DNA of 64,000 nucleotides, from positions 744,001 to 808,000 of the forward strand of contig NZ_FMAC01000002.1 of assembly GCF_900094555.1 (NCBI RefSeq), given 5' to 3'. This stretch comes from Martinezella hainanensis (GTDB lineage Bacteria; Pseudomonadota; Alphaproteobacteria; Rhizobiales; Rhizobiaceae). Positions 1 to 64,000 of the stretch are shown one piece after another. The stretch's first letter is position 1, and each line of letters opens with the position of its first letter. The notes below the pieces were generated by a model. It saw only the letters and a list, made by a program, of their open reading frames with translations. It was not told where the DNA came from and searched no databases. The translations under genes were made by a program, and so were the position numbers.

Positions 1-94
1 GCGGCCTCTATGGGATTTTCTAAGGGAATCGGCGGAGATCGCGAAGCGGTCAGGAGCCAGGGAAAAGAAAGACGGGAGTGCGGAGCATGACTGA
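1..94 (+). CDS. lpxD: LpxD, UDP-3-O-acylglucosamine N-acyltransferase, 3' end only
   Basis: Only the last 30 codons are in the window, read from base 2 to the TGA at 92-94. The tail begins RPLWDFLRE and ends in a charged stretch, which resembles the C-terminal helix I recall for rhizobial LpxD. LpxD adds the second hydroxyacyl chain in lipid A synthesis in the cytoplasm. It overlaps the fabZ start by 8 bases, and its position before fabZ-lpxA is the classical order. The assignment rests on this short tail and the context. Confidence 0.7.
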
Positions 95-560
95 GGAAGC
101 CAAGGCGTCGTTGTCGTCGGCCGACGTTCTGGAAATTATGAAGCTGTTGCCGCATCGCTATCCCTTCCTGATGGTCGACAAGATCATCGAGATCGATAGC
201 GACAATTCCGCGATCGGCATCAAGAATGTGACGGCCAATGAGCCGCAATTCACCGGGCATTTTCCGGAATCGCCGATCATGCCGGGTGTGCTGCTCATCG
301 AAGGGATGGCTCAGACCGCCGGTGCGATCTGCGCCCGCAAGGATGGCATCGGCGGCAATCTCGTCTATTTCATGACGATCGATAACGCCCGCTTCCGCAG
401 GCCGGTTGTTCCTGGCGACCGCGTCGAATTCCATGTCGTCAAGCAGAAGCAGCGCGGCACAATCTGGAAGTTCCATTGTGATGCCAAGGTCGACGGTTCC
501 CTGGTCGCCGAGGCCGATATCGGTGCAATGATCGTACGGAAGGATCAGGAACAGGCATGA
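87..560 (+). CDS. fabZ: FabZ, 3-hydroxyacyl-[ACP] dehydratase
   Basis: Hot-dog-fold dehydratase that removes water from 3-hydroxyacyl-ACP in type II fatty acid elongation in the cytoplasm. The protein is 157 residues, normal for the family. The motif [11 protein letters not shown] supplies the catalytic His at residue 58, and IEGMAQ the Glu at residue 72. The frame is open from a GTG at 78, but ATG 87 is preferred because MTEEAK fits rhizobial FabZ and CGGAG lies just upstream. It overlaps lpxD at its start and lpxA by ATGA at its end, so translation is probably coupled. Its substrates sit at the branch point between membrane phospholipid and lipid A synthesis. Confidence 0.97.
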
Positions 561-1372
561 GCAGCATCGCAAAGAGCGCCCGCATCCATAAGCTGGCGGT
601 TGTCGAAGACGGCGCGGTCGTCGGCGAGAATGTTGTTGTCGGCCCGTTCTGCTATGTCGGTCCCAAAGTTGTGCTGCATGACGATATTCAGTTGCTCAAC
701 AATGCTGTCGTGACGGGTCGTACGACGATCGGCAAGGGAACGAAGATCTTTCCGATGGCCGTCGTTGGCGGTGATCCGCAGAGCGTTCATCATCACGGCG
801 AGGAAACGACACTTGATGTCGGCGAGAATTGCACAATCCGCGAGGGCGTGACGATCAACACCGGCACGGCCGATTACGGCGGCAAGACGATTATCGGCAA
901 CAACAACCTGTTCCTTGCCAATTCGCATGTCGCTCACGACTGCCGTGTGGGCAACAACGTGATCATGTCGAACAACGTCATGCTGGCTGGACATGTCACC
1001 ATCGAGGACCGCGCCATTCTTGGCGGTGGCTGTGCGGTGCATCAGTTTACCCGCATTGGTCGACAGGCTTTTATCGGTGGTCTCACGGCCGCGAGTTACG
1101 ATGTCATTCCCTATGGCATGCTGAACGGCAATCCGGGCGTGCTCTCCGGGCTGAATATCGTCGGCATGACGCGCGCGGGCATCGACCGCGCTGTCATTCA
1201 TCGGGTTCGCCGCGCTTACAAGAGCATCTTCGAGACCGAAGGTTCGGTTCGCGATAATGCCGCCGCCATCCGTGACGAATATGCCGACTGCAGGGAAGCG
1301 ATGGAGATCCTCGATTTCATCGCTGCCGATAGCGATCGCGCATTGTCGTCGCCCAACCGCGGCAAGGCCTGA
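557..1372 (+). CDS. lpxA: LpxA, UDP-N-acetylglucosamine O-acyltransferase
   Basis: First enzyme of lipid A synthesis: transfers a 3-hydroxyacyl chain from ACP to the 3-OH of UDP-GlcNAc. The 271 residues show left-handed beta-helix hexapeptide repeats across about 10-190 and a helical C-terminal part. The segment NSHVAHDC carries the catalytic base, His127, equivalent to His125 of E. coli LpxA. The start ATG overlaps the fabZ stop (ATGA). Its nucleotide-sugar substrate is made by GlmU, encoded at the far end of this window. Confidence 0.97.
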
Positions 1373-1374
1373 GG

Positions 1375-2256
1375 GTGGTTTCGGCCGGCCAGAACGACAA
1401 GGGCAGGCTGGCGATCATCGCAGGCAGTGGCCTTTTGCCTGTCTATGTCGCAGATGCTGCCCGGCAGGCCGGTGAAAATCCCGTGATCATCGCTTTGACC
1501 GACGAGGCGGACCGCGATTGGTCCGCCTTCGATCACGCCAATCTTGGCGTCGGAAATTTTGCTGGCCTCGAGGCGATGTTCCGTCGTCACGGCGTCGATC
1601 GCGTCGTCATGTCGGGCGGTGTGGCGCGGCGCCCCTCTTGGCGGCAGGTGCATCCGACCTGGCGCGTCATCAGGGACTTGCCCTCGACGATCCGCACACT
1701 TCTTTCGGGCGGCGACAATGCCGTCCTGCAGATGGTCATTCGCCTGATCGAGGCTGGCGGCGTTCGCGTCGTGGGCGCGCATGAAATCGCGCCCGATCTT
1801 TTGGCAACGACAGGCCCACTGGGGGAAATCGCGCCGGCGGAAGAGGATTTGCGCGACATTGCGCAGGGTGCCAAGGCTGCGGATGCGCTGGGACTTCTCG
1901 ATGTGGGGCAGGGCGCAGTCAGTGTCGGCGGTCGCGTCGTCGCGCTCGAAGGCGCCGAAGGCACGGACAAGATGATTGAGCGGGTTGCCGAACTGCGCGC
2001 GGCCGGGCGTATTTCCACGCGCCGGCGCGGCGTGCTCGTCAAGCTCTGCAAGCCGCAGCAGGATGTCCGGGCCGATTTGCCGTCGATCGGCGTTTCCACG
2101 GTTCTAAACGCCAAGAAGGCAGGACTGGCCGGTGTCGCCGTCGAAGCCGGCAGGGCGCTGATCCTCGACCGGCAAGCGGTGATCGCCGCCGCTGACGAAG
2201 CCGGCATTTTTGTCTGTGGTATTGATCGCGGTCTGAGCGCGGAGGGCTTTATGTGA
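1375..2256 (+). CDS. lpxI: LpxI, UDP-2,3-diacylglucosamine pyrophosphatase
   Basis: A 293-residue DUF1009 protein starting at GTG three bases after the lpxA stop. LpxI hydrolyses UDP-2,3-diacylglucosamine to lipid X and UMP, and in alphaproteobacteria it replaces the unrelated LpxH. The N-terminal IIAGSGLLP glycine loop and the central SVGGRVVALEGAEGTD segment are typical. It lies between lpxA and lpxB, which act just before and just after it in the pathway, and no lpxH-like gene is seen here. The stop overlaps the lpxB start (GTGA). Confidence 0.95.
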   Translation: MVSAGQNDKGRLAIIAGSGLLPVYVADAARQAGENPVIIALTDEADRDWSAFDHANLGVGNFAGLEAMFRRHGVDRVVMSGGVARRPSWRQVHPTWRVIRDLPSTIRTLLSGGDNAVLQMVIRLIEAGGVRVVGAHEIAPDLLATTGPLGEIAPAEEDLRDIAQGAKAADALGLLDVGQGAVSVGGRVVALEGAEGTDKMIERVAELRAAGRISTRRRGVLVKLCKPQQDVRADLPSIGVSTVLNAKKAGLAGVAVEAGRALILDRQAVIAAADEAGIFVCGIDRGLSAEGFM

Positions 2257-3434
2257 GTAGCGCGCCGTTGAAGCTAGCAGTCGTTGCCGGAGAGGTTTCC
2301 GGCGATCTGCTGGGCGGCGATCTGGTCGCGGCCCTGAAGCGGCGCCACGATGGCCCGATCGAACTGGTGGGCGTTGGTGGCGAGGCGCTGGAAGCGCAGG
2401 GCCTGCGCTCGCTCTTCGATTATTCCGAACTCTCGATCATGGGATTCATTCAGGTCATCAAGCGGCTGCCGAAATTGCTGGCCCGCATCCGGCAGACGGC
2501 CGATGCGATCATTGCCGCAAAGCCCGACGTGCTTCTGATCATCGACAGCCCCGATTTCACCCATCGCGTTGCCAAGCGTGTGCGCAAGGCTCTGCCCAAT
2601 CTGCCGATCGTTAATTACGTCTGCCCCAGTGTCTGGGCGTGGAAGGAATATCGCGCGCAGCAGATGCTCGCCTATGTCGATCATGTGCTGGCCGTCTTGC
2701 CCTTCGAGCCTGCCGCCATGGAGCGCCTGGGCGGTCCGGCAACCACCTATGTCGGTCACCGTCTGACGGTCGACGTCAATCTTGTGGAGACCCGCCGCCA
2801 GCGTGCCTTGCGAGGACTGGCAGGCCCTGATGCGCAGAAGACGATCCTGCTTCTGCCCGGATCGCGTGCGTCGGAAATCAAGCAACTCCTTCTGGTTTTT
2901 GAGCGGGCTACCGAAGAGCTTAGTCGGCGAAATGATAATGTTCGTCTTCTCCTGCCGACGGTGCCGCGGCAGGAGGCATTGGTTCGTTCTTTGACGGCTA
3001 ATTGGCAGGTCAAGCCGCATATCTTTGTCGGCCAGGATGCCAAATGGAGCGCATTCGCGCAGGCGGATGCTGCCATGGCGGCCTCCGGCACGGTTATTCT
3101 GGAGCTGGGGCTTGCCGGCGTTCCCGTGGTCTCGACCTACAAGACCGAGTGGCTGGCGAAGTTCGTGCTGTCGCGCATCAAAATATGGACGGCAGCTCTG
3201 CCAAACCTGATTGCCGATTACGCGGTTCTGCCTGAGCTCATCAATGACGTTCTGCGGCCGGGCATATTGGCTCGCTATATGGAGCGACTGTCGAGTGAGA
3301 CGCCGGAGCGTGCGGCGATGCTGGCGGGCTACGATCTCGTCTGGGAGCGAATGCAGACCGAGGAGCCGCCCGGTGACAAGGCGGCGCAGATTGTTCTGGA
3401 CGTTCTATCCCATAAAAAAACCGGTCATCTCTGA
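2253..3434 (+). CDS. lpxB: LpxB, lipid-A-disaccharide synthase
   Basis: GT19 glycosyltransferase joining lipid X and UDP-diacylglucosamine to form the tetraacyl disaccharide on the inner membrane. The protein is 393 residues from a GTG start that overlaps the lpxI stop. The N-terminal AGEVSGDLLGG loop and the LLPGSRASEI nucleotide-binding motif near residue 205 are both present. The last codons, including the TGA, lie inside the terminator hairpin at 3414-3444, so the C-terminal tail HKKTGHL is partly dictated by that structure. It is the last gene of the lipid A cluster. Confidence 0.97.
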   Translation: MSSAPLKLAVVAGEVSGDLLGGDLVAALKRRHDGPIELVGVGGEALEAQGLRSLFDYSELSIMGFIQVIKRLPKLLARIRQTADAIIAAKPDVLLIIDSPDFTHRVAKRVRKALPNLPIVNYVCPSVWAWKEYRAQQMLAYVDHVLAVLPFEPAAMERLGGPATTYVGHRLTVDVNLVETRRQRALRGLAGPDAQKTILLLPGSRASEIKQLLLVFERATEELSRRNDNVRLLLPTVPRQEALVRSLTANWQVKPHIFVGQDAKWSAFAQADAAMAASGTVILELGLAGVPVVSTYKTEWLAKFVLSRIKIWTAALPNLIADYAVLPELINDVLRPGILARYMERLSSETPERAAMLAGYDLVWERMQTEEPPGDKAAQIVLDVLSHKKTGHL

Positions 3435-3444
3435 CCGGTTTTTT
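3414..3444. terminator. Bidirectional rho-independent terminator between lpxB and gltA
   Basis: Seven As, the arm CCGGTCA, a TCTC loop, the arm TGACCGG and six Ts form a hairpin with A and U tracts on opposite sides. It can therefore stop both the rightward lpx transcript and the leftward gltA transcript. The lpxB stop codon (3432-3434) is inside the hairpin. Confidence 0.9.
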
Positions 3445-3460
3445 GTTTCATTACCGAAGC

Positions 3461-4750
3461 TTAGCGCTTGGAAACAGGCACGTATTCGCGCAGCGGAGCG
3501 CCGGTGTAGAGCTGACGCGGGCGGCCGATGCGCTGATGCGGATCCTCGATCATCTCGTTCCACTGAGCGATCCAGCCGACGGTGCGGGCAAGAGCGAACA
3601 GAACGGTAAACATGGTCGTGGGGAAGCCGAGAGCCTTCAGCGTGATGCCGGAGTAGAAGTCGACGTTCGGGTATAGCTTCTTCTCGATGAAATACTCATC
3701 GGTCAGAGCGATACGCTCGAGTTCGATCGCGATGTCGAGCAACGGATCGTCCTTGATGCCGAGTTCGCCGAGAACTTCGTGCGCGGTCTTCTGCATGATC
3801 TTGGCGCGCGGATCGTAGTTCTTGTAGACACGGTGACCGAAGCCCATCAGGCGGAACGGATCGTTCTTGTCCTTGGCGCGGGCGATGAATTCCGGAATGC
3901 GATCGACCGTGCCGATTTCGTTCAGCATGTTCAGCGCCGCTTCGTTGGCGCCGCCGTGAGCCGGTCCCCAGAGGCAGGCGATGCCTGCTGCGATACAGGC
4001 AAACGGATTGGCGCCGGAAGAGCCAGCCAGGCGAACCGTCGAGGTCGAGGCATTCTGCTCGTGATCGGCATGCAGGATGAAGATGCGGTCCATGGCGCGG
4101 GCGAGCACCGGATTGACGACATATTCTTCGCACGGAACGGCAAAGCACATGCGCAGGAAGTTCGACGCATAATCGAGATCGTTCTTCGGGTAAACGAAGG
4201 GCTGGCCGATATGGTACTTATAGGCCATGGCGGCGAGCGTCGGCATCTTGGCGATCATGCGCAGGCTTGCGACCATGCGCTGGTGCGGATCGGTGATGTC
4301 GGTCGAGTCGTGATAGAAGGCGGAGAGTGCGCCGACACAGCCGCACATGACAGCCATCGGATGCGCGTCACGGCGGAAGCCGGTGAAGAAGCGCGACATC
4401 TGCTCATGCACCATCGTGTGGTGGGTCACGCGATAATCGAAGTCCTTCTTCTGTGCCGCCGTCGGCAGTTCGCCGTAAAGAAGGAGGTAGCAAACTTCGA
4501 GGAAATCGCCGTGTTCGGCCAGCTGATCGATCGGATAGCCGCGATGCAGCAGAACGCCTTCGTCGCCATCGATATAGGTAATGCTCGACTCGCACGACGC
4601 GGTGGAGGTGAAGCCAGGATCGTAAGTGAAAGTGGAGGTGTTCTTATAAAGGGCACCAATATCAATGACACTCGGGCCGATGGTTCCGGTCTTGACCGGC
4701 AAGTCCACCGTCTTTTCACCCCAAGTTAGTTTCGCGCTTTGTTCCGTCAT
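3461..4750 (-). CDS. gltA: GltA, citrate synthase
   Basis: Condenses oxaloacetate and acetyl-CoA to citrate at the entry of the TCA cycle, in the cytoplasm. The 429-residue length matches the large hexameric type II enzymes. The catalytic triad is visible: His265 in WGPAHGG, His306 in GFGHRVYK and Asp364 in NVDFYSG. The start is fixed by GGAGG a few bases before the ATG. The gene converges on lpxB and is transcribed alone. The 280 bases up to comEC hold its promoter. The pyruvate dehydrogenase genes at 12.4-18.4 kb make its acetyl-CoA. Confidence 0.98.
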
Positions 4751-5030
4751 GCTGATCCTCCAAGATTTGGCGGGATTGACGCCATAAAAAGCGCCAAAAG
4801 GTTAAGCGACTACCGACTAGCTATATGATCCAGAGCCTAATGCCAAGTTATCCTAACGCTGAATTGTGCAATGCAGTATCAACTTTTGGGCACTGCAGAA
4901 GCGTCTCTACTTATGCTACGCGGGGAAACCGGCCCAATTGAGCCTGCTTGCGCCGATTTTGGTTGAATTCATTGCCTGCTGACGGCAAAAATCGCGCGAA
5001 AGCTGTAGTTTTGCGTGGGGGCGACCGTGA

Positions 5031-7508
5031 GTGCCTAATTTGGAGGCATCCGAGCAGCAGAAGGATGGTGGGGATGTTGCTGCGCCCTCGCAGCCTCGCC
5101 CTGTTATTGCCACGATTGCCTTCTCCGCCGAAGCGCAGCGATGGGAACGGACGCAGGATCAGACGCGGCTGACATCTCGGCTGCTGCGGATATTAAGTCG
5201 CATTCGGCTCGGCACCTTTGGACTGATCGAAGAGGAGGCGGCCCATGGTCGCGCAATCCTGCTCGCGCCGATCTACATGGGTCTTGGTGCGATTTTCTGG
5301 TTCAAGGCCGGCAGCGATCCGCCTCCACAGGCCGTTCTTGCAGGTTTATTGGTCTTCTCCAGTGGCTTTGCGCTCATGCGGGAGGCGGGCCGGCTGCTTC
5401 GCCACGTGCTTTTCGCCGGCATGCTCCTTTGTCTGGGCATGGCGTTGGCGCAATGCGAAAGCTGGCGAGTTTCCACTGTCATGCTCGATTCGGCCGTGAC
5501 GACGACCGTGACCGGTCAGATCGAGCGACGGGAATCCTATGACAATGGACGCTGGCGCTATGTCGTCCGTGTCGAGGCAACGGAAAAGCCTTCCATTCAC
5601 CGCGCGCCACGACGGGTTACGATCTTCGTGCGCAAGCAGGCGGAACCGTTCGATCTCGGTGATCGTGTTCAGGGCAGGGCGCGCTTGACGCCTCCCGCCG
5701 GGCCGGCCTTGCTTGGCCTCAACGATTTCGCCTTCAGTTCCTATTTCAATGGCATCGGCGCGAATGGCTTTGCCTACGGAACGCCGAAACTATTGTCCCC
5801 GGCCAGTGATAATGTCGCCGGCTCTCTGATGGATGCGGCCGATATTTGGCTTGCCAGCCTGCGCAACAGCATAGGTGACAGGATCAGGCAAACCCTGCCG
5901 GGAGATACCGGCGCTTTTGCTGCAGCACTTGTCACCGATGAGAGACGTGCCATCTCCAAGGATACGACCGAGGCGCTGAGAATTGCCGGCCTGACCCATA
6001 TTATTGCGATTTCCGGCCTGAACATGGCGCTGTCGGCCGGCATTTTCTATGTTGGCCTACGCTATTTGTTCAGCCTCTTTCCCGGTGTCGCGCAGGCTTG
6101 GCCAACCAAGAAATTCGCAGCCTTCGGCGCGCTTCTCACTGTAACGGCCTATTACCTCATCTCTGGCTTTGGCGTGTCCGCTGAGCGTGCCTTCATCATG
6201 ATGGCGATCATGCTGGTGGCCGTGCTATTCGATCGGCCATCGATCAGTCTGCGCAACGTCGCACTTTCAGCTATCATCATTCTTGTTCTATCGCCGTCGC
6301 AAGTGCTCGGCCCGAGCTTCCAGATGTCCTATGCGGCGACGCTGGCACTGGTGTCGGGTTATTCGCTGTGGAAGCGGCGGCGGCATCGCGAAAGCATTCT
6401 GTCGCGCGTTCGTCTGTTAAGTCCGTTATTGTTCGCCACGCGTTTCTTTGCAGGCGTGATGTCGACTTCATTCATCGGCGGCGCGTCGACGGCCATCTTC
6501 TCGATCGAGCATTTTCACCGGCTGGCGACATATGGCCTTGCGGCGAATCTTGCCGCCATGCCGGTGGTCTCCTTCATCGTCATGCCGTTCGGCATGGCGG
6601 CGATGCTGCTCATGCCTTTCGGCTTGGACGGACCTTTCTGGAAAGTCACCGGAGAGGGGCTTGAGCTCGTCATCGTGATTGCAAGAACCGTCGCCGGTTG
6701 GGGAGGCGACATTACCTTCGGCCGCCAACCAGCCTGGCTGATGCCGACATTCATTGTCGGTTTCCTGATCATGAGCATCTTGCGGACCCGGCTGCGCCAT
6801 CTGGGTCTGTTATTATTGCTCTCCTCCGTGGGCTTGGCAGCATTCGGATCTGGCGTACCGAAACCCGACCTGATGATTTCCGAAGATGGCGTCCTGGTCG
6901 CGTTGCGCCAGGACGATATATTAGCCACCAATCGCGAGAGACCACAGGCCTTCATTTTCGAACAATGGCAAAAGGCATTGGTTGCAGCCGAGCATCAGCC
7001 GCCGACCATGCTTCCTGCCGATAGCCGGCTTCCACAGATCAGTAAGACGGATCGGCATAAGCGATTGAACGGTGAAGAACAGAAGGCCGTCCGCAAGGCA
7101 ATGGAGGAAGCCCTGGATCGCACTATGCAGGGCAGTTTTGCCTGCCAGAAAGGAGCATGGTGTGCAGCCATGCTCGAAAATGGCGCGATATTGGTCACGA
7201 TCGAGAACGCAGCCTATCTGCCCTCAGCCTGTGATACGGCGAACATCGTCGTAACGCCAATTCGATTGCGACTGGATCATTGCCGCTCCGGAGCGATGCT
7301 CATAACCGGTGCGACATTGCGCAAAACCGGATCTATCGAGATGGCGCTTACCGCCGATAAACCCATTATCTCCGCTGCATTCGAAAATCCGCAGCGGCCA
7401 TGGACCAGGCATCGAACCTATGATTGGCGCACCGGTAAATTCGACGTGCCACTTGCGCGGGTGTCGCCAGCCGCTGACAATTCGCCGGTCAGTGATAGCG
7501 ACGAATGA
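5031..7508 (+). CDS. comEC: ComEC/Rec2-family inner-membrane DNA channel protein
   Basis: An 825-residue polytopic membrane protein from a GTG start; the next in-frame ATG is about 82 codons in, past part of the N-terminal domain. It has an N-terminal DUF4131-type domain with two hydrophobic segments and a soluble region, then the Competence domain with [13 protein letters not shown] and the signature [14 protein letters not shown] (near residue 325), followed by many membrane segments. In naturally competent bacteria ComEC moves single-stranded DNA across the inner membrane. The C-terminal region begins like the usual metallo-beta-lactamase domain ([15 protein letters not shown]) but I see no HxHxDH motif. 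Competence is not established for this lineage. Its 3' end overlaps lexA by 20 bases. Confidence 0.88.
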
Positions 7509-8211
7509 GGCCGACGAGCTTGCCCTGGACCTTGACGCGATCCGGTCCGAAGATGCGGGTTTCATAGGCAGGATTGGCGGCTTCCAGTGCGATCGAGGCA
7601 CCCTTGCGGCGGAAGCGCTTCAGTGTTGCTTCTTCATCGTCGACAAGCGCGACAACGATGTCGCCGGGATTGGCGGTCGTCGAATTGCGGATGATGACCG
7701 TATCGCCGTCGAAAATTCCGGCATCGATCATCGAATCCCCCCGAACTTCAAGCGCATAATGCTCGCCAGAGCCGAGCATGTCAGCGGGTACAGTGATATC
7801 GTGCGTATTGTTCTGGATGGCTGAGATCGGAACGCCGGCGGCGATGCGGCCCATCACCGGCACGGACGCCGAGCCATTGTGATCATCATTTGCCACCTTC
7901 GGCGGAGCCGGTGGGGCAACAGGCTGCGGCTTGCCGAGGCTGCCCTCGATGACGCTGGGCGAAAAGCCACGGCGCGGCTGCAGGCTGGGATTATAGGCAT
8001 CGGGAAGCTTGATGACTTCGAGCGCTCTGGCCCGGTTCGGCAGCCGGCGGATGAAGCCTCGCTCCTCCAGCGCCGTGATCAGGCGGTGAATGCCGGATTT
8101 GGATGCCAGATCCAGTGCGTCCTTCATCTCGTCGAAAGATGGCGGCACACCGGATTCCTTCATGCGTTCGTGAATGAAGAGAAGCAGTTCCTGCTGCTTG
8201 CGCGTCAACAT
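7489..8211 (-). CDS. lexA: LexA, SOS-response repressor
   Basis: A 240-residue repressor-protease. Residues 1-65 form the winged-helix DNA-binding domain; residues 66-115 are a long, Pro-rich linker of the alphaproteobacterial type. The cleavage site is Ala125-Gly126 in GRIAAGVPI, and the catalytic dyad is Ser160 (RGDSMIDAG) and Lys198 (EEATLKRF). RecA filaments trigger self-cleavage, which derepresses DNA repair genes. A perfect GTTC-N7-GTTC operator lies 60 bases upstream inside its likely promoter, so it should regulate itself. Its 3' end overlaps comEC. Confidence 0.98.
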
Positions 8212-8263
8212 CGTCTTGGAACCCCAGAATCAAGAAAAGCTGTGAAACAAATCCAGAACGGAC

Positions 8264-8291
8264 ACTATATGTTCCATATGTGTTCCGCAAG
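8264..8291 (-). promoter_or_regulatory. lexA promoter with embedded SOS box
   Basis: On the minus strand, a -35-like CTTGCG (8291-8286) and a -10-like TATAGT (8269-8264) are separated by 16 bases. The spacer contains the alphaproteobacterial LexA operator GTTC-CATATGT-GTTC at 8271-8285, a perfect GTTC-N7-GTTC. LexA bound here would block RNA polymerase. Confidence 0.85.
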
Positions 8292-8630
8292 TACTTAAAT
8301 TTCGGTAAAGCCTTGTTGGGCCAGTTAAATAATTACCATTTGCGAATGGATAGGCTCGGAGCATCGCGGCACTATGTCTGCGCTAACCCAACGAAAAATA
8401 TGGGAAATGCCGCTCTGCCCGCTTCCAGGGCTTTGTCGTTCGGCCGGTGTGCTCAAGACTTGGATGAATGTGGTGGGTCACCGAATAAGCCGGCTATGGG
8501 AGAGAATCAGCAATCACGTTTGCGAGATTGCGTTCGGTTCATGTCGTGTGCTTTGGGCGCTCCGTGCTTCCATCTTGAATTGCGCGAGGGATGGGCGCAA
8601 ATCTGTTGCCGCAGGCAAACAGGAGGAACC
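8292..8630. other. Intergenic region between lexA and the VOC gene
   Basis: About 340 bases. The left edge holds the lexA promoter described separately. An open frame joins the VOC gene from 8280, but it has no ribosome-binding site and no recognisable protein before 8631. I see no hairpin terminator or RNA gene. This is the probable promoter and leader of the VOC-kdsA pair. Confidence 0.5.
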
Positions 8631-9518
8631 ATGATTTCGTCCCCGCATCCGCTGGATCATCTCGTACTGCCGACCGTCAATATCGCTCTGGCGCGCGAAC
8701 GCCTCGGCAAGCTCGGTTTCACGGTGGCTCCGGATGCGCGCCATCCCTTTGGCACACAGAATGCCTGCGTTTTCCTTGCGGACAAAACCTATCTCGAACC
8801 TCTGGGCGTGGCATCTCCGGAGCAGTGCGAGAAGAGCATCGTGGACGGCAATGTTTTCGTTGCGCGCGACCAGGCTTATCGCTTCCGGGTCGGAGAGGAT
8901 GGCTTCTCGGCCGTGGTGTTCGGCACGGATGATGCGGTGGCTGATGACGGGCGTTTCAAAGCGGCTGCGATTTCGGCGGGGCAGATGCTGGATTTCTCCC
9001 GTCCCATGAAGATGCCGGACGGAACGGAAACCATGGCCGGCTTTCGTCTTGCCTTCGCCGCCGATCTGCGCGCGCCGGATTTTCTCGCCTTCTGCTGTCA
9101 GCGCATCAATGCCTTGCCCGCCGACCGCAGCGTGCTCGAGCGTCACGAGAACGGCGTGACCGGCATCGCACGGGTGGCGCTCAGCGCACTGAAGCCTGCG
9201 GTGTATCGCAGCTTCTTCGAAGAGGTTGTCGGCGGCCCGCAGATCATGACGCATTCCTTTGGCCTGACGATCAGGGCTGCCAATGCCGATCTGGAGATTT
9301 TGACGCCGGAGGGAATGGAGGCTTTTTATGATCTGCCTGTTCGCGGCAACGATCCGGGCCTGCGTGCGCGGGCAATCCTTTTTAAAACGCGCGATCTTTC
9401 CGTGACATCGTCGCATTTCACTGCTAACGGCGTCACCTATACGCGTAAGAACAATCGTATATTGGCGAGACTGGCGCCCGGTGAGGGCGCGTTGTTCGCC
9501 TTCGAGGAGATAGCATGA
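8631..9518 (+). CDS. VOC-family protein with glyoxalase-like domain
   Basis: A 295-residue protein. ATG 8631 is chosen because AGGAGG ends 4 bases upstream and the homology-like part begins [25 protein letters not shown], the first beta-alpha unit of a vicinal-oxygen-chelate fold. A second unit starts near residue 170 ([12 protein letters not shown]). VOC proteins include glyoxalases, dioxygenases and resistance proteins; the exact reaction cannot be read from sequence. The stop overlaps the kdsA start (ATGA), so the two are co-translated, but a link to KDO synthesis is only contextual. Confidence 0.8.
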
Positions 9519-10354
9519 GCACAAATTCCGAAGTCACCGTCGGCGAGGGTGCCTCCAAGGTCCTCTTTTCCAACACTGCCAAGCTGTCGCTGATCGCCGG
9601 CCCATGTGCAATGGAAAGCCGCGACCATGCGTTCATGGTTGCCGGCGTCCTAAAGGAGCTTTGCGGCAAGCTCGGCATCGGACTTGTTTACAAGTCGTCT
9701 TATGACAAAGCTAACCGCACCTCGCTGAAAGCCGGTCGAGGTCTTGGAATAGAAAAAGGATTGGAGATTTTTGCCGACTTGAAGAAGGAATACGGCTTTC
9801 CGGTCCTGACCGACATTCATACGGAAGAGCAGTGCGCGATCGTCGCCAAGACGGTCGATATCCTGCAGATCCCAGCCTTCCTGTCGCGCCAGACCGACCT
9901 TTTGGTTGCCGCGGCCAAGACTGGCCGCGTGGTCAACGTCAAGAAGGGTCAGTTCCTCGCCCCCTGGGATATGAAGAACGTGCTGGCCAAGCTGAACGAG
10001 AGCGGCAATCCGAATATTCTTCTGTGCGAACGCGGCGCTTCCTTTGGTTACAACACGCTTGTTTCCGACATGCGCGCGCTGCCGATCATGGCGGCGATGG
10101 GCGCGCCGGTTATTTTCGATGCGACCCACTCGGTGCAGCAGCCCGGCGGGCAGGGCGGCTCCACCGGCGGTGATCGCCGATTCGTCGAGACGCTGGCGCG
10201 CGCGGCCGTCGCCGTCGGCGTTGCCGGCGTGTTCGTCGAGACGCATGAGGATCCAGATAATGCACCGTCGGATGGCCCGAATATGGTCTATCTGAAGGAT
10301 ATGCCGCGGCTTCTGGAGAAGCTGTTGGCCTTCGACGCCATCGCCAAGGCCTGA
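9515..10354 (+). CDS. kdsA: KdsA, 3-deoxy-8-phosphooctulonate synthase
   Basis: Condenses phosphoenolpyruvate with arabinose 5-phosphate to KDO 8-phosphate for the inner core of lipopolysaccharide. The 279 residues form a TIM barrel with [15 protein letters not shown] near residue 30, [12 protein letters not shown] near 65, and the [14 protein letters not shown] loop near 210. It shares an ATGA junction with the upstream VOC gene and is followed by eno, which makes its phosphoenolpyruvate substrate, though a separate promoter region lies between them. Confidence 0.97.
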
Positions 10355-10420
10355 AACGTAGCCAGCATTCAACAGGCTGACATGAATTTGCGTTACGGGC
10401 CTGAAGGAGTGCGAAATCGC

Positions 10421-10455
10421 GGCGCGGATCGCCATTGTAATTTCCGCGCCTTCGA
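10421..10455 (+). terminator. Possible kdsA terminator hairpin
   Basis: Inverted arms GGCGCGGA (10421-10428) and TCCGCGCC (10443-10450) are separated by 14 bases and followed by only a weak T-rich stretch. It could be a weak terminator or an attenuating structure downstream of kdsA. Confidence 0.4.
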
Positions 10456-10461
10456 TTAAGA

Positions 10462-10477
10462 CGATTTAAATCGATTT
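10462..10477. promoter_or_regulatory. Overlapping palindromes upstream of eno
   Basis: The 12-base perfect palindrome CGATTTAAATCG (10462-10473) overlaps a 10-base palindrome AAATCGATTT (10468-10477), ending 25 bases before the eno ATG. This looks like an operator or promoter element; no specific regulator can be named. Confidence 0.35.
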
Positions 10478-10481
10478 ATAA

Positions 10482-11777
<1,296 letters not shown>

Positions 11778-11830
11778 TAATATCCCGCAGGATCTCTTTG
11801 GATCCGCGGCCATCGTCGTCTTTGAGATCG

Positions 11831-11856
11831 AACCGCGCCTTCGGGCGCGGTTTTTT
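11831..11856 (+). terminator. Rho-independent terminator of eno
   Basis: Perfect arms AACCGCGCC and GGCGCGGTT around a TTCG tetraloop, followed by a run of Ts, 54 bases after the eno stop. Confidence 0.92.
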
Positions 11857-11997
11857 GTTGGGCCGTGCAGTTAGAGTCAACGGACGGTTAATCTCTGCCG
11901 GATAAATTAGCTTTAGGTGTTTGATTTGATGTGATCTTGTTGCGGGCTGCATTGGCCTTGAACCGAGATCGCGTAAAGCCAGAGCGTTCGAGCGAGT

Positions 11998-12309
11998 ATG
12001 TGGACAAAGTATCATAAGAAGAGAAGGTTCGGCCGTCTCATCCTTCCCGCCATCACCATCGCTTTTGTGAGCTACTTCGGTTATCATTGCATTCATGGCG
12101 ATTACGGCCTGAAGGCAACCGAGGTTTTTGAGCAGCGCCGCATCGATCGCGCCAAGGAGCTGGCTGATCTTGTCGCCAAGCGCGAGCACCTTGAAAAGGA
12201 GGTTGCCTTGCTGAGCGATGGTTCCCTGGACAAGGATATGCTCGACCAATATGCGCGCTATCAGCTGACCTATTCCAAGGCGAACGAGATCGTCATCTTC
12301 AATAAATAG
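11998..12309 (+). CDS. ftsB: FtsB/DivIC-family septum formation initiator
   Basis: A 103-residue single-pass membrane protein: basic N-terminus (residues 1-12), one membrane segment at about 13-29, then a periplasmic coiled coil (about 38-75, FEQRRIDRAKELADLVAKR) and a short C-terminal tail. FtsB links FtsL and FtsQ in the divisome and helps activate septal peptidoglycan synthesis. The position between eno and pdhA is, from memory, conserved in rhizobia. Sequence similarity across this family is weak, so the call rests on architecture and location. Confidence 0.85.
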   Translation: MWTKYHKKRRFGRLILPAITIAFVSYFGYHCIHGDYGLKATEVFEQRRIDRAKELADLVAKREHLEKEVALLSDGSLDKDMLDQYARYQLTYSKANEIVIFNK

Positions 12310-12314
12310 CCATA

Positions 12315-12335
12315 ATTAACCGAATTTCGGTTAAT
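12315..12335. promoter_or_regulatory. Perfect inverted repeat between ftsB and pdhA
   Basis: ATTAACCGA and TCGGTTAAT are exact 9-base arms around a 3-base loop, 6 bases after the ftsB stop and 131 bases before pdhA. Five Ts follow after a short gap, so it may be a weak terminator or an operator for the pdh operon. Confidence 0.45.
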
Positions 12336-12466
12336 CGAATTTTTGCGAGTTATATCAATAGCTTGCAATGAATATGAGCCATGCAATTATAGCATTGCTG
12401 TGGCGAACAATCTTGCCTATGTTACGCCTCACCACAAAACGAGGCTACTCACACAGGGAGGGTTGT

Positions 12467-13510
12467 ATGGCGCCGCGAAAAAACGCGACCGTTTCCAGCC
12501 GTAAGACAGCATCAAGGCCTGCCAAGGAAACCAATGGCGGCCCGATCGCAGATTTCGATCGTGATGCGGAGCTCAAGGCTTATCGTGAGATGCTCCTGAT
12601 CCGCCGTTTCGAAGAGAAGGCCGGCCAGCTTTACGGCATGGGCTTCATCGGCGGTTTCTGTCACCTTTATATCGGCCAGGAAGCAGTCGTCGTCGGCATG
12701 CAGCTGGCGCTGAAGGATGGCGACCAGGTCATCACCGGTTATCGCGACCACGGCCACATGCTGGCAACCGGCATGAGCGCACGTGGCGTCATGGCTGAGC
12801 TCACCGGACGCCAGGGCGGCTATTCCCGAGGGAAGGGCGGCTCCATGCACATGTTCTCCAAGGAAAAGAATTTCTACGGCGGTCACGGCATCGTCGGCGC
12901 TCAGGTCTCGCTCGGCACCGGTCTTGGTTTCGCCAACTGGTATCGCGGCAACGACAATGTCAGCGTTGCTTATTTCGGTGACGGCGCCGCCAACCAGGGC
13001 CAGGTCTACGAAAGCTTCAACATGGCGCAGCTCTGGAAGCTGCCGGTTATCTTCGTGATCGAAAACAACCGCTACGCCATGGGTACGTCGACCGCTCGCG
13101 CCACTGCGCAGGCCGATTTCTCCAAGCGCGGCGCCTCCTTCGGCATTCCCGGCCTCCAGGTCGACGGCATGGATGTTCGCGCCGTCAAGGCCGCGGCTGA
13201 CGAAGCCGTTGCGCATTGCCGTTCCGGCAAAGGCCCGATCATCCTGGAAATGCTGACCTACCGCTACCGTGGTCACTCCATGTCCGACCCGGCGAAGTAC
13301 CGCTCCAAGGACGAAGTGCAGAAGATGCGCTCCGAGCATGACCCGATCGAGCAGGTTCGTGCCCGCCTTATCGAAAAGGGCTGGGCGACCGAAGACGATC
13401 TGAAGGATATCGACAAGGATGTCCGCGAAATCGTAGCCGACAGCGCCGATTTTGCCCAGAACGATCCGGAGCCGGATGCATCCGAGCTCTACACCGACAT
13501 TCTGCTCTAA
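12467..13510 (+). CDS. pdhA: PdhA, pyruvate dehydrogenase E1 alpha subunit
   Basis: Thiamine diphosphate-dependent subunit that, with PdhB, decarboxylates pyruvate and passes the acetyl group to lipoyl-E2. The protein is 347 residues from ATG 12467, which follows AGGGAGGG; the longer open frame from 12368 lacks support. The ThDP/Mg motif is GDGAANQG with ENNRYAMGT about 30 residues later. YRYRGHSMSDP is the conserved loop that carries phosphorylation sites in the mitochondrial enzyme. It heads the pdhA-pdhB-pdhC cluster with 15-base gaps. Confidence 0.98.
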   Translation: MAPRKNATVSSRKTASRPAKETNGGPIADFDRDAELKAYREMLLIRRFEEKAGQLYGMGFIGGFCHLYIGQEAVVVGMQLALKDGDQVITGYRDHGHMLATGMSARGVMAELTGRQGGYSRGKGGSMHMFSKEKNFYGGHGIVGAQVSLGTGLGFANWYRGNDNVSVAYFGDGAANQGQVYESFNMAQLWKLPVIFVIENNRYAMGTSTARATAQADFSKRGASFGIPGLQVDGMDVRAVKAAADEAVAHCRSGKGPIILEMLTYRYRGHSMSDPAKYRSKDEVQKMRSEHDPIEQVRARLIEKGWATEDDLKDIDKDVREIVADSADFAQNDPEPDASELYTDILL

Positions 13511-13525
13511 TCGGGGAGGGACACT

Positions 13526-14902
13526 ATGCCCATCGACATTCTCATGCCCGCCCTTTCTCCGACGATGGAAGAGGGTACCCTTTCGAAATGGCTCAAGAAG
13601 GAAGGCGACAAGGTCGTTTCCGGTGACGTCATTGCCGAAATCGAAACCGACAAGGCCACCATGGAAGTGGAAGCCGTCGACGAGGGCACGATCGGCAAGT
13701 TGCTGATCGACGCCGGCACCGAAGGCGTCAAGGTCAATACCAAGATCGCCATCCTGCTGCAGGACGGTGAATCCGCAGACGCTATTTCCTCTGCCAAGGC
13801 TGCACCTGCCGCCGAGCCGGCAAAGACCGAAGCTGCCGCTCCGGCGCCGGCTGCCGCATCGGTCCCGGCTCAGCCGAAGGTTGCCGCCGCCGCCGATCCG
13901 GAAATTCCGGCCGGCACGGAAATGGTGTCGATGACAGTGCGTGAAGCACTGCGCGACGCAATGGCCGAAGAAATGCGCGCCAACGCGGATGTCTTCGTCA
14001 TGGGTGAAGAAGTCGCGGAATACCAGGGCGCCTACAAGGTCACCCAGGGGCTGTTGCAGGAATTCGGCGACCGCCGCGTCATCGACACCCCGATCACCGA
14101 GCATGGCTTTGCCGGTATCGGCGTCGGCGCTGCGATGGCCGGCCTTCGCCCGATCGTCGAGTTCATGACCTTCAACTTCGCCATGCAGGCGATCGACCAG
14201 ATCATCAACTCCGCCGCCAAGACGCTCTACATGTCCGGCGGCCAGATGGGCGCTCCGATCGTGTTCCGCGGTCCGAATGGCGCTGCTGCCCGCGTCGGCG
14301 CCCAGCACAGCCAGGATTACGCCGCTTGGTATAGCCATATTCCGGGCCTCAAGGTCGTCATGCCTTACACGGCAGCCGACGCCAAGGGCCTGCTCAAGGC
14401 TGCCATCCGCGATCCGAACCCGGTCATCTTCCTTGAGAACGAAATCCTCTACGGTCAGCACTTCGATGTGCCGAAGCTTGATAACTTCGTTCTGCCGATC
14501 GGCAAGGCCCGTATTCACCGTCCGGGCAAGGACGTCACGGTCGTCTCCTTCGGCATCGGCATGACCTATGCCACCAAGGCCGTCGCCGAGCTGGAAGCCC
14601 AGGGCATCGATGTCGAACTTATCGACCTGCGCACCATCCGCCCGATGGATCTTCCGACGATCATCGAATCGGTCAAGAAGACCGGCCGCCTGGTCACCGT
14701 CGAGGAAGGCTACCCGCAGTCCTCCGTCGGCACGGAAATCGCCACCCGCGTCATGCAGCAGGCCTTCGACTATCTCGATGCGCCGATCCTGACGATCGCT
14801 GGCAAGGACGTACCCATGCCATACGCCGCCAACCTCGAAAAGCTGGCGCTCCCGAGCGTCGCCGAAGTGGTCGATGCGGTGAAGGCCGTTTGCTACAAGT
14901 AA
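13526..14902 (+). CDS. pdhB: PdhB, pyruvate dehydrogenase E1 beta subunit with N-terminal lipoyl domain
   Basis: At 458 residues it is about 130 longer than a standard E1 beta. Residues 1-78 are a complete lipoyl domain with the modified Lys43 in ETDKATME, residues 80-130 an Ala/Pro-rich linker, and the rest the usual transketolase-like pyrimidine-binding and C-terminal domains ([15 protein letters not shown] near 138, GHSQDYAAW-type loop, [10 protein letters not shown]). This extra lipoyl domain is known in alphaproteobacterial complexes. LipA, encoded 4 kb downstream, would lipoylate it. It lies between pdhA and pdhC. Confidence 0.98.
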
Positions 14903-14917
14903 GGGGAGGGCTCATCG

Positions 14918-16270
14918 ATGCCTATCAACATCACCATGCCTGCCCTCTCGCCGACCATGGAAGAGGGCAACCTCGCCAAGTGGCTGGTCAAGGAAGGCGA
15001 CAAGATCAAGTCCGGCGATGTCATCGCCGAGATCGAGACTGACAAGGCAACGATGGAAGTCGAGGCTGTCGATGAGGGCACGGTCGCCAAGATCGTCGTT
15101 CCCGCCGGCACCGAAGGCGTGAAGGTCAATGCCCTGATCGCCGTGCTTGCTGCCGATGGCGAAGATGTCGCGGCTGCAGCTTCCGGCGCTGGCGCCGGTG
15201 CTGCTCCGGCCGCCAAGGAAGCTCCGAAGGCGGAAGCCGCTCCCGCGGCAGCTTCGGCTCCGGCAAGCGTTTCGGCTCCTGCGCCTGCACCCGTTGCATC
15301 GGCTTCGGCAGCAAACGACGGTCATCGCACCTTCGCTTCGCCGCTTGCACGCCGTCTGGCCAAGGAAGCCGGCATCGATGTGGCGGCGGTTTCCGGCACT
15401 GGCCCGCATGGCCGTGTCATCAAGAAGGACGTCGAAGCTGCGGTTTCCGGCGGCACCGCAAAGGCTGCTCCGGCAGCGGCACCTGCCGCTCAGCCGGCCG
15501 CTGCTGCTGCTCCGGCCGCACCGAAGGGCATGTCCGACGATGCTGTTCTGAAGCTGTTCGAGCAGGGTTCCTACGAGCTCGTGCCGCATGACGGCATGCG
15601 CAAGACCATTGCCAAGCGCCTGCAGGAATCCAAGCAGACGATCCCGCACTTCTACGTTTCGGTCGATTGCGAACTCGACGCGCTTCTGGCGCTCCGCACG
15701 CAGCTCAACGATTCCGCTCCGAAGTCGAAGGATGGTGTTCCGGCCTACAAGCTCTCGGTCAACGACATGGTCATCAAGGCCCTGGCGCTGGCGCTGCGCG
15801 ACGTTCCGGATGCCAACGTCTCCTGGACCGACAGCGCCATGGTCAAGCACAAGCATGCCGATGTCGGCGTCGCCGTCTCCATTCCGGGCGGCCTGATCAC
15901 GCCGATCATCCGCAGCGCCGAGCAGAAGACGCTCTCGACCATCTCCAACGAGATGAAGGACTACGGCAAGCGCGCCAAGGAGCGCAAGCTGAAGCCTGAG
16001 GAGTACCAGGGCGGTACGACTGCCGTGTCGAACATGGGCATGATGGGCGTCAAGAACTTCGCCGCCGTCGTCAACCCCCCGCATGCGACCATCCTGGCCG
16101 TCGGCGCGGGCGAGCAGCGTGTCATCGTCAAGAAGGGTGAAATGGTGATTGCCAACGTGATGACCGTCACGCTGTCGACCGACCATCGTGCCGTCGATGG
16201 TGCGCTCGGCGCCGAGCTTCTGGCGGCCTTCAAGGGCTACATCGAAAATCCGATGGGGATGCTCGTCTGA
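14918..16270 (+). CDS. pdhC: PdhC, dihydrolipoamide acetyltransferase (E2) of pyruvate dehydrogenase
   Basis: Core of the complex: accepts acetyl from E1 and transfers it to CoA. In order: a single lipoyl domain (1-78, Lys43 in ETDKATME), an Ala/Pro-rich linker, the peripheral-subunit-binding domain ([16 protein letters not shown], about 140-175), a second Ala/Pro linker and the catalytic domain (about 215-450) with [13 protein letters not shown] carrying the active-site His. The lipoyl domain is nearly identical to that of PdhB, which suggests duplication within the operon. It is 450 residues, normal for a one-lipoyl E2. Confidence 0.98.
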
Positions 16271-16295
16271 GCCTTGTTCTGACACGGAGGCATGA

Positions 16296-16937
16296 ATGAC
16301 CAAGACTGTTCTGTGTTATGGCGACTCGCTGACATGGGGCTACAGTGCCGAAACGGTCGGCCGTCATGCCTATGAAGATCGGTGGCCGAGCGTGCTGCAA
16401 AAGGCGCTCGGCAACCAGGTACGCATCATCCCGGAAGGGCTGAACGGCCGCACGACCGCTTTCGACGATCATCTCGCCGATTGCGATCGCAACGGCGCGA
16501 GGATCTTGCCGACGATTCTGCAGAGCCACAATCCGCTCGATCTCGTCATCATCATGCTCGGCACCAACGACATGAAGCCGGTTGTCGCCGGTTCGGCCTT
16601 CGCCGCTCTGCAGGGTATCAGCCGGCTGGTTCAGCTCGTGCGCAATCATGCCTGGGGGTTCGACTACGAGGTGCCCGATATCCTCATCGTCGCCCCGCCT
16701 GCAATCACCGAGACGGCCAATGCCGCCTTTGCGGCCAGCTTTCTCGGCGCAATCAAGGAATCGGCCAAGCTGCCGACGCTCTATGGCGATCTGGCGGATG
16801 AACTCGGATGCGGCTTTTTCGATGCCAATACGGTCGCCGTCACCACGCCGCTCGATGGCGTTCATCTCGATGCGGAAAACACCCGGGCGCTCGGTCGCGG
16901 CCTCGAGCCGATCGTGCGGATGATGCTCGGTCTCTGA
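16296..16937 (+). CDS. SGNH/GDSL-family hydrolase (arylesterase-like)
   Basis: A 213-residue cytoplasmic hydrolase with all four SGNH blocks: GDSLTWG near residue 9 (nucleophilic Ser), the Gly of EGLNGRTT, GTNDM near 90 and DGVHLD near 187 (catalytic Asp and His). No signal peptide is seen. Family members cleave esters of varied acids; the natural substrate is unknown. It sits between pdhC and lpdA with an ATG preceded by GGAGG, so it is probably co-transcribed with the pyruvate dehydrogenase genes, an arrangement I recall in Sinorhizobium. Confidence 0.85.
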   Translation: MTKTVLCYGDSLTWGYSAETVGRHAYEDRWPSVLQKALGNQVRIIPEGLNGRTTAFDDHLADCDRNGARILPTILQSHNPLDLVIIMLGTNDMKPVVAGSAFAALQGISRLVQLVRNHAWGFDYEVPDILIVAPPAITETANAAFAASFLGAIKESAKLPTLYGDLADELGCGFFDANTVAVTTPLDGVHLDAENTRALGRGLEPIVRMMLGL

Positions 16938-16989
16938 TAAATTCAAGGCGCCGGCTCTGATCCGCCGCCAGCAATAAGGCAGGAAACAC

Positions 16990-18435
16990 ATGGCTGAGAA
17001 TTACGACGTCATTATCATCGGCTCCGGTCCGGGCGGTTATGTCGCCGCCGTGCGCGCCGGCCAGCTTGGCCTGAAGACCGCGATCGTCGAGCGCGAACAC
17101 CTGGGCGGCATCTGCCTCAACTGGGGCTGCATTCCCACTAAGGCACTGCTCCGTTCAGCCGAAATTCTCGATCATTCCAACCATCTGAAGGATTACGGCC
17201 TCGTTCTCGAAGGCAAGGTGAGCGCGGATGTGAAGGCAGTGGTCGCCCGCTCGCGCGGCGTCTCCGCCCGCCTCAACCAGGGCGTCGGCTTCCTGATGAA
17301 GAAGAACAAGGTCGATGTGATCTGGGGCGAAGCCAAGATCACCAAGCCCGGCGAGATCGTCGTCGGCAAGTCGACGAAGCCCGTCGTCGAGCCGCAGCAT
17401 CCGTTGCCGAAGAACGTCAAGGGCGAAGGCACTTATACCGCCAAGCACATCATCGTCGCGACCGGCGCCCGCCCGCGTGCGCTGCCGGGCATCGAGCCGG
17501 ACGGCAAGCTGATCTGGACCTATTTCGAAGCGCTGAAGCCGGACTTCCTGCCGAAGTCGCTGCTCGTGATGGGCTCTGGTGCTATCGGCATCGAATTCGC
17601 AAGCTTCTATCGCTCGATGGGCGTCGATGTCACCGTCGTCGAAGTCATGCCGACCATCATGCCCGTCGAAGACGCCGAAATCTCCGGTATCGCCCGCAAG
17701 CAGCTCGAGAAGCGCGGCCTGAAGATCTTCACCAAGGCGAAGGTCACGAAGGTCGACAAGGCCGCCAATTCGATCACCGCCCATGTCGAAACCGAAGACG
17801 GCAAGGTTCAGCAGATCGTTGCCGACCGCATGATCTCCGCCGTCGGCGTGCAGGGCAATATCGAGAACCTCGGCCTTGAGGCACTGGGCGTGAAGACCGA
17901 TCGCGGCTGCGTGGTCATCGACGGCTACGGCAAGACGAATGTTCCTGGCATCTATGCGATCGGCGACGTCGCCGGCCCGCCGATGCTGGCGCACAAGGCC
18001 GAGCACGAAGGGGTCGTCTGCATCGAAAAGATCGCCGGCCTGCCGAACGTCCATCCGACCGACAAGAGCAAGGTTCCGGGCTGCACCTATTGCCAGCCGC
18101 AGGTCGCTTCCGTCGGCCTCACTGAAGCCAAGGCCAAGGAACTCGGCCGCGACATCCGCGTCGGCCGTTTCTCCTTCGTTGCCAACGGCAAGGCGATTGC
18201 GCTCGGCGAAGATCAGGGTCTCTGCAAGGTCATATTCGACAAGAAGACCGGCGAGCTCCTCGGCGCGCATATGGTCGGCGCCGAAGTGACCGAACTCATC
18301 CAGGGCTTCGTCGTTGCGATGAACCTGGAGACGACGGAAGAAGAACTGATGCACACGATCTTCCCGCATCCGACCGTTTCGGAAACGATGAAGGAAGCCG
18401 TGCTGGACGCCTACGGCCGGGTGCTGAACGCTTGA
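16990..18435 (+). CDS. lpdA: LpdA, dihydrolipoamide dehydrogenase (E3)
   Basis: Flavoprotein that reoxidises dihydrolipoamide with NAD+. The 481 residues include the FAD loop IIGSGPGGYVAA (residue 11 on), the redox disulfide Cys42/Cys47 in GGICLNWGCIPTK, the NAD-binding GSGAIGIEFASF near 195 and the C-terminal His-Glu pair in FPHPTVSE. Its place after pdhC and the hydrolase indicates it serves the pyruvate dehydrogenase complex. It can also serve other lipoyl complexes whose genes are not in this window. Confidence 0.97.
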   Translation: MAENYDVIIIGSGPGGYVAAVRAGQLGLKTAIVEREHLGGICLNWGCIPTKALLRSAEILDHSNHLKDYGLVLEGKVSADVKAVVARSRGVSARLNQGVGFLMKKNKVDVIWGEAKITKPGEIVVGKSTKPVVEPQHPLPKNVKGEGTYTAKHIIVATGARPRALPGIEPDGKLIWTYFEALKPDFLPKSLLVMGSGAIGIEFASFYRSMGVDVTVVEVMPTIMPVEDAEISGIARKQLEKRGLKIFTKAKVTKVDKAANSITAHVETEDGKVQQIVADRMISAVGVQGNIENLGLEALGVKTDRGCVVIDGYGKTNVPGIYAIGDVAGPPMLAHKAEHEGVVCIEKIAGLPNVHPTDKSKVPGCTYCQPQVASVGLTEAKAKELGRDIRVGRFSFVANGKAIALGEDQGLCKVIFDKKTGELLGAHMVGAEVTELIQGFVVAMNLETTEEELMHTIFPHPTVSETMKEAVLDAYGRVLNA

Positions 18436-18490
18436 TAATTTCCTGCCATGCCCTTTATCCAGGGGGTGGAAAACAGGAAAGGAAATCAAC

Positions 18491-18745
18491 ATGTCTATCA
18501 CGACGGAAGGTTGGATCGTCTTTCTTCTCATCGGGCTGGTCGCGGGTTTTCTCGCCAGCCTGATCGTTGGTGGAGGCGGGCTCATCAGTTGTCTGGTGAG
18601 CGGCGTGATCGGCGCTTTCGTGGGTGGTTTCCTGTTTCATTATTTTGGGATTTCGCTCGGCATTCAAAATGCGCTGGTCGTGGAGATCATCCATGCCACG
18701 GTCGGCGCGATCATCGTGGTGTTGTTGGCGAGATTGATCGCTTAG
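18491..18745 (+). CDS. GlsB/YeaQ/YmgE-like small membrane protein
   Basis: An 84-residue protein with three predicted membrane segments (about 7-27, 30-52, 60-82) rich in Gly, typical of the transglycosylase-associated/GlsB family linked to stress responses in other bacteria. AGGAAA precedes the ATG. It is followed 34 bases later by a second member of the family. The molecular role of the family is not known. Confidence 0.75.
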   Translation: MSITTEGWIVFLLIGLVAGFLASLIVGGGGLISCLVSGVIGAFVGGFLFHYFGISLGIQNALVVEIIHATVGAIIVVLLARLIA

Positions 18746-18779
18746 GGCACCTCAGCAATAGGCCTGAAACGAGGGTTTG

Positions 18780-19028
18780 ATGGAAAGTGTCGGTTGGTTG
18801 GGTCTGATCATCATCGGCGGTCTTGCGGGCTGGCTCGCGGGCAAGCTGATGGACGCGCGCTACGGGATCATCCTGAACATCATCCTCGGTATCGCCGGCT
18901 CGGTGGTCGCTGCGGGGCTCATGACAGCCCTGCATGTCGGCATACCCGGCGGCCGGCTCGGCTTTTTCATCACCGGTTTCATCGGTGCATGTATTCTGAT
19001 ATTCCTCGCCAAATTCGCTCGGCGATGA
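18780..19028 (+). CDS. GlsB/YeaQ/YmgE-family stress-response membrane protein
   Basis: An 82-residue membrane protein; ATG 18780 is chosen over the adjoining TTG 18777. It has the family pattern: LIIIGGLAGWLAGKLM, then NIILGIAGSVVAA and FFITGFIGACILIFLAK. It is closer to the family consensus than its upstream neighbour and resembles the minus-strand protein at 42232-42489. It lies between lpdA and lipA and may be read through into lipA. Confidence 0.85.
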   Translation: MESVGWLGLIIIGGLAGWLAGKLMDARYGIILNIILGIAGSVVAAGLMTALHVGIPGGRLGFFITGFIGACILIFLAKFARR

Positions 19029-19063
19029 AGGGCCGCATCTGAGCGGCGGAAAGTAGACGTTTC

Positions 19064-20035
19064 ATGGTCACCATTCTCGACACGATCAACCCGGACGCCA
19101 AGCGCGTGCGACACCCGGAAAAGGCCCATCGGCCTGATACGGAAGTCCTGCGCAAGCCGGATTGGATCCGTGTGAAGGCGCCGACATCGAAGGGTTACGC
19201 CGAAACCCGCTCGATCGTGAAGGAGCACAAGCTCGTCACGGTCTGCGAGGAGGCCGGCTGCCCGAATATCGGCGAGTGCTGGGACAAGAAGCACGCCACC
19301 TTCATGATCATGGGCGAGATCTGTACCCGCGCCTGCGCCTTCTGCAACGTCGCGACCGGCAAGCCGAATGCGCTCGACATGGCCGAGCCGGAGAATGTCG
19401 CCAAGGCTGTCAAGGAGATGGGCCTCAGCCACGTCGTCATCACCTCGGTCGACCGCGATGATCTGGAAGATGGCGGCGCCGAGCACTTCGAGAAAGTGAT
19501 CTGGGCGATCCGCGCCGCTTCGCCGGCAACGACGATCGAGATCCTCACGCCGGACTTCCTGAAGAAGCCGGGCGCCCTGGAGCGCGTCGTTGCCGCAAAG
19601 CCCGACGTCTTCAATCACAATCTGGAAACCGTGCCCGGCAACTACCTGAAGGTTCGCCCCGGCGCGCGTTATTTCCATTCCGTTCGTCTGCTGCAGCGGG
19701 TCAAGGAACTCGATCCCACGATGTTCACCAAGTCGGGCATCATGGTCGGCCTCGGCGAGGAGCGCAACGAAGTGCTTCAGTTGATGGACGACCTGCGCAC
19801 CGCCGACGTCGACTTCCTCACCATCGGTCAGTATCTGCAGCCGACGCGCAAGCACCATCAGGTGATGAGCTTCGTCACGCCGGAAGAGTTCAAGTCCTAC
19901 GAGACCGTGGCTTACACCAAGGGCTTCCTGATGGTCGCCTCGAGCCCGCTGACGCGCTCGTCGCATCACGCCGGCGATGATTTCGAGCGGCTTCGTGCTG
20001 CCCGCGAAAAGAAGCTGCTGCTGGCCGCCGAATAA
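19064..20035 (+). CDS. lipA: LipA, lipoyl synthase
   Basis: Radical-SAM enzyme that inserts two sulfurs into octanoyl groups on lipoyl domains, completing the cofactor for PdhB and PdhC. The 323 residues show the auxiliary cluster ligands [12 protein letters not shown] (CX4CX5C), the radical-SAM motif CTRACAFC (CX3CX2C) and the C-terminal TRSSHHAG motif whose Ser is a ligand of the auxiliary cluster. Its place behind the pyruvate dehydrogenase genes couples complex synthesis and its modification. A strong terminator follows. Confidence 0.98.
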
Positions 20036-20069
20036 GCGCACCAGGATTACATTCTGTCATCCGAACGAG

Positions 20070-20096
20070 CCGCGGCGATTGTGCCGCGGTTTTTTT
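20070..20096 (+). terminator. Rho-independent terminator of lipA
   Basis: Arms CCGCGGC and GCCGCGG with a 6-base loop, followed by seven Ts, 34 bases after the lipA stop. Confidence 0.9.
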
Positions 20097-20190
20097 GTTC
20101 TGTCATTCATTTGTCATCGACCCGGCCTAAGCAACGCGCCGCCGTTTGTCACCGGTATCGGCGCTTAAGATTCGATCATGGAGCTGGACC

Positions 20191-20784
20191 GTGGAGCAGA
20201 CTATCGCGCCGCTGGCGCTTTTGCGTGCCGTCGATACCGAAGCGGCGGCCGATCATATCCGCAGGGCGAACCGAATCCTCGTCATGGGCTGCTCCGGCGG
20301 CGGCAAATCGACCCTGTCGCAGAAGATAGCTGCCCGTTTCGGCCTCACCTATGTCTCGATCGATCGCGACGTTTTGTGGCTGCCGGGCTGGGTTCAGCGC
20401 GACAAGCTCGAGCAGCGTGCCATCATCGCTGCCAAGGTGCAGGGGGAGCGATGGATCATGGACGGGACCAACCCCTCCACATTCGACATACGCCTGCCGT
20501 GTACGGATTTCGTCATCTGGGTTCGAATGCCCCGCCTGCTATGCATCTGGGGCGCGATCTCTCGCTGGATCAAATGGATGGGCCGCACGCGCCCGGAAAT
20601 GGCGCCAGGCTGCATCGAGAAGATTGACTGGGAATTCTTGCGCTTCATCTGGACATTCGAGGGGAAGTTTACGCCAAGAGTTCTGGCCGGCCTCGCACAG
20701 CATGGGCCTGACGTGCCTGTCCTCCAATTGACCAGTCGCCGGCAAATGAGCGAATTGCTCGATTTGCTCGCGAAATCGGCATAG
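20191..20784 (+). CDS. FlaR-like P-loop NTPase (topology modulation protein/adenylate kinase-like), copy 1
   Basis: A 197-residue P-loop protein. GTG 20191 is chosen because GGAGC lies about 7 bases upstream; the open frame continues up to 20146. It has a Walker A loop GCSGGGKST near residue 33, the motif WLPGW, then DGTNPSTFD, a hydrophobic RMPRLLCIWGA segment and GRTRPEMAPGC..KIDWEFLRFIW, all features of the FlaR/topology-modulation family related to small-molecule kinases. Substrate is unknown. The next gene is a close paralog, so the pair arose by tandem duplication. Confidence 0.75.
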   Translation: MEQTIAPLALLRAVDTEAAADHIRRANRILVMGCSGGGKSTLSQKIAARFGLTYVSIDRDVLWLPGWVQRDKLEQRAIIAAKVQGERWIMDGTNPSTFDIRLPCTDFVIWVRMPRLLCIWGAISRWIKWMGRTRPEMAPGCIEKIDWEFLRFIWTFEGKFTPRVLAGLAQHGPDVPVLQLTSRRQMSELLDLLAKSA

Positions 20785-20836
20785 TCGCTTCCAGACATTC
20801 AAATTATTGTGCTCATTCGGTTGCCGGAGGTGACAT

Positions 20837-21403
20837 ATGCAGGAATTGAGCAGCATAGCCGAGGGCGCGGCCCATCTTAGGGCGGCCGATCGTATCCTTG
20901 TCATGGGCTGTTCCGGCGGCGGCAAGTCGACATTGGCGCAGAAGATCGTTGCTTTTCTGGATTTGCCCTATGTCTCCATGGATCGGGAGTTTTTCTGGCT
21001 GCCGGGCTGGGTGAAAAGAGACAAGACCGAGGAACGGGCTCTTATTGCAGCGAAGGTCGCCGAGGATCGCTGGCTGATTGATGGAACAGGGCCATCCACC
21101 TTCGATCTCAGATTGCCGCGCACCGAGCTCGTGCTTTGGGTGCGCATGCCGCGCTGGATCTGCATATGGGGCGCTTTATCGAGAGCGTTGCGATGGCTGG
21201 GACGGTCGCGCCCCGATATGGCGCCAGGGTGCCCCGAACGCATCGATTGGGAGTTTCTGCGCTACATATGGGATTGGGAGCAGAAATTTGCGCCGAAGGT
21301 TCTGGCAGGCCTAGCACAGCATGGCCCGGATGTCCCCGTTTTGCAGCTGAAATCCCGCGGCGAAATGCGTCAGCTTCTTGATCTTCTTGGCTGTCCTGCT
21401 TAA
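20837..21403 (+). CDS. FlaR-like P-loop NTPase, copy 2
   Basis: A 188-residue paralog of the preceding gene. It shares MGCSGGGKSTL (Walker A, about residue 24), WLPGW, DGTGPSTFDLRLP, RMPR..CIWGA, IDWEFLRYIW and an almost identical tail VLAGLAQHGPDVPVLQL. Differences cluster at the N-terminus and in the lid-like middle region, so the copies may differ in substrate or partner. GGAGG sits a few bases before the ATG. The gap to copy 1 is 52 bases without a terminator, so the two are probably one transcript. Confidence 0.75.
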   Translation: MQELSSIAEGAAHLRAADRILVMGCSGGGKSTLAQKIVAFLDLPYVSMDREFFWLPGWVKRDKTEERALIAAKVAEDRWLIDGTGPSTFDLRLPRTELVLWVRMPRWICIWGALSRALRWLGRSRPDMAPGCPERIDWEFLRYIWDWEQKFAPKVLAGLAQHGPDVPVLQLKSRGEMRQLLDLLGCPA

Positions 21404-21412
21404 TTGCGGCTC

Positions 21413-21859
21413 ATGCCTCAGTTCGAAACCCATCGCCCCGTTCCCCATTCGCCCGATCAGATGTTCGACCTCGTCGCCGATGTGGAGCGTTATCCGGAAT
21501 TCCTGCCGCTTTGCGAGGCGCTCACGGTCCGCAGCCGCAAGGAGCGCGACGGCAAGGTCTTGCTCGTTGCCGACATGACCGTCGGTTACAAGGCGATCCG
21601 CGAGACCTTCACGACGCAGGTGCTGCTGAACAAGGCGGAGCGCGCCATCGACGTCAAGTACATTGACGGTCCATTCAAATATCTCGACAATCGCTGGCGC
21701 TTTACGCCGTCGGACAATGGCGGCAGCGTCATTGATTTCTTCATCGATTACGAATTCAAGAGCCGCATTCTCGGCGCTCTGATGGGATCGATGTTCGATC
21801 GGGCCTTCCGCATGTTTACGGATGCCTTCGAAACACGCGCGAGCAAGATCTATGCTTGA
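21413..21859 (+). CDS. RatA/COQ10-family START-domain protein
   Basis: A 148-residue SRPBCC/START-fold protein starting MPQFETHRPVPHSPDQMFDLVADVERYPEFLP, the family's first strand and helix. In mitochondria and many bacteria the family (COQ10) binds ubiquinone or its precursors; the E. coli member RatA was described as a ribosome-targeting toxin. No antitoxin gene is visible beside it, so a lipid or quinone-binding role is more likely. ATG 21413 is preferred to TTG 21404 on family length. It converges on pncC. Confidence 0.85.
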   Translation: MPQFETHRPVPHSPDQMFDLVADVERYPEFLPLCEALTVRSRKERDGKVLLVADMTVGYKAIRETFTTQVLLNKAERAIDVKYIDGPFKYLDNRWRFTPSDNGGSVIDFFIDYEFKSRILGALMGSMFDRAFRMFTDAFETRASKIYA

Positions 21860-21871
21860 AGCTACGCTCGG

Positions 21872-22366
21872 TTACTGACCGAGCGTGACGAGCATCTCCA
21901 GCGCCGTATTCAAGGTGGCGAGCCGAACCTTGTCGCGGCCGATATCGCCATAGCGCATTTCGTGATGGATGAGGCCGCCGCTGCGCGCCTTGGCGGCGAG
22001 GTGGACGAGGCCTACCGGCTTTTCCGCGGAGCCGCCGCCAGGGCCGGCGATACCCGTTACCGCCACGGCGAAATCGGCCCGGGAGCGGAAGAGGGCGCCA
22101 TGCACCATCTGCAGCGCCGTTTCCTTCGAGACAGCACCGAACTGCGCCAGCGTCTGCTCCTGCACGCCGAGCATCTCCATCTTGGCGGTATTGGTGTAGG
22201 TGACGAAACCGCGATCGACGACGGCGGAGGAGCCGGGGATCTCTGTCAGCGCGCCGGCGATCAATCCGCCGGTGCAGGATTCGGCTGTCGCGACCATCCA
22301 GCCCCTGGCCGTGAAGTCTGTGACGATCTTTTGCGCGAGCGCGAGAATCTCCTCCGGAAAATGCAT
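21872..22366 (-). CDS. pncC: PncC/CinA-family nicotinamide-nucleotide amidohydrolase
   Basis: A 164-residue stand-alone CinA C-terminal domain, which deamidates nicotinamide mononucleotide to nicotinate mononucleotide in pyridine nucleotide salvage. The motif ATAESCTGGLIAGALTEIPGSS near residue 26 and VAVTGIAGPGGGSAEKPVG near 110 are diagnostic. The ATG at 22366 overlaps the ispDF stop by one base, so it is the second gene of a leftward pair. The open frame extending upstream is the shadow of ispDF. Confidence 0.92.
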   Translation of the reverse strand: MHFPEEILALAQKIVTDFTARGWMVATAESCTGGLIAGALTEIPGSSAVVDRGFVTYTNTAKMEMLGVQEQTLAQFGAVSKETALQMVHGALFRSRADFAVAVTGIAGPGGGSAEKPVGLVHLAAKARSGGLIHHEMRYGDIGRDKVRLATLNTALEMLVTLGQ

Positions 22367-23586
22367 TATGCCTTGCCTCCGCGATAGACGACGGTCGCCG
22401 TCGCGATCGCCGCGATGCCTTCGCGGCGACCGACGAAGCCGATCTTCTCGTTTGTGGTTGCCTTGACCGAACAGCGATCGATGCTGATGCCGAGAAACTC
22501 CGATAGTCTTGCGCGCATGACGTCGCGATGCGGCCCGACTTTCGGAGCTTCGGCGATCAGCGAGACATCCGCATTCATGATGGTGCCGCCGCGCTCGCGC
22601 ACGATCTTTGCAGCGTGCTCGATGAAGATACGGGAAGGGGCGCCCTTCCATTGCGGATCGGAGGGCGGGAAATGATCGCCGATATCGCCGGCGCCGCAGG
22701 TGGCAAGCAAGGCATCCGTCAGGGCATGCAGGGCGACATCGGCGTCCGAATGCCCCTTCAGCTTCTGGTCGTGCGGAATGAAGACGCCGCAAAGGGTAAC
22801 GCCATCGCCCGGCTCCAGCTGATGCACGTCATAGCCATTGCCGGTGCGCACATCGGGCAGCAACCCGGCACTGAGCTTTTCATCGGCCATGGCAATATCC
22901 CTCTTGATCGTCAGTTTTACGTTGTCCGCACTGCCCGTCACCAATGTCACAGGCAGGCCGCACCATTCCGCAATCGCCGCATCGTCGGTGAAATCAACCT
23001 TGCCGTCGGCTTCGGCTTTCTCATGTGCGGCGAGAATGTCGACGAAGCGGAAGGATTGCGGTGTCTGCGCGGCGTGAAGGCCGGCGCGAGGCACGGTATC
23101 GACGACCAGGCCGTTTGCGTCGCCGCGTTTCAGCGTGTCGGTGACGGGCATGGCAGGCAACACGGCCGGCGCACCCTCAGCCAATGCTATGGCAACACGA
23201 TCCAGCAGATCATGGTCGAAGAAGGGGCGAACGGCGTCATGGATCATGACATGCGTCACGCCGCTTGCCTTCAGGTGCCGAAGGCCCGCAAGCACGGATT
23301 GCTGGCGTGTCGCACCACCGAAGGCGATCTCAACCTCGGGTAGGCCGTCAACCTGCTCCAGCGCCGCCCGCAACAGCTTTTCGTCATCGCGATGGATGAC
23401 GACGACGATCTTGGATGCCTGTGGCCATGTCACGAATCTTTCAAGCGTATGCGCAATAACCGCTCTGCCGCCGATCGGGCGATATTGCTTGGGGCCTTCT
23501 TCGGGAGAGCCTGCCCTTTCGCCACGCCCGGCGGCAACGATGACGATTCCCACCGACAGCGGTTGCTTTGAATGCATTTGCGTCAT
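22366..23586 (-). CDS. ispDF: IspDF, bifunctional MEP-pathway enzyme
   Basis: Fusion of 2-C-methyl-D-erythritol 4-phosphate cytidylyltransferase and 2,4-cyclodiphosphate synthase, two non-consecutive steps of isoprenoid precursor synthesis. It is 406 residues from the ATG giving [11 protein letters not shown]. The IspD part (about 10-235) carries [11 protein letters not shown] and the [11 protein letters not shown] nucleotide-binding loop. The IspF part (about 245-406) begins GNGYDVHQL with metal-ligand Asp and His, and has [17 protein letters not shown]. The fusion is typical of alphaproteobacteria. Confidence 0.96.
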
Positions 23587-23808
23587 AAACCCCCGAAGGA
23601 TGAAAGGCTCGGTCTGCGGCATGGCTTTGAAAAGCGTAGAGCTTTCCTTTGAACAAGCACATGCTAAATAGATCGCCAAAACGGGATCCTGCTTCAGCAG
23701 GGTCTATCGCCTCAACTGAGTATTTTCCAGCATCTGCCCAAAAAATATCGGGATTCTTCGAAACCCCTTGGCAAACTTTCAAAGCGTGTCTAAAAATAGT
23801 GCAGATGT

Positions 23809-24837
23809 ATGGTGTGCCCGAAAGATAATCATTTGCTTTCTCCCAAGCTTGCAGCTCCATTTTCCATCGGTTCCGTGCCTATCCGAAATCGCGTGATCCT
23901 TGCACCGATGTCGGGCGTGACCGATCTTCCTTTCCGGCAGCTCGCATTACGCTACGGTGCCGGCCTAGTCGTCACGGAAATGGTCGCCAGTCGCGAGCTT
24001 GTGCAGGATACGGCCGAGTCCTGGGCGCGGTTGAAGAGTGCCGGGTTGAGGCCGCATATGGTGCAGCTTGCCGGCCGTGAAGCGCATTGGATGGCCGAGG
24101 CGGCCAAGATCGCTGCCGATAACGGCGCCGATATCATCGATATCAACATGGGATGTCCCGCCAAGAAGGTGATCGGCGGTTATTCCGGCTCGGCGCTGAT
24201 GCGCGATCCGGATCATGCGCTGACCTTGATCGAGGCGACCGTCCGCGCGGTGAACATCCCCGTGACGCTGAAGATGCGGCTTGGCTGGGACGAAAACTCC
24301 ATCAACGCGCCTGATATCGCGCGCCGAGCCGAAGAGGCCGGCATTCAGCTCGTCACCATTCATGGCCGCACGCGCATGCAATTCTACGAGGGCAGGGCGG
24401 ATTGGGATGCGATCCGCGCCGTACGCGATGTCGTCTCCATCCCGCTTGTCGCCAATGGCGATGTCGAAACGGCTGAGGACGCTGAGGAAATCCTGCGTCG
24501 CTCCGGCGCCGACGCCGTCATGATCGGCCGTGGCTGCCAGGGCCGTCCGTGGCATGCGGGCGTGATCGCCGGCCATCGCGAGCCAAATCATCAGGAGATC
24601 GTCGAAATCGCCATCGAGCACTATCGCATGATGCTGGAATTTTACGGCGAAGCCGTCGGCGTTCGCCACGCCCGCAAGCATCTCGCCTGGTATCTCGATC
24701 GTTATGCGCCGGCAACGACAGGTGCGGACAAGGCGAAAATCATGACGTCGAAAGAAAGCGGTGAAGTGGCTGCATCCTTCCATGCCGCGCTGCAGGCTGG
24801 CGCCGATCTCGCCCATTGCGTTCAGGAGGCTGCATGA
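23809..24837 (+). CDS. dusB: DusB/NifR3-type tRNA-dihydrouridine synthase
   Basis: FMN-dependent enzyme reducing uridine to dihydrouridine in tRNA D-loops. The 342-residue TIM barrel shows [17 protein letters not shown] near residue 27, the catalytic Cys in [10 protein letters not shown] near residue 110, and [15 protein letters not shown] near 185. In rhizobia and Rhodobacter this gene is known as nifR3 and leads the ntrBC operon, as here; the ntrB ATG overlaps its stop. The ATG lies close to a GTG (23812), so the exact start is uncertain by one codon. It diverges from ispDF. Confidence 0.95.
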
Positions 24838-25987
24838 CTTCGAAATCCAGCTCCGGCGCCGGTGACACCCCGGCCAACTCCGTGGCCATGGCCGTTCTCA
24901 ACGCGATCCAGAACCCTGTCGTCATGGTCGATGAGGCCGGCCTTATCGCTTTCGCCAATTGGGAGGCGGAAGCCTTCTTCGGCGCTAGCGCCTCGCACCT
25001 GTCCCGCTACAAGATTTCCACCTTCATACCGTTCGGCAGCCCCTTGCTCGCCTTGATCGATCAGGTGCGCGAGCGCCGCGCGCCCGTCAACGAATACCGT
25101 GTCGATCTGAGCTCGCCACGACTGGGACAGGATAAGCTGGTGGACATCTATGTCGCGCCGGTTTCCAGCGCGCCCGGTTCGGTCGTGGTGGTGTTCCAGG
25201 AGCGCTCCATGGCGGACAAGATCGACCGGCAGCTGACGCATCGCGCCGCGGCCCGTTCGGTCACCGGCCTTGCCTCCATGCTGGCGCACGAGATCAAGAA
25301 CCCACTCTCGGGCATTCGCGGTGCCGCGCAGCTGCTTGAGCAATCGGTCGAGGACGACGACCGCGCGTTGACGCGCCTTATCTGCGACGAGACCGACCGC
25401 ATCGTCTCGCTGGTCGACCGTATGGAGGTTTTCTCCGACGAGCGGCCGGTCGATCGCGTTCCTGTCAATATCCATTCCGTGCTCGATCATGTGAAGGCAA
25501 TCGCCAAGGCCGGCTTTGCCCGCAACATCAAGATTTCCGAGAATTACGACCCGTCGCTGCCGGCGGTTTTCGCAAACCGGGACCAGCTCGTACAGGTCTT
25601 CCTCAATCTGGTGAAGAACGCCGCCGAAGCGGTCGGCGATCGTCAGGATGGTGAGATCATGCTGACAACGGCCTATCGCCCCGGCATTAGGCTCTCGGTT
25701 GCCGGTACGCGGGAGAAGATATCGCTGCCGCTGGAATTCTGTGTCATCGACAACGGCCCCGGCGTGCCGGCCGATCTCGTGCCGCATCTCTTCGATCCGT
25801 TCATCACCACCAAGACGAACGGGACCGGCCTCGGCCTTGCGCTGGTCGCCAAGATCATCGGCGACCACGGCGGCATCGTCGAATGCGACAGCCAGAACCA
25901 TCGCACCACTTTCCGCGTTTTGATGCCTGCTTCCAAGGGCATCACCTCAGAAGATGCCCCACTTCCGAACTCTACAGGGACTACTCG

Positions 25988-25991
<4 letters not shown>
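24834..25991 (+). CDS. ntrB: NtrB, nitrogen-regulation sensor histidine kinase/phosphatase
   Basis: Cytoplasmic kinase that phosphorylates or dephosphorylates NtrC according to PII protein state. The 385 residues comprise a PAS domain (about 18-120), the dimerisation/phosphoacceptor segment [15 protein letters not shown] with His152, and a HATPase with the N box (NLVKNAAEA), DNGPGVP and GTGLGLALV. No membrane segment is present. ATGA overlaps join it to dusB and ntrC, so the three are one translationally coupled unit. Confidence 0.97.
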
Positions 25992-27435
<1,444 letters not shown>

Positions 27436-27439
<4 letters not shown>

Positions 27440-27481
27440 CAACACAATCCGATGCGTTGCATTTTCGCCACAATGCGTTGC
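27436..27481 (+). promoter_or_regulatory. Candidate ntrYX promoter with paired direct repeats
   Basis: A -35-like TTGACA (27436-27441) sits on the ntrC stop codon. Two exact copies of ATGCGTTGC follow at 27452-27460 and 27473-27481, spaced by exactly 21 bases, two helical turns, as expected for a regulator bound on one face of DNA. No clear -10 box is present. The rest of the 278-base gap up to ntrY shows no gene. Confidence 0.4.
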
Positions 27482-27717
27482 TTAAAGGTCACGCAGCAGA
27501 TTCGTCGTTTTTGCGGTGGCGATTCATCTGACCCACTCTCGTCAGAATGAGAGTTCGTCTGATTTTTCAACTTGTTGCAAAAGTGACATGAAGTAAAGGT
27601 TTCGCTTCTGTGCGAAACCGGACGACAGTTCACGCCTCTGCCTGTCGCTCGCATGAATGCCAACTAGGGCCATGCGATTTGACCAGGGCGCCGACCGTCG
27701 CTCGGGCGTGGAGATTG

Positions 27718-29997
27718 ATGGGAATGATGCAGGACGCGGTGTCGCCGGCGGCGAGCGACGAGGCGGTCGTCAAAGTGACGGACCGTCGTGCTTCCTTTGC
27801 CCTACCTGGTCTGATCTTGGCCGGCGGCGCTCTTCTGTGCGCCATCGCGACCTTGTTGATGCTTCTCGGGCTGACGCCGATCGCACCCACCTCGTCAGTC
27901 GTCTTTACCTCGGTCGTTATCAACGGCCTGTTCGTGCTGGGGCTGATCGCTCTGATTGCCCGCGAGGTGGCGCGGCTGATGAAGGCGCGCAGCCGCGGGC
28001 GTGCGGCAGCCCGCCTGCATATCCGTATCGTCGTTCTTTTCTCGATCGTTGCGATCACACCGGCGATTCTCGTGGCCATCGTTGCCAGTCTGACGCTCAA
28101 TGTCGGTCTTGATCGCTGGTTCGGTGTGCGAACTCAGCAGATCATCAGCTCTTCGCAAAATGTTGCACAAGCCTATTTGATGGAAAATGCGAGCTACCTG
28201 CAGGGTCAGACCGTCTCGATGGCGAACGATCTGGAGCGCAACCGCTCGCTCTTCAACCTCGATCGCACCGGTTTTGCCGATCTGATGACCCGGCAGGCGC
28301 GCGGACGCGGCTTGCTGGGCGCCTTCCTCGTGCGCCGCGACGGTACCGCCATCGTCCAGGCCGAGATCAAGACCGAACGCCCGCTACCGGCCATTCCGAA
28401 GGATGCGCTCGATTCCTCGGCCAATGGTCAGCCGACGCTCATCCCGCCCGGTGTGACCAACCTCGTCGGCGCGGTCATCAAGTTGGACGAGCTTCCAGGT
28501 TCGTTTCTCTATACCGTGCGTGCGGTCGATCCGCGCGTCATGAACGCCATGCGGATGGTGGAAGACAACACCGTCGAATACAAGGCGATGGAAGCTGGGC
28601 GCATGTCGCTGCAGATCGCGTTCGCCGTCCTCTATATCGGCTTCGCCCTCATCGTGCTGTTGGCCGCGATCTGGACCGCGATTGCGATTGCTGACCGTAT
28701 CGTGCGGCCGATCCGCCTTCTCATCAGTGCCGCAGACAATGTTGCCTCGGGCAATATGAACGTGCTGGTGCCCGTACGCTCGGCCGATGGCGACGTCGGC
28801 AGCCTGTCGCGCACCTTCAACAAGATGATCTCGGAAATCCGCACGCAGCGAGACGAAATTCTGGAAGCGAAGGATGAGGTCGACGACCGTCGCCGCTTCA
28901 TCGAAGCCGTGCTCTCAGGTGTGACGGCAGCCGTGATCGGCGTCGAGCACGATCGGCGCATCACCATCGTCAACACCTCGGCCGAAGACCTGCTGACACT
29001 GAAGAGCGACGAGCTCATCGGTAAGAATCTGTCGGATATGGCCCCCGAGGTCGATCAGGTTGTCACAGAAGCGACGACACGCCATCGCAGCGATTTTCGC
29101 AAGCAGATCAGTCTCGTTCGCGGCGGAACTGTGCGTACGCTGAGCGTCCAGGTGACGCGCGAGGAATCGCGCGACGCCAATGAATCCTATGTCATCACGC
29201 TCGATGACATCACCGATCTCGTCATCGCGCAGCGCTCGACGGCCTGGGCCGACGTTGCGCGCCGCATCGCGCACGAGATCAAGAACCCGTTGACGCCGAT
29301 CCAGCTGTCGGCCGAGCGCATCCGCCGCCGCTTCGGCAAGAATATCGCCGATGCCGACCGTCCGGTCTTCGACCAGTGCACGGATACGATCATTCGGCAG
29401 GTAGGCGATATCGGCCGCATGGTCGATGAGTTCTCCTCCTTTGCCCGCATGCCGAAGCCGACCATGGAGCCGACCGATCTGCGCGATATTCTGCGCGATG
29501 CCGTGTTCCTGCGCGAAATGGGCAACAATCACGTCAAATTCGAGCGTGAGCTGGGCGACGAACGGCTGGAGGGCATGTTCGATGCGCGAATGCTTGGCCA
29601 GGCCTTCGGCAATCTGATCAAGAATGCCGTCGAGGCGATCGAGGGCGTACCGAGCGATCAGGCGCGCGAGCAGCCGAAGATCCTGGTGCGTTCGTCCCTG
29701 GACCCGGACCGCGATCGCTTTACTGTCGATGTCATCGACAACGGCCGCGGCCTGCCGGTCGAGAACCGGCACAGCATTCTCGAACCCTATATGACGATGC
29801 GCGAAAAGGGCACGGGCCTCGGGCTCGCCATCGTCAAGAAGATCATTGAAGACCATGGCGGGCAGATCGAACTCCACGACGCGCCGGCCGATTTCGACCA
29901 GGGCAGGGGGGCCATGATCCGCGTGCATCTGCCGCGCCGTGAGCAGGCCGCCGTCGCCCAGACAGCAAGTGACAAGGAAAGCGTCTATGGCATCTGA
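27718..29997 (+). CDS. ntrY: NtrY, membrane-bound sensor histidine kinase
   Basis: A 759-residue kinase with two N-terminal membrane segments close together (about 35-85), a third near 105-130, a periplasmic sensor region of about 150 residues, another membrane segment near 300, then HAMP, PAS, the phosphoacceptor motif [15 protein letters not shown] (His near 519) and a HATPase ending in GTGLGLAIVKKI. NtrY phosphorylates NtrX and affects nitrogen metabolism, envelope and symbiosis in rhizobia. The start ATG 27718 has GGAG seven bases upstream; the frame extends to 27610 without support. It overlaps ntrX by 11 bases. Confidence 0.94.
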   Translation: MGMMQDAVSPAASDEAVVKVTDRRASFALPGLILAGGALLCAIATLLMLLGLTPIAPTSSVVFTSVVINGLFVLGLIALIAREVARLMKARSRGRAAARLHIRIVVLFSIVAITPAILVAIVASLTLNVGLDRWFGVRTQQIISSSQNVAQAYLMENASYLQGQTVSMANDLERNRSLFNLDRTGFADLMTRQARGRGLLGAFLVRRDGTAIVQAEIKTERPLPAIPKDALDSSANGQPTLIPPGVTNLVGAVIKLDELPGSFLYTVRAVDPRVMNAMRMVEDNTVEYKAMEAGRMSLQIAFAVLYIGFALIVLLAAIWTAIAIADRIVRPIRLLISAADNVASGNMNVLVPVRSADGDVGSLSRTFNKMISEIRTQRDEILEAKDEVDDRRRFIEAVLSGVTAAVIGVEHDRRITIVNTSAEDLLTLKSDELIGKNLSDMAPEVDQVVTEATTRHRSDFRKQISLVRGGTVRTLSVQVTREESRDANESYVITLDDITDLVIAQRSTAWADVARRIAHEIKNPLTPIQLSAERIRRRFGKNIADADRPVFDQCTDTIIRQVGDIGRMVDEFSSFARMPKPTMEPTDLRDILRDAVFLREMGNNHVKFERELGDERLEGMFDARMLGQAFGNLIKNAVEAIEGVPSDQAREQPKILVRSSLDPDRDRFTVDVIDNGRGLPVENRHSILEPYMTMREKGTGLGLAIVKKIIEDHGGQIELHDAPADFDQGRGAMIRVHLPRREQAAVAQTASDKESVYGI

Positions 29998-31351
29998 CAT
30001 TCTCGTGGTGGACGACGAGGAAGACATTCGCGAAATCGTTTCGGGAATTCTTTCGGATGAAGGGCACGAAACCCGAACCGCACATGACAGCGATAGTGCG
30101 CTTGCCGCGATTTCCGACCGCGCGCCACGGCTGATCTTCCTCGATATCTGGATGCAGGGCAGCAAGCTCGACGGTCTTGCGCTGCTCGACGAGATCAAGG
30201 CGCGCCATCCGGAGCTGCCCGTGGTCATGATTTCGGGTCATGGCAATATCGAGACGGCCGTCTCCGCCATCAAGCGCGGCGCCTTCGATTTCATCGAGAA
30301 GCCCTTCAAGGCGGATCGATTGATCCTCATTGCCGAGCGTGCTTTGGAAAACTCGAAGCTCAAGCGCGAGGTTTCCGAGCTGAAGCGCCGTACCGGCGAT
30401 GCTGTCGAGCTGATCGGCACGTCGGTCGCCGTTTCGCAGCTGCGCCAGACGATCGACAAGGTTTCGCCGACCAACAGCCGCGTGATGATTTTTGGCCCAT
30501 CCGGTTCCGGCAAGGAACTGGTGGCCCGCATGATCCACAAGAAGTCGACGCGTGCCAACGGTCCCTTCGTGGCGCTGAATGCGGCGACCATCACGCCGGA
30601 GCGCATGGAAATCGCTCTGTTTGGCACGGAGGGCTCGCCGGGACAGGCGCGCAAGATCGGCGCTTTGGAAGAGGCCCATCGCGGTATCCTCTATCTCGAC
30701 GAAGTCGGCGAAATGCCGCGCGAAACGCAGAACAAGATTCTCCGCGTGCTTGTCGATCAGCAGTTCGAGCGCGTCGGCGGTTCCAAGCGCGTCAAGGTGG
30801 ATGTGCGTATTATCTCGTCCACGGCCTATAATCTCGAGAGCCGCATTGCCGAAGGTCTGTTCCGGGAGGATCTTTACCACCGCCTCGCTGTCGTGCCTGT
30901 CCGCGTGCCGGCTCTTGCCGAGCGCCGGGAAGATATCCCTTTCCTCGTCGACCAGCTGATGCGCCAGATTTCTGAACAGGCCGGCATTCGCCCTCGTCGG
31001 ATCGGCGATGACGCTATGGCCGTGCTGCAGGCACATGACTGGCCCGGCAACATCCGCCAGCTGCGCAACAACATCGAGCGGCTGATGATCCTGGCGCGCT
31101 CCGATGGTGCGGACACGCCGATCACGGCGGAAATGCTGCCGACCGACCTCGGCGACATGCTGCCGAAGGTCTCCGCCAAGAACGACTATCACATCATGAC
31201 GCTGCCGCTGCGCGAAGCACGTGAAATGTTCGAGCGCGATTATCTCATCGCCCAGATCAACCGTTTTGGCGGCAATATCTCGCGCACGGCGGAATTTGTC
31301 GGCATGGAGCGTTCCGCGCTGCATCGCAAGCTGAAGTCGTTGGGCGTCTGA
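29987..31351 (+). CDS. ntrX: NtrX, response regulator with AAA+ domain
   Basis: A 454-residue partner of NtrY. The receiver domain has Asp53 (FLDIWMQG), and the AAA+ domain has Walker A GPSGSGKE and Walker B ILYLDEVGEM. A short Fis-type helix-turn-helix ends the protein (RTAEFVGMERSALHRKL). Where NtrC has GAFTGA, this protein reads GTEGSPGQARKIGALEEA, so it should not open sigma-54 promoters by the usual mechanism. This loss is known for alphaproteobacterial NtrX, which acts with sigma-70-type promoters. The start lies within the end of ntrY. Confidence 0.95.
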   Translation: MASDILVVDDEEDIREIVSGILSDEGHETRTAHDSDSALAAISDRAPRLIFLDIWMQGSKLDGLALLDEIKARHPELPVVMISGHGNIETAVSAIKRGAFDFIEKPFKADRLILIAERALENSKLKREVSELKRRTGDAVELIGTSVAVSQLRQTIDKVSPTNSRVMIFGPSGSGKELVARMIHKKSTRANGPFVALNAATITPERMEIALFGTEGSPGQARKIGALEEAHRGILYLDEVGEMPRETQNKILRVLVDQQFERVGGSKRVKVDVRIISSTAYNLESRIAEGLFREDLYHRLAVVPVRVPALAERREDIPFLVDQLMRQISEQAGIRPRRIGDDAMAVLQAHDWPGNIRQLRNNIERLMILARSDGADTPITAEMLPTDLGDMLPKVSAKNDYHIMTLPLREAREMFERDYLIAQINRFGGNISRTAEFVGMERSALHRKLKSLGV

Positions 31352-31416
31352 TCAGTCGCCCGACTTTCAAACATCCCCGACTTTTAAACGTCAAAGAATT
31401 CGGATCAGGGGCTTCC

Positions 31417-32280
31417 ATGCCGAGAATAGCTTATGTCAACGGCCGTTACGTCAGGCACAGCGATGCCATGGTGCATATCGAAGATCGCGGCTATCAGTTT
31501 GCTGATGGCGTCTATGAGGTGTGCGAGGTTCGTCACGGCGTGATCGTCGACATGACGCGCCATCTCGATCGCCTCAACCGGTCGCTGAGCGAGCTTCGCA
31601 TTGCCTGGCCGATGACGCGCCAGGCCTTGATTCTGGTGATTCGCGAGACGCTGCGTCGCAATCACGTCCGCAATGGCCTGTTCTACCTGCAGGTAACGCG
31701 CGGCGTGGCCCGGCGCGATCACGTCTTTCCGCCTGATGGCACGCCGTCTTCGATCGTCGTGACCGCCAAGAGTACCGATCAGTCGGTGATTGCCAAGAAG
31801 AATGCCAATGGCATCAAGGCAATCACCGTTCGCGATAACCGCTGGGACCGGGTGGATATCAAGTCGGTCGGCCTGCTTGCGAATGCGATGGCCCGCCAGC
31901 AGGCCAAGGAAGCCGGCGCGCAGGAAGCGATCTATATCGACCATAACGGCATGGTGAAGGAAGGGGCCGCCACCAATGTCTGGATCGTCGATCATGATGG
32001 AAACCTCGTCACTCGCCCCGCCGAGCACGGCATCCTTCGCGGCATCACGCGAACGACTCTGATGGACGTCGCAGCCAAGCTTGAAGTGACGATTGTCGAG
32101 CGATTCTTCTCGGTCGAAGAGATGATGAAGGCCCGTGAAGTCTTCATAACAGCGGCGACAAGTATCTGTTTTCCGGTCGTTTCTATCGACGGCGAGACGA
32201 TTGCCAATGGTCATCCGGGCAGCATGTCACAGAAAATTCGTGAAGCCTTTTTCGACGTTGCGGAAAAGACTGCGATTTGA
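31417..32280 (+). CDS. dat: D-amino-acid aminotransferase (class IV PLP enzyme)
   Basis: A 287-residue fold-type IV transaminase. IEDRGYQFADGVYEV near residue 21 is the family's N-terminal signature, the PLP-binding Lys is in WDRVDIKSVGLLANAMARQQAKEAGA near 145, and the acidic pocket is in EGAATNVWIVD near 180. D-amino-acid and branched-chain members are hard to separate; the RGYQFADGVYE form favours D-alanine aminotransferase, which supplies D-Glu or D-Ala for peptidoglycan. It lies between ntrX and hfq. Confidence 0.88.
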   Translation: MPRIAYVNGRYVRHSDAMVHIEDRGYQFADGVYEVCEVRHGVIVDMTRHLDRLNRSLSELRIAWPMTRQALILVIRETLRRNHVRNGLFYLQVTRGVARRDHVFPPDGTPSSIVVTAKSTDQSVIAKKNANGIKAITVRDNRWDRVDIKSVGLLANAMARQQAKEAGAQEAIYIDHNGMVKEGAATNVWIVDHDGNLVTRPAEHGILRGITRTTLMDVAAKLEVTIVERFFSVEEMMKAREVFITAATSICFPVVSIDGETIANGHPGSMSQKIREAFFDVAEKTAI

Positions 32281-32387
32281 TACCAACATTCGCTGGGGGG
32301 AGAGAATGAGGGTATCTCCTGTCCGGGACCTCTGTATATCATGACATTTAACCGACCTCGGTCGGCAAAAAAGAAAGAAGCGGCGCG

Positions 32388-32630
32388 ATGGCGGAACGTT
32401 CTCAGAACTTGCAGGACCTATTTCTCAATACTGTTCGCAAGCAAAAGATTTCACTGACAATTTTCTTGATTAACGGTGTGAAGCTCACGGGTGTCGTAAC
32501 CTCCTTCGACAATTTCTGTGTCCTGCTCCGCCGTGATGGCCATTCGCAGCTCGTCTACAAGCACGCGATCTCGACGATCATGCCGGGTCAGCCGATGCAG
32601 ATGTTCGAGAGCGAAGAAGCCGCTTCCTAA
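32388..32630 (+). CDS. hfq: Hfq, RNA chaperone
   Basis: An 80-residue Sm-like protein that pairs small regulatory RNAs with mRNAs and in rhizobia (as NrfA) is needed for nifA expression. The Sm1 motif ([19 protein letters not shown] to SFDNFCVLL) and Sm2 motif (VYKHAISTI) are intact, and the length is typical of the alphaproteobacterial form with a short C-terminal tail. It is followed by hflX, the common hfq-hflX pairing. Its own promoter probably lies in the 107-base gap after dat. Confidence 0.98.
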
Positions 32631-32708
32631 CCGGGACTTGCTACTATCACGACACGCGATACCAAAAATGATTCCCTCATCCCGGAGACCGTAAAGCACC
32701 GGGATGAT

Positions 32709-34043
32709 ATGCGCGCAGTTGTCGTCGTGCCTGTGCTAAAACAGGCGCGCGCCGCGCGTTCCGCCCAGGCCGACAGTGCCATCTCCGTTTCGCGCCCGCC
32801 CGAAAGCCGGCTGGAAGAGGCCAAGGGCCTCGCACTCGCCATCGATCTCGATGTCGTCAATGGCTCCATCGTCCCGATCAACGATCCGCGACCGGCAACG
32901 CTGCTCGGAACCGGCAAGATCGAAGAGATTCACGCGCTGCTTGACGAGTTCAACGCCGGCCTCGTCATCGTCGATCATCCGTTGACGCCGGTACAGCAGC
33001 GCAATCTCGAGAAGGCATGGAACGCCAAGGTCATCGACCGCACGGGCCTCATCCTCGAAATCTTCGGCCGCCGCGCCTCCACCAAGGAAGGCACGCTGCA
33101 GGTCGAGCTTGCGCATCTGAACTATCAGAAGGGCCGGCTGGTCCGAAGCTGGACCCACCTTGAACGCCAGCGCGGCGGCGCTGGCTTTATGGGCGGCCCG
33201 GGTGAAACCCAGATCGAAGCCGACCGGCGCATGCTGCAGGAACGGATAATCCGGCTGGAGCGCGAGCTGGAGCAGGTGGTCCGCACTCGCCAGCTTCATC
33301 GCGCCAAGCGCCGGAAGGTGCCGCATCCGATCGTGGCTCTCGTCGGCTATACCAACGCCGGCAAGTCGACGCTGTTCAACCGTATCACCGGCGCCGGCGT
33401 GCTGGCGGAAGACATGCTGTTTGCAACGCTCGATCCGACGCTGCGGCGCATGAAGCTGCCGCATGGCCGCACCGTCATCCTCTCCGACACCGTCGGCTTT
33501 ATCTCCGATCTTCCGACTCACCTGGTGGCCGCTTTCAGAGCGACGCTCGAAGAAGTGTTGGAAGCCGATCTCATCCTGCATGTGCGCGATCTCTCGGATG
33601 ATGACAATCAGGCTCAGAGTGCCGATGTCATGCGCATTCTCGGCGATCTCGGCATCGGTGAGGCCGAAGGTGCGGAGCGCATCCTCGAGGTCTGGAACAA
33701 GATCGATCGGCTCGAGCCGGAAGCGCATGACGCCATCGTGCAGAAGGCATCGACCACCGAGAACGTCATTGCCGTCTCTGCGATGAGCGGTGAGGGCGTC
33801 GATCGCCTGATGGACGAAATCAGTCGCCGCCTGTCCGGCGTGCTCACGGAAACGACGATCACGCTTCCTGTCGAAAAGCTGGCGCTGCTGCCTTGGCTCT
33901 ACAATCATGCCATCGTCGATAACCGTGAAGATAATGAGGACGGCACCGTGACGCTCGACGTCCGGTTGACCGAAACCGAGGCGGCTGAGCTGGAGCGGCG
34001 CATGGGTAATGGTCCCAAACCGCAGCGCGAGGATTGGGAATAG
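32709..34043 (+). CDS. hflX: HflX, ribosome-associated GTPase
   Basis: GTPase that binds and can split stalled 50S/70S ribosomes, notably after heat stress. The 444 residues contain the N-terminal HflX domain with RRASTKEGTLQVELAHLNYQ..L and the GGPGETQIEADRR signature, a coiled linker, and a G domain with G1 GYTNAGKST, G3 DTVGF and G4 NKID. ATG 32709 is the first usual start codon after the hfq stop. In-frame codons upstream (32631-32708) also look like rhizobial HflX, so the true start may be earlier. Confidence 0.95.
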   Translation: MRAVVVVPVLKQARAARSAQADSAISVSRPPESRLEEAKGLALAIDLDVVNGSIVPINDPRPATLLGTGKIEEIHALLDEFNAGLVIVDHPLTPVQQRNLEKAWNAKVIDRTGLILEIFGRRASTKEGTLQVELAHLNYQKGRLVRSWTHLERQRGGAGFMGGPGETQIEADRRMLQERIIRLERELEQVVRTRQLHRAKRRKVPHPIVALVGYTNAGKSTLFNRITGAGVLAEDMLFATLDPTLRRMKLPHGRTVILSDTVGFISDLPTHLVAAFRATLEEVLEADLILHVRDLSDDDNQAQSADVMRILGDLGIGEAEGAERILEVWNKIDRLEPEAHDAIVQKASTTENVIAVSAMSGEGVDRLMDEISRRLSGVLTETTITLPVEKLALLPWLYNHAIVDNREDNEDGTVTLDVRLTETEAAELERRMGNGPKPQREDWE

Positions 34044-34052
34044 GCGGCATTC

Positions 34053-34099
34053 CGCATGTCGCGCAAAAGTGTGAAGCGGTTTTGCAATAACGACATGCG
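34053..34099. repeat. Rhizobial-type intergenic palindromic repeat
   Basis: A 47-base interrupted palindrome: outer arms CGCATGTCG and CGACATGCG, inner arms GCAAAA and TTTTGC. I recall many near-copies of this unit between genes in Rhizobium genomes. Sitting between the converging hflX and mazG, it may also fold in the mRNA and end or protect transcripts. Confidence 0.6.
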
Positions 34100-34151
34100 A
34101 AAGACCCGAGCCAGAAGCGCAAGAAGCGAATCCGAAGGATCGCGGCGCGCT

Positions 34152-35003
34152 TCAGGCCGTTTTCACGCCTGCGAGTTGCCGCTCTATCGCTTTTGCCAAC
34201 TGCCAGATCTCTTCCATCCGCTCCAGCGAGGCGCCTTCCAGCGTCTCGCCTTCCGCATCGAGCGTCGTTTCGATGTGATGGAAGCGGCGGCGGAACTTCG
34301 TATTCGTGCCGCGTAGGGCTTGTTCCGGATCGGTATTCACATGCCGTCCGATATTGACGACGGCAAAGATCAGGTCGCCGAGTTCGTCGCTGACCTTGGC
34401 CTTGTCGCCGCTTGCGAGCGCTGCCCGCAATTCGCCGATCTCCTCCTCGATCTTGTCGAGGATGGGCTCCGGTGCCGACCAGTCGAAGCCGACCTTGGCG
34501 GCCCGCTCCTGCAGTTTCAACGCTTCCGTCAGGGCAGGGAACGTCCGCTGCACCGAGCCCAGGAAGCCGGCCTTGAAATCCTCCGTGATACCGCTCTTGG
34601 CACGACGTTCGGCCCGCTCCCGCTTCTCCTCGGCCTTGATCCTATCCCATTGCAGCGTCACCGCGTCCTCGGTCTTCGCATCGGAGACGGCAAAGACATG
34701 CGGATGGCGGCGGATCATCTTGCGGGTGATGGCGTGCACGACGTCACCAAAGGAAAATGCGCCGGCCTCCTCGGCGATCCGGGCATGGAATACGACCTGC
34801 AGCAGGAGATCGCCGAGCTCGTCGCAGAGATCGTCGTTATCCTTCCGCTCGATCGCATCCGCCACTTCGTAGGCTTCTTCGATGGTATAGGGCTTGATGG
34901 TTTCGAAGGTCTGGACGATATCCCATGGGCAGCCGCTCTCGGGATTTCGCAGCGCCGCCATGATGTCGATCAGGCCGGAAATGTCTCGCGATGCTTCCAT
35001 CAT
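34152..35003 (-). CDS. mazG: MazG, nucleoside triphosphate pyrophosphohydrolase
   Basis: Hydrolyses (d)NTPs to monophosphates, a house-cleaning or stringent-response-modulating role. The 283 residues hold two all-alpha MazG domains: the first with CPWDIVQTF, EEAYEVADAIE and ELGDLLLQVVFHARI, the second with KIEEEIGELRAAL and DELGDLIFAVVNIGRH, each giving the EExxE and ExxD metal-binding pattern. Two adjacent ATGs (35003 and 35000) are possible; GAGG is better spaced for the second, so the protein may be 282 residues. It converges on hflX. Confidence 0.95.
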   Translation of the reverse strand: MMEASRDISGLIDIMAALRNPESGCPWDIVQTFETIKPYTIEEAYEVADAIERKDNDDLCDELGDLLLQVVFHARIAEEAGAFSFGDVVHAITRKMIRRHPHVFAVSDAKTEDAVTLQWDRIKAEEKRERAERRAKSGITEDFKAGFLGSVQRTFPALTEALKLQERAAKVGFDWSAPEPILDKIEEEIGELRAALASGDKAKVSDELGDLIFAVVNIGRHVNTDPEQALRGTNTKFRRRFHHIETTLDAEGETLEGASLERMEEIWQLAKAIERQLAGVKTA

Positions 35004-35022
35004 TGCCTCGGGTCTTGCTCTG

Positions 35023-35610
35023 TCAATTCAAGGGGATGTCGTTGTCGCTCTTAGACGCCTGGTAGCTGTCGGACAATCCGGCATAGGCTGCCTTGATGCG
35101 CGCTGTCTGGTCCTTCAACTCGCCCTTGCGCGGATCATCTTCCGTCTCTACGAGGTCAGAGATGGCAAAGCTGTTCCAGAAAGCGTTTTGGCGGCGATAA
35201 CCACCAGGTTCCAGGCCGAAGACTTCCTTCAGAATCTTGAGATCATGCGGGATCGCGAAGGCGTCGCGAGAGTCCTCGTGGCTGAAGAAATAATAGAAAT
35301 TGTCGAACCCGGCCCAGGTGATCGCCGACATGCACATGGTGCAGGGCTCATGGGTGGACAGGAAGATCAGATCCTTGGTCACGGGCTTTTCGCCGAGCTC
35401 GTAGAAGCGCTTGAGGGCATGGACTTCGCCGTGCCAGAGCGGGTTCTCCAACTCATTGTTCGTTTCAGCGATGACGAGCGAAAGGTCGGATTTGCGCAGG
35501 ATGGCCGCGCCGAACACCTTGTTGCCGGCCGCCACGCCCTTGCGGGTCAGGGGCAGGATGTCGTGCTCCACGACGTCAAGAAGGCGGGCTGCGATGCTAT
35601 TGTCGGACAA
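35023..35610 (-). CDS. Nucleoside/cytidine-type deaminase
   Basis: A 195-residue zinc-dependent deaminase. The zinc site is HGEVHAL (His ligand and catalytic Glu) near residue 53 and PCTMC near residue 80. The start is taken as TTG 35610, because GGAGG lies seven bases upstream and the protein then begins with the family-like SDNSIAARLLD; the ATG codons further upstream lack a ribosome-binding site. The substrate could be a free base, nucleoside or a nucleotide. It reads the same way as mazG, whose start lies 20 bases beyond its stop. Confidence 0.82.
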   Translation of the reverse strand: MSDNSIAARLLDVVEHDILPLTRKGVAAGNKVFGAAILRKSDLSLVIAETNNELENPLWHGEVHALKRFYELGEKPVTKDLIFLSTHEPCTMCMSAITWAGFDNFYYFFSHEDSRDAFAIPHDLKILKEVFGLEPGGYRRQNAFWNSFAISDLVETEDDPRKGELKDQTARIKAAYAGLSDSYQASKSDNDIPLN

Positions 35611-35781
35611 GGATTTCCTCCAGGAATTTCGGCTATAGTCTATCGGCATTGCCCACTCGACGGAATGCGCAAATGACGTATGGACCGCATTTGTCACAGG
35701 CAATAAAATCACCGCAGACGTCAGTCAATGATAAAAGTCTATAGATTTCCTATATTTATCTCGATCTGCTCGTCTGGTGAG

Positions 35782-35813
35782 TTTTGCTCAAATCCTTGAG
35801 ATGTCGAGCAAAA
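35782..35813. promoter_or_regulatory. Nested inverted repeat upstream of cysG
   Basis: Exact arms TTTTGCTC (35782-35789) and GAGCAAAA (35806-35813) flank an inner pair CTCAA/TTGAG. It lies about 90 bases before the cysG start, in the 294-base gap shared with the divergent deaminase, and could be an operator or a leader hairpin for the sulfite-reduction operon. Confidence 0.45.
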
Positions 35814-35904
35814 GAATACGCGCATGCATAGGCATTAGAATTTCTGTTTCTTCAATCTCTTGGCCGCAAGGGCGATATTCGCCAAATCTCGAAGTGGAAT
35901 AACG

Positions 35905-37341
35905 ATGCCTCCCAGGACTGAACAGCTTTCGGCGTTCCCCGCCTTCTTCCGTGTGGAAGGAAGGGTTACGGCTGTCTTCGGCAATGGCGACGAAGCCTTT
36001 GCCAAGGTGCGGCTGCTTCTGAATACGCAGGCGAGAATCGTTGCCTATGTGCAGTCGCCCGAGGCTGACTATCACGCCTTCCTCATCGCCAACCGGATTG
36101 AAACCGTACGCGGCGATTTCTCATCGGATCAGATCAAGGGCGCCGCGCTGGTCTTTGCCGCCACCGGTGACGCTGCGGCGGATCGCGCGATTGTCGATGC
36201 CGCCCGCGCCGAGAGAGTTCCGGCAAACGCCGTCGATCAGCCCGATTACTGCGATTTCTACACGCCGGCGCTGGTCAATCGCGCTCCCGTGGCCGTTGCC
36301 ATCGGCACGGAAGGCGCCGGTCCGGTACTGGCGCAAATGATCCGCGCGCAGATCGACCAGATGCTGTCGCCGTCGCTCGGCAAGCTGGCTGAGCTTGCGA
36401 CGCGTTTCCGCAAGCCGGTCGAGCACCTTGTGCCGCGCGGCGTTGCCCGCCGCATGTTCTGGCGGCAGTTCTTTTCAGGACCTGTCGCCGATGCCGTCAA
36501 TGCGGGCCATATCGCGCAGGCCGAGCAGGCGGCCGATGAGTTGCTGCAGTCGTCGCGTGAGGTTGAGGGCCGCGTCTGGCTGGTCGGCGCCGGCCCAGGT
36601 GCGGAAGATCTGCTGACCTTGCGGGCGCAGCGCGTGATGATGGAAGCCGATGTCATCGTCTATGACGCGCTTGTGCCACAGGCGATCGTCGATATGGGAC
36701 GGCGCGATGCTGAGCGTCTGTCCGTCGGCAAGCGCAAGGGATGCCACAGCAAGTCGCAGGAAGAGATCAACGATCTGTTGGTGCAGCTTGGCCGCGAAGG
36801 CAAGCGCGTCGTACGGCTGAAGTCGGGCGATCCGCTGGTTTATGGCCGTGCAGGCGAGGAAATGGCGGCCCTGCGTGCCGCCGGCATCGGCTATGAGATC
36901 GTTCCCGGCATCACCTCGGCCTTCGCTGCTGCTGCCGATTTCGAACTGCCGCTGACGCTGCGCGGCGTTGCCTCTTCGCTGGTCTTTACGACGGGTCACG
37001 ATCTTACAGGCGACGTGCTGCCCGATTGGGCAAGCCTGGCTGTATCCGGCGCCACGATTGCCGTATATATGGGACGCACGGTTGCCGCTTCCGTCGCCGG
37101 CCGTCTTATGCAGGCCGGTTTGCCGCCCGAGACGACCGTTGCCATCATCGAGAATGCCAGCCGGCGCGATCGCCGCTTGATGCACGGTATATTGCGGGAT
37201 CTGCCTGATCTCGAGCACCGCGATGAGCTGGGCGGGCCGGTCATGGTTATTATCGGCGATGCCGTCGCCGGCGCGAATTTTGAACAATCCGAGCCACTGG
37301 TCCGTCGCGAGGCCGCTGCTCGAGACTATGCAAGGAACTGA
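35905..37341 (+). CDS. cysG: CysG, multifunctional siroheme synthase
   Basis: Makes siroheme for sulfite reductase from uroporphyrinogen III. The 478 residues join an N-terminal dehydrogenase/ferrochelatase part (about 1-205, with VFGNGDEAFAKVRLLL as the nucleotide-binding loop) to a C-terminal SAM uroporphyrinogen methyltransferase (about 215-460, VWLVGAGPGAEDLLTLRA, RLKSGDPLVYGR, VPGITSA). ATG 35905 fits the family start; an upstream ATG at 35860 adds unsupported residues. DUF2849 follows 3 bases later, then cysI, the user of siroheme. Confidence 0.96.
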   Translation: MPPRTEQLSAFPAFFRVEGRVTAVFGNGDEAFAKVRLLLNTQARIVAYVQSPEADYHAFLIANRIETVRGDFSSDQIKGAALVFAATGDAAADRAIVDAARAERVPANAVDQPDYCDFYTPALVNRAPVAVAIGTEGAGPVLAQMIRAQIDQMLSPSLGKLAELATRFRKPVEHLVPRGVARRMFWRQFFSGPVADAVNAGHIAQAEQAADELLQSSREVEGRVWLVGAGPGAEDLLTLRAQRVMMEADVIVYDALVPQAIVDMGRRDAERLSVGKRKGCHSKSQEEINDLLVQLGREGKRVVRLKSGDPLVYGRAGEEMAALRAAGIGYEIVPGITSAFAAAADFELPLTLRGVASSLVFTTGHDLTGDVLPDWASLAVSGATIAVYMGRTVAASVAGRLMQAGLPPETTVAIIENASRRDRRLMHGILRDLPDLEHRDELGGPVMVIIGDAVAGANFEQSEPLVRREAAARDYARN

Positions 37342-37344
37342 TTA

Positions 37345-37659
37345 ATGGTCGACAAGGTTCTGACCGCAAACCGGCTCACCGATGGCGTCGCCGTCTGGCT
37401 GAACGCAAATGGTGAGTGGGTGGTATCGCTGCAGGAAGCGCTGGTCGCTCGCCATGCCGAAGCGGAAGCCGCTCTGGAAGCGATCGGCAAGCAGGCCTAT
37501 GCCGACAACAAGGTTGTCGACGTCAATCTGATCGACGTACAGGAAACCGGCGGCAAGCTCTGGCCGCTGCGCTTGCGCGAGCGTATCCGCGCCGAAGGCC
37601 CAACCATGGAATACGCGCCGGGCTACGCCGCGGCCGATCCCGATTTCATTGCAGTCTGA
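37345..37659 (+). CDS. DUF2849 protein of the sulfite reduction operon
   Basis: A 104-residue soluble protein (MVDKVLTANRLTDGVAVWL...) of the DUF2849 family, in which the gene almost always precedes cysI in alphaproteobacteria. The sequence shows an N-terminal strand-rich region and an acidic helix (about 30-50) and lacks cysteines, so it is not a ferredoxin. It starts 3 bases after cysG and ends 17 bases before cysI. Function unknown; a helper in sulfite reductase assembly or electron delivery is inference from context only. Confidence 0.85.
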   Translation: MVDKVLTANRLTDGVAVWLNANGEWVVSLQEALVARHAEAEAALEAIGKQAYADNKVVDVNLIDVQETGGKLWPLRLRERIRAEGPTMEYAPGYAAADPDFIAV

Positions 37660-37676
37660 GAAGTCCCGAGGAAATC

Positions 37677-39356
37677 ATGTATCGTTACGATGAATTCGAC
37701 CACGCCTTCGTTGCGGAACGGGTTGCCCAGTTCCGCGATCAGGTGGAGCGACGCCTCTCGGGTGAGCTTTCGGAAGATGCCTTCAAGCCGCTGCGCCTGA
37801 TGAACGGCGTCTATCTGCAGCTTCATGCCTACATGCTGCGCATCGCCATTCCCTATGGCACGCTGAGCTCGCGCCAGATGCGCATGCTCGCCCACGTCGC
37901 GCGCACCTATGACCGCGGTTACGGCCACTTCACCACGCGTCAGAACCTGCAGTTCAACTGGCCGAAGCTCTCCGAAATGCCCGATGCGCTGGCCGATCTC
38001 GCTTCGGTCGAAATGCACGCCATCCAGACTTCGGGCAACTGCATTCGCAACGTGACGGCCGACCATTTCGCCGGCGCCGCGGCTGACGAAGTCGCCGACC
38101 CCCGACCCTACGCCGAAATTCTGCGCCAGTGGTCGTCGGTTCATCCGGAATTCTCGTTCCTGCCGCGCAAGTTCAAGATCGCCGTCACCGGTGCGGAGCG
38201 CGACCGCGCCGCGATCCAGGTGCATGATATCGGCCTGCATCTGAAGAAGAATAACAAGGGCGAGATCGGCTTTGCTGTCTACGTCGGAGGCGGGCAGGGC
38301 CGCACGCCGCTCGTCGCCAAACTCATCCGCGACTTCCTCCCGGAAGAGGATCTCCTGTCCTACACGACGGCGATCATGCGTGTTTACAACCTGCATGGCC
38401 GCCGCGACAACAAGTACAAGGCGCGCATCAAGATCCTCGTGCATGAAACCGGCGCCGAAGAACTGGCACGTCAGGTCGAGGTCGAATTCGACAAGCTGAA
38501 AGACACCGAACTGAAGCTGCCGGAAGCCGATGTTCAGGCCATCTCCGCCTATTTCGCGCCGCCGGCACTGCCACAGCGTGCCGAAGGCTGGGAAAGCCTG
38601 GCGCACTGGAAGAAGGCCGATCCGGCCTTTGCCCGCTGGGTGCAGCAGAATGTGCAACCGCACAAGAATCCCGATTACGGCATGGTGACGATCTCGCTGA
38701 AGCCGATCGGCGGCATTCCGGGCGATGCCTCGGATGCTCAGATGGACGCCGTCGCCGATATCGCCGAGGAATATGCCTTCGACGAAATCCGCGTCAGCCA
38801 TGAGCAGAATCTGATCCTGCCGCACGTCGCATTGGCCGATCTCGAAGCCGTCTATCGTGGCTTGGTGGCCAATGGTCTGGAGACGGCGAATGCCGGCCTG
38901 ATCACCGATATCATCGCCTGTCCCGGTCTCGACTATTGCGCCCTTGCCAATGCGCGCTCGATCCCGGTTGCGCAGGAGATTTCCGCGCGATTTGGCTCGC
39001 CTGAGCGCCAGGCCGAGATCGGCGAGTTGAAGATCAAGATTTCCGGCTGCATCAATGCCTGCGGCCATCACCATGTCGGCCATATCGGCCTGCTTGGTGT
39101 GGAGAAGAAGGGCGCGGAACTCTACCAGATCACGCTCGGCGGCTCCGGCGACGAGAATACGTCGATCGGCGAAATCATCGGGCGTGGCTTCGAGCCCGAC
39201 AAGGTGACGGATGCCATCGAGACCATCGTCGATACCTATCTTGGCCTTCGCCTAGATCCCTCCGAAACCTTCCTCGTCGCCTATCGTCGCGTCGGGCCGC
39301 AGCCGTTCAAGACCGCGCTTTACGGCGCGTCCTCGTCGGCAGCCGAAGCGGCGTAA
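37677..39356 (+). CDS. cysI: CysI, nitrite/sulfite reductase hemoprotein
   Basis: Siroheme and [4Fe-4S] enzyme reducing sulfite to sulfide for cysteine synthesis. The 559 residues have two ferredoxin-like halves (YGTLSSRQMRMLAHVA and its repeat) and the cluster/siroheme ligands CPGLDYC (CX5C) and CINAC (CX3C) near residue 460. Arg-rich YGHFTTRQNLQFNW is the substrate-binding segment. The frame extends upstream through DUF2849 as a shadow; ATG 37677 has GAGG just before it. The size and neighbours (DUF2849, DUF934, fpr) point to a ferredoxin- or flavoprotein-supplied sulfite reductase rather than nitrite use. Confidence 0.95.
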   Translation: MYRYDEFDHAFVAERVAQFRDQVERRLSGELSEDAFKPLRLMNGVYLQLHAYMLRIAIPYGTLSSRQMRMLAHVARTYDRGYGHFTTRQNLQFNWPKLSEMPDALADLASVEMHAIQTSGNCIRNVTADHFAGAAADEVADPRPYAEILRQWSSVHPEFSFLPRKFKIAVTGAERDRAAIQVHDIGLHLKKNNKGEIGFAVYVGGGQGRTPLVAKLIRDFLPEEDLLSYTTAIMRVYNLHGRRDNKYKARIKILVHETGAEELARQVEVEFDKLKDTELKLPEADVQAISAYFAPPALPQRAEGWESLAHWKKADPAFARWVQQNVQPHKNPDYGMVTISLKPIGGIPGDASDAQMDAVADIAEEYAFDEIRVSHEQNLILPHVALADLEAVYRGLVANGLETANAGLITDIIACPGLDYCALANARSIPVAQEISARFGSPERQAEIGELKIKISGCINACGHHHVGHIGLLGVEKKGAELYQITLGGSGDENTSIGEIIGRGFEPDKVTDAIETIVDTYLGLRLDPSETFLVAYRRVGPQPFKTALYGASSSAAEAA

Positions 39357-39367
39357 GGAGATTGACC

Positions 39368-39880
39368 ATGACGAAGATCTGGCGGGAAACCGGTTTCGTG
39401 GAAAATGATCCGTGGGTTATCGAGACCGACGAGGTCAAGGCGAATGAGACGCAGAAACCTCTTCTGAGCATTGATGCGCTGATCGCAAGGGCTGAAGAAA
39501 GCAACGACGTCGGCCTCGGCGTCGTCATCAAGCCGGCTGACGATGTCACCCGGCTGCAGCCCTATCTCGATCGCCTCGATATCGTCGCGGTCGCCTTTCC
39601 GGCATTCAGCGATGGTCGCGCCTTCAGCCATGCCTCGCTGCTGCGCCAGCGCCTGGGTTATGCCAGGGAGTTGCGTGCCGTCGGCGACGTGCTGATCGAT
39701 CAGGTACCGTTGATGCTGCGCGTCGGCGTCGACAGTTTCGCTGTGACGAATGAGACCGCGCTGAAAAGATTGTCGGAAAACCGCTTGCCGGGTATTCCGC
39801 ACTATTACCAGCCGACCGCACGCCGCGCCGAAGGCGGTCAGGCCTACAGCTGGCGGCGTTTGCCGGCGAAGTCGGCCTGA
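39368..39880 (+). CDS. DUF934 protein of the sulfite reduction operon
   Basis: A 170-residue soluble DUF934 protein. AAGGAG seven bases upstream fixes ATG 39368. It contains the family blocks VVIKPADDVTRLQPYLDRLDIVAVAFPAFSDGRAFS (about 45-80) and RQRLGYARELRAVGDVLIDQ (about 88-107). DUF934 genes follow cysI in many proteobacteria, and some are called oxidoreductase-associated, but no cofactor motif is seen here. Function is unknown beyond probable support of sulfite reduction. Confidence 0.88.
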   Translation: MTKIWRETGFVENDPWVIETDEVKANETQKPLLSIDALIARAEESNDVGLGVVIKPADDVTRLQPYLDRLDIVAVAFPAFSDGRAFSHASLLRQRLGYARELRAVGDVLIDQVPLMLRVGVDSFAVTNETALKRLSENRLPGIPHYYQPTARRAEGGQAYSWRRLPAKSA

Positions 39881-39974
39881 TGTCGAAAGACGCGCTCTGT
39901 TGCGGCAATTTGACGGTGTCGGATTGCCGTATTCAGGCCTTTCGAATGATGTAAGGTCGGTGAATTGGAATCTT

Positions 39975-39998
39975 GACTGAAATATACATATTTCAGTC
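39975..39998. promoter_or_regulatory. Perfect inverted repeat upstream of fpr
   Basis: Arms GACTGAAATA (39975-39984) and TATTTCAGTC (39989-39998) are exact complements around TACA. It lies 130 bases before the fpr start in a 247-base gap. No T run follows, so it reads as an operator rather than a terminator. Confidence 0.6.
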
Positions 39999-40127
39999 CT
40001 GTGTCGTCGGTTGGAATGGAATGCCTTTCAAAACCGACTATATTATAATATCAGCGTCGCGAAATGAGCCTGCCAGGAAAGACGTGCCAGGGAATACGTG
40101 TAAGACTAATACGGGATCCGAGACAGA

Positions 40128-40940
40128 ATGAACGCCCCCGCAAAGACAGATGAATTTGCTTCAGCAGTGCCCGCCGGCGTCTTCGCCGAGAAGGTGCTGA
40201 GCGTCACGCATTATACCGACCGGCTCTTCCGCTTCACCATGACCCGGCCGCAAGGCTTCCGCTTCCGCTCCGGCGAATTCGCCATGATCGGTCTGATGGT
40301 CGATGGCAAGCCGCTGTATCGCGCCTATTCGATCGCAAGCCCAGCCTGGGCCGACGAGCTTGAATTCTTCTCCATCAAGGTGCCGGATGGTCCGCTGACC
40401 TCGCATCTGCAGAACATCAAGCCAGGCGACGAAGTGCTGATGCGCAAGAAGCCGACCGGTACGCTGGTTCTGGATGCGCTGACCCCAGGCCGTCGCCTGT
40501 ACATGTTCTCCACCGGCACCGGCATCGCGCCGTTTGCGAGCCTGATCCGCGATCCGGAAACCTATGAGAAGTATGAGGAAGTCATCCTCACCCACACGAC
40601 GCGCGATGTCGCCGAGCTGAAATACGGTTTCGATCTCGTCGAGGAAATCCGCAACGACGAGATTCTGAGCGAAGTGGTTGGCGACAAGCTGCGTCATTAC
40701 GCGACTGTCACCCGCGAGGAGTTCCCCTTCACCGGTCGCATCACCGATCTCATCGAGAATGGCAAGCTTTTCAGCGATCTCGGCGTGCCGCCACTCGATC
40801 CCGCGATCGATCGCGGCATGATCTGCGGCTCTTCTGCTATGCTGAAGGACACCAAGGGGCTTCTTGAAAAGGCCGGCCTGAACGAAGGTGCCAACAACAA
40901 GCCGGCTGAGTTCGTCATCGAACGCGCTTTCGTCGGTTGA
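40128..40940 (+). CDS. fpr: Fpr, ferredoxin-NADP+ reductase
   Basis: FAD enzyme moving electrons between NADPH and ferredoxin or flavodoxin. The 270 residues show the FAD-binding RAYSIASP near residue 65, FSIKVPDGPLTSHL near 83, the NADP site STGTGIAPFASLIRD near 128 and the C-terminal AFVG that covers the flavin in the bacterial class. Placed after cysG-cysI, it is the obvious candidate to feed electrons to the sulfite reductase, though it has its own upstream region with an operator-like palindrome. A two-way terminator follows. Confidence 0.96.
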   Translation: MNAPAKTDEFASAVPAGVFAEKVLSVTHYTDRLFRFTMTRPQGFRFRSGEFAMIGLMVDGKPLYRAYSIASPAWADELEFFSIKVPDGPLTSHLQNIKPGDEVLMRKKPTGTLVLDALTPGRRLYMFSTGTGIAPFASLIRDPETYEKYEEVILTHTTRDVAELKYGFDLVEEIRNDEILSEVVGDKLRHYATVTREEFPFTGRITDLIENGKLFSDLGVPPLDPAIDRGMICGSSAMLKDTKGLLEKAGLNEGANNKPAEFVIERAFVG

Positions 40941-40967
40941 TCCAACGAACTATTTAAATTCTGAAAG

Positions 40968-40998
40968 AAAGGCGGCTTTGGCAACGAGGCCGCTTTTT
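40968..40998. terminator. Terminator between fpr and the GntR gene
   Basis: Arms GCGGC (40972-40976) and GCCGC (40989-40993) with flanking A- and T-rich tracts on both sides, so it can serve both the rightward fpr transcript and the leftward regulator transcript. Confidence 0.75.
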
Positions 40999-41612
40999 CA
41001 TGTACCGCTGAGATAATCAATAAGTGAGGCCATAGCTCTCTCGGCAGCATTCGCATCACCGCTCTGAATGGCTTCGATGGCCTGAATATGCATTGCGATC
41101 GCCTGGCCCATGCGGTCATGCATCCCTTTAGAGTACCACAGCCGGCGCGCATGGGTCTGCACGGGTGTGAGCGCCGCCGTGATGAAGTTGTTGGGGCAGG
41201 CGGCCTCGAGAATCTCGTCGAAGGCCTTATCGGCAGCGAAAAAGCCGGGAAGGTCGCCGGTGGCAGCGCACTCCGTCATCAGGCGGGCGCATTCCCGCAA
41301 CTGCTCGCGCTGCTCCGGATCGGCATGGGTGGCAGCGAGCGAGGCTGCAATCGGCTCCAACCCCCGTCTCACCTGCATGACATATTGATGGTCTTCCGGG
41401 CGAATCTCCGCGATCTGCAGGCCGACGCGCGGCCGCACGTGGATCAATCCCTGCCATGCAAGTTTCTGGATTGCCTCGCGCACTGGTGTTCGCCCGTGCT
41501 GCGCCACTTCGATCAGCTGCTTTTCGGTGACGAGGGCGCCGGGCTTCAGCGCAAGCGTCACGATCGCGTATTCCAACGCGAGATAGGCGAGATGGCTAAG
41601 CGAATTCTGCAT
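40998..41612 (-). CDS. GntR-family transcriptional regulator with FCD domain
   Basis: A 204-residue regulator. The N-terminal winged helix contains LVTEKQLIEVAQHGRTPVREAIQKLAWQGLI (about 22-55), and the C-terminal helical FCD domain (about 80-200) has the metal-binding pattern of Asp and His residues (AADKAFDEIL, HIQAIEAI). Its ligand cannot be read; such regulators usually sense small carboxylates. The start MQNSLSHLAYLALEYA is the family's first helix; the longer frame to 41714 is unlikely. No transporter or catabolic gene is adjacent, so the target may be remote or only itself. Confidence 0.88.
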   Translation of the reverse strand: MQNSLSHLAYLALEYAIVTLALKPGALVTEKQLIEVAQHGRTPVREAIQKLAWQGLIHVRPRVGLQIAEIRPEDHQYVMQVRRGLEPIAASLAATHADPEQREQLRECARLMTECAATGDLPGFFAADKAFDEILEAACPNNFITAALTPVQTHARRLWYSKGMHDRMGQAIAMHIQAIEAIQSGDANAAERAMASLIDYLSGT

Positions 41613-41683
41613 GCTAGGCTGCGTCCGACATATGCTTGGGTGGCACACAGTGTCATCTAGCATCCTCGAAGGCAACCAAGCGT

Positions 41684-41693
41684 GATATATCAG
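41684..41693. promoter_or_regulatory. TGATATATCA palindrome upstream of the GntR gene
   Basis: A perfect 10-base palindrome 72 bases upstream of the regulator's ATG. FCD-type GntR proteins often bind TTGATATATCAA-like sites, so this is a candidate autoregulatory operator. Confidence 0.45.
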
Positions 41694-41819
41694 CATGCAA
41701 AATTGCAAAGGCAAGCGTCATGGCCGTTCATCGTGCCCGAATATCGCATCTGCCTGATCTTCGCTTTGCGGTCGACGATCTCGGTGGCATTTCGCAAAGC
41801 TGGCAGGAAAAGCCGCGTG

Positions 41820-42026
41820 TTACCGACCGATTGCGGTCGCAAGGGTAGGTGGCCTTCGTTTGGCGGCCATGAGCAGGTCCAGTTCGGTGGACGACGGACC
41901 GAACTTGTAGAAGAGGCGCTTTGCCTCCGCATCATCGAGGCGATACTTCCGTGCAAACTCCGCAATGCTGTAGGGGCGGCCGCGGATGACTTTGCGGGTG
42001 GTTGTCCGATTGGCGTTTTCCGTCAT
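41820..42026 (-). CDS. Small basic hypothetical protein
   Basis: A 68-residue protein starting MTENANRTTTRKVIRGRPYSI, with GGAGG eight bases before the ATG. The middle (YSIAEFARKYRLDDAEAKRLFYKFG) looks like a helix-turn-helix-type segment and the ends are basic and flexible. I do not recognise the family. DNA or RNA binding is only a guess from composition. It is one of three leftward genes here (GntR, this gene, GlsB-like), each with its own spacing, and the terminator at 42155-42195 separates it from the GlsB-like gene. Confidence 0.65.
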   Translation of the reverse strand: MTENANRTTTRKVIRGRPYSIAEFARKYRLDDAEAKRLFYKFGPSSTELDLLMAAKRRPPTLATAIGR

Positions 42027-42154
42027 ATTTCCAACCTCCTTTCGGTTCCCTTTTGGTAGATAGAGCCGAGGTCCGGCTTGGAAAGGTCTCAAGAGCGCCG
42101 GAACACTTTTCCACGGCTTGCTGAAGCCCTTGTGTCTCGCAGAACTCAAGCAAT

Positions 42155-42195
42155 AAAAAAAGGAAAGGCGGGTTTTGCCCGCCTTCCCTTTTTCC
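42155..42195 (-). terminator. Terminator downstream of the GlsB-like gene
   Basis: On the minus strand, arms GGAAGGCGGG and CCCGCCTTTCC around a CAAAA-type loop are followed by seven Ts. It is 36 bases past the stop of the gene at 42232-42489. Confidence 0.88.
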
Positions 42196-42231
42196 TCTTC
42201 CCAATTCGGGCTTGTGCAGCCCGATGCGCCG

Positions 42232-42489
42232 CTAACGTCTGATCAGTCGACCGACGAAAATCAGGATGCAGGCGCCGATGAAACCTGTGATCAGGTAGTT
42301 CAGCCATACATGGAACGGCAGCGCGATACCGAGCGTCCGGAACAGCCAGCTGGCGACAAGCGCGCCGACGATGCCGAGGATGATGTTCATGATGATGCCT
42401 GTGTTGCTTTTCATGATCATCTCGGCGAACCAGCCAGCTAAGCCGCCGATGATAATTGCTGCAATCCAACCGACGTTTGCGTCTTCCAT
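42232..42489 (-). CDS. GlsB/YeaQ/YmgE-family stress-response membrane protein
   Basis: An 85-residue, three-segment membrane protein: IIIGGLAGWFAEMIM (first), NIILGIVGALVASWLF (second) and YLITGFIGACILIFVGRLI (third). It is closely similar to the 18780-19028 protein. AGGAGG lies eight bases before the ATG. It is monocistronic, with a strong terminator behind it and tRNA-Lys on the far side of a 377-base gap. Confidence 0.88.
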   Translation of the reverse strand: MEDANVGWIAAIIIGGLAGWFAEMIMKSNTGIIMNIILGIVGALVASWLFRTLGIALPFHVWLNYLITGFIGACILIFVGRLIRR

Positions 42490-42866
42490 AAAAGAACCTC
42501 CTGAGGGCCCGACAGGTTGTTAACAATAACTGATATACACCAAAAACGATTCGCACCCCAACTGTTGCGGATGGCGAGCCGATCAATCCGTTCATTGCAA
42601 CCCTGATTATTAAGGGAAATTGTTACGGTTGTTTGGCTCCTTGAGAATCGTTTGCCTTGTTGAAGCTCGTCCATCTATGGCGTCGGATTTCCGATTTTCC
42701 TTGATAATAGGCGATTTCTTTAGCTCGATGCCGTCATTTCGCGGTAGCGAGGTGAGGAAAAGCATCTTCGGTCGCCAGCAACCACAATTTTATGGGTTGA
42801 CCACAATAGGGCGTCTGCATATGTTCCGCGCACTTCCAGCCGAGGCAGCCTCTGCCTGCGGAAAGG
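42490..42866. other. Intergenic region between the GlsB-like gene and tRNA-Lys
   Basis: A 377-base gap. The left side carries the leftward promoter of the GlsB-like gene, and the right end has a tRNA promoter candidate described separately. An open frame at 42620-42904 runs into the tRNA and has no ribosome-binding site, so I treat it as non-coding. Confidence 0.5.
42796..42824 (+). promoter_or_regulatory. Candidate promoter of tRNA-Lys
   Basis: GTTGAC (42796-42801) and ATATGT (42819-42824) are 17 bases apart, close to the rhizobial housekeeping pattern CTTGAC-N17-CTATAT, with the -10 ending 42 bases before the tRNA. Confidence 0.5.
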
Positions 42867-42942
42867 GAGAGCGTAGCTCAGTCGGTAGAGCAACTGACTT
42901 TTAATCAGTAGGTCATGGGTTCGAATCCCATCGCTCTCACCA
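42867..42942 (+). tRNA. tRNA-Lys (anticodon TTT)
   Basis: A 76-base tRNA with encoded CCA. Acceptor arms GAGAGCG and CGCTCTC pair fully, the D arm is GCTC/GAGC, the anticodon stem ACTGA/TCAGT carries loop CTTTTAA with anticodon TTT at 42900-42902, and the T arm is ATGGG-TTCGAAT-CCCAT. It reads AAA and AAG lysine codons. tRNA genes are common integration sites, but I found no second copy of its 3' end in the following sequence. Confidence 0.98.
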
Positions 42943-43148
42943 TAGATTTCATTGGTTCTGCAGTTTTTCAGGACTCGGTTTCGGCTCTATCTGCTGCGTG
43001 CGAGCATGGGGTCGGCTTTTTTGCCGGACAATTTGGATCCGAGAAAAGACCCGGTATTCGCCTGCTGCAAGGGAGATGCGCGAATCGGGATATTCATTAG
43101 GGACCACTGATCGACTAAATGAGTGTCCTTCAATACCAAAGGATCATG

Positions 43149-43325
43149 ATGTCTGACCATCTGCGTTCACTAGAGTCGACAAGGCATTGCGTATCGGACC
43201 GAAAGCCTAAAGGTGTCATTATTTACATAATGGTCGCCGTCGTTGCGGTTATCATCGGGTCGACTTCGGGACGGCACGAGAGCGCGGAGCAAACTGTTCC
43301 GCCCGTTGCGAAGCTGGTTCATTGA
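43149..43325 (+). CDS. Possible small single-pass membrane protein
   Basis: A 58-residue frame beginning MSDHLRSLESTRH, with AAAGGA a few bases before two adjacent ATGs (43146, 43149). A basic RKPKG precedes one hydrophobic segment (about 24-43, VIIYIMVAVVAVIIG), followed by a short polar tail. No family is recognised. The gene is in a sparse region after tRNA-Lys, and it could be a chance frame. Confidence 0.35.
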   Translation: MSDHLRSLESTRHCVSDRKPKGVIIYIMVAVVAVIIGSTSGRHESAEQTVPPVAKLVH

Positions 43326-43629
43326 ATGGAATGATCGGCTGGGCCAAAGATCAGTCCAACCGGGTATAACGCCGCAATCCGGGTTTTTGTGCGTAGCCTA
43401 GATTGGAAGGCCGTGGGTAGCTCAGCGCCTGCCGTTCAGTTTCGAACGAAGCAATTAGAGCGTAAAGCCTCCCCGATTGTATCTGCATTGTTGAATCTCG
43501 TTAATTGCGCGGCCTCGGCGCGGGGTCGACTTTTTCAGCTAGCCATAACGCACAGGTTGTTGATGGCATTCGGTACAAATTAGCTGGTGAAAAATATCGA
43601 TTTGGTAGTACCATAGTCTCATCAATAAG
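43326..43629. other. Gene-poor stretch
   Basis: A 304-base stretch with no supported gene. A short frame (43389-43583) lacks a ribosome-binding site and any recognisable composition. A tRNA-like fragment GGGTAGCTCAG near 43415 is not a tRNA. Confidence 0.45.
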
Positions 43630-44133
43630 ATGGTTGGTGAAGACGACGGGCGAATGATGGAATTCGTGGCAGAGCTGTCCCTATGGGAAATCTATGCAAT
43701 CGTTTGCGGGTTGTTGGGTTCTCTGGGGCTTTTGTTTGGATTGATGGCAGGCAGGAGGTTTTCGATAGCCTTGAGCGTACTGCCGCTGATGGGTATCGCG
43801 ATCACGACACCGGTGACGGAGCGAGTTGTAATCCCCTACCTTACGGAGCGCTATCCGGTGATCTTTGCCAACAAGGATCTGCCGAGGAAGATCGACCAGA
43901 AGACCACGCTGACGAAAATAGACCTCACCGATCATATCTACAGCTATTTCTTCGATCTTGACGACGATGATGACGATTTCGATCCACCTCTCGTCAAATC
44001 CGCCCAGCTCACAGACCTCTGCGACTTCCTGCTACCGAAGTTCAGTTCCGGCGAAGCATCCTTGGCGAATTACATCTATCAGCTGAAGGGCAGGGACTAT
44101 TCATTTTCGGTCGATAGTACCGACTGCTCCTGA
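43630..44133 (+). CDS. Hypothetical membrane protein with acidic stretch
   Basis: Up to 167 residues; the start is uncertain (ATG 43630, or the paired ATGs at 43654 and 43657, which begin just before the first hydrophobic helix). Two membrane segments lie at about 19-40 (EIYAIVCGLLGSLGLLFGLM) and 43-64. The remaining 100 residues are soluble and include DLDDDDDDFD near 123-132, a possible cation-binding or low-complexity segment, and two cysteines (at about 144 and near the C-terminus). I recognise no family. Neighbours give no functional clue. Confidence 0.55.
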   Translation: MVGEDDGRMMEFVAELSLWEIYAIVCGLLGSLGLLFGLMAGRRFSIALSVLPLMGIAITTPVTERVVIPYLTERYPVIFANKDLPRKIDQKTTLTKIDLTDHIYSYFFDLDDDDDDFDPPLVKSAQLTDLCDFLLPKFSSGEASLANYIYQLKGRDYSFSVDSTDCS

Positions 44134-44226
44134 CGTTTGGACAGACAAAACATCAGAAGCGCCTTGCTTCAAAATCAGCGATCACTTGCGGTCGAGCTTT
44201 GTCGACGCAGGTTCTGCGGCTAGTTC

Positions 44227-44337
44227 CTAGGCGATTGCGGAGAGTGCGACGACCGCAACAGCCGTCAGGCCACCGAAGATCGGTAGCAATTTGAGCATAA
44301 CAAGCCGCGCGAGCTTCTTCTTTTCGATCGACGTCAT
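44227..44337 (-). CDS. Tiny membrane protein (36 residues)
   Basis: Read as MTSIEKKKLARLVMLKLLP followed by IFGGLTAVAVVALSAIA and TAG. GAGGAAAG is placed seven bases before the ATG. A basic N-terminal half and a hydrophobic C-terminal helix give the layout of a small inner-membrane protein. It converges on the acidic membrane protein gene. Function unknown; support is the ribosome-binding site and composition only. Confidence 0.45.
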   Translation of the reverse strand: MTSIEKKKLARLVMLKLLPIFGGLTAVAVVALSAIA

Positions 44338-44592
44338 GATCAGCTTTCCTCACATGGCAGTGAAGCTTAAACGCATGAGATTCATGATTCGTTTCGTGTC
44401 TATCGTCGCATTATAATATTATGTGTCGCTAAAAGTACAGTAGGATGGCGCTTTGTCACTTTCGAAGACGGCAATCCTCCGAAACCTGCTCGGTAGTTGG
44501 ATGGGAGATCGCCGAATATGACGGTGTTGTTATTCCCACCGGAACCTAATCCCATCACGTGAGTTCCCTTTTCAACAGAGAGGAGGTGCAGC

Positions 44593-44796
44593 TTGGCACG
44601 GGATCGGCAAAGTGAATCGCATGGCGGGCGCGAGAAGAAGCAAGCTTTGGCGAAGATACAGCACAGCAAGGTGCGCAAGGGCGATCAGCCGAATGAGGAT
44701 AAGGACGAGGCTTCCCTCGTCGCCGATCCCCGCAACAGGCTTGCGGAGGGCAAAGTCGATCCGCTGACAAAGGAGCGCAAGCCTGGAAATGCATGA
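44593..44796 (+). CDS. Small hydrophilic hypothetical protein
   Basis: A 67-residue protein from TTG 44593, with AGGAGG six bases upstream. It is very polar and Lys/Asp/Glu-rich (MARDRQSESHGGREKKQAL..., DEASLVADPRNRLAEGKVDP), probably disordered, in the style of small stress proteins. I know similar short proteins in rhizobia but no function. It is flanked by sparse sequence on both sides. Confidence 0.6.
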   Translation: MARDRQSESHGGREKKQALAKIQHSKVRKGDQPNEDKDEASLVADPRNRLAEGKVDPLTKERKPGNA

Positions 44797-44947
44797 GTGA
44801 TACCTGTGTTGGACAGTGGCTCATGCGTTTCATGCACCGTTTCCCATAGGGAGAAGATAATCTCGCAGGCCAACGAAGTGGCACTGCGACGATAATCGTT
44901 TCGGCGGTGCCGTTGCGGTTTGCGTGGGTGACTTGCTTCTCCATCAT

Positions 44948-45163
44948 TCACGAATGCAATGACTGGGATGACGATCCATTTGTACTGCCGTCGTTCATCG
45001 CGATGGCCATGATGGCAAGAAGAACATATTCGCGCTTCCAGCCTGATTTCATCGCCGCAGCAACCAAGCTCTCGATGGAGGGTTCTAAGGCGAAAAGGCA
45101 GGCGGTCAGATAGTTTGTCTGTGATGCTGCTTCCGAAGGGGGAGGGTTTATGGCGGGTCTCAA
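44948..45163 (-). CDS. Possible small protein
   Basis: A 71-residue frame from TTG 45163 with AGGAAG directly upstream. The central part, LEPSIESLVAAAMKSGWKREYVLLAIMAIA, reads as two amphipathic helices typical of small rhizobial proteins, whereas the ends look random. An overlapping plus-strand frame (44907-45113) is a competitor but lacks these features. Weak call. Confidence 0.35.
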   Translation of the reverse strand: MRPAINPPPSEAASQTNYLTACLFALEPSIESLVAAAMKSGWKREYVLLAIMAIAMNDGSTNGSSSQSLHS

Positions 45164-45596
45164 CTTCCTGCTCCGTCTATTGATTCGACCGGATAGGGAT
45201 GGACTCTAATTTCAGCGGGTTTCCCGGGTTTGTCTCGTTTATTGCAGAACGTTGCTATTGCCGCGCGGCCTTGGGAGGGCCAGGGTCATGATCGATGTCG
45301 ATAGCTGGCGGGCGATATCCGGATAATGCTTACTTGCTCGGGCCGGCATCAATGGCGCCAGCCCCCAGAGTGTTCCAGGAAAAAGTGCTCAAGCGGCTTT
45401 CCGTCCGGAATTCCATAAAAACAATGGGATACATCCAACGAAAGGTTCACAGGACAAACGATCATATCCAGCAACGACATTGCGACGCTGCTGCTCGGTC
45501 TTTTCGTCAGAATTATTTGATGAGAGCGCCGTAGCGATCAACTCTACCGCCAGCTGGACGGTAAAGTTGACCACGATTCGAGAGTGAAACGAGTTT
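45164..45596. other. Gene-poor stretch before the PsiF-like gene
   Basis: A 433-base stretch. A frame at 45295-45534 has no ribosome-binding site and no recognisable protein features. I see no strong hairpins or repeats. Confidence 0.45.
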
Positions 45597-45878
45597 CTAG
45601 GCCTTGCCGCCGTTCTTCTTGCAATCGCTTCGGAATTTGGCGCGGGCCTTTCCATGCAAGCCCTTGGCGTCGGCCTGGGCCGAACATGCCTTGGAAACGG
45701 CAGTTTGAGCAGGCTTCATTGCCTTCGGCTTCGTCGTGGTGGTCGTTGATGGAGCCGACGTCGTTGCACTCGGGGTAGTCGTTGTCGTGGTGCTGGGGGT
45801 AGTTGCCGTTTGTGCCATCGCGCTTACGCTGAAGAGTGCGACAAAGGCTGCAGTCGTGAACATAGTAGCAATTCTCAT
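45597..45878 (-). CDS. Secreted PsiF-like protein
   Basis: A 93-residue exported protein. Residues 1-22 are a signal peptide (MRIATMFTTAAFVALFSVSAMA, cut after AMA), residues 23-53 a Thr/Ser/Pro-rich linker, and the C-terminal 35 residues a PsiF-type repeat with two cysteines (KACSAQADAKGLHGKARAKF..DC). PsiF of E. coli is phosphate-starvation inducible with unknown function. GGAGG is 10 bases before the ATG. It is a single gene facing away from ccdA. Confidence 0.75.
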   Translation of the reverse strand: MRIATMFTTAAFVALFSVSAMAQTATTPSTTTTTTPSATTSAPSTTTTTKPKAMKPAQTAVSKACSAQADAKGLHGKARAKFRSDCKKNGGKA

Positions 45879-46162
45879 GGGGGCTTTTCCTCCGCTGACT
45901 AGCTGGGGTGGAATGTACGTTGTTCGACGAACATCAACAGCTTGGACCAATATTTTTGCAAAAGCAATTCGTTCATTTGGCAGTGGCGCGACCGTTGGTC
46001 ACGCCCGGAAAATCCGGGGAAAACCGGGGTTTTGTGCATGGCTGTGCGTATCTCAATTCCGACAACTTTAAGGCAAGATGCCAAGCCCGCTCGAAAAGGT
46101 GATTGGCTTTCCGATACCCGCGCCGTTAGGAAAGAATCGGAATGACATAGCTGGAGTCCATC

Positions 46163-46930
46163 GTGTCGCTTGCCGATATCTCGCTTCTGAGCGCGTTGCT
46201 CGCCGGAGCGCTTTCATTTCTTTCGCCCTGCGTGCTGCCGCTCGTGCCACCTTATCTCTGCTACATGGCCGGGATCTCGGTCGAGCAGTTTCGTGGCGGT
46301 GGTGCAGCCGTAGCGGGGGGGCCGATTGTTCCTGGCCCGAGCGTTCGCGGCAATGTGCTGATGTCGGCGCTGTTCTTCACCTTGGGATTTGCGACCGTGT
46401 TCGTCGCGCTCGGCGCCGGTGCGTCCTCCATCGGCATGCTCTTGCGCCAGCATCTCGATATTCTTGCCAAGATCGGCGGCCTCATCATCGTCATCATGGG
46501 GCTGAATTTCCTTGGCGTCTTCCGCATCGGCATTCTCGCCCGTGAGGCGCGCTTCCAGAGCGGCGGCAAGCCTGCGACGCTGACGGGCGCCTATATCATG
46601 GGCCTTGCCTTCGCCTTCGGTTGGACGCCCTGCATCGGCCCGGTGCTCGGCGCCATCCTCGGCATTGCCGCTTCGCGTGAAACGGTCGGCGCCGGCGCCG
46701 GACTGCTCGCCGTCTATTCGCTCGGGCTTGCCATTCCCTTCTGGATTGCCGCCGGTTTTTCCGGTGCCTTCATGCGCTTTCTGTCCCGATTCCGCCGCCA
46801 TCTCGGCACGGTCGAGAAGGGCATGGGCGGGCTTCTGGTGCTGACGGGCCTCGCCTTCATCTTCGGCTATGTCAGCGATATGGCGATCTGGTTTCAGCAG
46901 ACCTTTCCAATCCTGATGAAAATCGGCTAA
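46163..46930 (+). CDS. ccdA: CcdA, cytochrome c biogenesis membrane protein (DsbD family)
   Basis: A 255-residue polytopic protein that passes reducing equivalents from cytoplasmic thioredoxin to periplasmic thiol proteins for cytochrome c maturation. The redox Cys pair is visible in LSPCVLPLVPPYLCY (near residue 23) and GWTPCIGPVLGAIL (near 155), each within a membrane helix. Start GTG 46163 follows GGAG. The Ala/Gly-rich insertion near 50-60 is a variable loop. No other cytochrome c maturation genes are adjacent. Confidence 0.93.
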   Translation: MSLADISLLSALLAGALSFLSPCVLPLVPPYLCYMAGISVEQFRGGGAAVAGGPIVPGPSVRGNVLMSALFFTLGFATVFVALGAGASSIGMLLRQHLDILAKIGGLIIVIMGLNFLGVFRIGILAREARFQSGGKPATLTGAYIMGLAFAFGWTPCIGPVLGAILGIAASRETVGAGAGLLAVYSLGLAIPFWIAAGFSGAFMRFLSRFRRHLGTVEKGMGGLLVLTGLAFIFGYVSDMAIWFQQTFPILMKIG

Positions 46931-46995
46931 GTCGGGCGATATCTTTCGCCCTCGTTTCCCCCGGCAAAATGGAACATGCCTGATGGCTGACCCCC

Positions 46996-47958
46996 ATGGC
47001 TGATATCATTGGTCTGCTGCTGCCATTCTTCGGCCTGATCCTGATCGGCTATGTCGCAGCACGCGTTACAAAGCAGCCGGCAGAAGCGCTCGGCTGGCTG
47101 AATACGTTCATTATCTACGCGGCATTGCCGGCGCTGTTCTTCAAGCTTGTTTCGCAGACGCCGATCGAACAGCTGACCCGGGTCGATTTTATCGCCACCG
47201 ATATCGCCGCGACCTACTCGATTTTTCTGCTGTTGTTTCTGATCGGCCGCTTCCTGCGCCGCAATTCGCTCGCCGACTGTACGATTCAGGCTTTTGCCGG
47301 TGCTTACGGCAATATCGGCTATATGGGGCCGGGGCTTGCGCTATTGGCGCTGGGTGAAAGGGCCGCGGTTCCGGTGGCGTTGATCGTGTGCTTTGAAAAC
47401 GCACTGCATTTCATCGTAGCGCCCGCGCTGATGGCGCTGGAAGGCGGCGATAGGCGCTCGCCGTGGCGCGTTGCTGTGGATATCGCACGCAAGGTTCTGC
47501 TGCACCCTTTCATCCTGTCGACCGCGTTTGGTTTCGTCGTGGCGGCGCTTTCGCTACATCAGCCGGCCGCCTTCGAGCGATTTGTCAATTATCTCGCGCA
47601 AGCGGCTGCACCCTGTGCGTTATTCGCCATGGGGGTAACGCTTGCGCTGCGTCCGCTGAAGCGGATTCCGGTCGAGATTGGCTATATCGTACCCGCAAAG
47701 CTCATCCTGCATCCGCTTGTCGTCTATATCGTTTTGCAGGCCGTCGGCGGCTTCGATCCGATCTGGATAGAGGCGGCCGTGTTGTTGGCGGCCCTGCCGA
47801 CGGCAACGAACGTCTTCGTCATCGGTCAGCAATATGGCGTCTGGCAGGAGCGGGCCTCCGCTACCATCCTGATCACCACGGCCTGTTCCGTGGTGACGGT
47901 TTCCGTTGTTCTCTATCTGATAAAGTCGGGCGTCTTACCGGCGCAGCTTTTCACGTAA
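46996..47958 (+). CDS. AEC-family transporter (auxin efflux carrier type)
   Basis: A 320-residue inner-membrane carrier with about ten hydrophobic helices in two halves; GYIGYMGPGLALLALG-like sequence near 105-120 and PTATNVFVIGQQYG near 275 are family features. Bacterial AEC proteins export or import small organic acids such as malate; auxin transport is not implied. Its last 24 bases overlap the converging ubiH-type gene. Confidence 0.9.
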   Translation: MADIIGLLLPFFGLILIGYVAARVTKQPAEALGWLNTFIIYAALPALFFKLVSQTPIEQLTRVDFIATDIAATYSIFLLLFLIGRFLRRNSLADCTIQAFAGAYGNIGYMGPGLALLALGERAAVPVALIVCFENALHFIVAPALMALEGGDRRSPWRVAVDIARKVLLHPFILSTAFGFVVAALSLHQPAAFERFVNYLAQAAAPCALFAMGVTLALRPLKRIPVEIGYIVPAKLILHPLVVYIVLQAVGGFDPIWIEAAVLLAALPTATNVFVIGQQYGVWQERASATILITTACSVVTVSVVLYLIKSGVLPAQLFT

Positions 47959-49137
47959 TGCCGACGAAAAATTGCGCAAGCCGCCGCCAGGCTCTATGCC
48001 CTCGCGCATGACGATGTTGCGCAGCGGAGCGATGGCGGAAAGCACATGCAGGCCGGTTGCACGCAGCATCTGCACGGGCAGGAAATCCGACAGAAGCGAG
48101 CGATTGAGGAGATCGACGCTGGCCGTGCGGCTGATGATGTCAGCGCGTCTCTTGCGATCAAAACTGTCGCCGGATGTTGCCGGGATCGGCAGGTCCGAAC
48201 GCTTATTCAGGATCTCCGTCAGCGCCAGTATATCGCGAAGGCTGAGATTGAGGCCCTGCGCGCCGATTGGCGGAAAGACGTGGGCTGCTTCGCCGATCAG
48301 CGCGGCGCGACCCTTGCCGAAGCGATAGGCCGTCATGCCGGAAAGCGGCCAGACCTGCACGCTGTCTTCGATCGTGACCTGACCGAGCATTGACTGCATT
48401 CGCTCTTCGACCAGACGGCCGAGCTCTTCGAGCGACTTCTCCGCATTGGCAGCCGCTTCCGCCGGCTTCTGCACCCAGACAAGACTGGAGCGTTGGCCGG
48501 AAAGCGGCACCTGCGTAAAGGGACCGCTTTCCGTGTGGAACTCCGTGGAGATGTTTTGGTGCGGCAGGCTATGTGAAAAATTCAGAACCATCGCCGATTG
48601 CGGATAGGACCAGCCCTTGGTCTTGATATCAAGCGTCTCACGCACCATCGAATTGCGGCCGTCCGCGCCGACGACGAATGCGGCATCGATCGAACCGCCG
48701 TTGTCGAGGGCGATCGATACGCCATCATCGCGGAAGGTGATTTCGGAAGCGGTGGCTTCGATGCGGCTCACATTGCCTTCCGCGTTGATGGCTTCGCTCA
48801 GATTGTCGAGCATTACGGCATTCGGAATATTGTAGCCGAAGGCCTCCAGGCCGATTTCCGACGAGCGGAACGAGACAGTCGGCGCCCGCAGCAGCCGTGA
48901 CGTACCGTCTATGATGCGCATAGTGGTCAGCGGCGTCGCAGAAGGCGCGATCCTGTCCCACAGCGTCAGGCGCTCCAGAAAGCGGATCGATTGATCCATC
49001 AGCGCCGTCGTCCGCTTGTCGGCTTTATTGTGTGGCGCGGCGACAAGGGCGACGGACCTTCCGCTGCGCGCGAGCGCGAAAGCCGTAATCATGCCGGCCA
49101 GGCCACCGCCGATAACGGCCACTTCAATCTGCTTCAT
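47935..49137 (-). CDS. UbiH/COQ6-family FAD-dependent hydroxylase
   Basis: A 400-residue flavoprotein monooxygenase. The FAD motif VIGGGLAGMITAFALA begins near residue 8, the DG motif GADGRNSMVRE near 158 and the second FAD motif ALIGEAAHVFPPIGAQGLNLSLRD near 285. The last two resemble ubiquinone ring hydroxylases UbiH/UbiF/UbiL, which act on the quinone ring at the inner membrane. Which position is hydroxylated cannot be told. It converges on, and overlaps, the AEC transporter gene. Confidence 0.9.
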   Translation of the reverse strand: MKQIEVAVIGGGLAGMITAFALARSGRSVALVAAPHNKADKRTTALMDQSIRFLERLTLWDRIAPSATPLTTMRIIDGTSRLLRAPTVSFRSSEIGLEAFGYNIPNAVMLDNLSEAINAEGNVSRIEATASEITFRDDGVSIALDNGGSIDAAFVVGADGRNSMVRETLDIKTKGWSYPQSAMVLNFSHSLPHQNISTEFHTESGPFTQVPLSGQRSSLVWVQKPAEAAANAEKSLEELGRLVEERMQSMLGQVTIEDSVQVWPLSGMTAYRFGKGRAALIGEAAHVFPPIGAQGLNLSLRDILALTEILNKRSDLPIPATSGDSFDRKRRADIISRTASVDLLNRSLLSDFLPVQMLRATGLHVLSAIAPLRNIVMREGIEPGGGLRNFSSALREKLRR

Positions 49138-49348
49138 ATCGATGCCTCAATTGCCTCTTGTCCTGAAAATAGGCGCTTAGCCTGTTGAAATCCATGGGAT
49201 GAAACATCGCAATGGGTGAAAATGACAGTAAGTCGCGCTAGCGTGCCGGGATCGACGCTTTTGTGCTGGCGGTGCAAACCAAAGGATGCATATTAGCGAA
49301 AAAACCGCCTGCCGGGGCAGGCGCATAAGCTGACGAATCGTGGGGCGG

Positions 49349-50074
49349 ATGAAAATCTTCAATTACAAGCGGGTGCCTTACGCGGAGATGCGTGCTTTCT
49401 CCGTTCATATCCTGACGGCATCCGGATCGTTTCTCGCCTTTCTCGGCGTCGTTGCAGCATCCGAGCATCGCTTTGTCGACATGTTCTGGTGGCTCGGCCT
49501 GGCGCTGCTGGTCGATGGCATCGATGGGCCGATTGCGCGCAAGGTTCGCGTCAAGGAAGTGCTGCCCAACTGGTCCGGTGACACGCTCGACAATATCATC
49601 GACTACGTGACCTATGTGCTGCTTCCGGCCTTCGCGCTCTATGAGAGCGGCATGATCGGCCAGCCCTGGTCGTTCGTCGCCGCCGGCATGATCGTGGTCT
49701 CCAGCGCCATCTATTACGCGGATACCGGCATGAAGACGGATGAGTATTTCTTCTCCGGTTTTCCGGTCGTCTGGAACATGGTGATCTTCACGCTTTTCGT
49801 CATCGGCGCCAGCGCGACGACCGCCATGATCCTCGTCGGCTTTTCCGTCGTCCTGACCTTCCTGCCGATCAACTTTCTGCATCCCGTGCGCGTCAAGCGT
49901 TTGCGGCCGCTGAACCTTGGCATATTTCTCTTCTGGTCGGCGCTCGGCATCTATTCGCTGCTGATGCATTTCGTCATGCCGCAATGGGCCGTTGTCCTCT
50001 TCATCATCAGTGGTATTTATCTTTATTGCATTGGTGCCGTGCTGCAGTTTTTCCCGTCCCTCGGACGCCAATAA
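49349..50074 (+). CDS. pcs: Pcs, phosphatidylcholine synthase
   Basis: Condenses choline with CDP-diacylglycerol to phosphatidylcholine, a lipid rhizobia need for host interaction. The 241 residues match rhizobial Pcs throughout (MKIFNYKRVPYAEMRAF..., HILTASGSFLAFLGVVAA). The CDP-alcohol phosphotransferase motif is DG-PI-AR ... G-DTL-D-NII-D, with a 12-residue middle spacing, and about eight membrane helices are present. ATG 49349 gives the family length; three codons of open frame precede it. It reads away from the UbiH-type gene and is followed by the oxidoreductase. Confidence 0.96.
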   Translation: MKIFNYKRVPYAEMRAFSVHILTASGSFLAFLGVVAASEHRFVDMFWWLGLALLVDGIDGPIARKVRVKEVLPNWSGDTLDNIIDYVTYVLLPAFALYESGMIGQPWSFVAAGMIVVSSAIYYADTGMKTDEYFFSGFPVVWNMVIFTLFVIGASATTAMILVGFSVVLTFLPINFLHPVRVKRLRPLNLGIFLFWSALGIYSLLMHFVMPQWAVVLFIISGIYLYCIGAVLQFFPSLGRQ

Positions 50075-50086
50075 GGAAGACGCATT

Positions 50087-51070
50087 ATGAAGAAGACCAA
50101 AGTTATCCGTATCCATGAAAATGGTGGTCCTGAGGTCATGAAGCTGGAGGAGGTGGATCTGCCGCCTCCGGGCGCGGGCGAGGTACAGCTTCGTCATGCC
50201 GCGATCGGCCTCAACTTCATCGACGTCTATTTCCGCTCCGGCCTCTACAAGGCGCCCTATTTTCCTTTGCCGCTCGGCAAGGAAGCCGCAGGTACGGTCA
50301 CCGAAGTCGGCCCCGGCGTGACCGACTTTGCCGTCGGTGATCGCGTTGCCTATGTCGGCAGCGATGGCGCCTACAGCACCGAGCGCAACATCGAGACCCG
50401 CCATCTCGTCAAGGTGCCCGACGATATCCCGCTCGAAACCGCAGCATCCATGATGCTGAAGGGCATGACAGCCGAATATCTGCTGAACCGCACCTTCAAG
50501 GTCGGTCCTGGAACGACGCTGCTGTTTCATGCGGCAGCCGGCGGCGTCGGCCTGATTGCCGGCCAATGGGCCAAGGCCCTCGGTGCTGCGACGGTGATTG
50601 GAACGGCAGGCTCGGCTGAAAAGGTCGAATTGGCCTTGGCGCATGGTTATGACCACGTCATCGACTACAGCAAGGAGAATTTTGCCGATCGTGTGCGAGA
50701 AATCACCGGTGGCAAGGGCGTCGATGTCGTCTATGACTCCGTCGGCAAGGACACGTTTCCTCAGTCGCTCGATTGCCTGAAGCCGCGGGGCATGTGGGTC
50801 ACTTTCGGTCAGTCTTCCGGTCCGATCGAGAACTTCAATCTCGCCATCCTCAATCAGAAGGGTTCGCTTTTCACGACGCGGCCGAGCCTCTTTGCCTATG
50901 TCGGCACGCCTGAGGAGTTGAGAGCCAGTGCAAAGGCGTTATTTGCTGTTGTGCAAAGCAGCAAAGTGCGTATCAATATTCATCAGACTTATCCGTTGGG
51001 CGATGCTGGGCGCGCGCACGCGGATCTGGAAGCCAGGAAAACGAGTGGAACTACACTACTGATCCCATAG
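50087..51070 (+). CDS. Quinone oxidoreductase, zinc-free MDR family
   Basis: A 327-residue medium-chain reductase that uses NADPH to reduce quinones or enone compounds. It has the N-terminal catalytic domain (GLNFIDVYFRSGLY, LGKEAAGTV) and a Rossmann domain with AAAGGVGLIAGQWAKALGA near residue 150. The catalytic zinc ligands of alcohol dehydrogenases are absent, as expected for QorA types. AAGGAAG precedes the ATG, 12 bases after pcs, so it probably shares that transcript. Physiological substrate unknown. Confidence 0.9.
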   Translation: MKKTKVIRIHENGGPEVMKLEEVDLPPPGAGEVQLRHAAIGLNFIDVYFRSGLYKAPYFPLPLGKEAAGTVTEVGPGVTDFAVGDRVAYVGSDGAYSTERNIETRHLVKVPDDIPLETAASMMLKGMTAEYLLNRTFKVGPGTTLLFHAAAGGVGLIAGQWAKALGAATVIGTAGSAEKVELALAHGYDHVIDYSKENFADRVREITGGKGVDVVYDSVGKDTFPQSLDCLKPRGMWVTFGQSSGPIENFNLAILNQKGSLFTTRPSLFAYVGTPEELRASAKALFAVVQSSKVRINIHQTYPLGDAGRAHADLEARKTSGTTLLIP

Positions 51071-51111
51071 ATCCGTAAAGGACAGGTCGGTGGGAAGGAA
51101 ATGAGGGGAAC

Positions 51112-52686
51112 GTGTCGTCATCCGATGCGCCGGCAAGCGGTGCACTATTGTCGGTTCGCAAACTGACCAAACTGTTCGGCAGTTTTGCAGCCTGCAACGA
51201 AATCGATCTTGAAATTCAGCCGGGCGAAATTCATGCCCTTCTAGGCGAAAACGGCGCTGGCAAGTCCACGCTGGTCAAAATGCTGTTCGGCGTGCTTGAA
51301 CCATCGCATGGGCAGATCGTCTGGCAGGGCCAGCCTGTGTCGATCGATGCACCGGGCACGGCGCGCAAGCTCGGCATCGGCATGGTATTTCAGCATTTTT
51401 GTCTGTTCGAGGCGCTGACCGTCGCGGAAAACATCGCACTCTCGCTAGACAGCAATATTCCGATCGCCAAGATCGCGGAAGAGGCGGCGAAGCTTTCGCG
51501 AGCTTATGGCCTGCCGCTCGATCCCAATGCACATGTTGCCGACCTCTCGGTTGGCGAGCGGCAGCGCATCGAAATCCTCCGCGCACTTTTGCAGAATCCG
51601 AAGCTGATCATTCTCGACGAACCGACCTCCGTTCTGACGCCGCAGGAGGCTGATCGCCTGTTCGAGACCCTGTTCCAGCTGCGCGACGAAGGGCGCTCAG
51701 TACTTTATATCAGCCACCGGCTGGAGGAAGTGCAGCGCATCTGTTCGCGCGCCACGGTTCTTCGTCATGGCAAAGTAACGGGTGCTTGCGATCCACGGCA
51801 GGAAACGACGGGGTCGCTAGCCCGCATGATGGTTGGCAGCGATGTCGCGAGCGTACAGCATGGCGGCATGGACAAGAAAGGGGACGTCCTTCTGGAAGTC
51901 GCCGGCCTTTCTGCTCCTGCGCGCACTCCCTTTGCCATGTCCCTGAAAGATCTCTCATTGCGCGTGCGTGCCGGTGAAGTACTGGCGATAGCCGGCGTGG
52001 CCGGAAACGGGCAGGGCGAATTGTTCGATGTCATGTCGGGCGAATATGCCGTCGCGTCTGATGACTTGGTTCGGTTGCGCGGCGAAGGCGTCGGCACCAA
52101 GGGCATCAATGCGCGCCGGCTGCTCGGCGCTGGTTTCGTACCGGAAGAGCGTCACGGCCATGCTGCCGTATCCGCGCTGAAGCTGTCCGACAATCTCGTG
52201 CTCGCTCGCAATCAGTCGGATCGCAAGGCGTTTTTGAGCGGCCGGTTCCTCAACATCATCAGACACGGCGCCGTCCGGCAAGCGACGAAGCGGATCTGCG
52301 AGGCGATGGATGTGCGCAAGAGCGGCGAGGATCCCACTGCCGGCGCGCTGTCCGGCGGCAATCTGCAGAAGTTCATCGTTGGTCGCGAGCTGGACCGTCA
52401 ACCGAGCGTTCTTGTCGTCAACCAGCCGACCTGGGGCGTGGATGCCGGCGCCGCCAGCCGTATCCGTCAGGCCATGGTCGATCTCGCGCGCGATGGTTCG
52501 GCCGTGGTCGTCATCAGCCAGGATCTCGACGAGATTTTCGAAGTCGCGACCGATATTGCCGTCATCTCGGAAGGGCGTTTGTCTCCGTCCTATCCGGCTG
52601 GCGAGCTGACCCGCGAAAAGATCGGTCTGCTGATGGGCGGCCTGCATGAATCGAAGACGCATTCGGAGCCTGCACATGCGCATTGA
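51112..52686 (+). CDS. Nucleoside-type ABC importer, ATP-binding protein
   Basis: A 524-residue double ATPase of the carbohydrate/nucleoside uptake (CUT2-like) class that energises the transporter below. The N-terminal domain has intact Walker A GENGAGKST, signature LSVGERQRIEILRAL and Walker B LIILDEPTS. The C-terminal domain has the usual degenerate loop GVAGNGQGE, signature LSGGNLQKFIVGREL and a VVNQPTWGVD segment in place of a normal Walker B. Start is GTG 51112. It overlaps the first permease gene by 11 bases. Confidence 0.93.
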   Translation: MSSSDAPASGALLSVRKLTKLFGSFAACNEIDLEIQPGEIHALLGENGAGKSTLVKMLFGVLEPSHGQIVWQGQPVSIDAPGTARKLGIGMVFQHFCLFEALTVAENIALSLDSNIPIAKIAEEAAKLSRAYGLPLDPNAHVADLSVGERQRIEILRALLQNPKLIILDEPTSVLTPQEADRLFETLFQLRDEGRSVLYISHRLEEVQRICSRATVLRHGKVTGACDPRQETTGSLARMMVGSDVASVQHGGMDKKGDVLLEVAGLSAPARTPFAMSLKDLSLRVRAGEVLAIAGVAGNGQGELFDVMSGEYAVASDDLVRLRGEGVGTKGINARRLLGAGFVPEERHGHAAVSALKLSDNLVLARNQSDRKAFLSGRFLNIIRHGAVRQATKRICEAMDVRKSGEDPTAGALSGGNLQKFIVGRELDRQPSVLVVNQPTWGVDAGAASRIRQAMVDLARDGSAVVVISQDLDEIFEVATDIAVISEGRLSPSYPAGELTREKIGLLMGGLHESKTHSEPAHAH

Positions 52687-53761
52687 ACTTGAAAAGCGCC
52701 CGCAGGTCTCGAAGCTGTTCGGCCTCCTGTCGCCCCTTCTTGCCCTCGCATTGGCATTGATTGCCGGCACCATCATGTTCGCCCTCATGGGCAAGGATCC
52801 CGTCGAGGCGCTCGACGCCTTCTTCGTCGAGCCTCTGCTGGAAGTCTGGTCGCTGCATGAACTGGCGATCAAAGCCGGCCCGCTGATCCTGATCGCCGTC
52901 GGCCTTTGCCTCTGCTATCGCTCCAACAACTGGAATATTGGTGCCGAAGGCCAGTTCACGATGGGAGCTGTCGCTGGCTCCTTCATCCCGATTGTCTTCA
53001 CCGATTGGCATTCGCCGATGGTGCTGCCTTTGATGCTGATTGCCGGCGCCATCGGCGGCGCGCTCTATGCCGCCATTCCGGCACTCCTGAAAGCGCATTT
53101 CAATACCAACGAGATCCTGACGAGCCTGATGCTGGTCTATATCGCACAGCTCTTTCTGGATTGGCTGTCGCGCGGGCCGTGGCGCGATCCGCAGGGCCAT
53201 AATTTCCCGCAGAGCATCGACTTCCCGCCCGAAGCGGTTCTGCCGGCGATCTGGGAAGATTCCGGGCGCGCGCATTGGGGCATCGTCTTTGCCGTGGTTG
53301 CCGCGATCCTTGCCTGGTTCCTGATGAAATACACGCTGAAAGGCTTCGAAATCGTGGTGCTCGGCCAGTCGGCGCGGGCAGGGCGTTTCGCCGGCTTTTC
53401 CTCGCGGAAAATGGTCTGGTTCGCCTTCCTTTTCTCCGGAGCATTGGCGGGATTGGCCGGCATATCCGAGGTTTCGGGTTCCATCGGCCACCTGCAGCCC
53501 GCGATCTCGCCGGGCTATGGCTTCACCGCCATCATCGTAGCCTTCTTGGCACGCCTCAATCCGCTCGGAGCCATCCTCTCGGGTCTCGTATTGGCGCTAA
53601 CCTATCTCGGTGGAGAGGCGGCGCAATTGTCGCCGGGGATTTCGGCCAAGGCGGCAAGCGTCTTCCAGGGCTTGCTTTTGTTCTTCGTGCTCTCCTGCGA
53701 CACGCTGATCTACTACAAGATCCGCCTGGTCTGGTCGCGGGTTCGGGGAGGTGCGGCATGA
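52676..53761 (+). CDS. Nucleoside-type ABC importer, permease 1
   Basis: A 361-residue BPD_transp_2-family permease with about nine hydrophobic helices; the loop NNWNIGAEGQFTMGA near residue 78 is the family's conserved element. ATG 52676, inside the end of the ATPase gene, gives MRIELEKRPQ. It forms a heterodimer with the next gene product. Its start and stop overlap both neighbours. Confidence 0.92.
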   Translation: MRIELEKRPQVSKLFGLLSPLLALALALIAGTIMFALMGKDPVEALDAFFVEPLLEVWSLHELAIKAGPLILIAVGLCLCYRSNNWNIGAEGQFTMGAVAGSFIPIVFTDWHSPMVLPLMLIAGAIGGALYAAIPALLKAHFNTNEILTSLMLVYIAQLFLDWLSRGPWRDPQGHNFPQSIDFPPEAVLPAIWEDSGRAHWGIVFAVVAAILAWFLMKYTLKGFEIVVLGQSARAGRFAGFSSRKMVWFAFLFSGALAGLAGISEVSGSIGHLQPAISPGYGFTAIIVAFLARLNPLGAILSGLVLALTYLGGEAAQLSPGISAKAASVFQGLLLFFVLSCDTLIYYKIRLVWSRVRGGAA

Positions 53762-54678
53762 GCGTGTTTGAAGCCATTCTGCTCACCATCATCACAGCAT
53801 CGACGCCGCTCGTCATCGCCGGCCTCGGCGAGCTGGTGGTGGAACGCTCCGGCGTGCTCAACCTCGGCGTTGAAGGCATGATGATCATCGGCGCCGTCGC
53901 CGCCTTCGTTGGCGCGCAGATGAGCGGATCGCCCTATGTCGGCCTGCTGACCGGCATCATCGCCGGGGCGCTCTTCTCGCTATTGTTCGGCTTCCTGACC
54001 TTGACGCTGGTGACGAACCAGGTGGCAACCGGCCTGGCGTTGACCATTCTAGGGCTCGGTCTTTCCGGCATGATCGGTGAAGGCTATGTCAGCGTGCCCG
54101 GTGTGCAACTGCACGAGATCGTCTTCCCTTTCCTGTCGGATATTCCGCTGATCGGCTCGGTGCTGTTCAAGCAGGACTTGACCTTCTACCTCTCGATCGC
54201 TTTGCTCGTCGGCGTCAACTGGTTCCTCTTCCGCAGCCGCGCCGGCCTGAAGCTGCGTGCCGTCGGCGATAGCCATGGCTCTGCCCATGCACTTGGCATC
54301 GACGTTATCCGCACGCGCTATCTGGCCGTCATGTTCGGCGGCGCCTGCGCGGGCCTTGCGGGCGCACAGCTTTCGCTCGTCTACACGCCGCAATGGGTGG
54401 AGAACATGTCGGCCGGTCGCGGCTGGGTGACGTTGGCCCTCGTGGTCTTTGCGTCGTGGCGACCGATGCGCGTCATGGCCGGCGGTTATCTTTTTGGCGC
54501 TGTAACGATCCTGCAGTTTCACGCGCAGGGTTTTGGCGTCGGCATTCCCTCGCAGTTCCTGTCGATGCTGCCTTACGCATCGACTATTGTGGTTCTCGTC
54601 ATCATCTCTCAAAATCGTCGCGCGACCTTGATCAATACGCCAGCGTCGCTCGGCAAGGCCTTCGTTCCGGAGCGTTGA
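53758..54678 (+). CDS. Nucleoside-type ABC importer, permease 2
   Basis: A 306-residue permease starting MSVFEAILLTIITASTPLVIAGLGELVVERSGVLNLGVEGMM, characteristic of the second permease of BMP-type nucleoside importers (NupQ/YufQ-like). About eight membrane helices. The ATG overlaps the stop of permease 1 (ATGA). Frames extending upstream are shadows of permease 1. Confidence 0.93.
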   Translation: MSVFEAILLTIITASTPLVIAGLGELVVERSGVLNLGVEGMMIIGAVAAFVGAQMSGSPYVGLLTGIIAGALFSLLFGFLTLTLVTNQVATGLALTILGLGLSGMIGEGYVSVPGVQLHEIVFPFLSDIPLIGSVLFKQDLTFYLSIALLVGVNWFLFRSRAGLKLRAVGDSHGSAHALGIDVIRTRYLAVMFGGACAGLAGAQLSLVYTPQWVENMSAGRGWVTLALVVFASWRPMRVMAGGYLFGAVTILQFHAQGFGVGIPSQFLSMLPYASTIVVLVIISQNRRATLINTPASLGKAFVPER

Positions 54679-54730
54679 TCGCAATACCGGACCGATTTCT
54701 GTAAAACATGTCAAACCAACAGGGGTAACC

Positions 54731-55807
54731 ATGAAAAAACTAGCACTCGCCCTCACAACGACAGCCGCCGCCATCGTTGGTTTCGCCGCCGGCGCCGAAG
54801 CGGCGCCGACCAAGGTCTGCTTCGTCTATGTCGGTTCGCACACGGACGGCGGCTATTCGCAGGCGCATGATCTCGGCCGCCAGCAGATCCAGAAGGAATT
54901 CGGCGACAAGATCGAGACGCCCTATCTCGAAAACGTGCCGGAAGGCCCGGATGCCGAGCGTGCCATCGAGCGTCTCGCCCGCTCCGGCTGCTCGCTGATC
55001 TTCTCCACCTCGTTCGGCTTCATGGACGCCACCGTCAAGGTTGCCGCCAAGTTCCCGAAGGTGAAGTTCGAACACGCGACCGGCTTCAAGAGCGGCCCGA
55101 ATCTCGCGACCTACAACTCGCGCTTCTATGAAGGCCGCTATATCCTCGGCCAGATCGCCGCCAAGACGTCGAAGAATCACGGTGCTGCCTACATCGCGTC
55201 CTTCCCGATCCCGGAAGTCGTCATGGGCATCAATTCCTTCGAGCAGGGCGCCCGCTCGATCGATCCGAGCTTCAAGCTCAAGGTCGTATGGGTCAACACC
55301 TGGTTCGATCCCGGCAAGGAAGCCGATGCCGCCAAGGCGATGGTCGACCAGGGCGTCGATATCCTGACGCAGCACACCGACACGACGGCGCCGATGCAGG
55401 TTGCCGAAGAACGCGGCATCCATGCTTTTGGTCAGGCTTCCGACATGATCAAGGCTGGCCCGAAGGCGCAGCTGACGGCGATCGTCGACACCTGGGGCAA
55501 CTACTACTCCAAGCGCGTTCACGCACTGCTGGATGGCAAGTGGAAGTCCGAGCAGAGCTGGGACGGCCTGAAGGACGGCATCCTGAAGATGGCGGACTAC
55601 ACGAACATGCCTGACGACGTGAAGAAGATGGCTCAGGAGACCGAAGCCAAGATCAAGTCCGGCGAGCTCGCTCCCTTCACCGGCCCGATCAACAAGCAGG
55701 ACGGTACGCCCTGGCTGAAGGCTGGCGAAAAGGCTGATGACGGCACGCTACTCGGCATGAACTTCTACATCGAAGGCGTCGACGACAAGCTGCCGGCTTC
55801 GAAATAA
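54731..55807 (+). CDS. BMP-family periplasmic substrate-binding protein
   Basis: A 358-residue binding protein of the basic-membrane-protein (PF02608) family, whose characterised members bind purine nucleosides. A signal peptide ends at AEA-AP (about residue 24); no lipobox Cys follows, so it is free in the periplasm. CFVYVGSHTDGGYSQAHDLGR near 30 is the first binding loop, and the ATYNSRFYEGRYILG segment near 130 is conserved in the family. It closes the ABC operon, and the terminator behind it marks its end. The precise ligand is not established. Confidence 0.92.
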   Translation: MKKLALALTTTAAAIVGFAAGAEAAPTKVCFVYVGSHTDGGYSQAHDLGRQQIQKEFGDKIETPYLENVPEGPDAERAIERLARSGCSLIFSTSFGFMDATVKVAAKFPKVKFEHATGFKSGPNLATYNSRFYEGRYILGQIAAKTSKNHGAAYIASFPIPEVVMGINSFEQGARSIDPSFKLKVVWVNTWFDPGKEADAAKAMVDQGVDILTQHTDTTAPMQVAEERGIHAFGQASDMIKAGPKAQLTAIVDTWGNYYSKRVHALLDGKWKSEQSWDGLKDGILKMADYTNMPDDVKKMAQETEAKIKSGELAPFTGPINKQDGTPWLKAGEKADDGTLLGMNFYIEGVDDKLPASK

Positions 55808-55832
55808 GCAGACGAAATAGTCTAAGTTGAGA

Positions 55833-55858
55833 AAGGGCGCCCAAAGGCGCCCTTTTTT
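55833..55858 (+). terminator. Terminator after the BMP importer operon
   Basis: Arms AAGGGCGCC and GGCGCCCTT around CAAA, followed by six Ts. Confidence 0.93.
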
Positions 55859-55890
55859 GTTGCACTGCGTCATCGAATGCCGATTTACAA

Positions 55891-55901
55891 AAGTATTACT
55901 A
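55891..55901. promoter_or_regulatory. Candidate FadR-subfamily operator before ytfQ
   Basis: AAGTATTACTA fits the FadR-subfamily consensus TNGTANTACNA at all specified positions but the first. It overlaps a CTATAT -10-like box (55899-55904) and lies 50 bases before the ytfQ start. The operon's last gene (60649) encodes such a regulator. Confidence 0.5.
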
Positions 55902-55950
55902 TATGATTTTTTGACTGCAGGCCTGAGGAAACGGCCTTTGGGAGGACATC

Positions 55951-56913
55951 ATGAAATTGAAGACTGCACTGATCAGTGCCACGATGCTTGCTGCCTGCAT
56001 GTTTACGTCGGCATCGGCTAAAGACCTGGTCGTCGGATTCTCGCAAATCGGTTCGGAATCCGGTTGGCGTGCGGCCGAAACGACGTTGACGAAGCAGGAA
56101 GCGAAGAAGCGCGGCATCGACTTGAAGTTCGCAGACGCGCAGCAGAAGCAGGAAAACCAGATCAAGGCGATCCGTTCCTTCATCGCACAGGGCGTTGATG
56201 CGATCCTGTTGGCACCCGTCGTCGAGACCGGCTGGGATGCTGTCCTGAAGGAAGCCAAGGAAGCCAAGATCCCCGTCATCCTGCTTGACCGCACGGTCAA
56301 TGCGCCGAAGGATCTTTACCTGACGGCCGTCACGTCGGACCTGGTTCATGAAGGCAAGGTTGCCGGCGACTGGCTCGTCAAGACGGTCGGCGACAAGAAG
56401 TGCAACATCGTCGAGCTGCAGGGCACGACCGGTTCCTCGCCGGCCATCGGCCGCAAGAAGGGCTTCGAAGAGGCCATTAAGGGTCATGACAACCTGAAGA
56501 TCGTTCGCAGTCAGACTGGCGACTTCACCCGCGCAAAGGGCAAGGAAGTCATGGAAAGCTTCCTGAAGGCTGAGAACGGCGGCAAGGACATCTGCGCGCT
56601 CTATGCCCATAACGACGACATGGCCGTCGGCGCCATCCAGGCGATCAAGGAAGCAGGCCTGAAGCCGGGCAAGGACATCCTGACCGTGTCGATCGATTCG
56701 GTTCCGGATCTCTTCAAGGCCATGGCTGCCGGCGAAGCGAACGCAACCGTGGAACTGACCCCGAACATGGCCGGTCCCGCCTTCGACGCGCTCGATGCCT
56801 ATCTGAAGACCAAGAAAGAGCCGCCGAAGTGGATCCAGACCGAGTCCAAACTCTACACGCAGGCTGACGATCCGCAGAAGGTCTACGAGCAGAAGAAGGA
56901 CCTCGGCTACTAA
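55951..56913 (+). CDS. ytfQ: YtfQ-like furanose-sugar ABC substrate-binding protein
   Basis: A 320-residue periplasmic binding protein of the ribose/galactofuranose class. A signal peptide ends in ASA (residue 23). The mature part starts KDLVVGFSQIGSESGWRAAET and contains AHNDDMAVGAIQAIKEAG and ELTPNMAGPAFDALDAY, closely like E. coli YtfQ, which binds galactofuranose. Substrate could equally be another furanose such as arabinofuranose. GGGAGG precedes the ATG. A RIME-type repeat separates it from the ATPase gene, and the mRNA level of the downstream genes may differ. Confidence 0.92.
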   Translation: MKLKTALISATMLAACMFTSASAKDLVVGFSQIGSESGWRAAETTLTKQEAKKRGIDLKFADAQQKQENQIKAIRSFIAQGVDAILLAPVVETGWDAVLKEAKEAKIPVILLDRTVNAPKDLYLTAVTSDLVHEGKVAGDWLVKTVGDKKCNIVELQGTTGSSPAIGRKKGFEEAIKGHDNLKIVRSQTGDFTRAKGKEVMESFLKAENGGKDICALYAHNDDMAVGAIQAIKEAGLKPGKDILTVSIDSVPDLFKAMAAGEANATVELTPNMAGPAFDALDAYLKTKKEPPKWIQTESKLYTQADDPQKVYEQKKDLGY

Positions 56914-57011
56914 GACAAAAGCTGATCGCACCGGCTGGCAACGCCACCGGTGCGAATTCTTGTGCAAGATGCCGGCGCATCAGCGCAATGCGCCGGCTAT
57001 CGCTTTCGCCT

Positions 57012-57111
57012 AGAGCGGTTCAGCTTTTCACGGAATCTCCGAACCGCTCTGTTTTTTATTTTCTCGCAATTCCGGACGGAAAACCGCTACGCACTTTTCC
57101 TGGAGTTGCTC
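57012..57111. repeat. RIME-like intergenic repeat
   Basis: About 100 bases with two palindromes: AGAGCGGTTC (57012-57021) with GAACCGCTCT (57041-57050), followed by a T-rich tract; and GCAATTCC (57066-57073) with GGAGTTGC (57102-57109). The pattern fits the rhizobial intergenic mosaic element RIME1, which occurs many times in Rhizobium genomes. Here it lies between ytfQ and the ATPase gene, where its first hairpin could reduce readthrough. Confidence 0.75.
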
Positions 57112-57142
57112 TATTGGCTCAATGCAGGGACATCAGCGTTTT

Positions 57143-58666
57143 ATGGCTCACGACGTCGAGCGACTTCTGACAGCGACAGGCTTTTGTAAGTATTTTCCCG
57201 GTTCGACCGCTCTCGATCATGTCGATTTCACATTGATGCGCGGCGAGGTCCATGCGCTGCTTGGCGAGAACGGCGCGGGAAAATCCACACTGATCAAGTG
57301 CATGACCGGCGCCTATCGTCGTGACGCCGGCACTCTGGTTCTCGATGGGGCCGGGATCGATCCGCATGACACGCTGGCAGCCCAGAAGCTCGGCATCGGA
57401 ACCGTCTATCAGGAAGTGAACCTGCTGCCCAATCTGAGCGTCGCTGAAAATCTATTCCTCGGTCGTCAGCCGCAGCGGTTCGGTATGGTGAGCAGCCGCA
57501 TCATGAACGGCATGGCGAGAGACCTGCTGTCGCAGTATGGCATGGATATCGATGTCAGCCGCCAGCTCGACCGCTTCTCGGTCGCCATACAGCAGGTCAT
57601 CGCAATTGCCCGCGCAGTCGATCTCTCCGGTAAGGTGCTGATCCTCGACGAACCGACGGCGAGCCTCGATACGCATGAAGTCGAAATGCTGTTCGGCATC
57701 GTCAGGCGCTTGAAGCAGCGCGGCTTGGGAATTGTTTTCATTACGCATTTTCTGGAGCAAGTTTACGAGATCTGCGATCGCATCACCGTTCTTCGCAACG
57801 GCCGCCTGGTCGGCACGCGCGAAGCGGAGGGTCTACCCAGGCAGACCCTGATCGCCATGATGCTTGGCCGTGAACTCGCTGAGACGGAAAGCACAGTGAA
57901 GCAGACCGAGACGGAAAGCGGCCCGGTCCGATATAATTTCACGAATTTCGGCAAGCGCGGCAAGATCAAGCCATTCGACATGGACGTGCGCGTTGGCGAG
58001 GTGGTCGGTATTGCCGGCCTGCTCGGGTCCGGCCGCACGGAAACGGCCGAAGTGCTTTTCGGCGTTGAGCGTGCCGATAGCGGCGAAGCGAAGATTGAAG
58101 GCAATACGGTCGTGCTCTCCAGCCCGCGCGCTGCAATCAAGAGCGGCTTCGGCTTCTGCCCGGAAGATCGCAAGACCGATGGCATCATCGGCGATCTTTC
58201 CATTCGGGAGAACATCATCATGGCGCTGCAGGCGCGGCGGGGCTGGGCGAGACCTCTTGCACGCAGCGAGCAGAACGCTATCGCCGATCGCTACATCAAG
58301 GCGTTGGATATCCGCACGACCGATCGGGAAAAGCCCATCCGGCTTCTTTCAGGCGGCAACCAGCAGAAGGCGATTCTCGCACGATGGCTGGCGACGAACC
58401 CGAATTTCCTGATCCTGGACGAGCCGACCCGCGGTATCGATGTCGGTGCCCATGCGGAAATCATACGGCTGATTGAAGACCTTTGCCGTCAGGGAATGTC
58501 CCTGGTGGTCATTTCGTCCGAACTGGAGGAGCTTGTCGCCTATAGTTCGCGCGTTATCGTTCTGCGTGATCGTGAGCACATTGCCGAGTTGACCGGCAGC
58601 GAGATAACCGCCGGAAATATCGTCGAGGCCATTGCCACGGCTCAGAAGGCAAAGGAGAACGCATGA
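57143..58666 (+). CDS. ytfR: YtfR-like furanose-sugar ABC ATPase
   Basis: Double ATPase of about 507 residues. The N-terminal half has Walker A GENGAGKST and Walker B LILDEPTAS, with an altered signature (FSVAIQQVIAIARAV). The second half has degenerate GLLGSGRTE but a good signature LSGGNQQKAILARWL. ATG 57143 (MAHDVERLL) matches the family N-terminal length; ATG 57122 is also possible but lies just after the RIME element. It overlaps the next gene (ATGA). It powers uptake for YtfQ. Confidence 0.92.
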   Translation: MAHDVERLLTATGFCKYFPGSTALDHVDFTLMRGEVHALLGENGAGKSTLIKCMTGAYRRDAGTLVLDGAGIDPHDTLAAQKLGIGTVYQEVNLLPNLSVAENLFLGRQPQRFGMVSSRIMNGMARDLLSQYGMDIDVSRQLDRFSVAIQQVIAIARAVDLSGKVLILDEPTASLDTHEVEMLFGIVRRLKQRGLGIVFITHFLEQVYEICDRITVLRNGRLVGTREAEGLPRQTLIAMMLGRELAETESTVKQTETESGPVRYNFTNFGKRGKIKPFDMDVRVGEVVGIAGLLGSGRTETAEVLFGVERADSGEAKIEGNTVVLSSPRAAIKSGFGFCPEDRKTDGIIGDLSIRENIIMALQARRGWARPLARSEQNAIADRYIKALDIRTTDREKPIRLLSGGNQQKAILARWLATNPNFLILDEPTRGIDVGAHAEIIRLIEDLCRQGMSLVVISSELEELVAYSSRVIVLRDREHIAELTGSEITAGNIVEAIATAQKAKENA

Positions 58667-59691
58667 GCTCGCAAATCAAGGCATCTTTGCTTCGTTTGAT
58701 GCCGCAGCTCATTGCGCTCGCGGTCATTCTTCTTTTGAATTTCATCATGTTCCCGCAATTCTTTCATCTGGAAATTCAGAATGGAAGACTTTATGGAAGC
58801 CTCATCGACGTGCTCAATCGCGGCGCGCCGGTGGCACTTTTGTCCATCGGTATGACGCTGGTCATTGCCACCAAGGGGATCGATCTTTCGGTCGGCGCGG
58901 TTATCGCCATCTGCGGTGCTGTCGCTGCATCATCGATCGTTGCCGGTTATTCGCTTGCTTATACGCTGTTGCTGACGATCGGTATCGGTCTGGCATGCGG
59001 TCTATGGAACGGCTTTCTTGTCGCCGCGCTCGATATCCAGCCGATCATCGCAACGCTGGTGCTGATGGTGGCGGGTCGCGGCATCGCGCAGTTGATCACC
59101 GAAGGCACGATCCTCACCTTCAACAATGACGGGCTGATCTTCCTTGGCAGCGGCTCGTTTGCCGCACTGCCTATGCCTGTCGTGATCTGGCTTCTGGTTG
59201 CGCTTGTGGTGATTGCTCTGGTTCGGCGTACGGCTCTTGGGATGCTGGTCGAAGCCATCGGCATCAACCGCCGGGCAAGCACGCTCTCCGGTATCCGCAC
59301 CCCGGTCCTGCTCATCGCGGTTTATGCATTAAGCGGTCTCTGCGCCTCCATCGCCGGTATCATCGTTACGGCCGACATCAAGGGTGCGGACGCCAACAAT
59401 GCCGGTCTGTGGCTTGAGCTGGACGCGATTCTGGCAGTCGTCGTCGGCGGCAATTCGCTGCTCGGCGGCCGTTTCAGCATCGTCGGCTCGCTGATCGGCG
59501 CGATGATCATCCAATCGGTCAATACGGGAATCCTGCTCTCCGGCTTTCCGCCGGAGTTCAATCTGGTGATCAAGGCGATCATCGTCATCGTCATTCTGGT
59601 GATCCAGTCGCCGGCCATGCAGTCTGCAACTGCGTTTTTCTGGCGTCGGCGCGGCGAGGGGCAGATGGTGCAAAAGGAGCAGGCAAAGTGA
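58663..59691 (+). CDS. ytfT: YtfT-like furanose-sugar ABC permease
   Basis: A 342-residue BPD_transp_2 permease. LLSIGMTLVIATKGIDLSVGAVIAICGAVAAS near 63 is the conserved first-half motif, and LELDAILAVVVGGNSLLGGRFSIVGSLIGAMII near 250 the second. The C-terminal tail is basic and cytoplasmic. It pairs with the next permease; start and stop overlap both neighbours. Confidence 0.92.
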   Translation: MSSQIKASLLRLMPQLIALAVILLLNFIMFPQFFHLEIQNGRLYGSLIDVLNRGAPVALLSIGMTLVIATKGIDLSVGAVIAICGAVAASSIVAGYSLAYTLLLTIGIGLACGLWNGFLVAALDIQPIIATLVLMVAGRGIAQLITEGTILTFNNDGLIFLGSGSFAALPMPVVIWLLVALVVIALVRRTALGMLVEAIGINRRASTLSGIRTPVLLIAVYALSGLCASIAGIIVTADIKGADANNAGLWLELDAILAVVVGGNSLLGGRFSIVGSLIGAMIIQSVNTGILLSGFPPEFNLVIKAIIVIVILVIQSPAMQSATAFFWRRRGEGQMVQKEQAK

Positions 59692-60656
59692 ATTCGAAAT
59701 ATCTTCCGCTGCTTGCGACGATTGTCATCTTCATTCTGGCCTATGCCGGCTGCGTGACGCAATATCCGAACATGCTGTCGACGCGGGTGATCGGCAATCT
59801 TTTGACCGATAATGCCTTCCTCGGTATCGCTGCCGTTGGCATGACGTTCGTGATCATTTCCGGCGGCATCGATCTGTCCATTGGCTCGGTCATTGCCTTT
59901 ACCGGCGTTTTCCTGGCGATCGTCCTGCGTGACACGACGATCCATCCCTTGATCGCTTTCCTCCTGGTTCTCGTCATCACGACCATTTTTGGTGCCGGCA
60001 TGGGCGCCATCATTTATTATCTCAGCATGCCGCCCTTCATCGTCACCCTGGCCGGCATGTTTCTGGCGCGAGGCATCGCTTTCGTGCTGTCGATCGACAG
60101 CATCCCGATCGAGCATGATTTCTATTCTCGGCTCAACGATCTCTATTGGCTGATGCCCGGCGGCGGCCGGCTGACTTTGATCGGCGGCCTGATGTTGCTC
60201 GTCTTCGCCGGCGGCATCGTGCTGGCGCATCGCACCCGCTTTGGCGCCAATGTCTATGCGCTCGGCGGCGGTGCTCAGACCGCCGAGCTGATGGGCGTGC
60301 CGGTGGGGAAAACGACCATCCAGATCTACGCTCTGTCCGGCTTTCTCGCCGGTCTATCCGGAATCGTTTTTTCCATTTATACCTCAGCGGGATATTCGCT
60401 TGCCACGGTCGGCGTCGAACTCGATGCGATCGCTGCCGTGGTCATAGGCGGAACACTGCTGACGGGAGGAGCGGGGTTCGTCGGAGGAACACTCATCGGA
60501 ATTCTCATACAGGGCTTGATTCAGACCTACATCACCTTTGATGGAACGCTTTCCAGCTGGTGGACGAAGATATTGATCGGCTTGTTGCTGTTTGCCTTTA
60601 TTCTGATGCAGAAGGGTCTTCTGCTACTTTCCCGCTTGAATCGACGATATGTCTGA
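59688..60656 (+). CDS. yjfF: YjfF-like furanose-sugar ABC permease
   Basis: A 322-residue permease from a GTG start overlapping the ytfT stop (GTGA). ISGGIDLSIGSVIAFTGVFLA near 65 and VELDAIAAVVIGGTLLTGGAGFVGGTLIG near 240 match the YjfF family. Separate YtfT and YjfF permeases are a mark of the galactofuranose-type importer. The stop overlaps the regulator start. Confidence 0.92.
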   Translation: MNSKYLPLLATIVIFILAYAGCVTQYPNMLSTRVIGNLLTDNAFLGIAAVGMTFVIISGGIDLSIGSVIAFTGVFLAIVLRDTTIHPLIAFLLVLVITTIFGAGMGAIIYYLSMPPFIVTLAGMFLARGIAFVLSIDSIPIEHDFYSRLNDLYWLMPGGGRLTLIGGLMLLVFAGGIVLAHRTRFGANVYALGGGAQTAELMGVPVGKTTIQIYALSGFLAGLSGIVFSIYTSAGYSLATVGVELDAIAAVVIGGTLLTGGAGFVGGTLIGILIQGLIQTYITFDGTLSSWWTKILIGLLLFAFILMQKGLLLLSRLNRRYV

Positions 60657-61419
60657 GGGAAGGACAGAGCGCTTGCGCGACCGATTGCTTGAGACCGGAA
60701 AATCAGAGGGGAAATCGCGCACGAGCCATGCTCAGGTGGTCGATGAGCTAGGCAAGGCGATCGTCTCCGGCGCATTTCCGATCGGAAGCATTCTTCCCGG
60801 CGACAGCGAGCTTCTGCAGCGATTCAAGGTATCCCGCACCGTGCTGCGTGAAAGCATGAAGACTTTGGCCGCAAAGGGGCTGGTGGTGCCGCGCGCCCGC
60901 GTCGGCACCCGCGTTACCGAAAAGATCCATTGGAACATGTTCGACAACGAAGTGCTCAACTGGCATTTCGAAAGCGGCGTCAACAAGGAGTTCCTTCTCC
61001 ATCTTTACGATATACGCATGGCATTCGAGCCCTTTGCCGCGAGCCTGGTGGCGGAACGGGCCAGTCGGGAGGACATCGAGCTGCTTCGCAGTCTTGCTGC
61101 CGCCATGGCCGCGCCGCATCATACCTCCGATAGCCTTGCCGTCGCCGATCTGCATTTCCATCTGGCCGTCACAGAGGCTTCGCAGAACCCATTCATGCGA
61201 TCGCTGGGTGGGCTTATCGAGGCTGCACTCGTTGGCATGTTTCGCATGAGCGCACCGCCTTCGACCAATGGCTTTGCCAATATTGCGGATACGCATATGG
61301 CCATCGTTGATGCGATAGCGGCGCGCGACGGGCTTTCTGCCCATAAGGCGATGGAGTTTGTCATCATCGATGGGCGTCAACATGTCCTCGAAGCTTTCGG
61401 GGCTCTTGCCGAGGCCTGA
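60649..61419 (+). CDS. FadR-subfamily GntR regulator of the furanose importer
   Basis: A 256-residue regulator: N-terminal winged helix (about 27-95) with SELLQRFKVSRTVLRESMKTLAAKGLV, and a C-terminal FCD domain (about 110-245) with DLHFHLAVTEASQNPF giving the metal/ligand His and Asp residues. The ATG overlaps the yjfF stop by 8 bases, so it is produced with the importer. It probably binds the candidate operator at 55891-55901 and senses the imported sugar or a catabolite; no catabolic gene is adjacent. Confidence 0.9.
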   Translation: MSEGRTERLRDRLLETGKSEGKSRTSHAQVVDELGKAIVSGAFPIGSILPGDSELLQRFKVSRTVLRESMKTLAAKGLVVPRARVGTRVTEKIHWNMFDNEVLNWHFESGVNKEFLLHLYDIRMAFEPFAASLVAERASREDIELLRSLAAAMAAPHHTSDSLAVADLHFHLAVTEASQNPFMRSLGGLIEAALVGMFRMSAPPSTNGFANIADTHMAIVDAIAARDGLSAHKAMEFVIIDGRQHVLEAFGALAEA

Positions 61420-61520
61420 AGGTCGCCTTGAATTTCGCCGTAGTTCATCGCTCGACTTGTTGATATGAGGGGAGTCGCCCGGTCACGGGCGGCGCTTGAC
61501 CGTATATCTCGGAGCTTGAA

Positions 61521-62882
61521 ATGGAACGCAGCTGCCTCGCCATCATCCTCGCCGCCGGCGACAGTACCCGCATGAAATCGTCGATGTCGAAGGTCCTGCA
61601 TCCAATTGCCGGCCGCCCGATGATCGCCCATGTCATGGAGGCGATCGCCAAGACCGAGATTTCGGCCGCGGCTCTGGTCGTTGGGCGCAATGCGGATGAG
61701 GTCAGCGCCGCAGCATCGATCGGTGGTATCACCGTCGAATCCTATCTTCAGAAGGAGCGGCTCGGCACGGGCCATGCCGTGCTGGCGGCGCGCGAGGCGA
61801 TTGCTCGCGGATATGACGATGTTATCGTTGCCTACGGAGATGTCCCTCTGTTGACCGACGTGCCGCTTCGTGCCGCCCGCCAGGGACTGGCCGACGGCAA
61901 CGATGTCGTCGTCATCGGTTTTCATACCGATCATCCAAATGCTTACGGTCGGCTGCTGGTCAAGGACGGCGAACTGATCGCGATCCGCGAAGCGAAGGAT
62001 GCGACCGATGCCGAACTGGCGATAAAATGGTGCAATAGTGGGCTGATGGCGATCAATGGCCGCAAGGCGCTGGATCTCCTTGATCGTATCGGCAACAACA
62101 ATGCCAAGGGCGAATACTACCTCACCGATCTCGTCGAGATCGCTCGCTCGCTGGGCGGCCGTGCCGTTGCGGTCGATGCGCCTGAGGTTGAAATGACTGG
62201 CTGCAACAATCGAGCAGAACTTGCCTTCATCGAGCGCCTCTGGCAGGAGCGGCGCCGCCATGAGCTGATGCTGTCGGGCGTGACCATGATCGCCCCGGAA
62301 ACCGTATTTCTCGCCTATGACACCGTGATCGGCCAGGATGCTTTGATCGAGCCGAATGTCGTCTTCGGTCCCGGCGCGGTGATTGAGGGCGGCGCGGTCA
62401 TCCATGCCTTCTCGCATATCGAGGGCGCGCACGTCAGCGCCGGCGCGACGGTCGGGCCTTTTGCGCGGCTGCGTCCAGGCGCCGATCTCGCCGGCGGCGC
62501 CAAGGTCGGCAATTTCTGCGAGGTCAAAAACGGCAAGATCGGCGAGGGCGCCAAGGTCAATCACCTGACCTATATCGGCGACGCGACGATCGGAGCGGCC
62601 AGCAATATCGGTGCAGGCACGATCACCTGCAATTATGATGGCGTCAACAAGTATCAGACGCATATCGGCGCCAATGCTTTCGTCGGTTCCAACTCATCGC
62701 TGGTCGCGCCCATCCGTATAGGCGACGGCGCATATATTGCTTCCGGCAGCGTCATCACCGACGATGTTCCGGCCGATGCACTGGCCTTTGGCCGGGCTCG
62801 CCAGGAAGTAAAGCCGGAGCGGGCCAAGGTGATCCGCGAAAGAGCCCTTGCCATCAAGGCGGCGAAGAAGGGTGGCCACTAA
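61521..62882 (+). CDS. glmU: GlmU, bifunctional GlcN-1-P acetyltransferase/GlcNAc-1-P uridylyltransferase
   Basis: Makes UDP-GlcNAc, precursor of peptidoglycan and lipid A. The 453 residues have an N-terminal uridylyltransferase (about 1-230, [25 protein letters not shown]) and a C-terminal left-handed beta-helix acetyltransferase (about 250-450, [27 protein letters not shown]). It is followed by glmS, whose product is two steps upstream in the pathway. Its UDP-GlcNAc feeds LpxA, encoded at the start of this window. Confidence 0.97.
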
Positions 62883-62901
62883 ACCCTTGGGCGACTGACG
62901 T

Positions 62902-62942
62902 ATAACGGTTGGAAATCGAAAGTGACCGTTATGCCAATTGAG
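62902..62942. promoter_or_regulatory. Inverted repeat between glmU and glmS
   Basis: Arms ATAACGGT (62902-62909) and ACCGTTAT (62935-62942) are exact complements with a 25-base loop, about 60 bases before glmS. It may be an mRNA stem or regulator site. No T run follows. Confidence 0.35.
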
Positions 62943-63000
62943 AAAATGCTAGGAATGATTAGGACTTGCCCTCATCATTTGAGGCCAGACGGAGAGTTGT

Positions 63001-64000
63001 ATGTGCGGCATTGTTGGGATCGTCGGAACGAAGCCCGTAGCGGATCGCTTGGTGGATGCGCTGCGGCGTCTCGAATACCGCGGCTATGATTCGGCCGGCG
63101 TTGCGACGATCCACAACGGCGCGATGGATCGCCGCCGTGCGGAAGGGAAGCTGTTCAATCTGGAAAAGCGGCTCGAGTCCGATCCGCTGCCCGGCACGAC
63201 GGGCATCGCTCATACGCGCTGGGCAACCCATGGCGTACCCAATGAGACGAACGCGCATCCGCATTTCGTCGAAGGCGTCGCCGTCGTTCATAACGGCATC
63301 ATTGAAAATTTCTCCGAACTCCGCGAGGAGCTGAAGGCCGAGGGCAGGGTATTTGCCTCGCAGACGGATACTGAAGTCGTCGCGCACCTGCTGGCGAATT
63401 ACATCCGTGACGGCCTCGATCCTCGCGCGGCAATGCTGAAGATGCTGAACCGCGTGACCGGTGCCTACGCACTGGCTGTGATGTTCGAAAACGATCCCGG
63501 CACGCTGATGGCCGCGCGCTCCGGCCCACCGCTCGCCGTCGGTTACGGCAAGGGCGAAATGTTCCTCGGCTCGGATGCGATTGCGCTTGCGCCATTCACC
63601 AACGAAATCACCTATCTGGTCGACGGCGATTGCGCCATCGTCACCCATGCCGGCGCCACCATCCTCGACTTCAACGGCAATGAAGTGAAAAGGCCGCGGC
63701 AGATCTCCCAGGCGACCGCCTACGTGGTCGACAAGGGCAATCACCGTCACTTCATGGAAAAGGAAATCTACGAGCAGCCGGAGGTCATCTCCCATGCGCT
63801 CAGCCACTATGTCGATTTCGCCAGCCATCGCGTGCGCCCGGATATTTCGACGATCGACTTCGGCGGCGTATCGGGTCTTGCAATCTCTGCCTGCGGCACC
63901 GCCTATCTTGCCGGCCTGATCGGCAAATACTGGTTCGAGCGCTATGCGCGTCTTCCGGTGGAAATCGATGTCGCCTCCGAGTTCCGTTATCGCGAAATGC
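63001..64000 (+). CDS. glmS: GlmS, glutamine-fructose-6-phosphate aminotransferase, 5' part
   Basis: The first 333 codons of the usual roughly 608; the gene continues past the window. It converts fructose 6-phosphate and glutamine to glucosamine 6-phosphate, the committed step to UDP-GlcNAc. Cys2 (MCGIVGIVG) is the glutaminase nucleophile. TRWATHGVPNETNAHPH and HNGIIENF are substrate loops, and AISACGTAYLAG near residue 297 starts the sugar isomerase domain. It is 118 bases after glmU, probably one operon. Confidence 0.97.
   Translation, partial: MCGIVGIVGTKPVADRLVDALRRLEYRGYDSAGVATIHNGAMDRRRAEGKLFNLEKRLESDPLPGTTGIAHTRWATHGVPNETNAHPHFVEGVAVVHNGIIENFSELREELKAEGRVFASQTDTEVVAHLLANYIRDGLDPRAAMLKMLNRVTGAYALAVMFENDPGTLMAARSGPPLAVGYGKGEMFLGSDAIALAPFTNEITYLVDGDCAIVTHAGATILDFNGNEVKRPRQISQATAYVVDKGNHRHFMEKEIYEQPEVISHALSHYVDFASHRVRPDISTIDFGGVSGLAISACGTAYLAGLIGKYWFERYARLPVEIDVASEFRYREM

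Follow-up and report, generated by a model that had tools for sequence, protein, structure and literature searches.

The sequence considered here lies in a 64,000-nucleotide stretch of DNA (the whole of which is termed the window), where genes for sulfite reduction are followed by a gene for a ferredoxin-NADP+ reductase. The gene order is cysG, DUF2849, cysI, DUF934 and then, after 247 nt of intergenic DNA, fpr, behind which lies a convergent gene for a GntR/FCD regulator. The name cysI is taken from a preliminary description of this DNA and from the gene's context, its reading frame having been checked; fpr has as its best PDB match 2bgi, a ferredoxin-NADP(H) reductase (E 6.7e-102). The genes, together with the inverted repeat that is the starting point of this analysis, are as follows:

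35905..37341, + strand: cysG, siroheme synthase, which opens the upstream sulfite-reduction unit
37345..37659, + strand: DUF2849 gene
37677..39356, + strand: cysI, sulfite reductase haemoprotein
39362..39880, + strand: DUF934 gene, last of the cysG-cysI unit
39975..39998, no strand assigned: mismatch-free 11-2-11 inverted repeat, the distal dyad of the promoter module described below (sequence check; symmetry peak across 84 sequences)
40128..40940, + strand: fpr, ferredoxin-NADP+ reductase, 270 aa
40998..41714, - strand: GntR/FCD regulator gene, convergent with fpr and 3' of it

The arms and spacer of the repeat read GACTGAAATAT-AC-ATATTTCAGTC, with the inner T/A pair matched too; what had been described as a perfect 10-4-10 repeat is thus present without a mismatch, its actual form being 11-2-11. 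It is centred at 39986.5, begins 94 nt after the end of the DUF934 gene (39880) and ends 129 nt before the ATG of fpr (40128). Perfect repeats whose arms reach 10 or more, with a spacer of 0-10, number five in the window, and the longest (13-4-13, AAAAAACCGGTCA-N4-TGACCGGTTTTTT, 3415-3444) has a run of T at its end and is terminator-like; only when this one is set aside is the fpr repeat, as had been claimed, the longest palindrome in a regulatory region. When the whole window was simulated with a first-order Markov model, an arm of at least 11 (spacer 0-10) arose in 11 of 40 runs and is therefore unremarkable window-wide, but it arose in just 1 of 4000 simulations of the 247-nt DUF934-fpr intergenic region, where it is rare. 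The genome-wide search that had been proposed for the repeat found no second place for its 22-nt core within 3 mismatches in the strain's own 7.25-Mb genome.

The object that is conserved among relatives is larger than the repeat. The fpr gene itself is at least 86% identical in 35 of 36 same-genus relatives (the exception being G003, 82% complete), and is preceded in Rhizobium by a module, TGA-N10-CATATTTC-N19-GAATGGA.T.CCTTT.A-N13-T.TAATATC, of about 76 bp and of invariant internal spacing, whose elements in the window are:

39974..39994, + strand: distal element TGA-N10-CATATTTC, in which CATATTT is invariant in 30/30 loci
40013..40029, + strand: proximal element GGAATGGAATGCCTTTC, which covers the -35 region and forms a weaker dyad (conservation and symmetry scan)
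40044..40049, + strand: putative -10 hexamer TATAAT (TRTAAT in 28/30 loci, always at the same distance)

This module stands before fpr in 30/30 Rhizobium loci, where it shows 0-2 mismatches and its spacing never changes, the distance from module to ATG varying between 48 and 76 nt; it also stands before fpr, equally close to the pattern (0-2 mismatches) and identically spaced, in 35/35 longer Rhizobium loci. When genome_contigs was scanned for exact copies of the core, 89 stretches were found; all 80 that were listed belong to Rhizobium or to a Rhizobiales bacterium, and an fpr start lies downstream of the core in each of the 76 testable ones, the other 4 ending too early. (The sets of 30 loci, 35 longer loci and 76 testable stretches overlap.) Hence the site belongs, as had been supposed, to fpr's own promoter; and the motif, whose absence from relatives' fpr promoters had been named as evidence against it, is kept in the form of the module by every one of the longer Rhizobium loci. 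Across the 30 loci conservation peaks in the distal element, in the proximal element and at -10, the spacer being far less conserved; the proximal block, GGAATGGAATGCCTTTM, covers the -35 region and is weakly symmetric.

Outside the genus the full module is lost from view: allowing at most 3 mismatches, it was found among 297 genomes of the family in 5 of the same genus and in 0 of the 292 others. Of 28 other-genus loci 10 nevertheless contain part of the proximal block, GGAA-N7-CCTT, and 6 (all among the 22 closest) have it together with TRTAWT at the window's distance, a combination seen in 0 of 500 shuffled sets. Part of the fpr promoter is on these grounds probably older than the genus, though even GGAA-N7-CCTT is missing from 12 of the 22 closest other-genus loci.

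These comparisons bear on a first alternative, namely that the cysG-cysI transcript ends at the repeat, which would act in the RNA as a hairpin or terminator. Its position after the DUF934 gene would suit such a role, and a 56-nt stretch does fold as a stem (-13.6 kcal/mol); yet the z-score is -1.66, with 18 of 200 shuffles folding equally well, and no intrinsic terminator (a G+C-rich stem followed by a T run) was found in 39860-40140. Moreover, the stem is not kept in relatives, while the module is kept, at 0 mismatches, in 21/21 longer Rhizobium loci without cys genes in the fetched flanks. We regard this explanation as extremely improbable.

The symmetry of the repeat has to be considered apart from its conservation. 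A perfect palindrome is present in 2 of the 30 loci and in 4 of the 80 listed sequences (overlapping sets), the distal element being asymmetric in most species: the right half, CATATTTC, with the right inner arm, is constant, and the left arm varies. Measured against the window's arms, 8 cells show compensated changes, 139 show one-sided changes and 10 are altered on both sides without pairing. The proposal that an exact palindrome is the recognised feature is thus not supported, and what is conserved is the larger module that includes the -35 region.

It may even be that the perfect symmetry is a chance refinement of a single conserved half-site and that only the asymmetric module is functional, a view that is compatible with the activator reading developed below and to which we give a little less than an even chance. 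The rarity of the perfect form in the listed sequences (4/80) accords with it, as does the appearance of repeats of such length in 11 of 40 simulated windows; so too does the number of complementary cells, which at 181 of 330 compares with a column-shuffle mean of 174. Against this, that number was reached by just 29 of 2000 column shuffles, and a symmetry scan of 264 centres over 84 unique sequences from the genus gave the highest mean complementarity (0.538; overall mean 0.255, sd 0.080) to the palindrome centre. The next centres, in the -35 block, scored 0.528, 0.503 and 0.491; because a centre in the little-conserved spacer scored 0.489, close to these, the second (-35) dyad is the more weakly supported of the two. 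We read the distal element, from its pattern of sequence variation, as a true dyad whose symmetry is in general imperfect but is complete in the window's sub-lineage, and the second dyad as less certain.

A dyad of this kind could also be a simple operator, at which a dimeric repressor binds the palindrome before fpr. The window strain, with its long perfect dyad, would fit such an operator well, and positions 5 and 22 are complementary in 32 of 79 sequences as against 15.9 expected, through C-G, T-A and G-C types, relatedness being uncontrolled in this comparison. The centre of the dyad lies, however, about 70 bp upstream of the predicted start site, a distance from which a repressor would not directly obstruct polymerase; the left arm is variable and the right inner arm fixed; and the constant distance to the -35 block suggests cooperation with it instead. 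Repression of this type seems unlikely.

The geometry of the module points rather to activation, and the reading that we favour, with somewhat better than even confidence, is that the repeat is the distal site of an activator-dependent fpr promoter having the layout of a LysR-type system. If transcription starts about 7 nt after the putative -10 hexamer, then the distal dyad would lie at about -70 and the proximal block at about -35, an arrangement that would correspond to the recognition site and the activation site of a LysR-type tetramer. In the presence of its signal, an activator occupying the distal dyad would make contact with the proximal site and thereby help RNA polymerase to start; dependence upon an activator is proposed because the -35 hexamer (TGCCTT) is poor. 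LysR-type regulators are described as having a footprint of 50-60 bp, with a recognition site near -65 and an activation site over -35 (PMC8407307, available in part). The centre of the dyad, at about -69/-70 from the predicted start, fits a dyad recognition site around -65; the distal element and the -35 block take up 62 bp in all, compared with the 50-60 bp of a LysR footprint, and the symmetry of the -35 block is weak. The LysR box T-N11-A is not conserved in the distal element, where T-N9-A is the best form (96%, with T-N10-A at 76%); in the proximal element T-N11-A reaches 74%. When the window stretch and 40 longer loci were searched with thirteen LysR queries, no LysR gene turned up close to fpr; among 55 other loci, some with shorter flanks, the one LysR gene to turn up was a convergent one in L111. 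Among regulator types, LysR would appear to be the best fit to this geometry.

Control through the module is likely to be specific to fpr, as is suggested by the presence of one strong site per genome. Among 19 genus genomes, which include the window's own, 18 have strong matches to a sequence model, R1, of 62 positions, and these lie solely in front of fpr. For this model 150 candidates were scored per genome, and the next best match had an E of 0.0081; given the number of candidates scored, weak or diverged targets may be missed. A pattern built on the -35 and -10 elements, with 3 mismatches, led to those same fpr places in these 18 genomes; neither G003 nor 12 genomes of other genera gave a match. 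The preliminary description had envisaged dedicated control of fpr, separate from the cysG-cysI unit. The dedicated part of this proposal is now likely, there being no strong second copy in the 19 genus genomes, and its separateness is upheld by comparison by eye, in which the fpr site is unlike the region before cysG. (In G016:C1 there are two equal-scoring fpr places, at 17096 and 4019734, near the ends of a 4.02-Mb contig; these are probably the overlapping ends of a circular replicon.)

Lesser matches led to no further promoter of this build. Fifteen stretches taken from a longer list of half-site matches comprise 8 inside long open frames, 5 from one conserved promoter of a cupin-like gene and 2 intergenic ones, none with the -35 block in the context displayed. 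Five of the weak R1 matches comprise 2 in long open frames, 1 that is ambiguous and 2 that represent a single place found in two genomes, where the -35 block is absent. The promoter of the cupin-like gene (L074, L079, L080, L081 and L087) reads ACTAAGTKATGC....A.GCATATTTCTGTGTGCTTT and has the half-site GCATATTTC in common with the fpr promoter; in the L074 group it precedes a cupin-like and a metallo-beta-lactamase-like gene (names assigned by eye), the half-site in L074 lying on the complement strand, 84 nt before a cupin-like gene of 100 aa. At L076, in the strain's own genome, a half-site with one mismatch overlaps the start of a LysR-like gene that is divergent from another gene; it is not among the half-site matches of relatives.

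Patterns of known regulators were compared with 80 unique fpr promoters. Those of LsrB/VtlR (GCAT-N3-TG-N3-T and TGCA-N6-GCAT) each occur in 0/80, as does the FinR site (TATCCATATTCTGGATA-like) in the form TATCCA-N5-TGGATA; CRP/FNR-like and OxyR-like patterns occur in 0/80 each, and a RirA-like pattern in 1/80.

One specific form of the activator reading is that the activator of fpr is a YeiE-like LysR protein encoded elsewhere in the strain's genome (L117, G000:C19:892591-893451). Its gene, which of all those in the genome matches E. coli YeiE most closely (33%), lies opposite a yeiH-like gene (by eye), its product matches YeiE chains in the PDB, and its relative FinR acts on fprA of Pseudomonas aeruginosa, with a proposed site at -46 to -83 (PMC5302815, available in part). 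Yet the sequence TATCCA-N5-TGGATA is, as noted, absent from the 80 fpr promoters, and the conserved sequence upstream of the YeiE-like gene itself, read in 10 of the 11 relatives found, is unlike the fpr module. At a single cut-off of E 1e-70, 4 of 16 genus genomes (G001, G007, G009 and G012, with 98 of 107 candidates scored in G007) gave no match to the protein, and all four keep the module; in 5 more its identity is just 48-65%. Its score does not reach the NCBIfam cut-off for YeiE; a selenium-metabolism LysR model gives a higher score, which is likewise short of that model's own cut-off. For these reasons the YeiE-like protein is quite an unlikely activator. Between the YeiE-like and yeiH-like genes there is, in close relatives, a conserved sequence of the form ATCGAATATTATCC...TTCGATAA.

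The neighbouring GntR/FCD protein, were it to regulate fpr through the repeat, would offer another solution, and its gene adjoins fpr in 35/35 longer genus loci. The palindrome that recurs before gntR is, however, TGATATATCA (by eye), which is found in 0/80 fpr promoters, and gntR was seen in just 7 of the 22 closest other-genus loci, whose flanks are short. Because TGATATATCA-like sites precede gntR in many relatives, GntR is probably not the regulator of fpr; we rate its involvement as very unlikely.

Comparison with described systems helps to place the activator reading. FinR and fprA of P. aeruginosa, where the regulator is of LysR type, resemble the present case in that a ferredoxin-NADP reductase gene has a proposed dyad at such a distance upstream (PMC5302815, available in part); they differ in the sequence of the site, and in that the FinR gene is divergent from fprA, while none was found beside fpr here. 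The LsrB/VtlR promoters of Sinorhizobium, Agrobacterium and Brucella (abcR1, nfeR1) likewise depend, in the available portions of the literature, on LysR activators of Alphaproteobacteria whose site lies ahead of a sigma-70 promoter, but their site patterns are those missing from the fpr promoters. The YeiE-yeiH sulfite response of Salmonella involves a sulfite-linked LysR regulator with a relative in the strain's own genome, before which, however, the conserved sequence differs from the fpr module. In the fpr2-cysIXHDNYZ cluster of Corynebacterium glutamicum, as far as the available portions of the sources go, an fpr gene is again grouped with sulfite reductase genes, but in another phylum. 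We know of no such module for that cluster. The fprA of PMC8822346 (available in part) is a siderophore receptor, a different gene from the fpr considered here. Further background is given in PMC7486931, PMC8844928, PMC10746234, PMC12880088, PMC9068703 and PMC9045290 (each available in part).

As to the signal, the setting of fpr among its relatives is informative. The cys genes adjoin fpr in 14 of the 35 longer genus loci; cysI and DUF934 adjoin it in 21 of the 22 closest other-genus loci but, side by side with fpr, in 0 of the 6 less similar loci (L110-L115). In loci from other families of the order (L068-L072) cysI is beside fpr in 2 of 5, and at the level of the class DUF934 is found in 1 of 27 loci (1.5-kb flanks). 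Since this neighbourhood fades with distance, the link to sulfite reduction is common to near relatives and not general. We infer that fpr can feed electrons to CysI; and a sulfur signal is plausible because fpr adjoins cysI-DUF934 in nearly all of the closest other-genus loci, though it seldom does so in more distant ones. The signal acting on fpr would thus, judging from gene order, most likely be linked to sulfite reduction or to redox demand.

The cysG-cysI unit has conserved upstream sequences of its own. The leader of cysG (35778-35905) contains an inverted repeat, GTTTTGCTC...GAGCAAAAGAATACG, that is followed by a conserved stretch; both are kept in most of 15 aligned loci, and the leader has no Rfam match up to E 1. 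A separate AT-rich block before cysG, CTATAGATTTCCTATATTT, at 35739-35757, is retained in altered form by most of these 15 loci; it is unlike the fpr module.

A literature search covering mainly open-access papers found no publication on the fpr promoter module. The element is real, well conserved and of an ordinary regulatory kind; what is new is how rigidly it is built, that it has a single strong target and how widely it occurs in Rhizobium. The exact palindrome is its least general part. We tentatively suggest, as a possibility well short of an even chance, a one-promoter regulon: a Rhizobium regulator not described before, possibly of LysR type, with fpr as its sole strong target, would act through two sites about 35 bp apart and, independently of the cys genes, adjust the provision of reduced ferredoxin to the needs of sulfite reductase.

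The module provides an exact bait for pull-down of the protein that binds it, and an exact pattern by which the fpr promoter can be recognised in new genomes. In Rhizobium, then, the electron supplier fpr has a rigid promoter of its own even where it lies away from the sulfite reductase genes; and the identity of the activator would show which signal sets the supply of reduced ferredoxin in this genus, many species of which are nitrogen-fixing symbionts.
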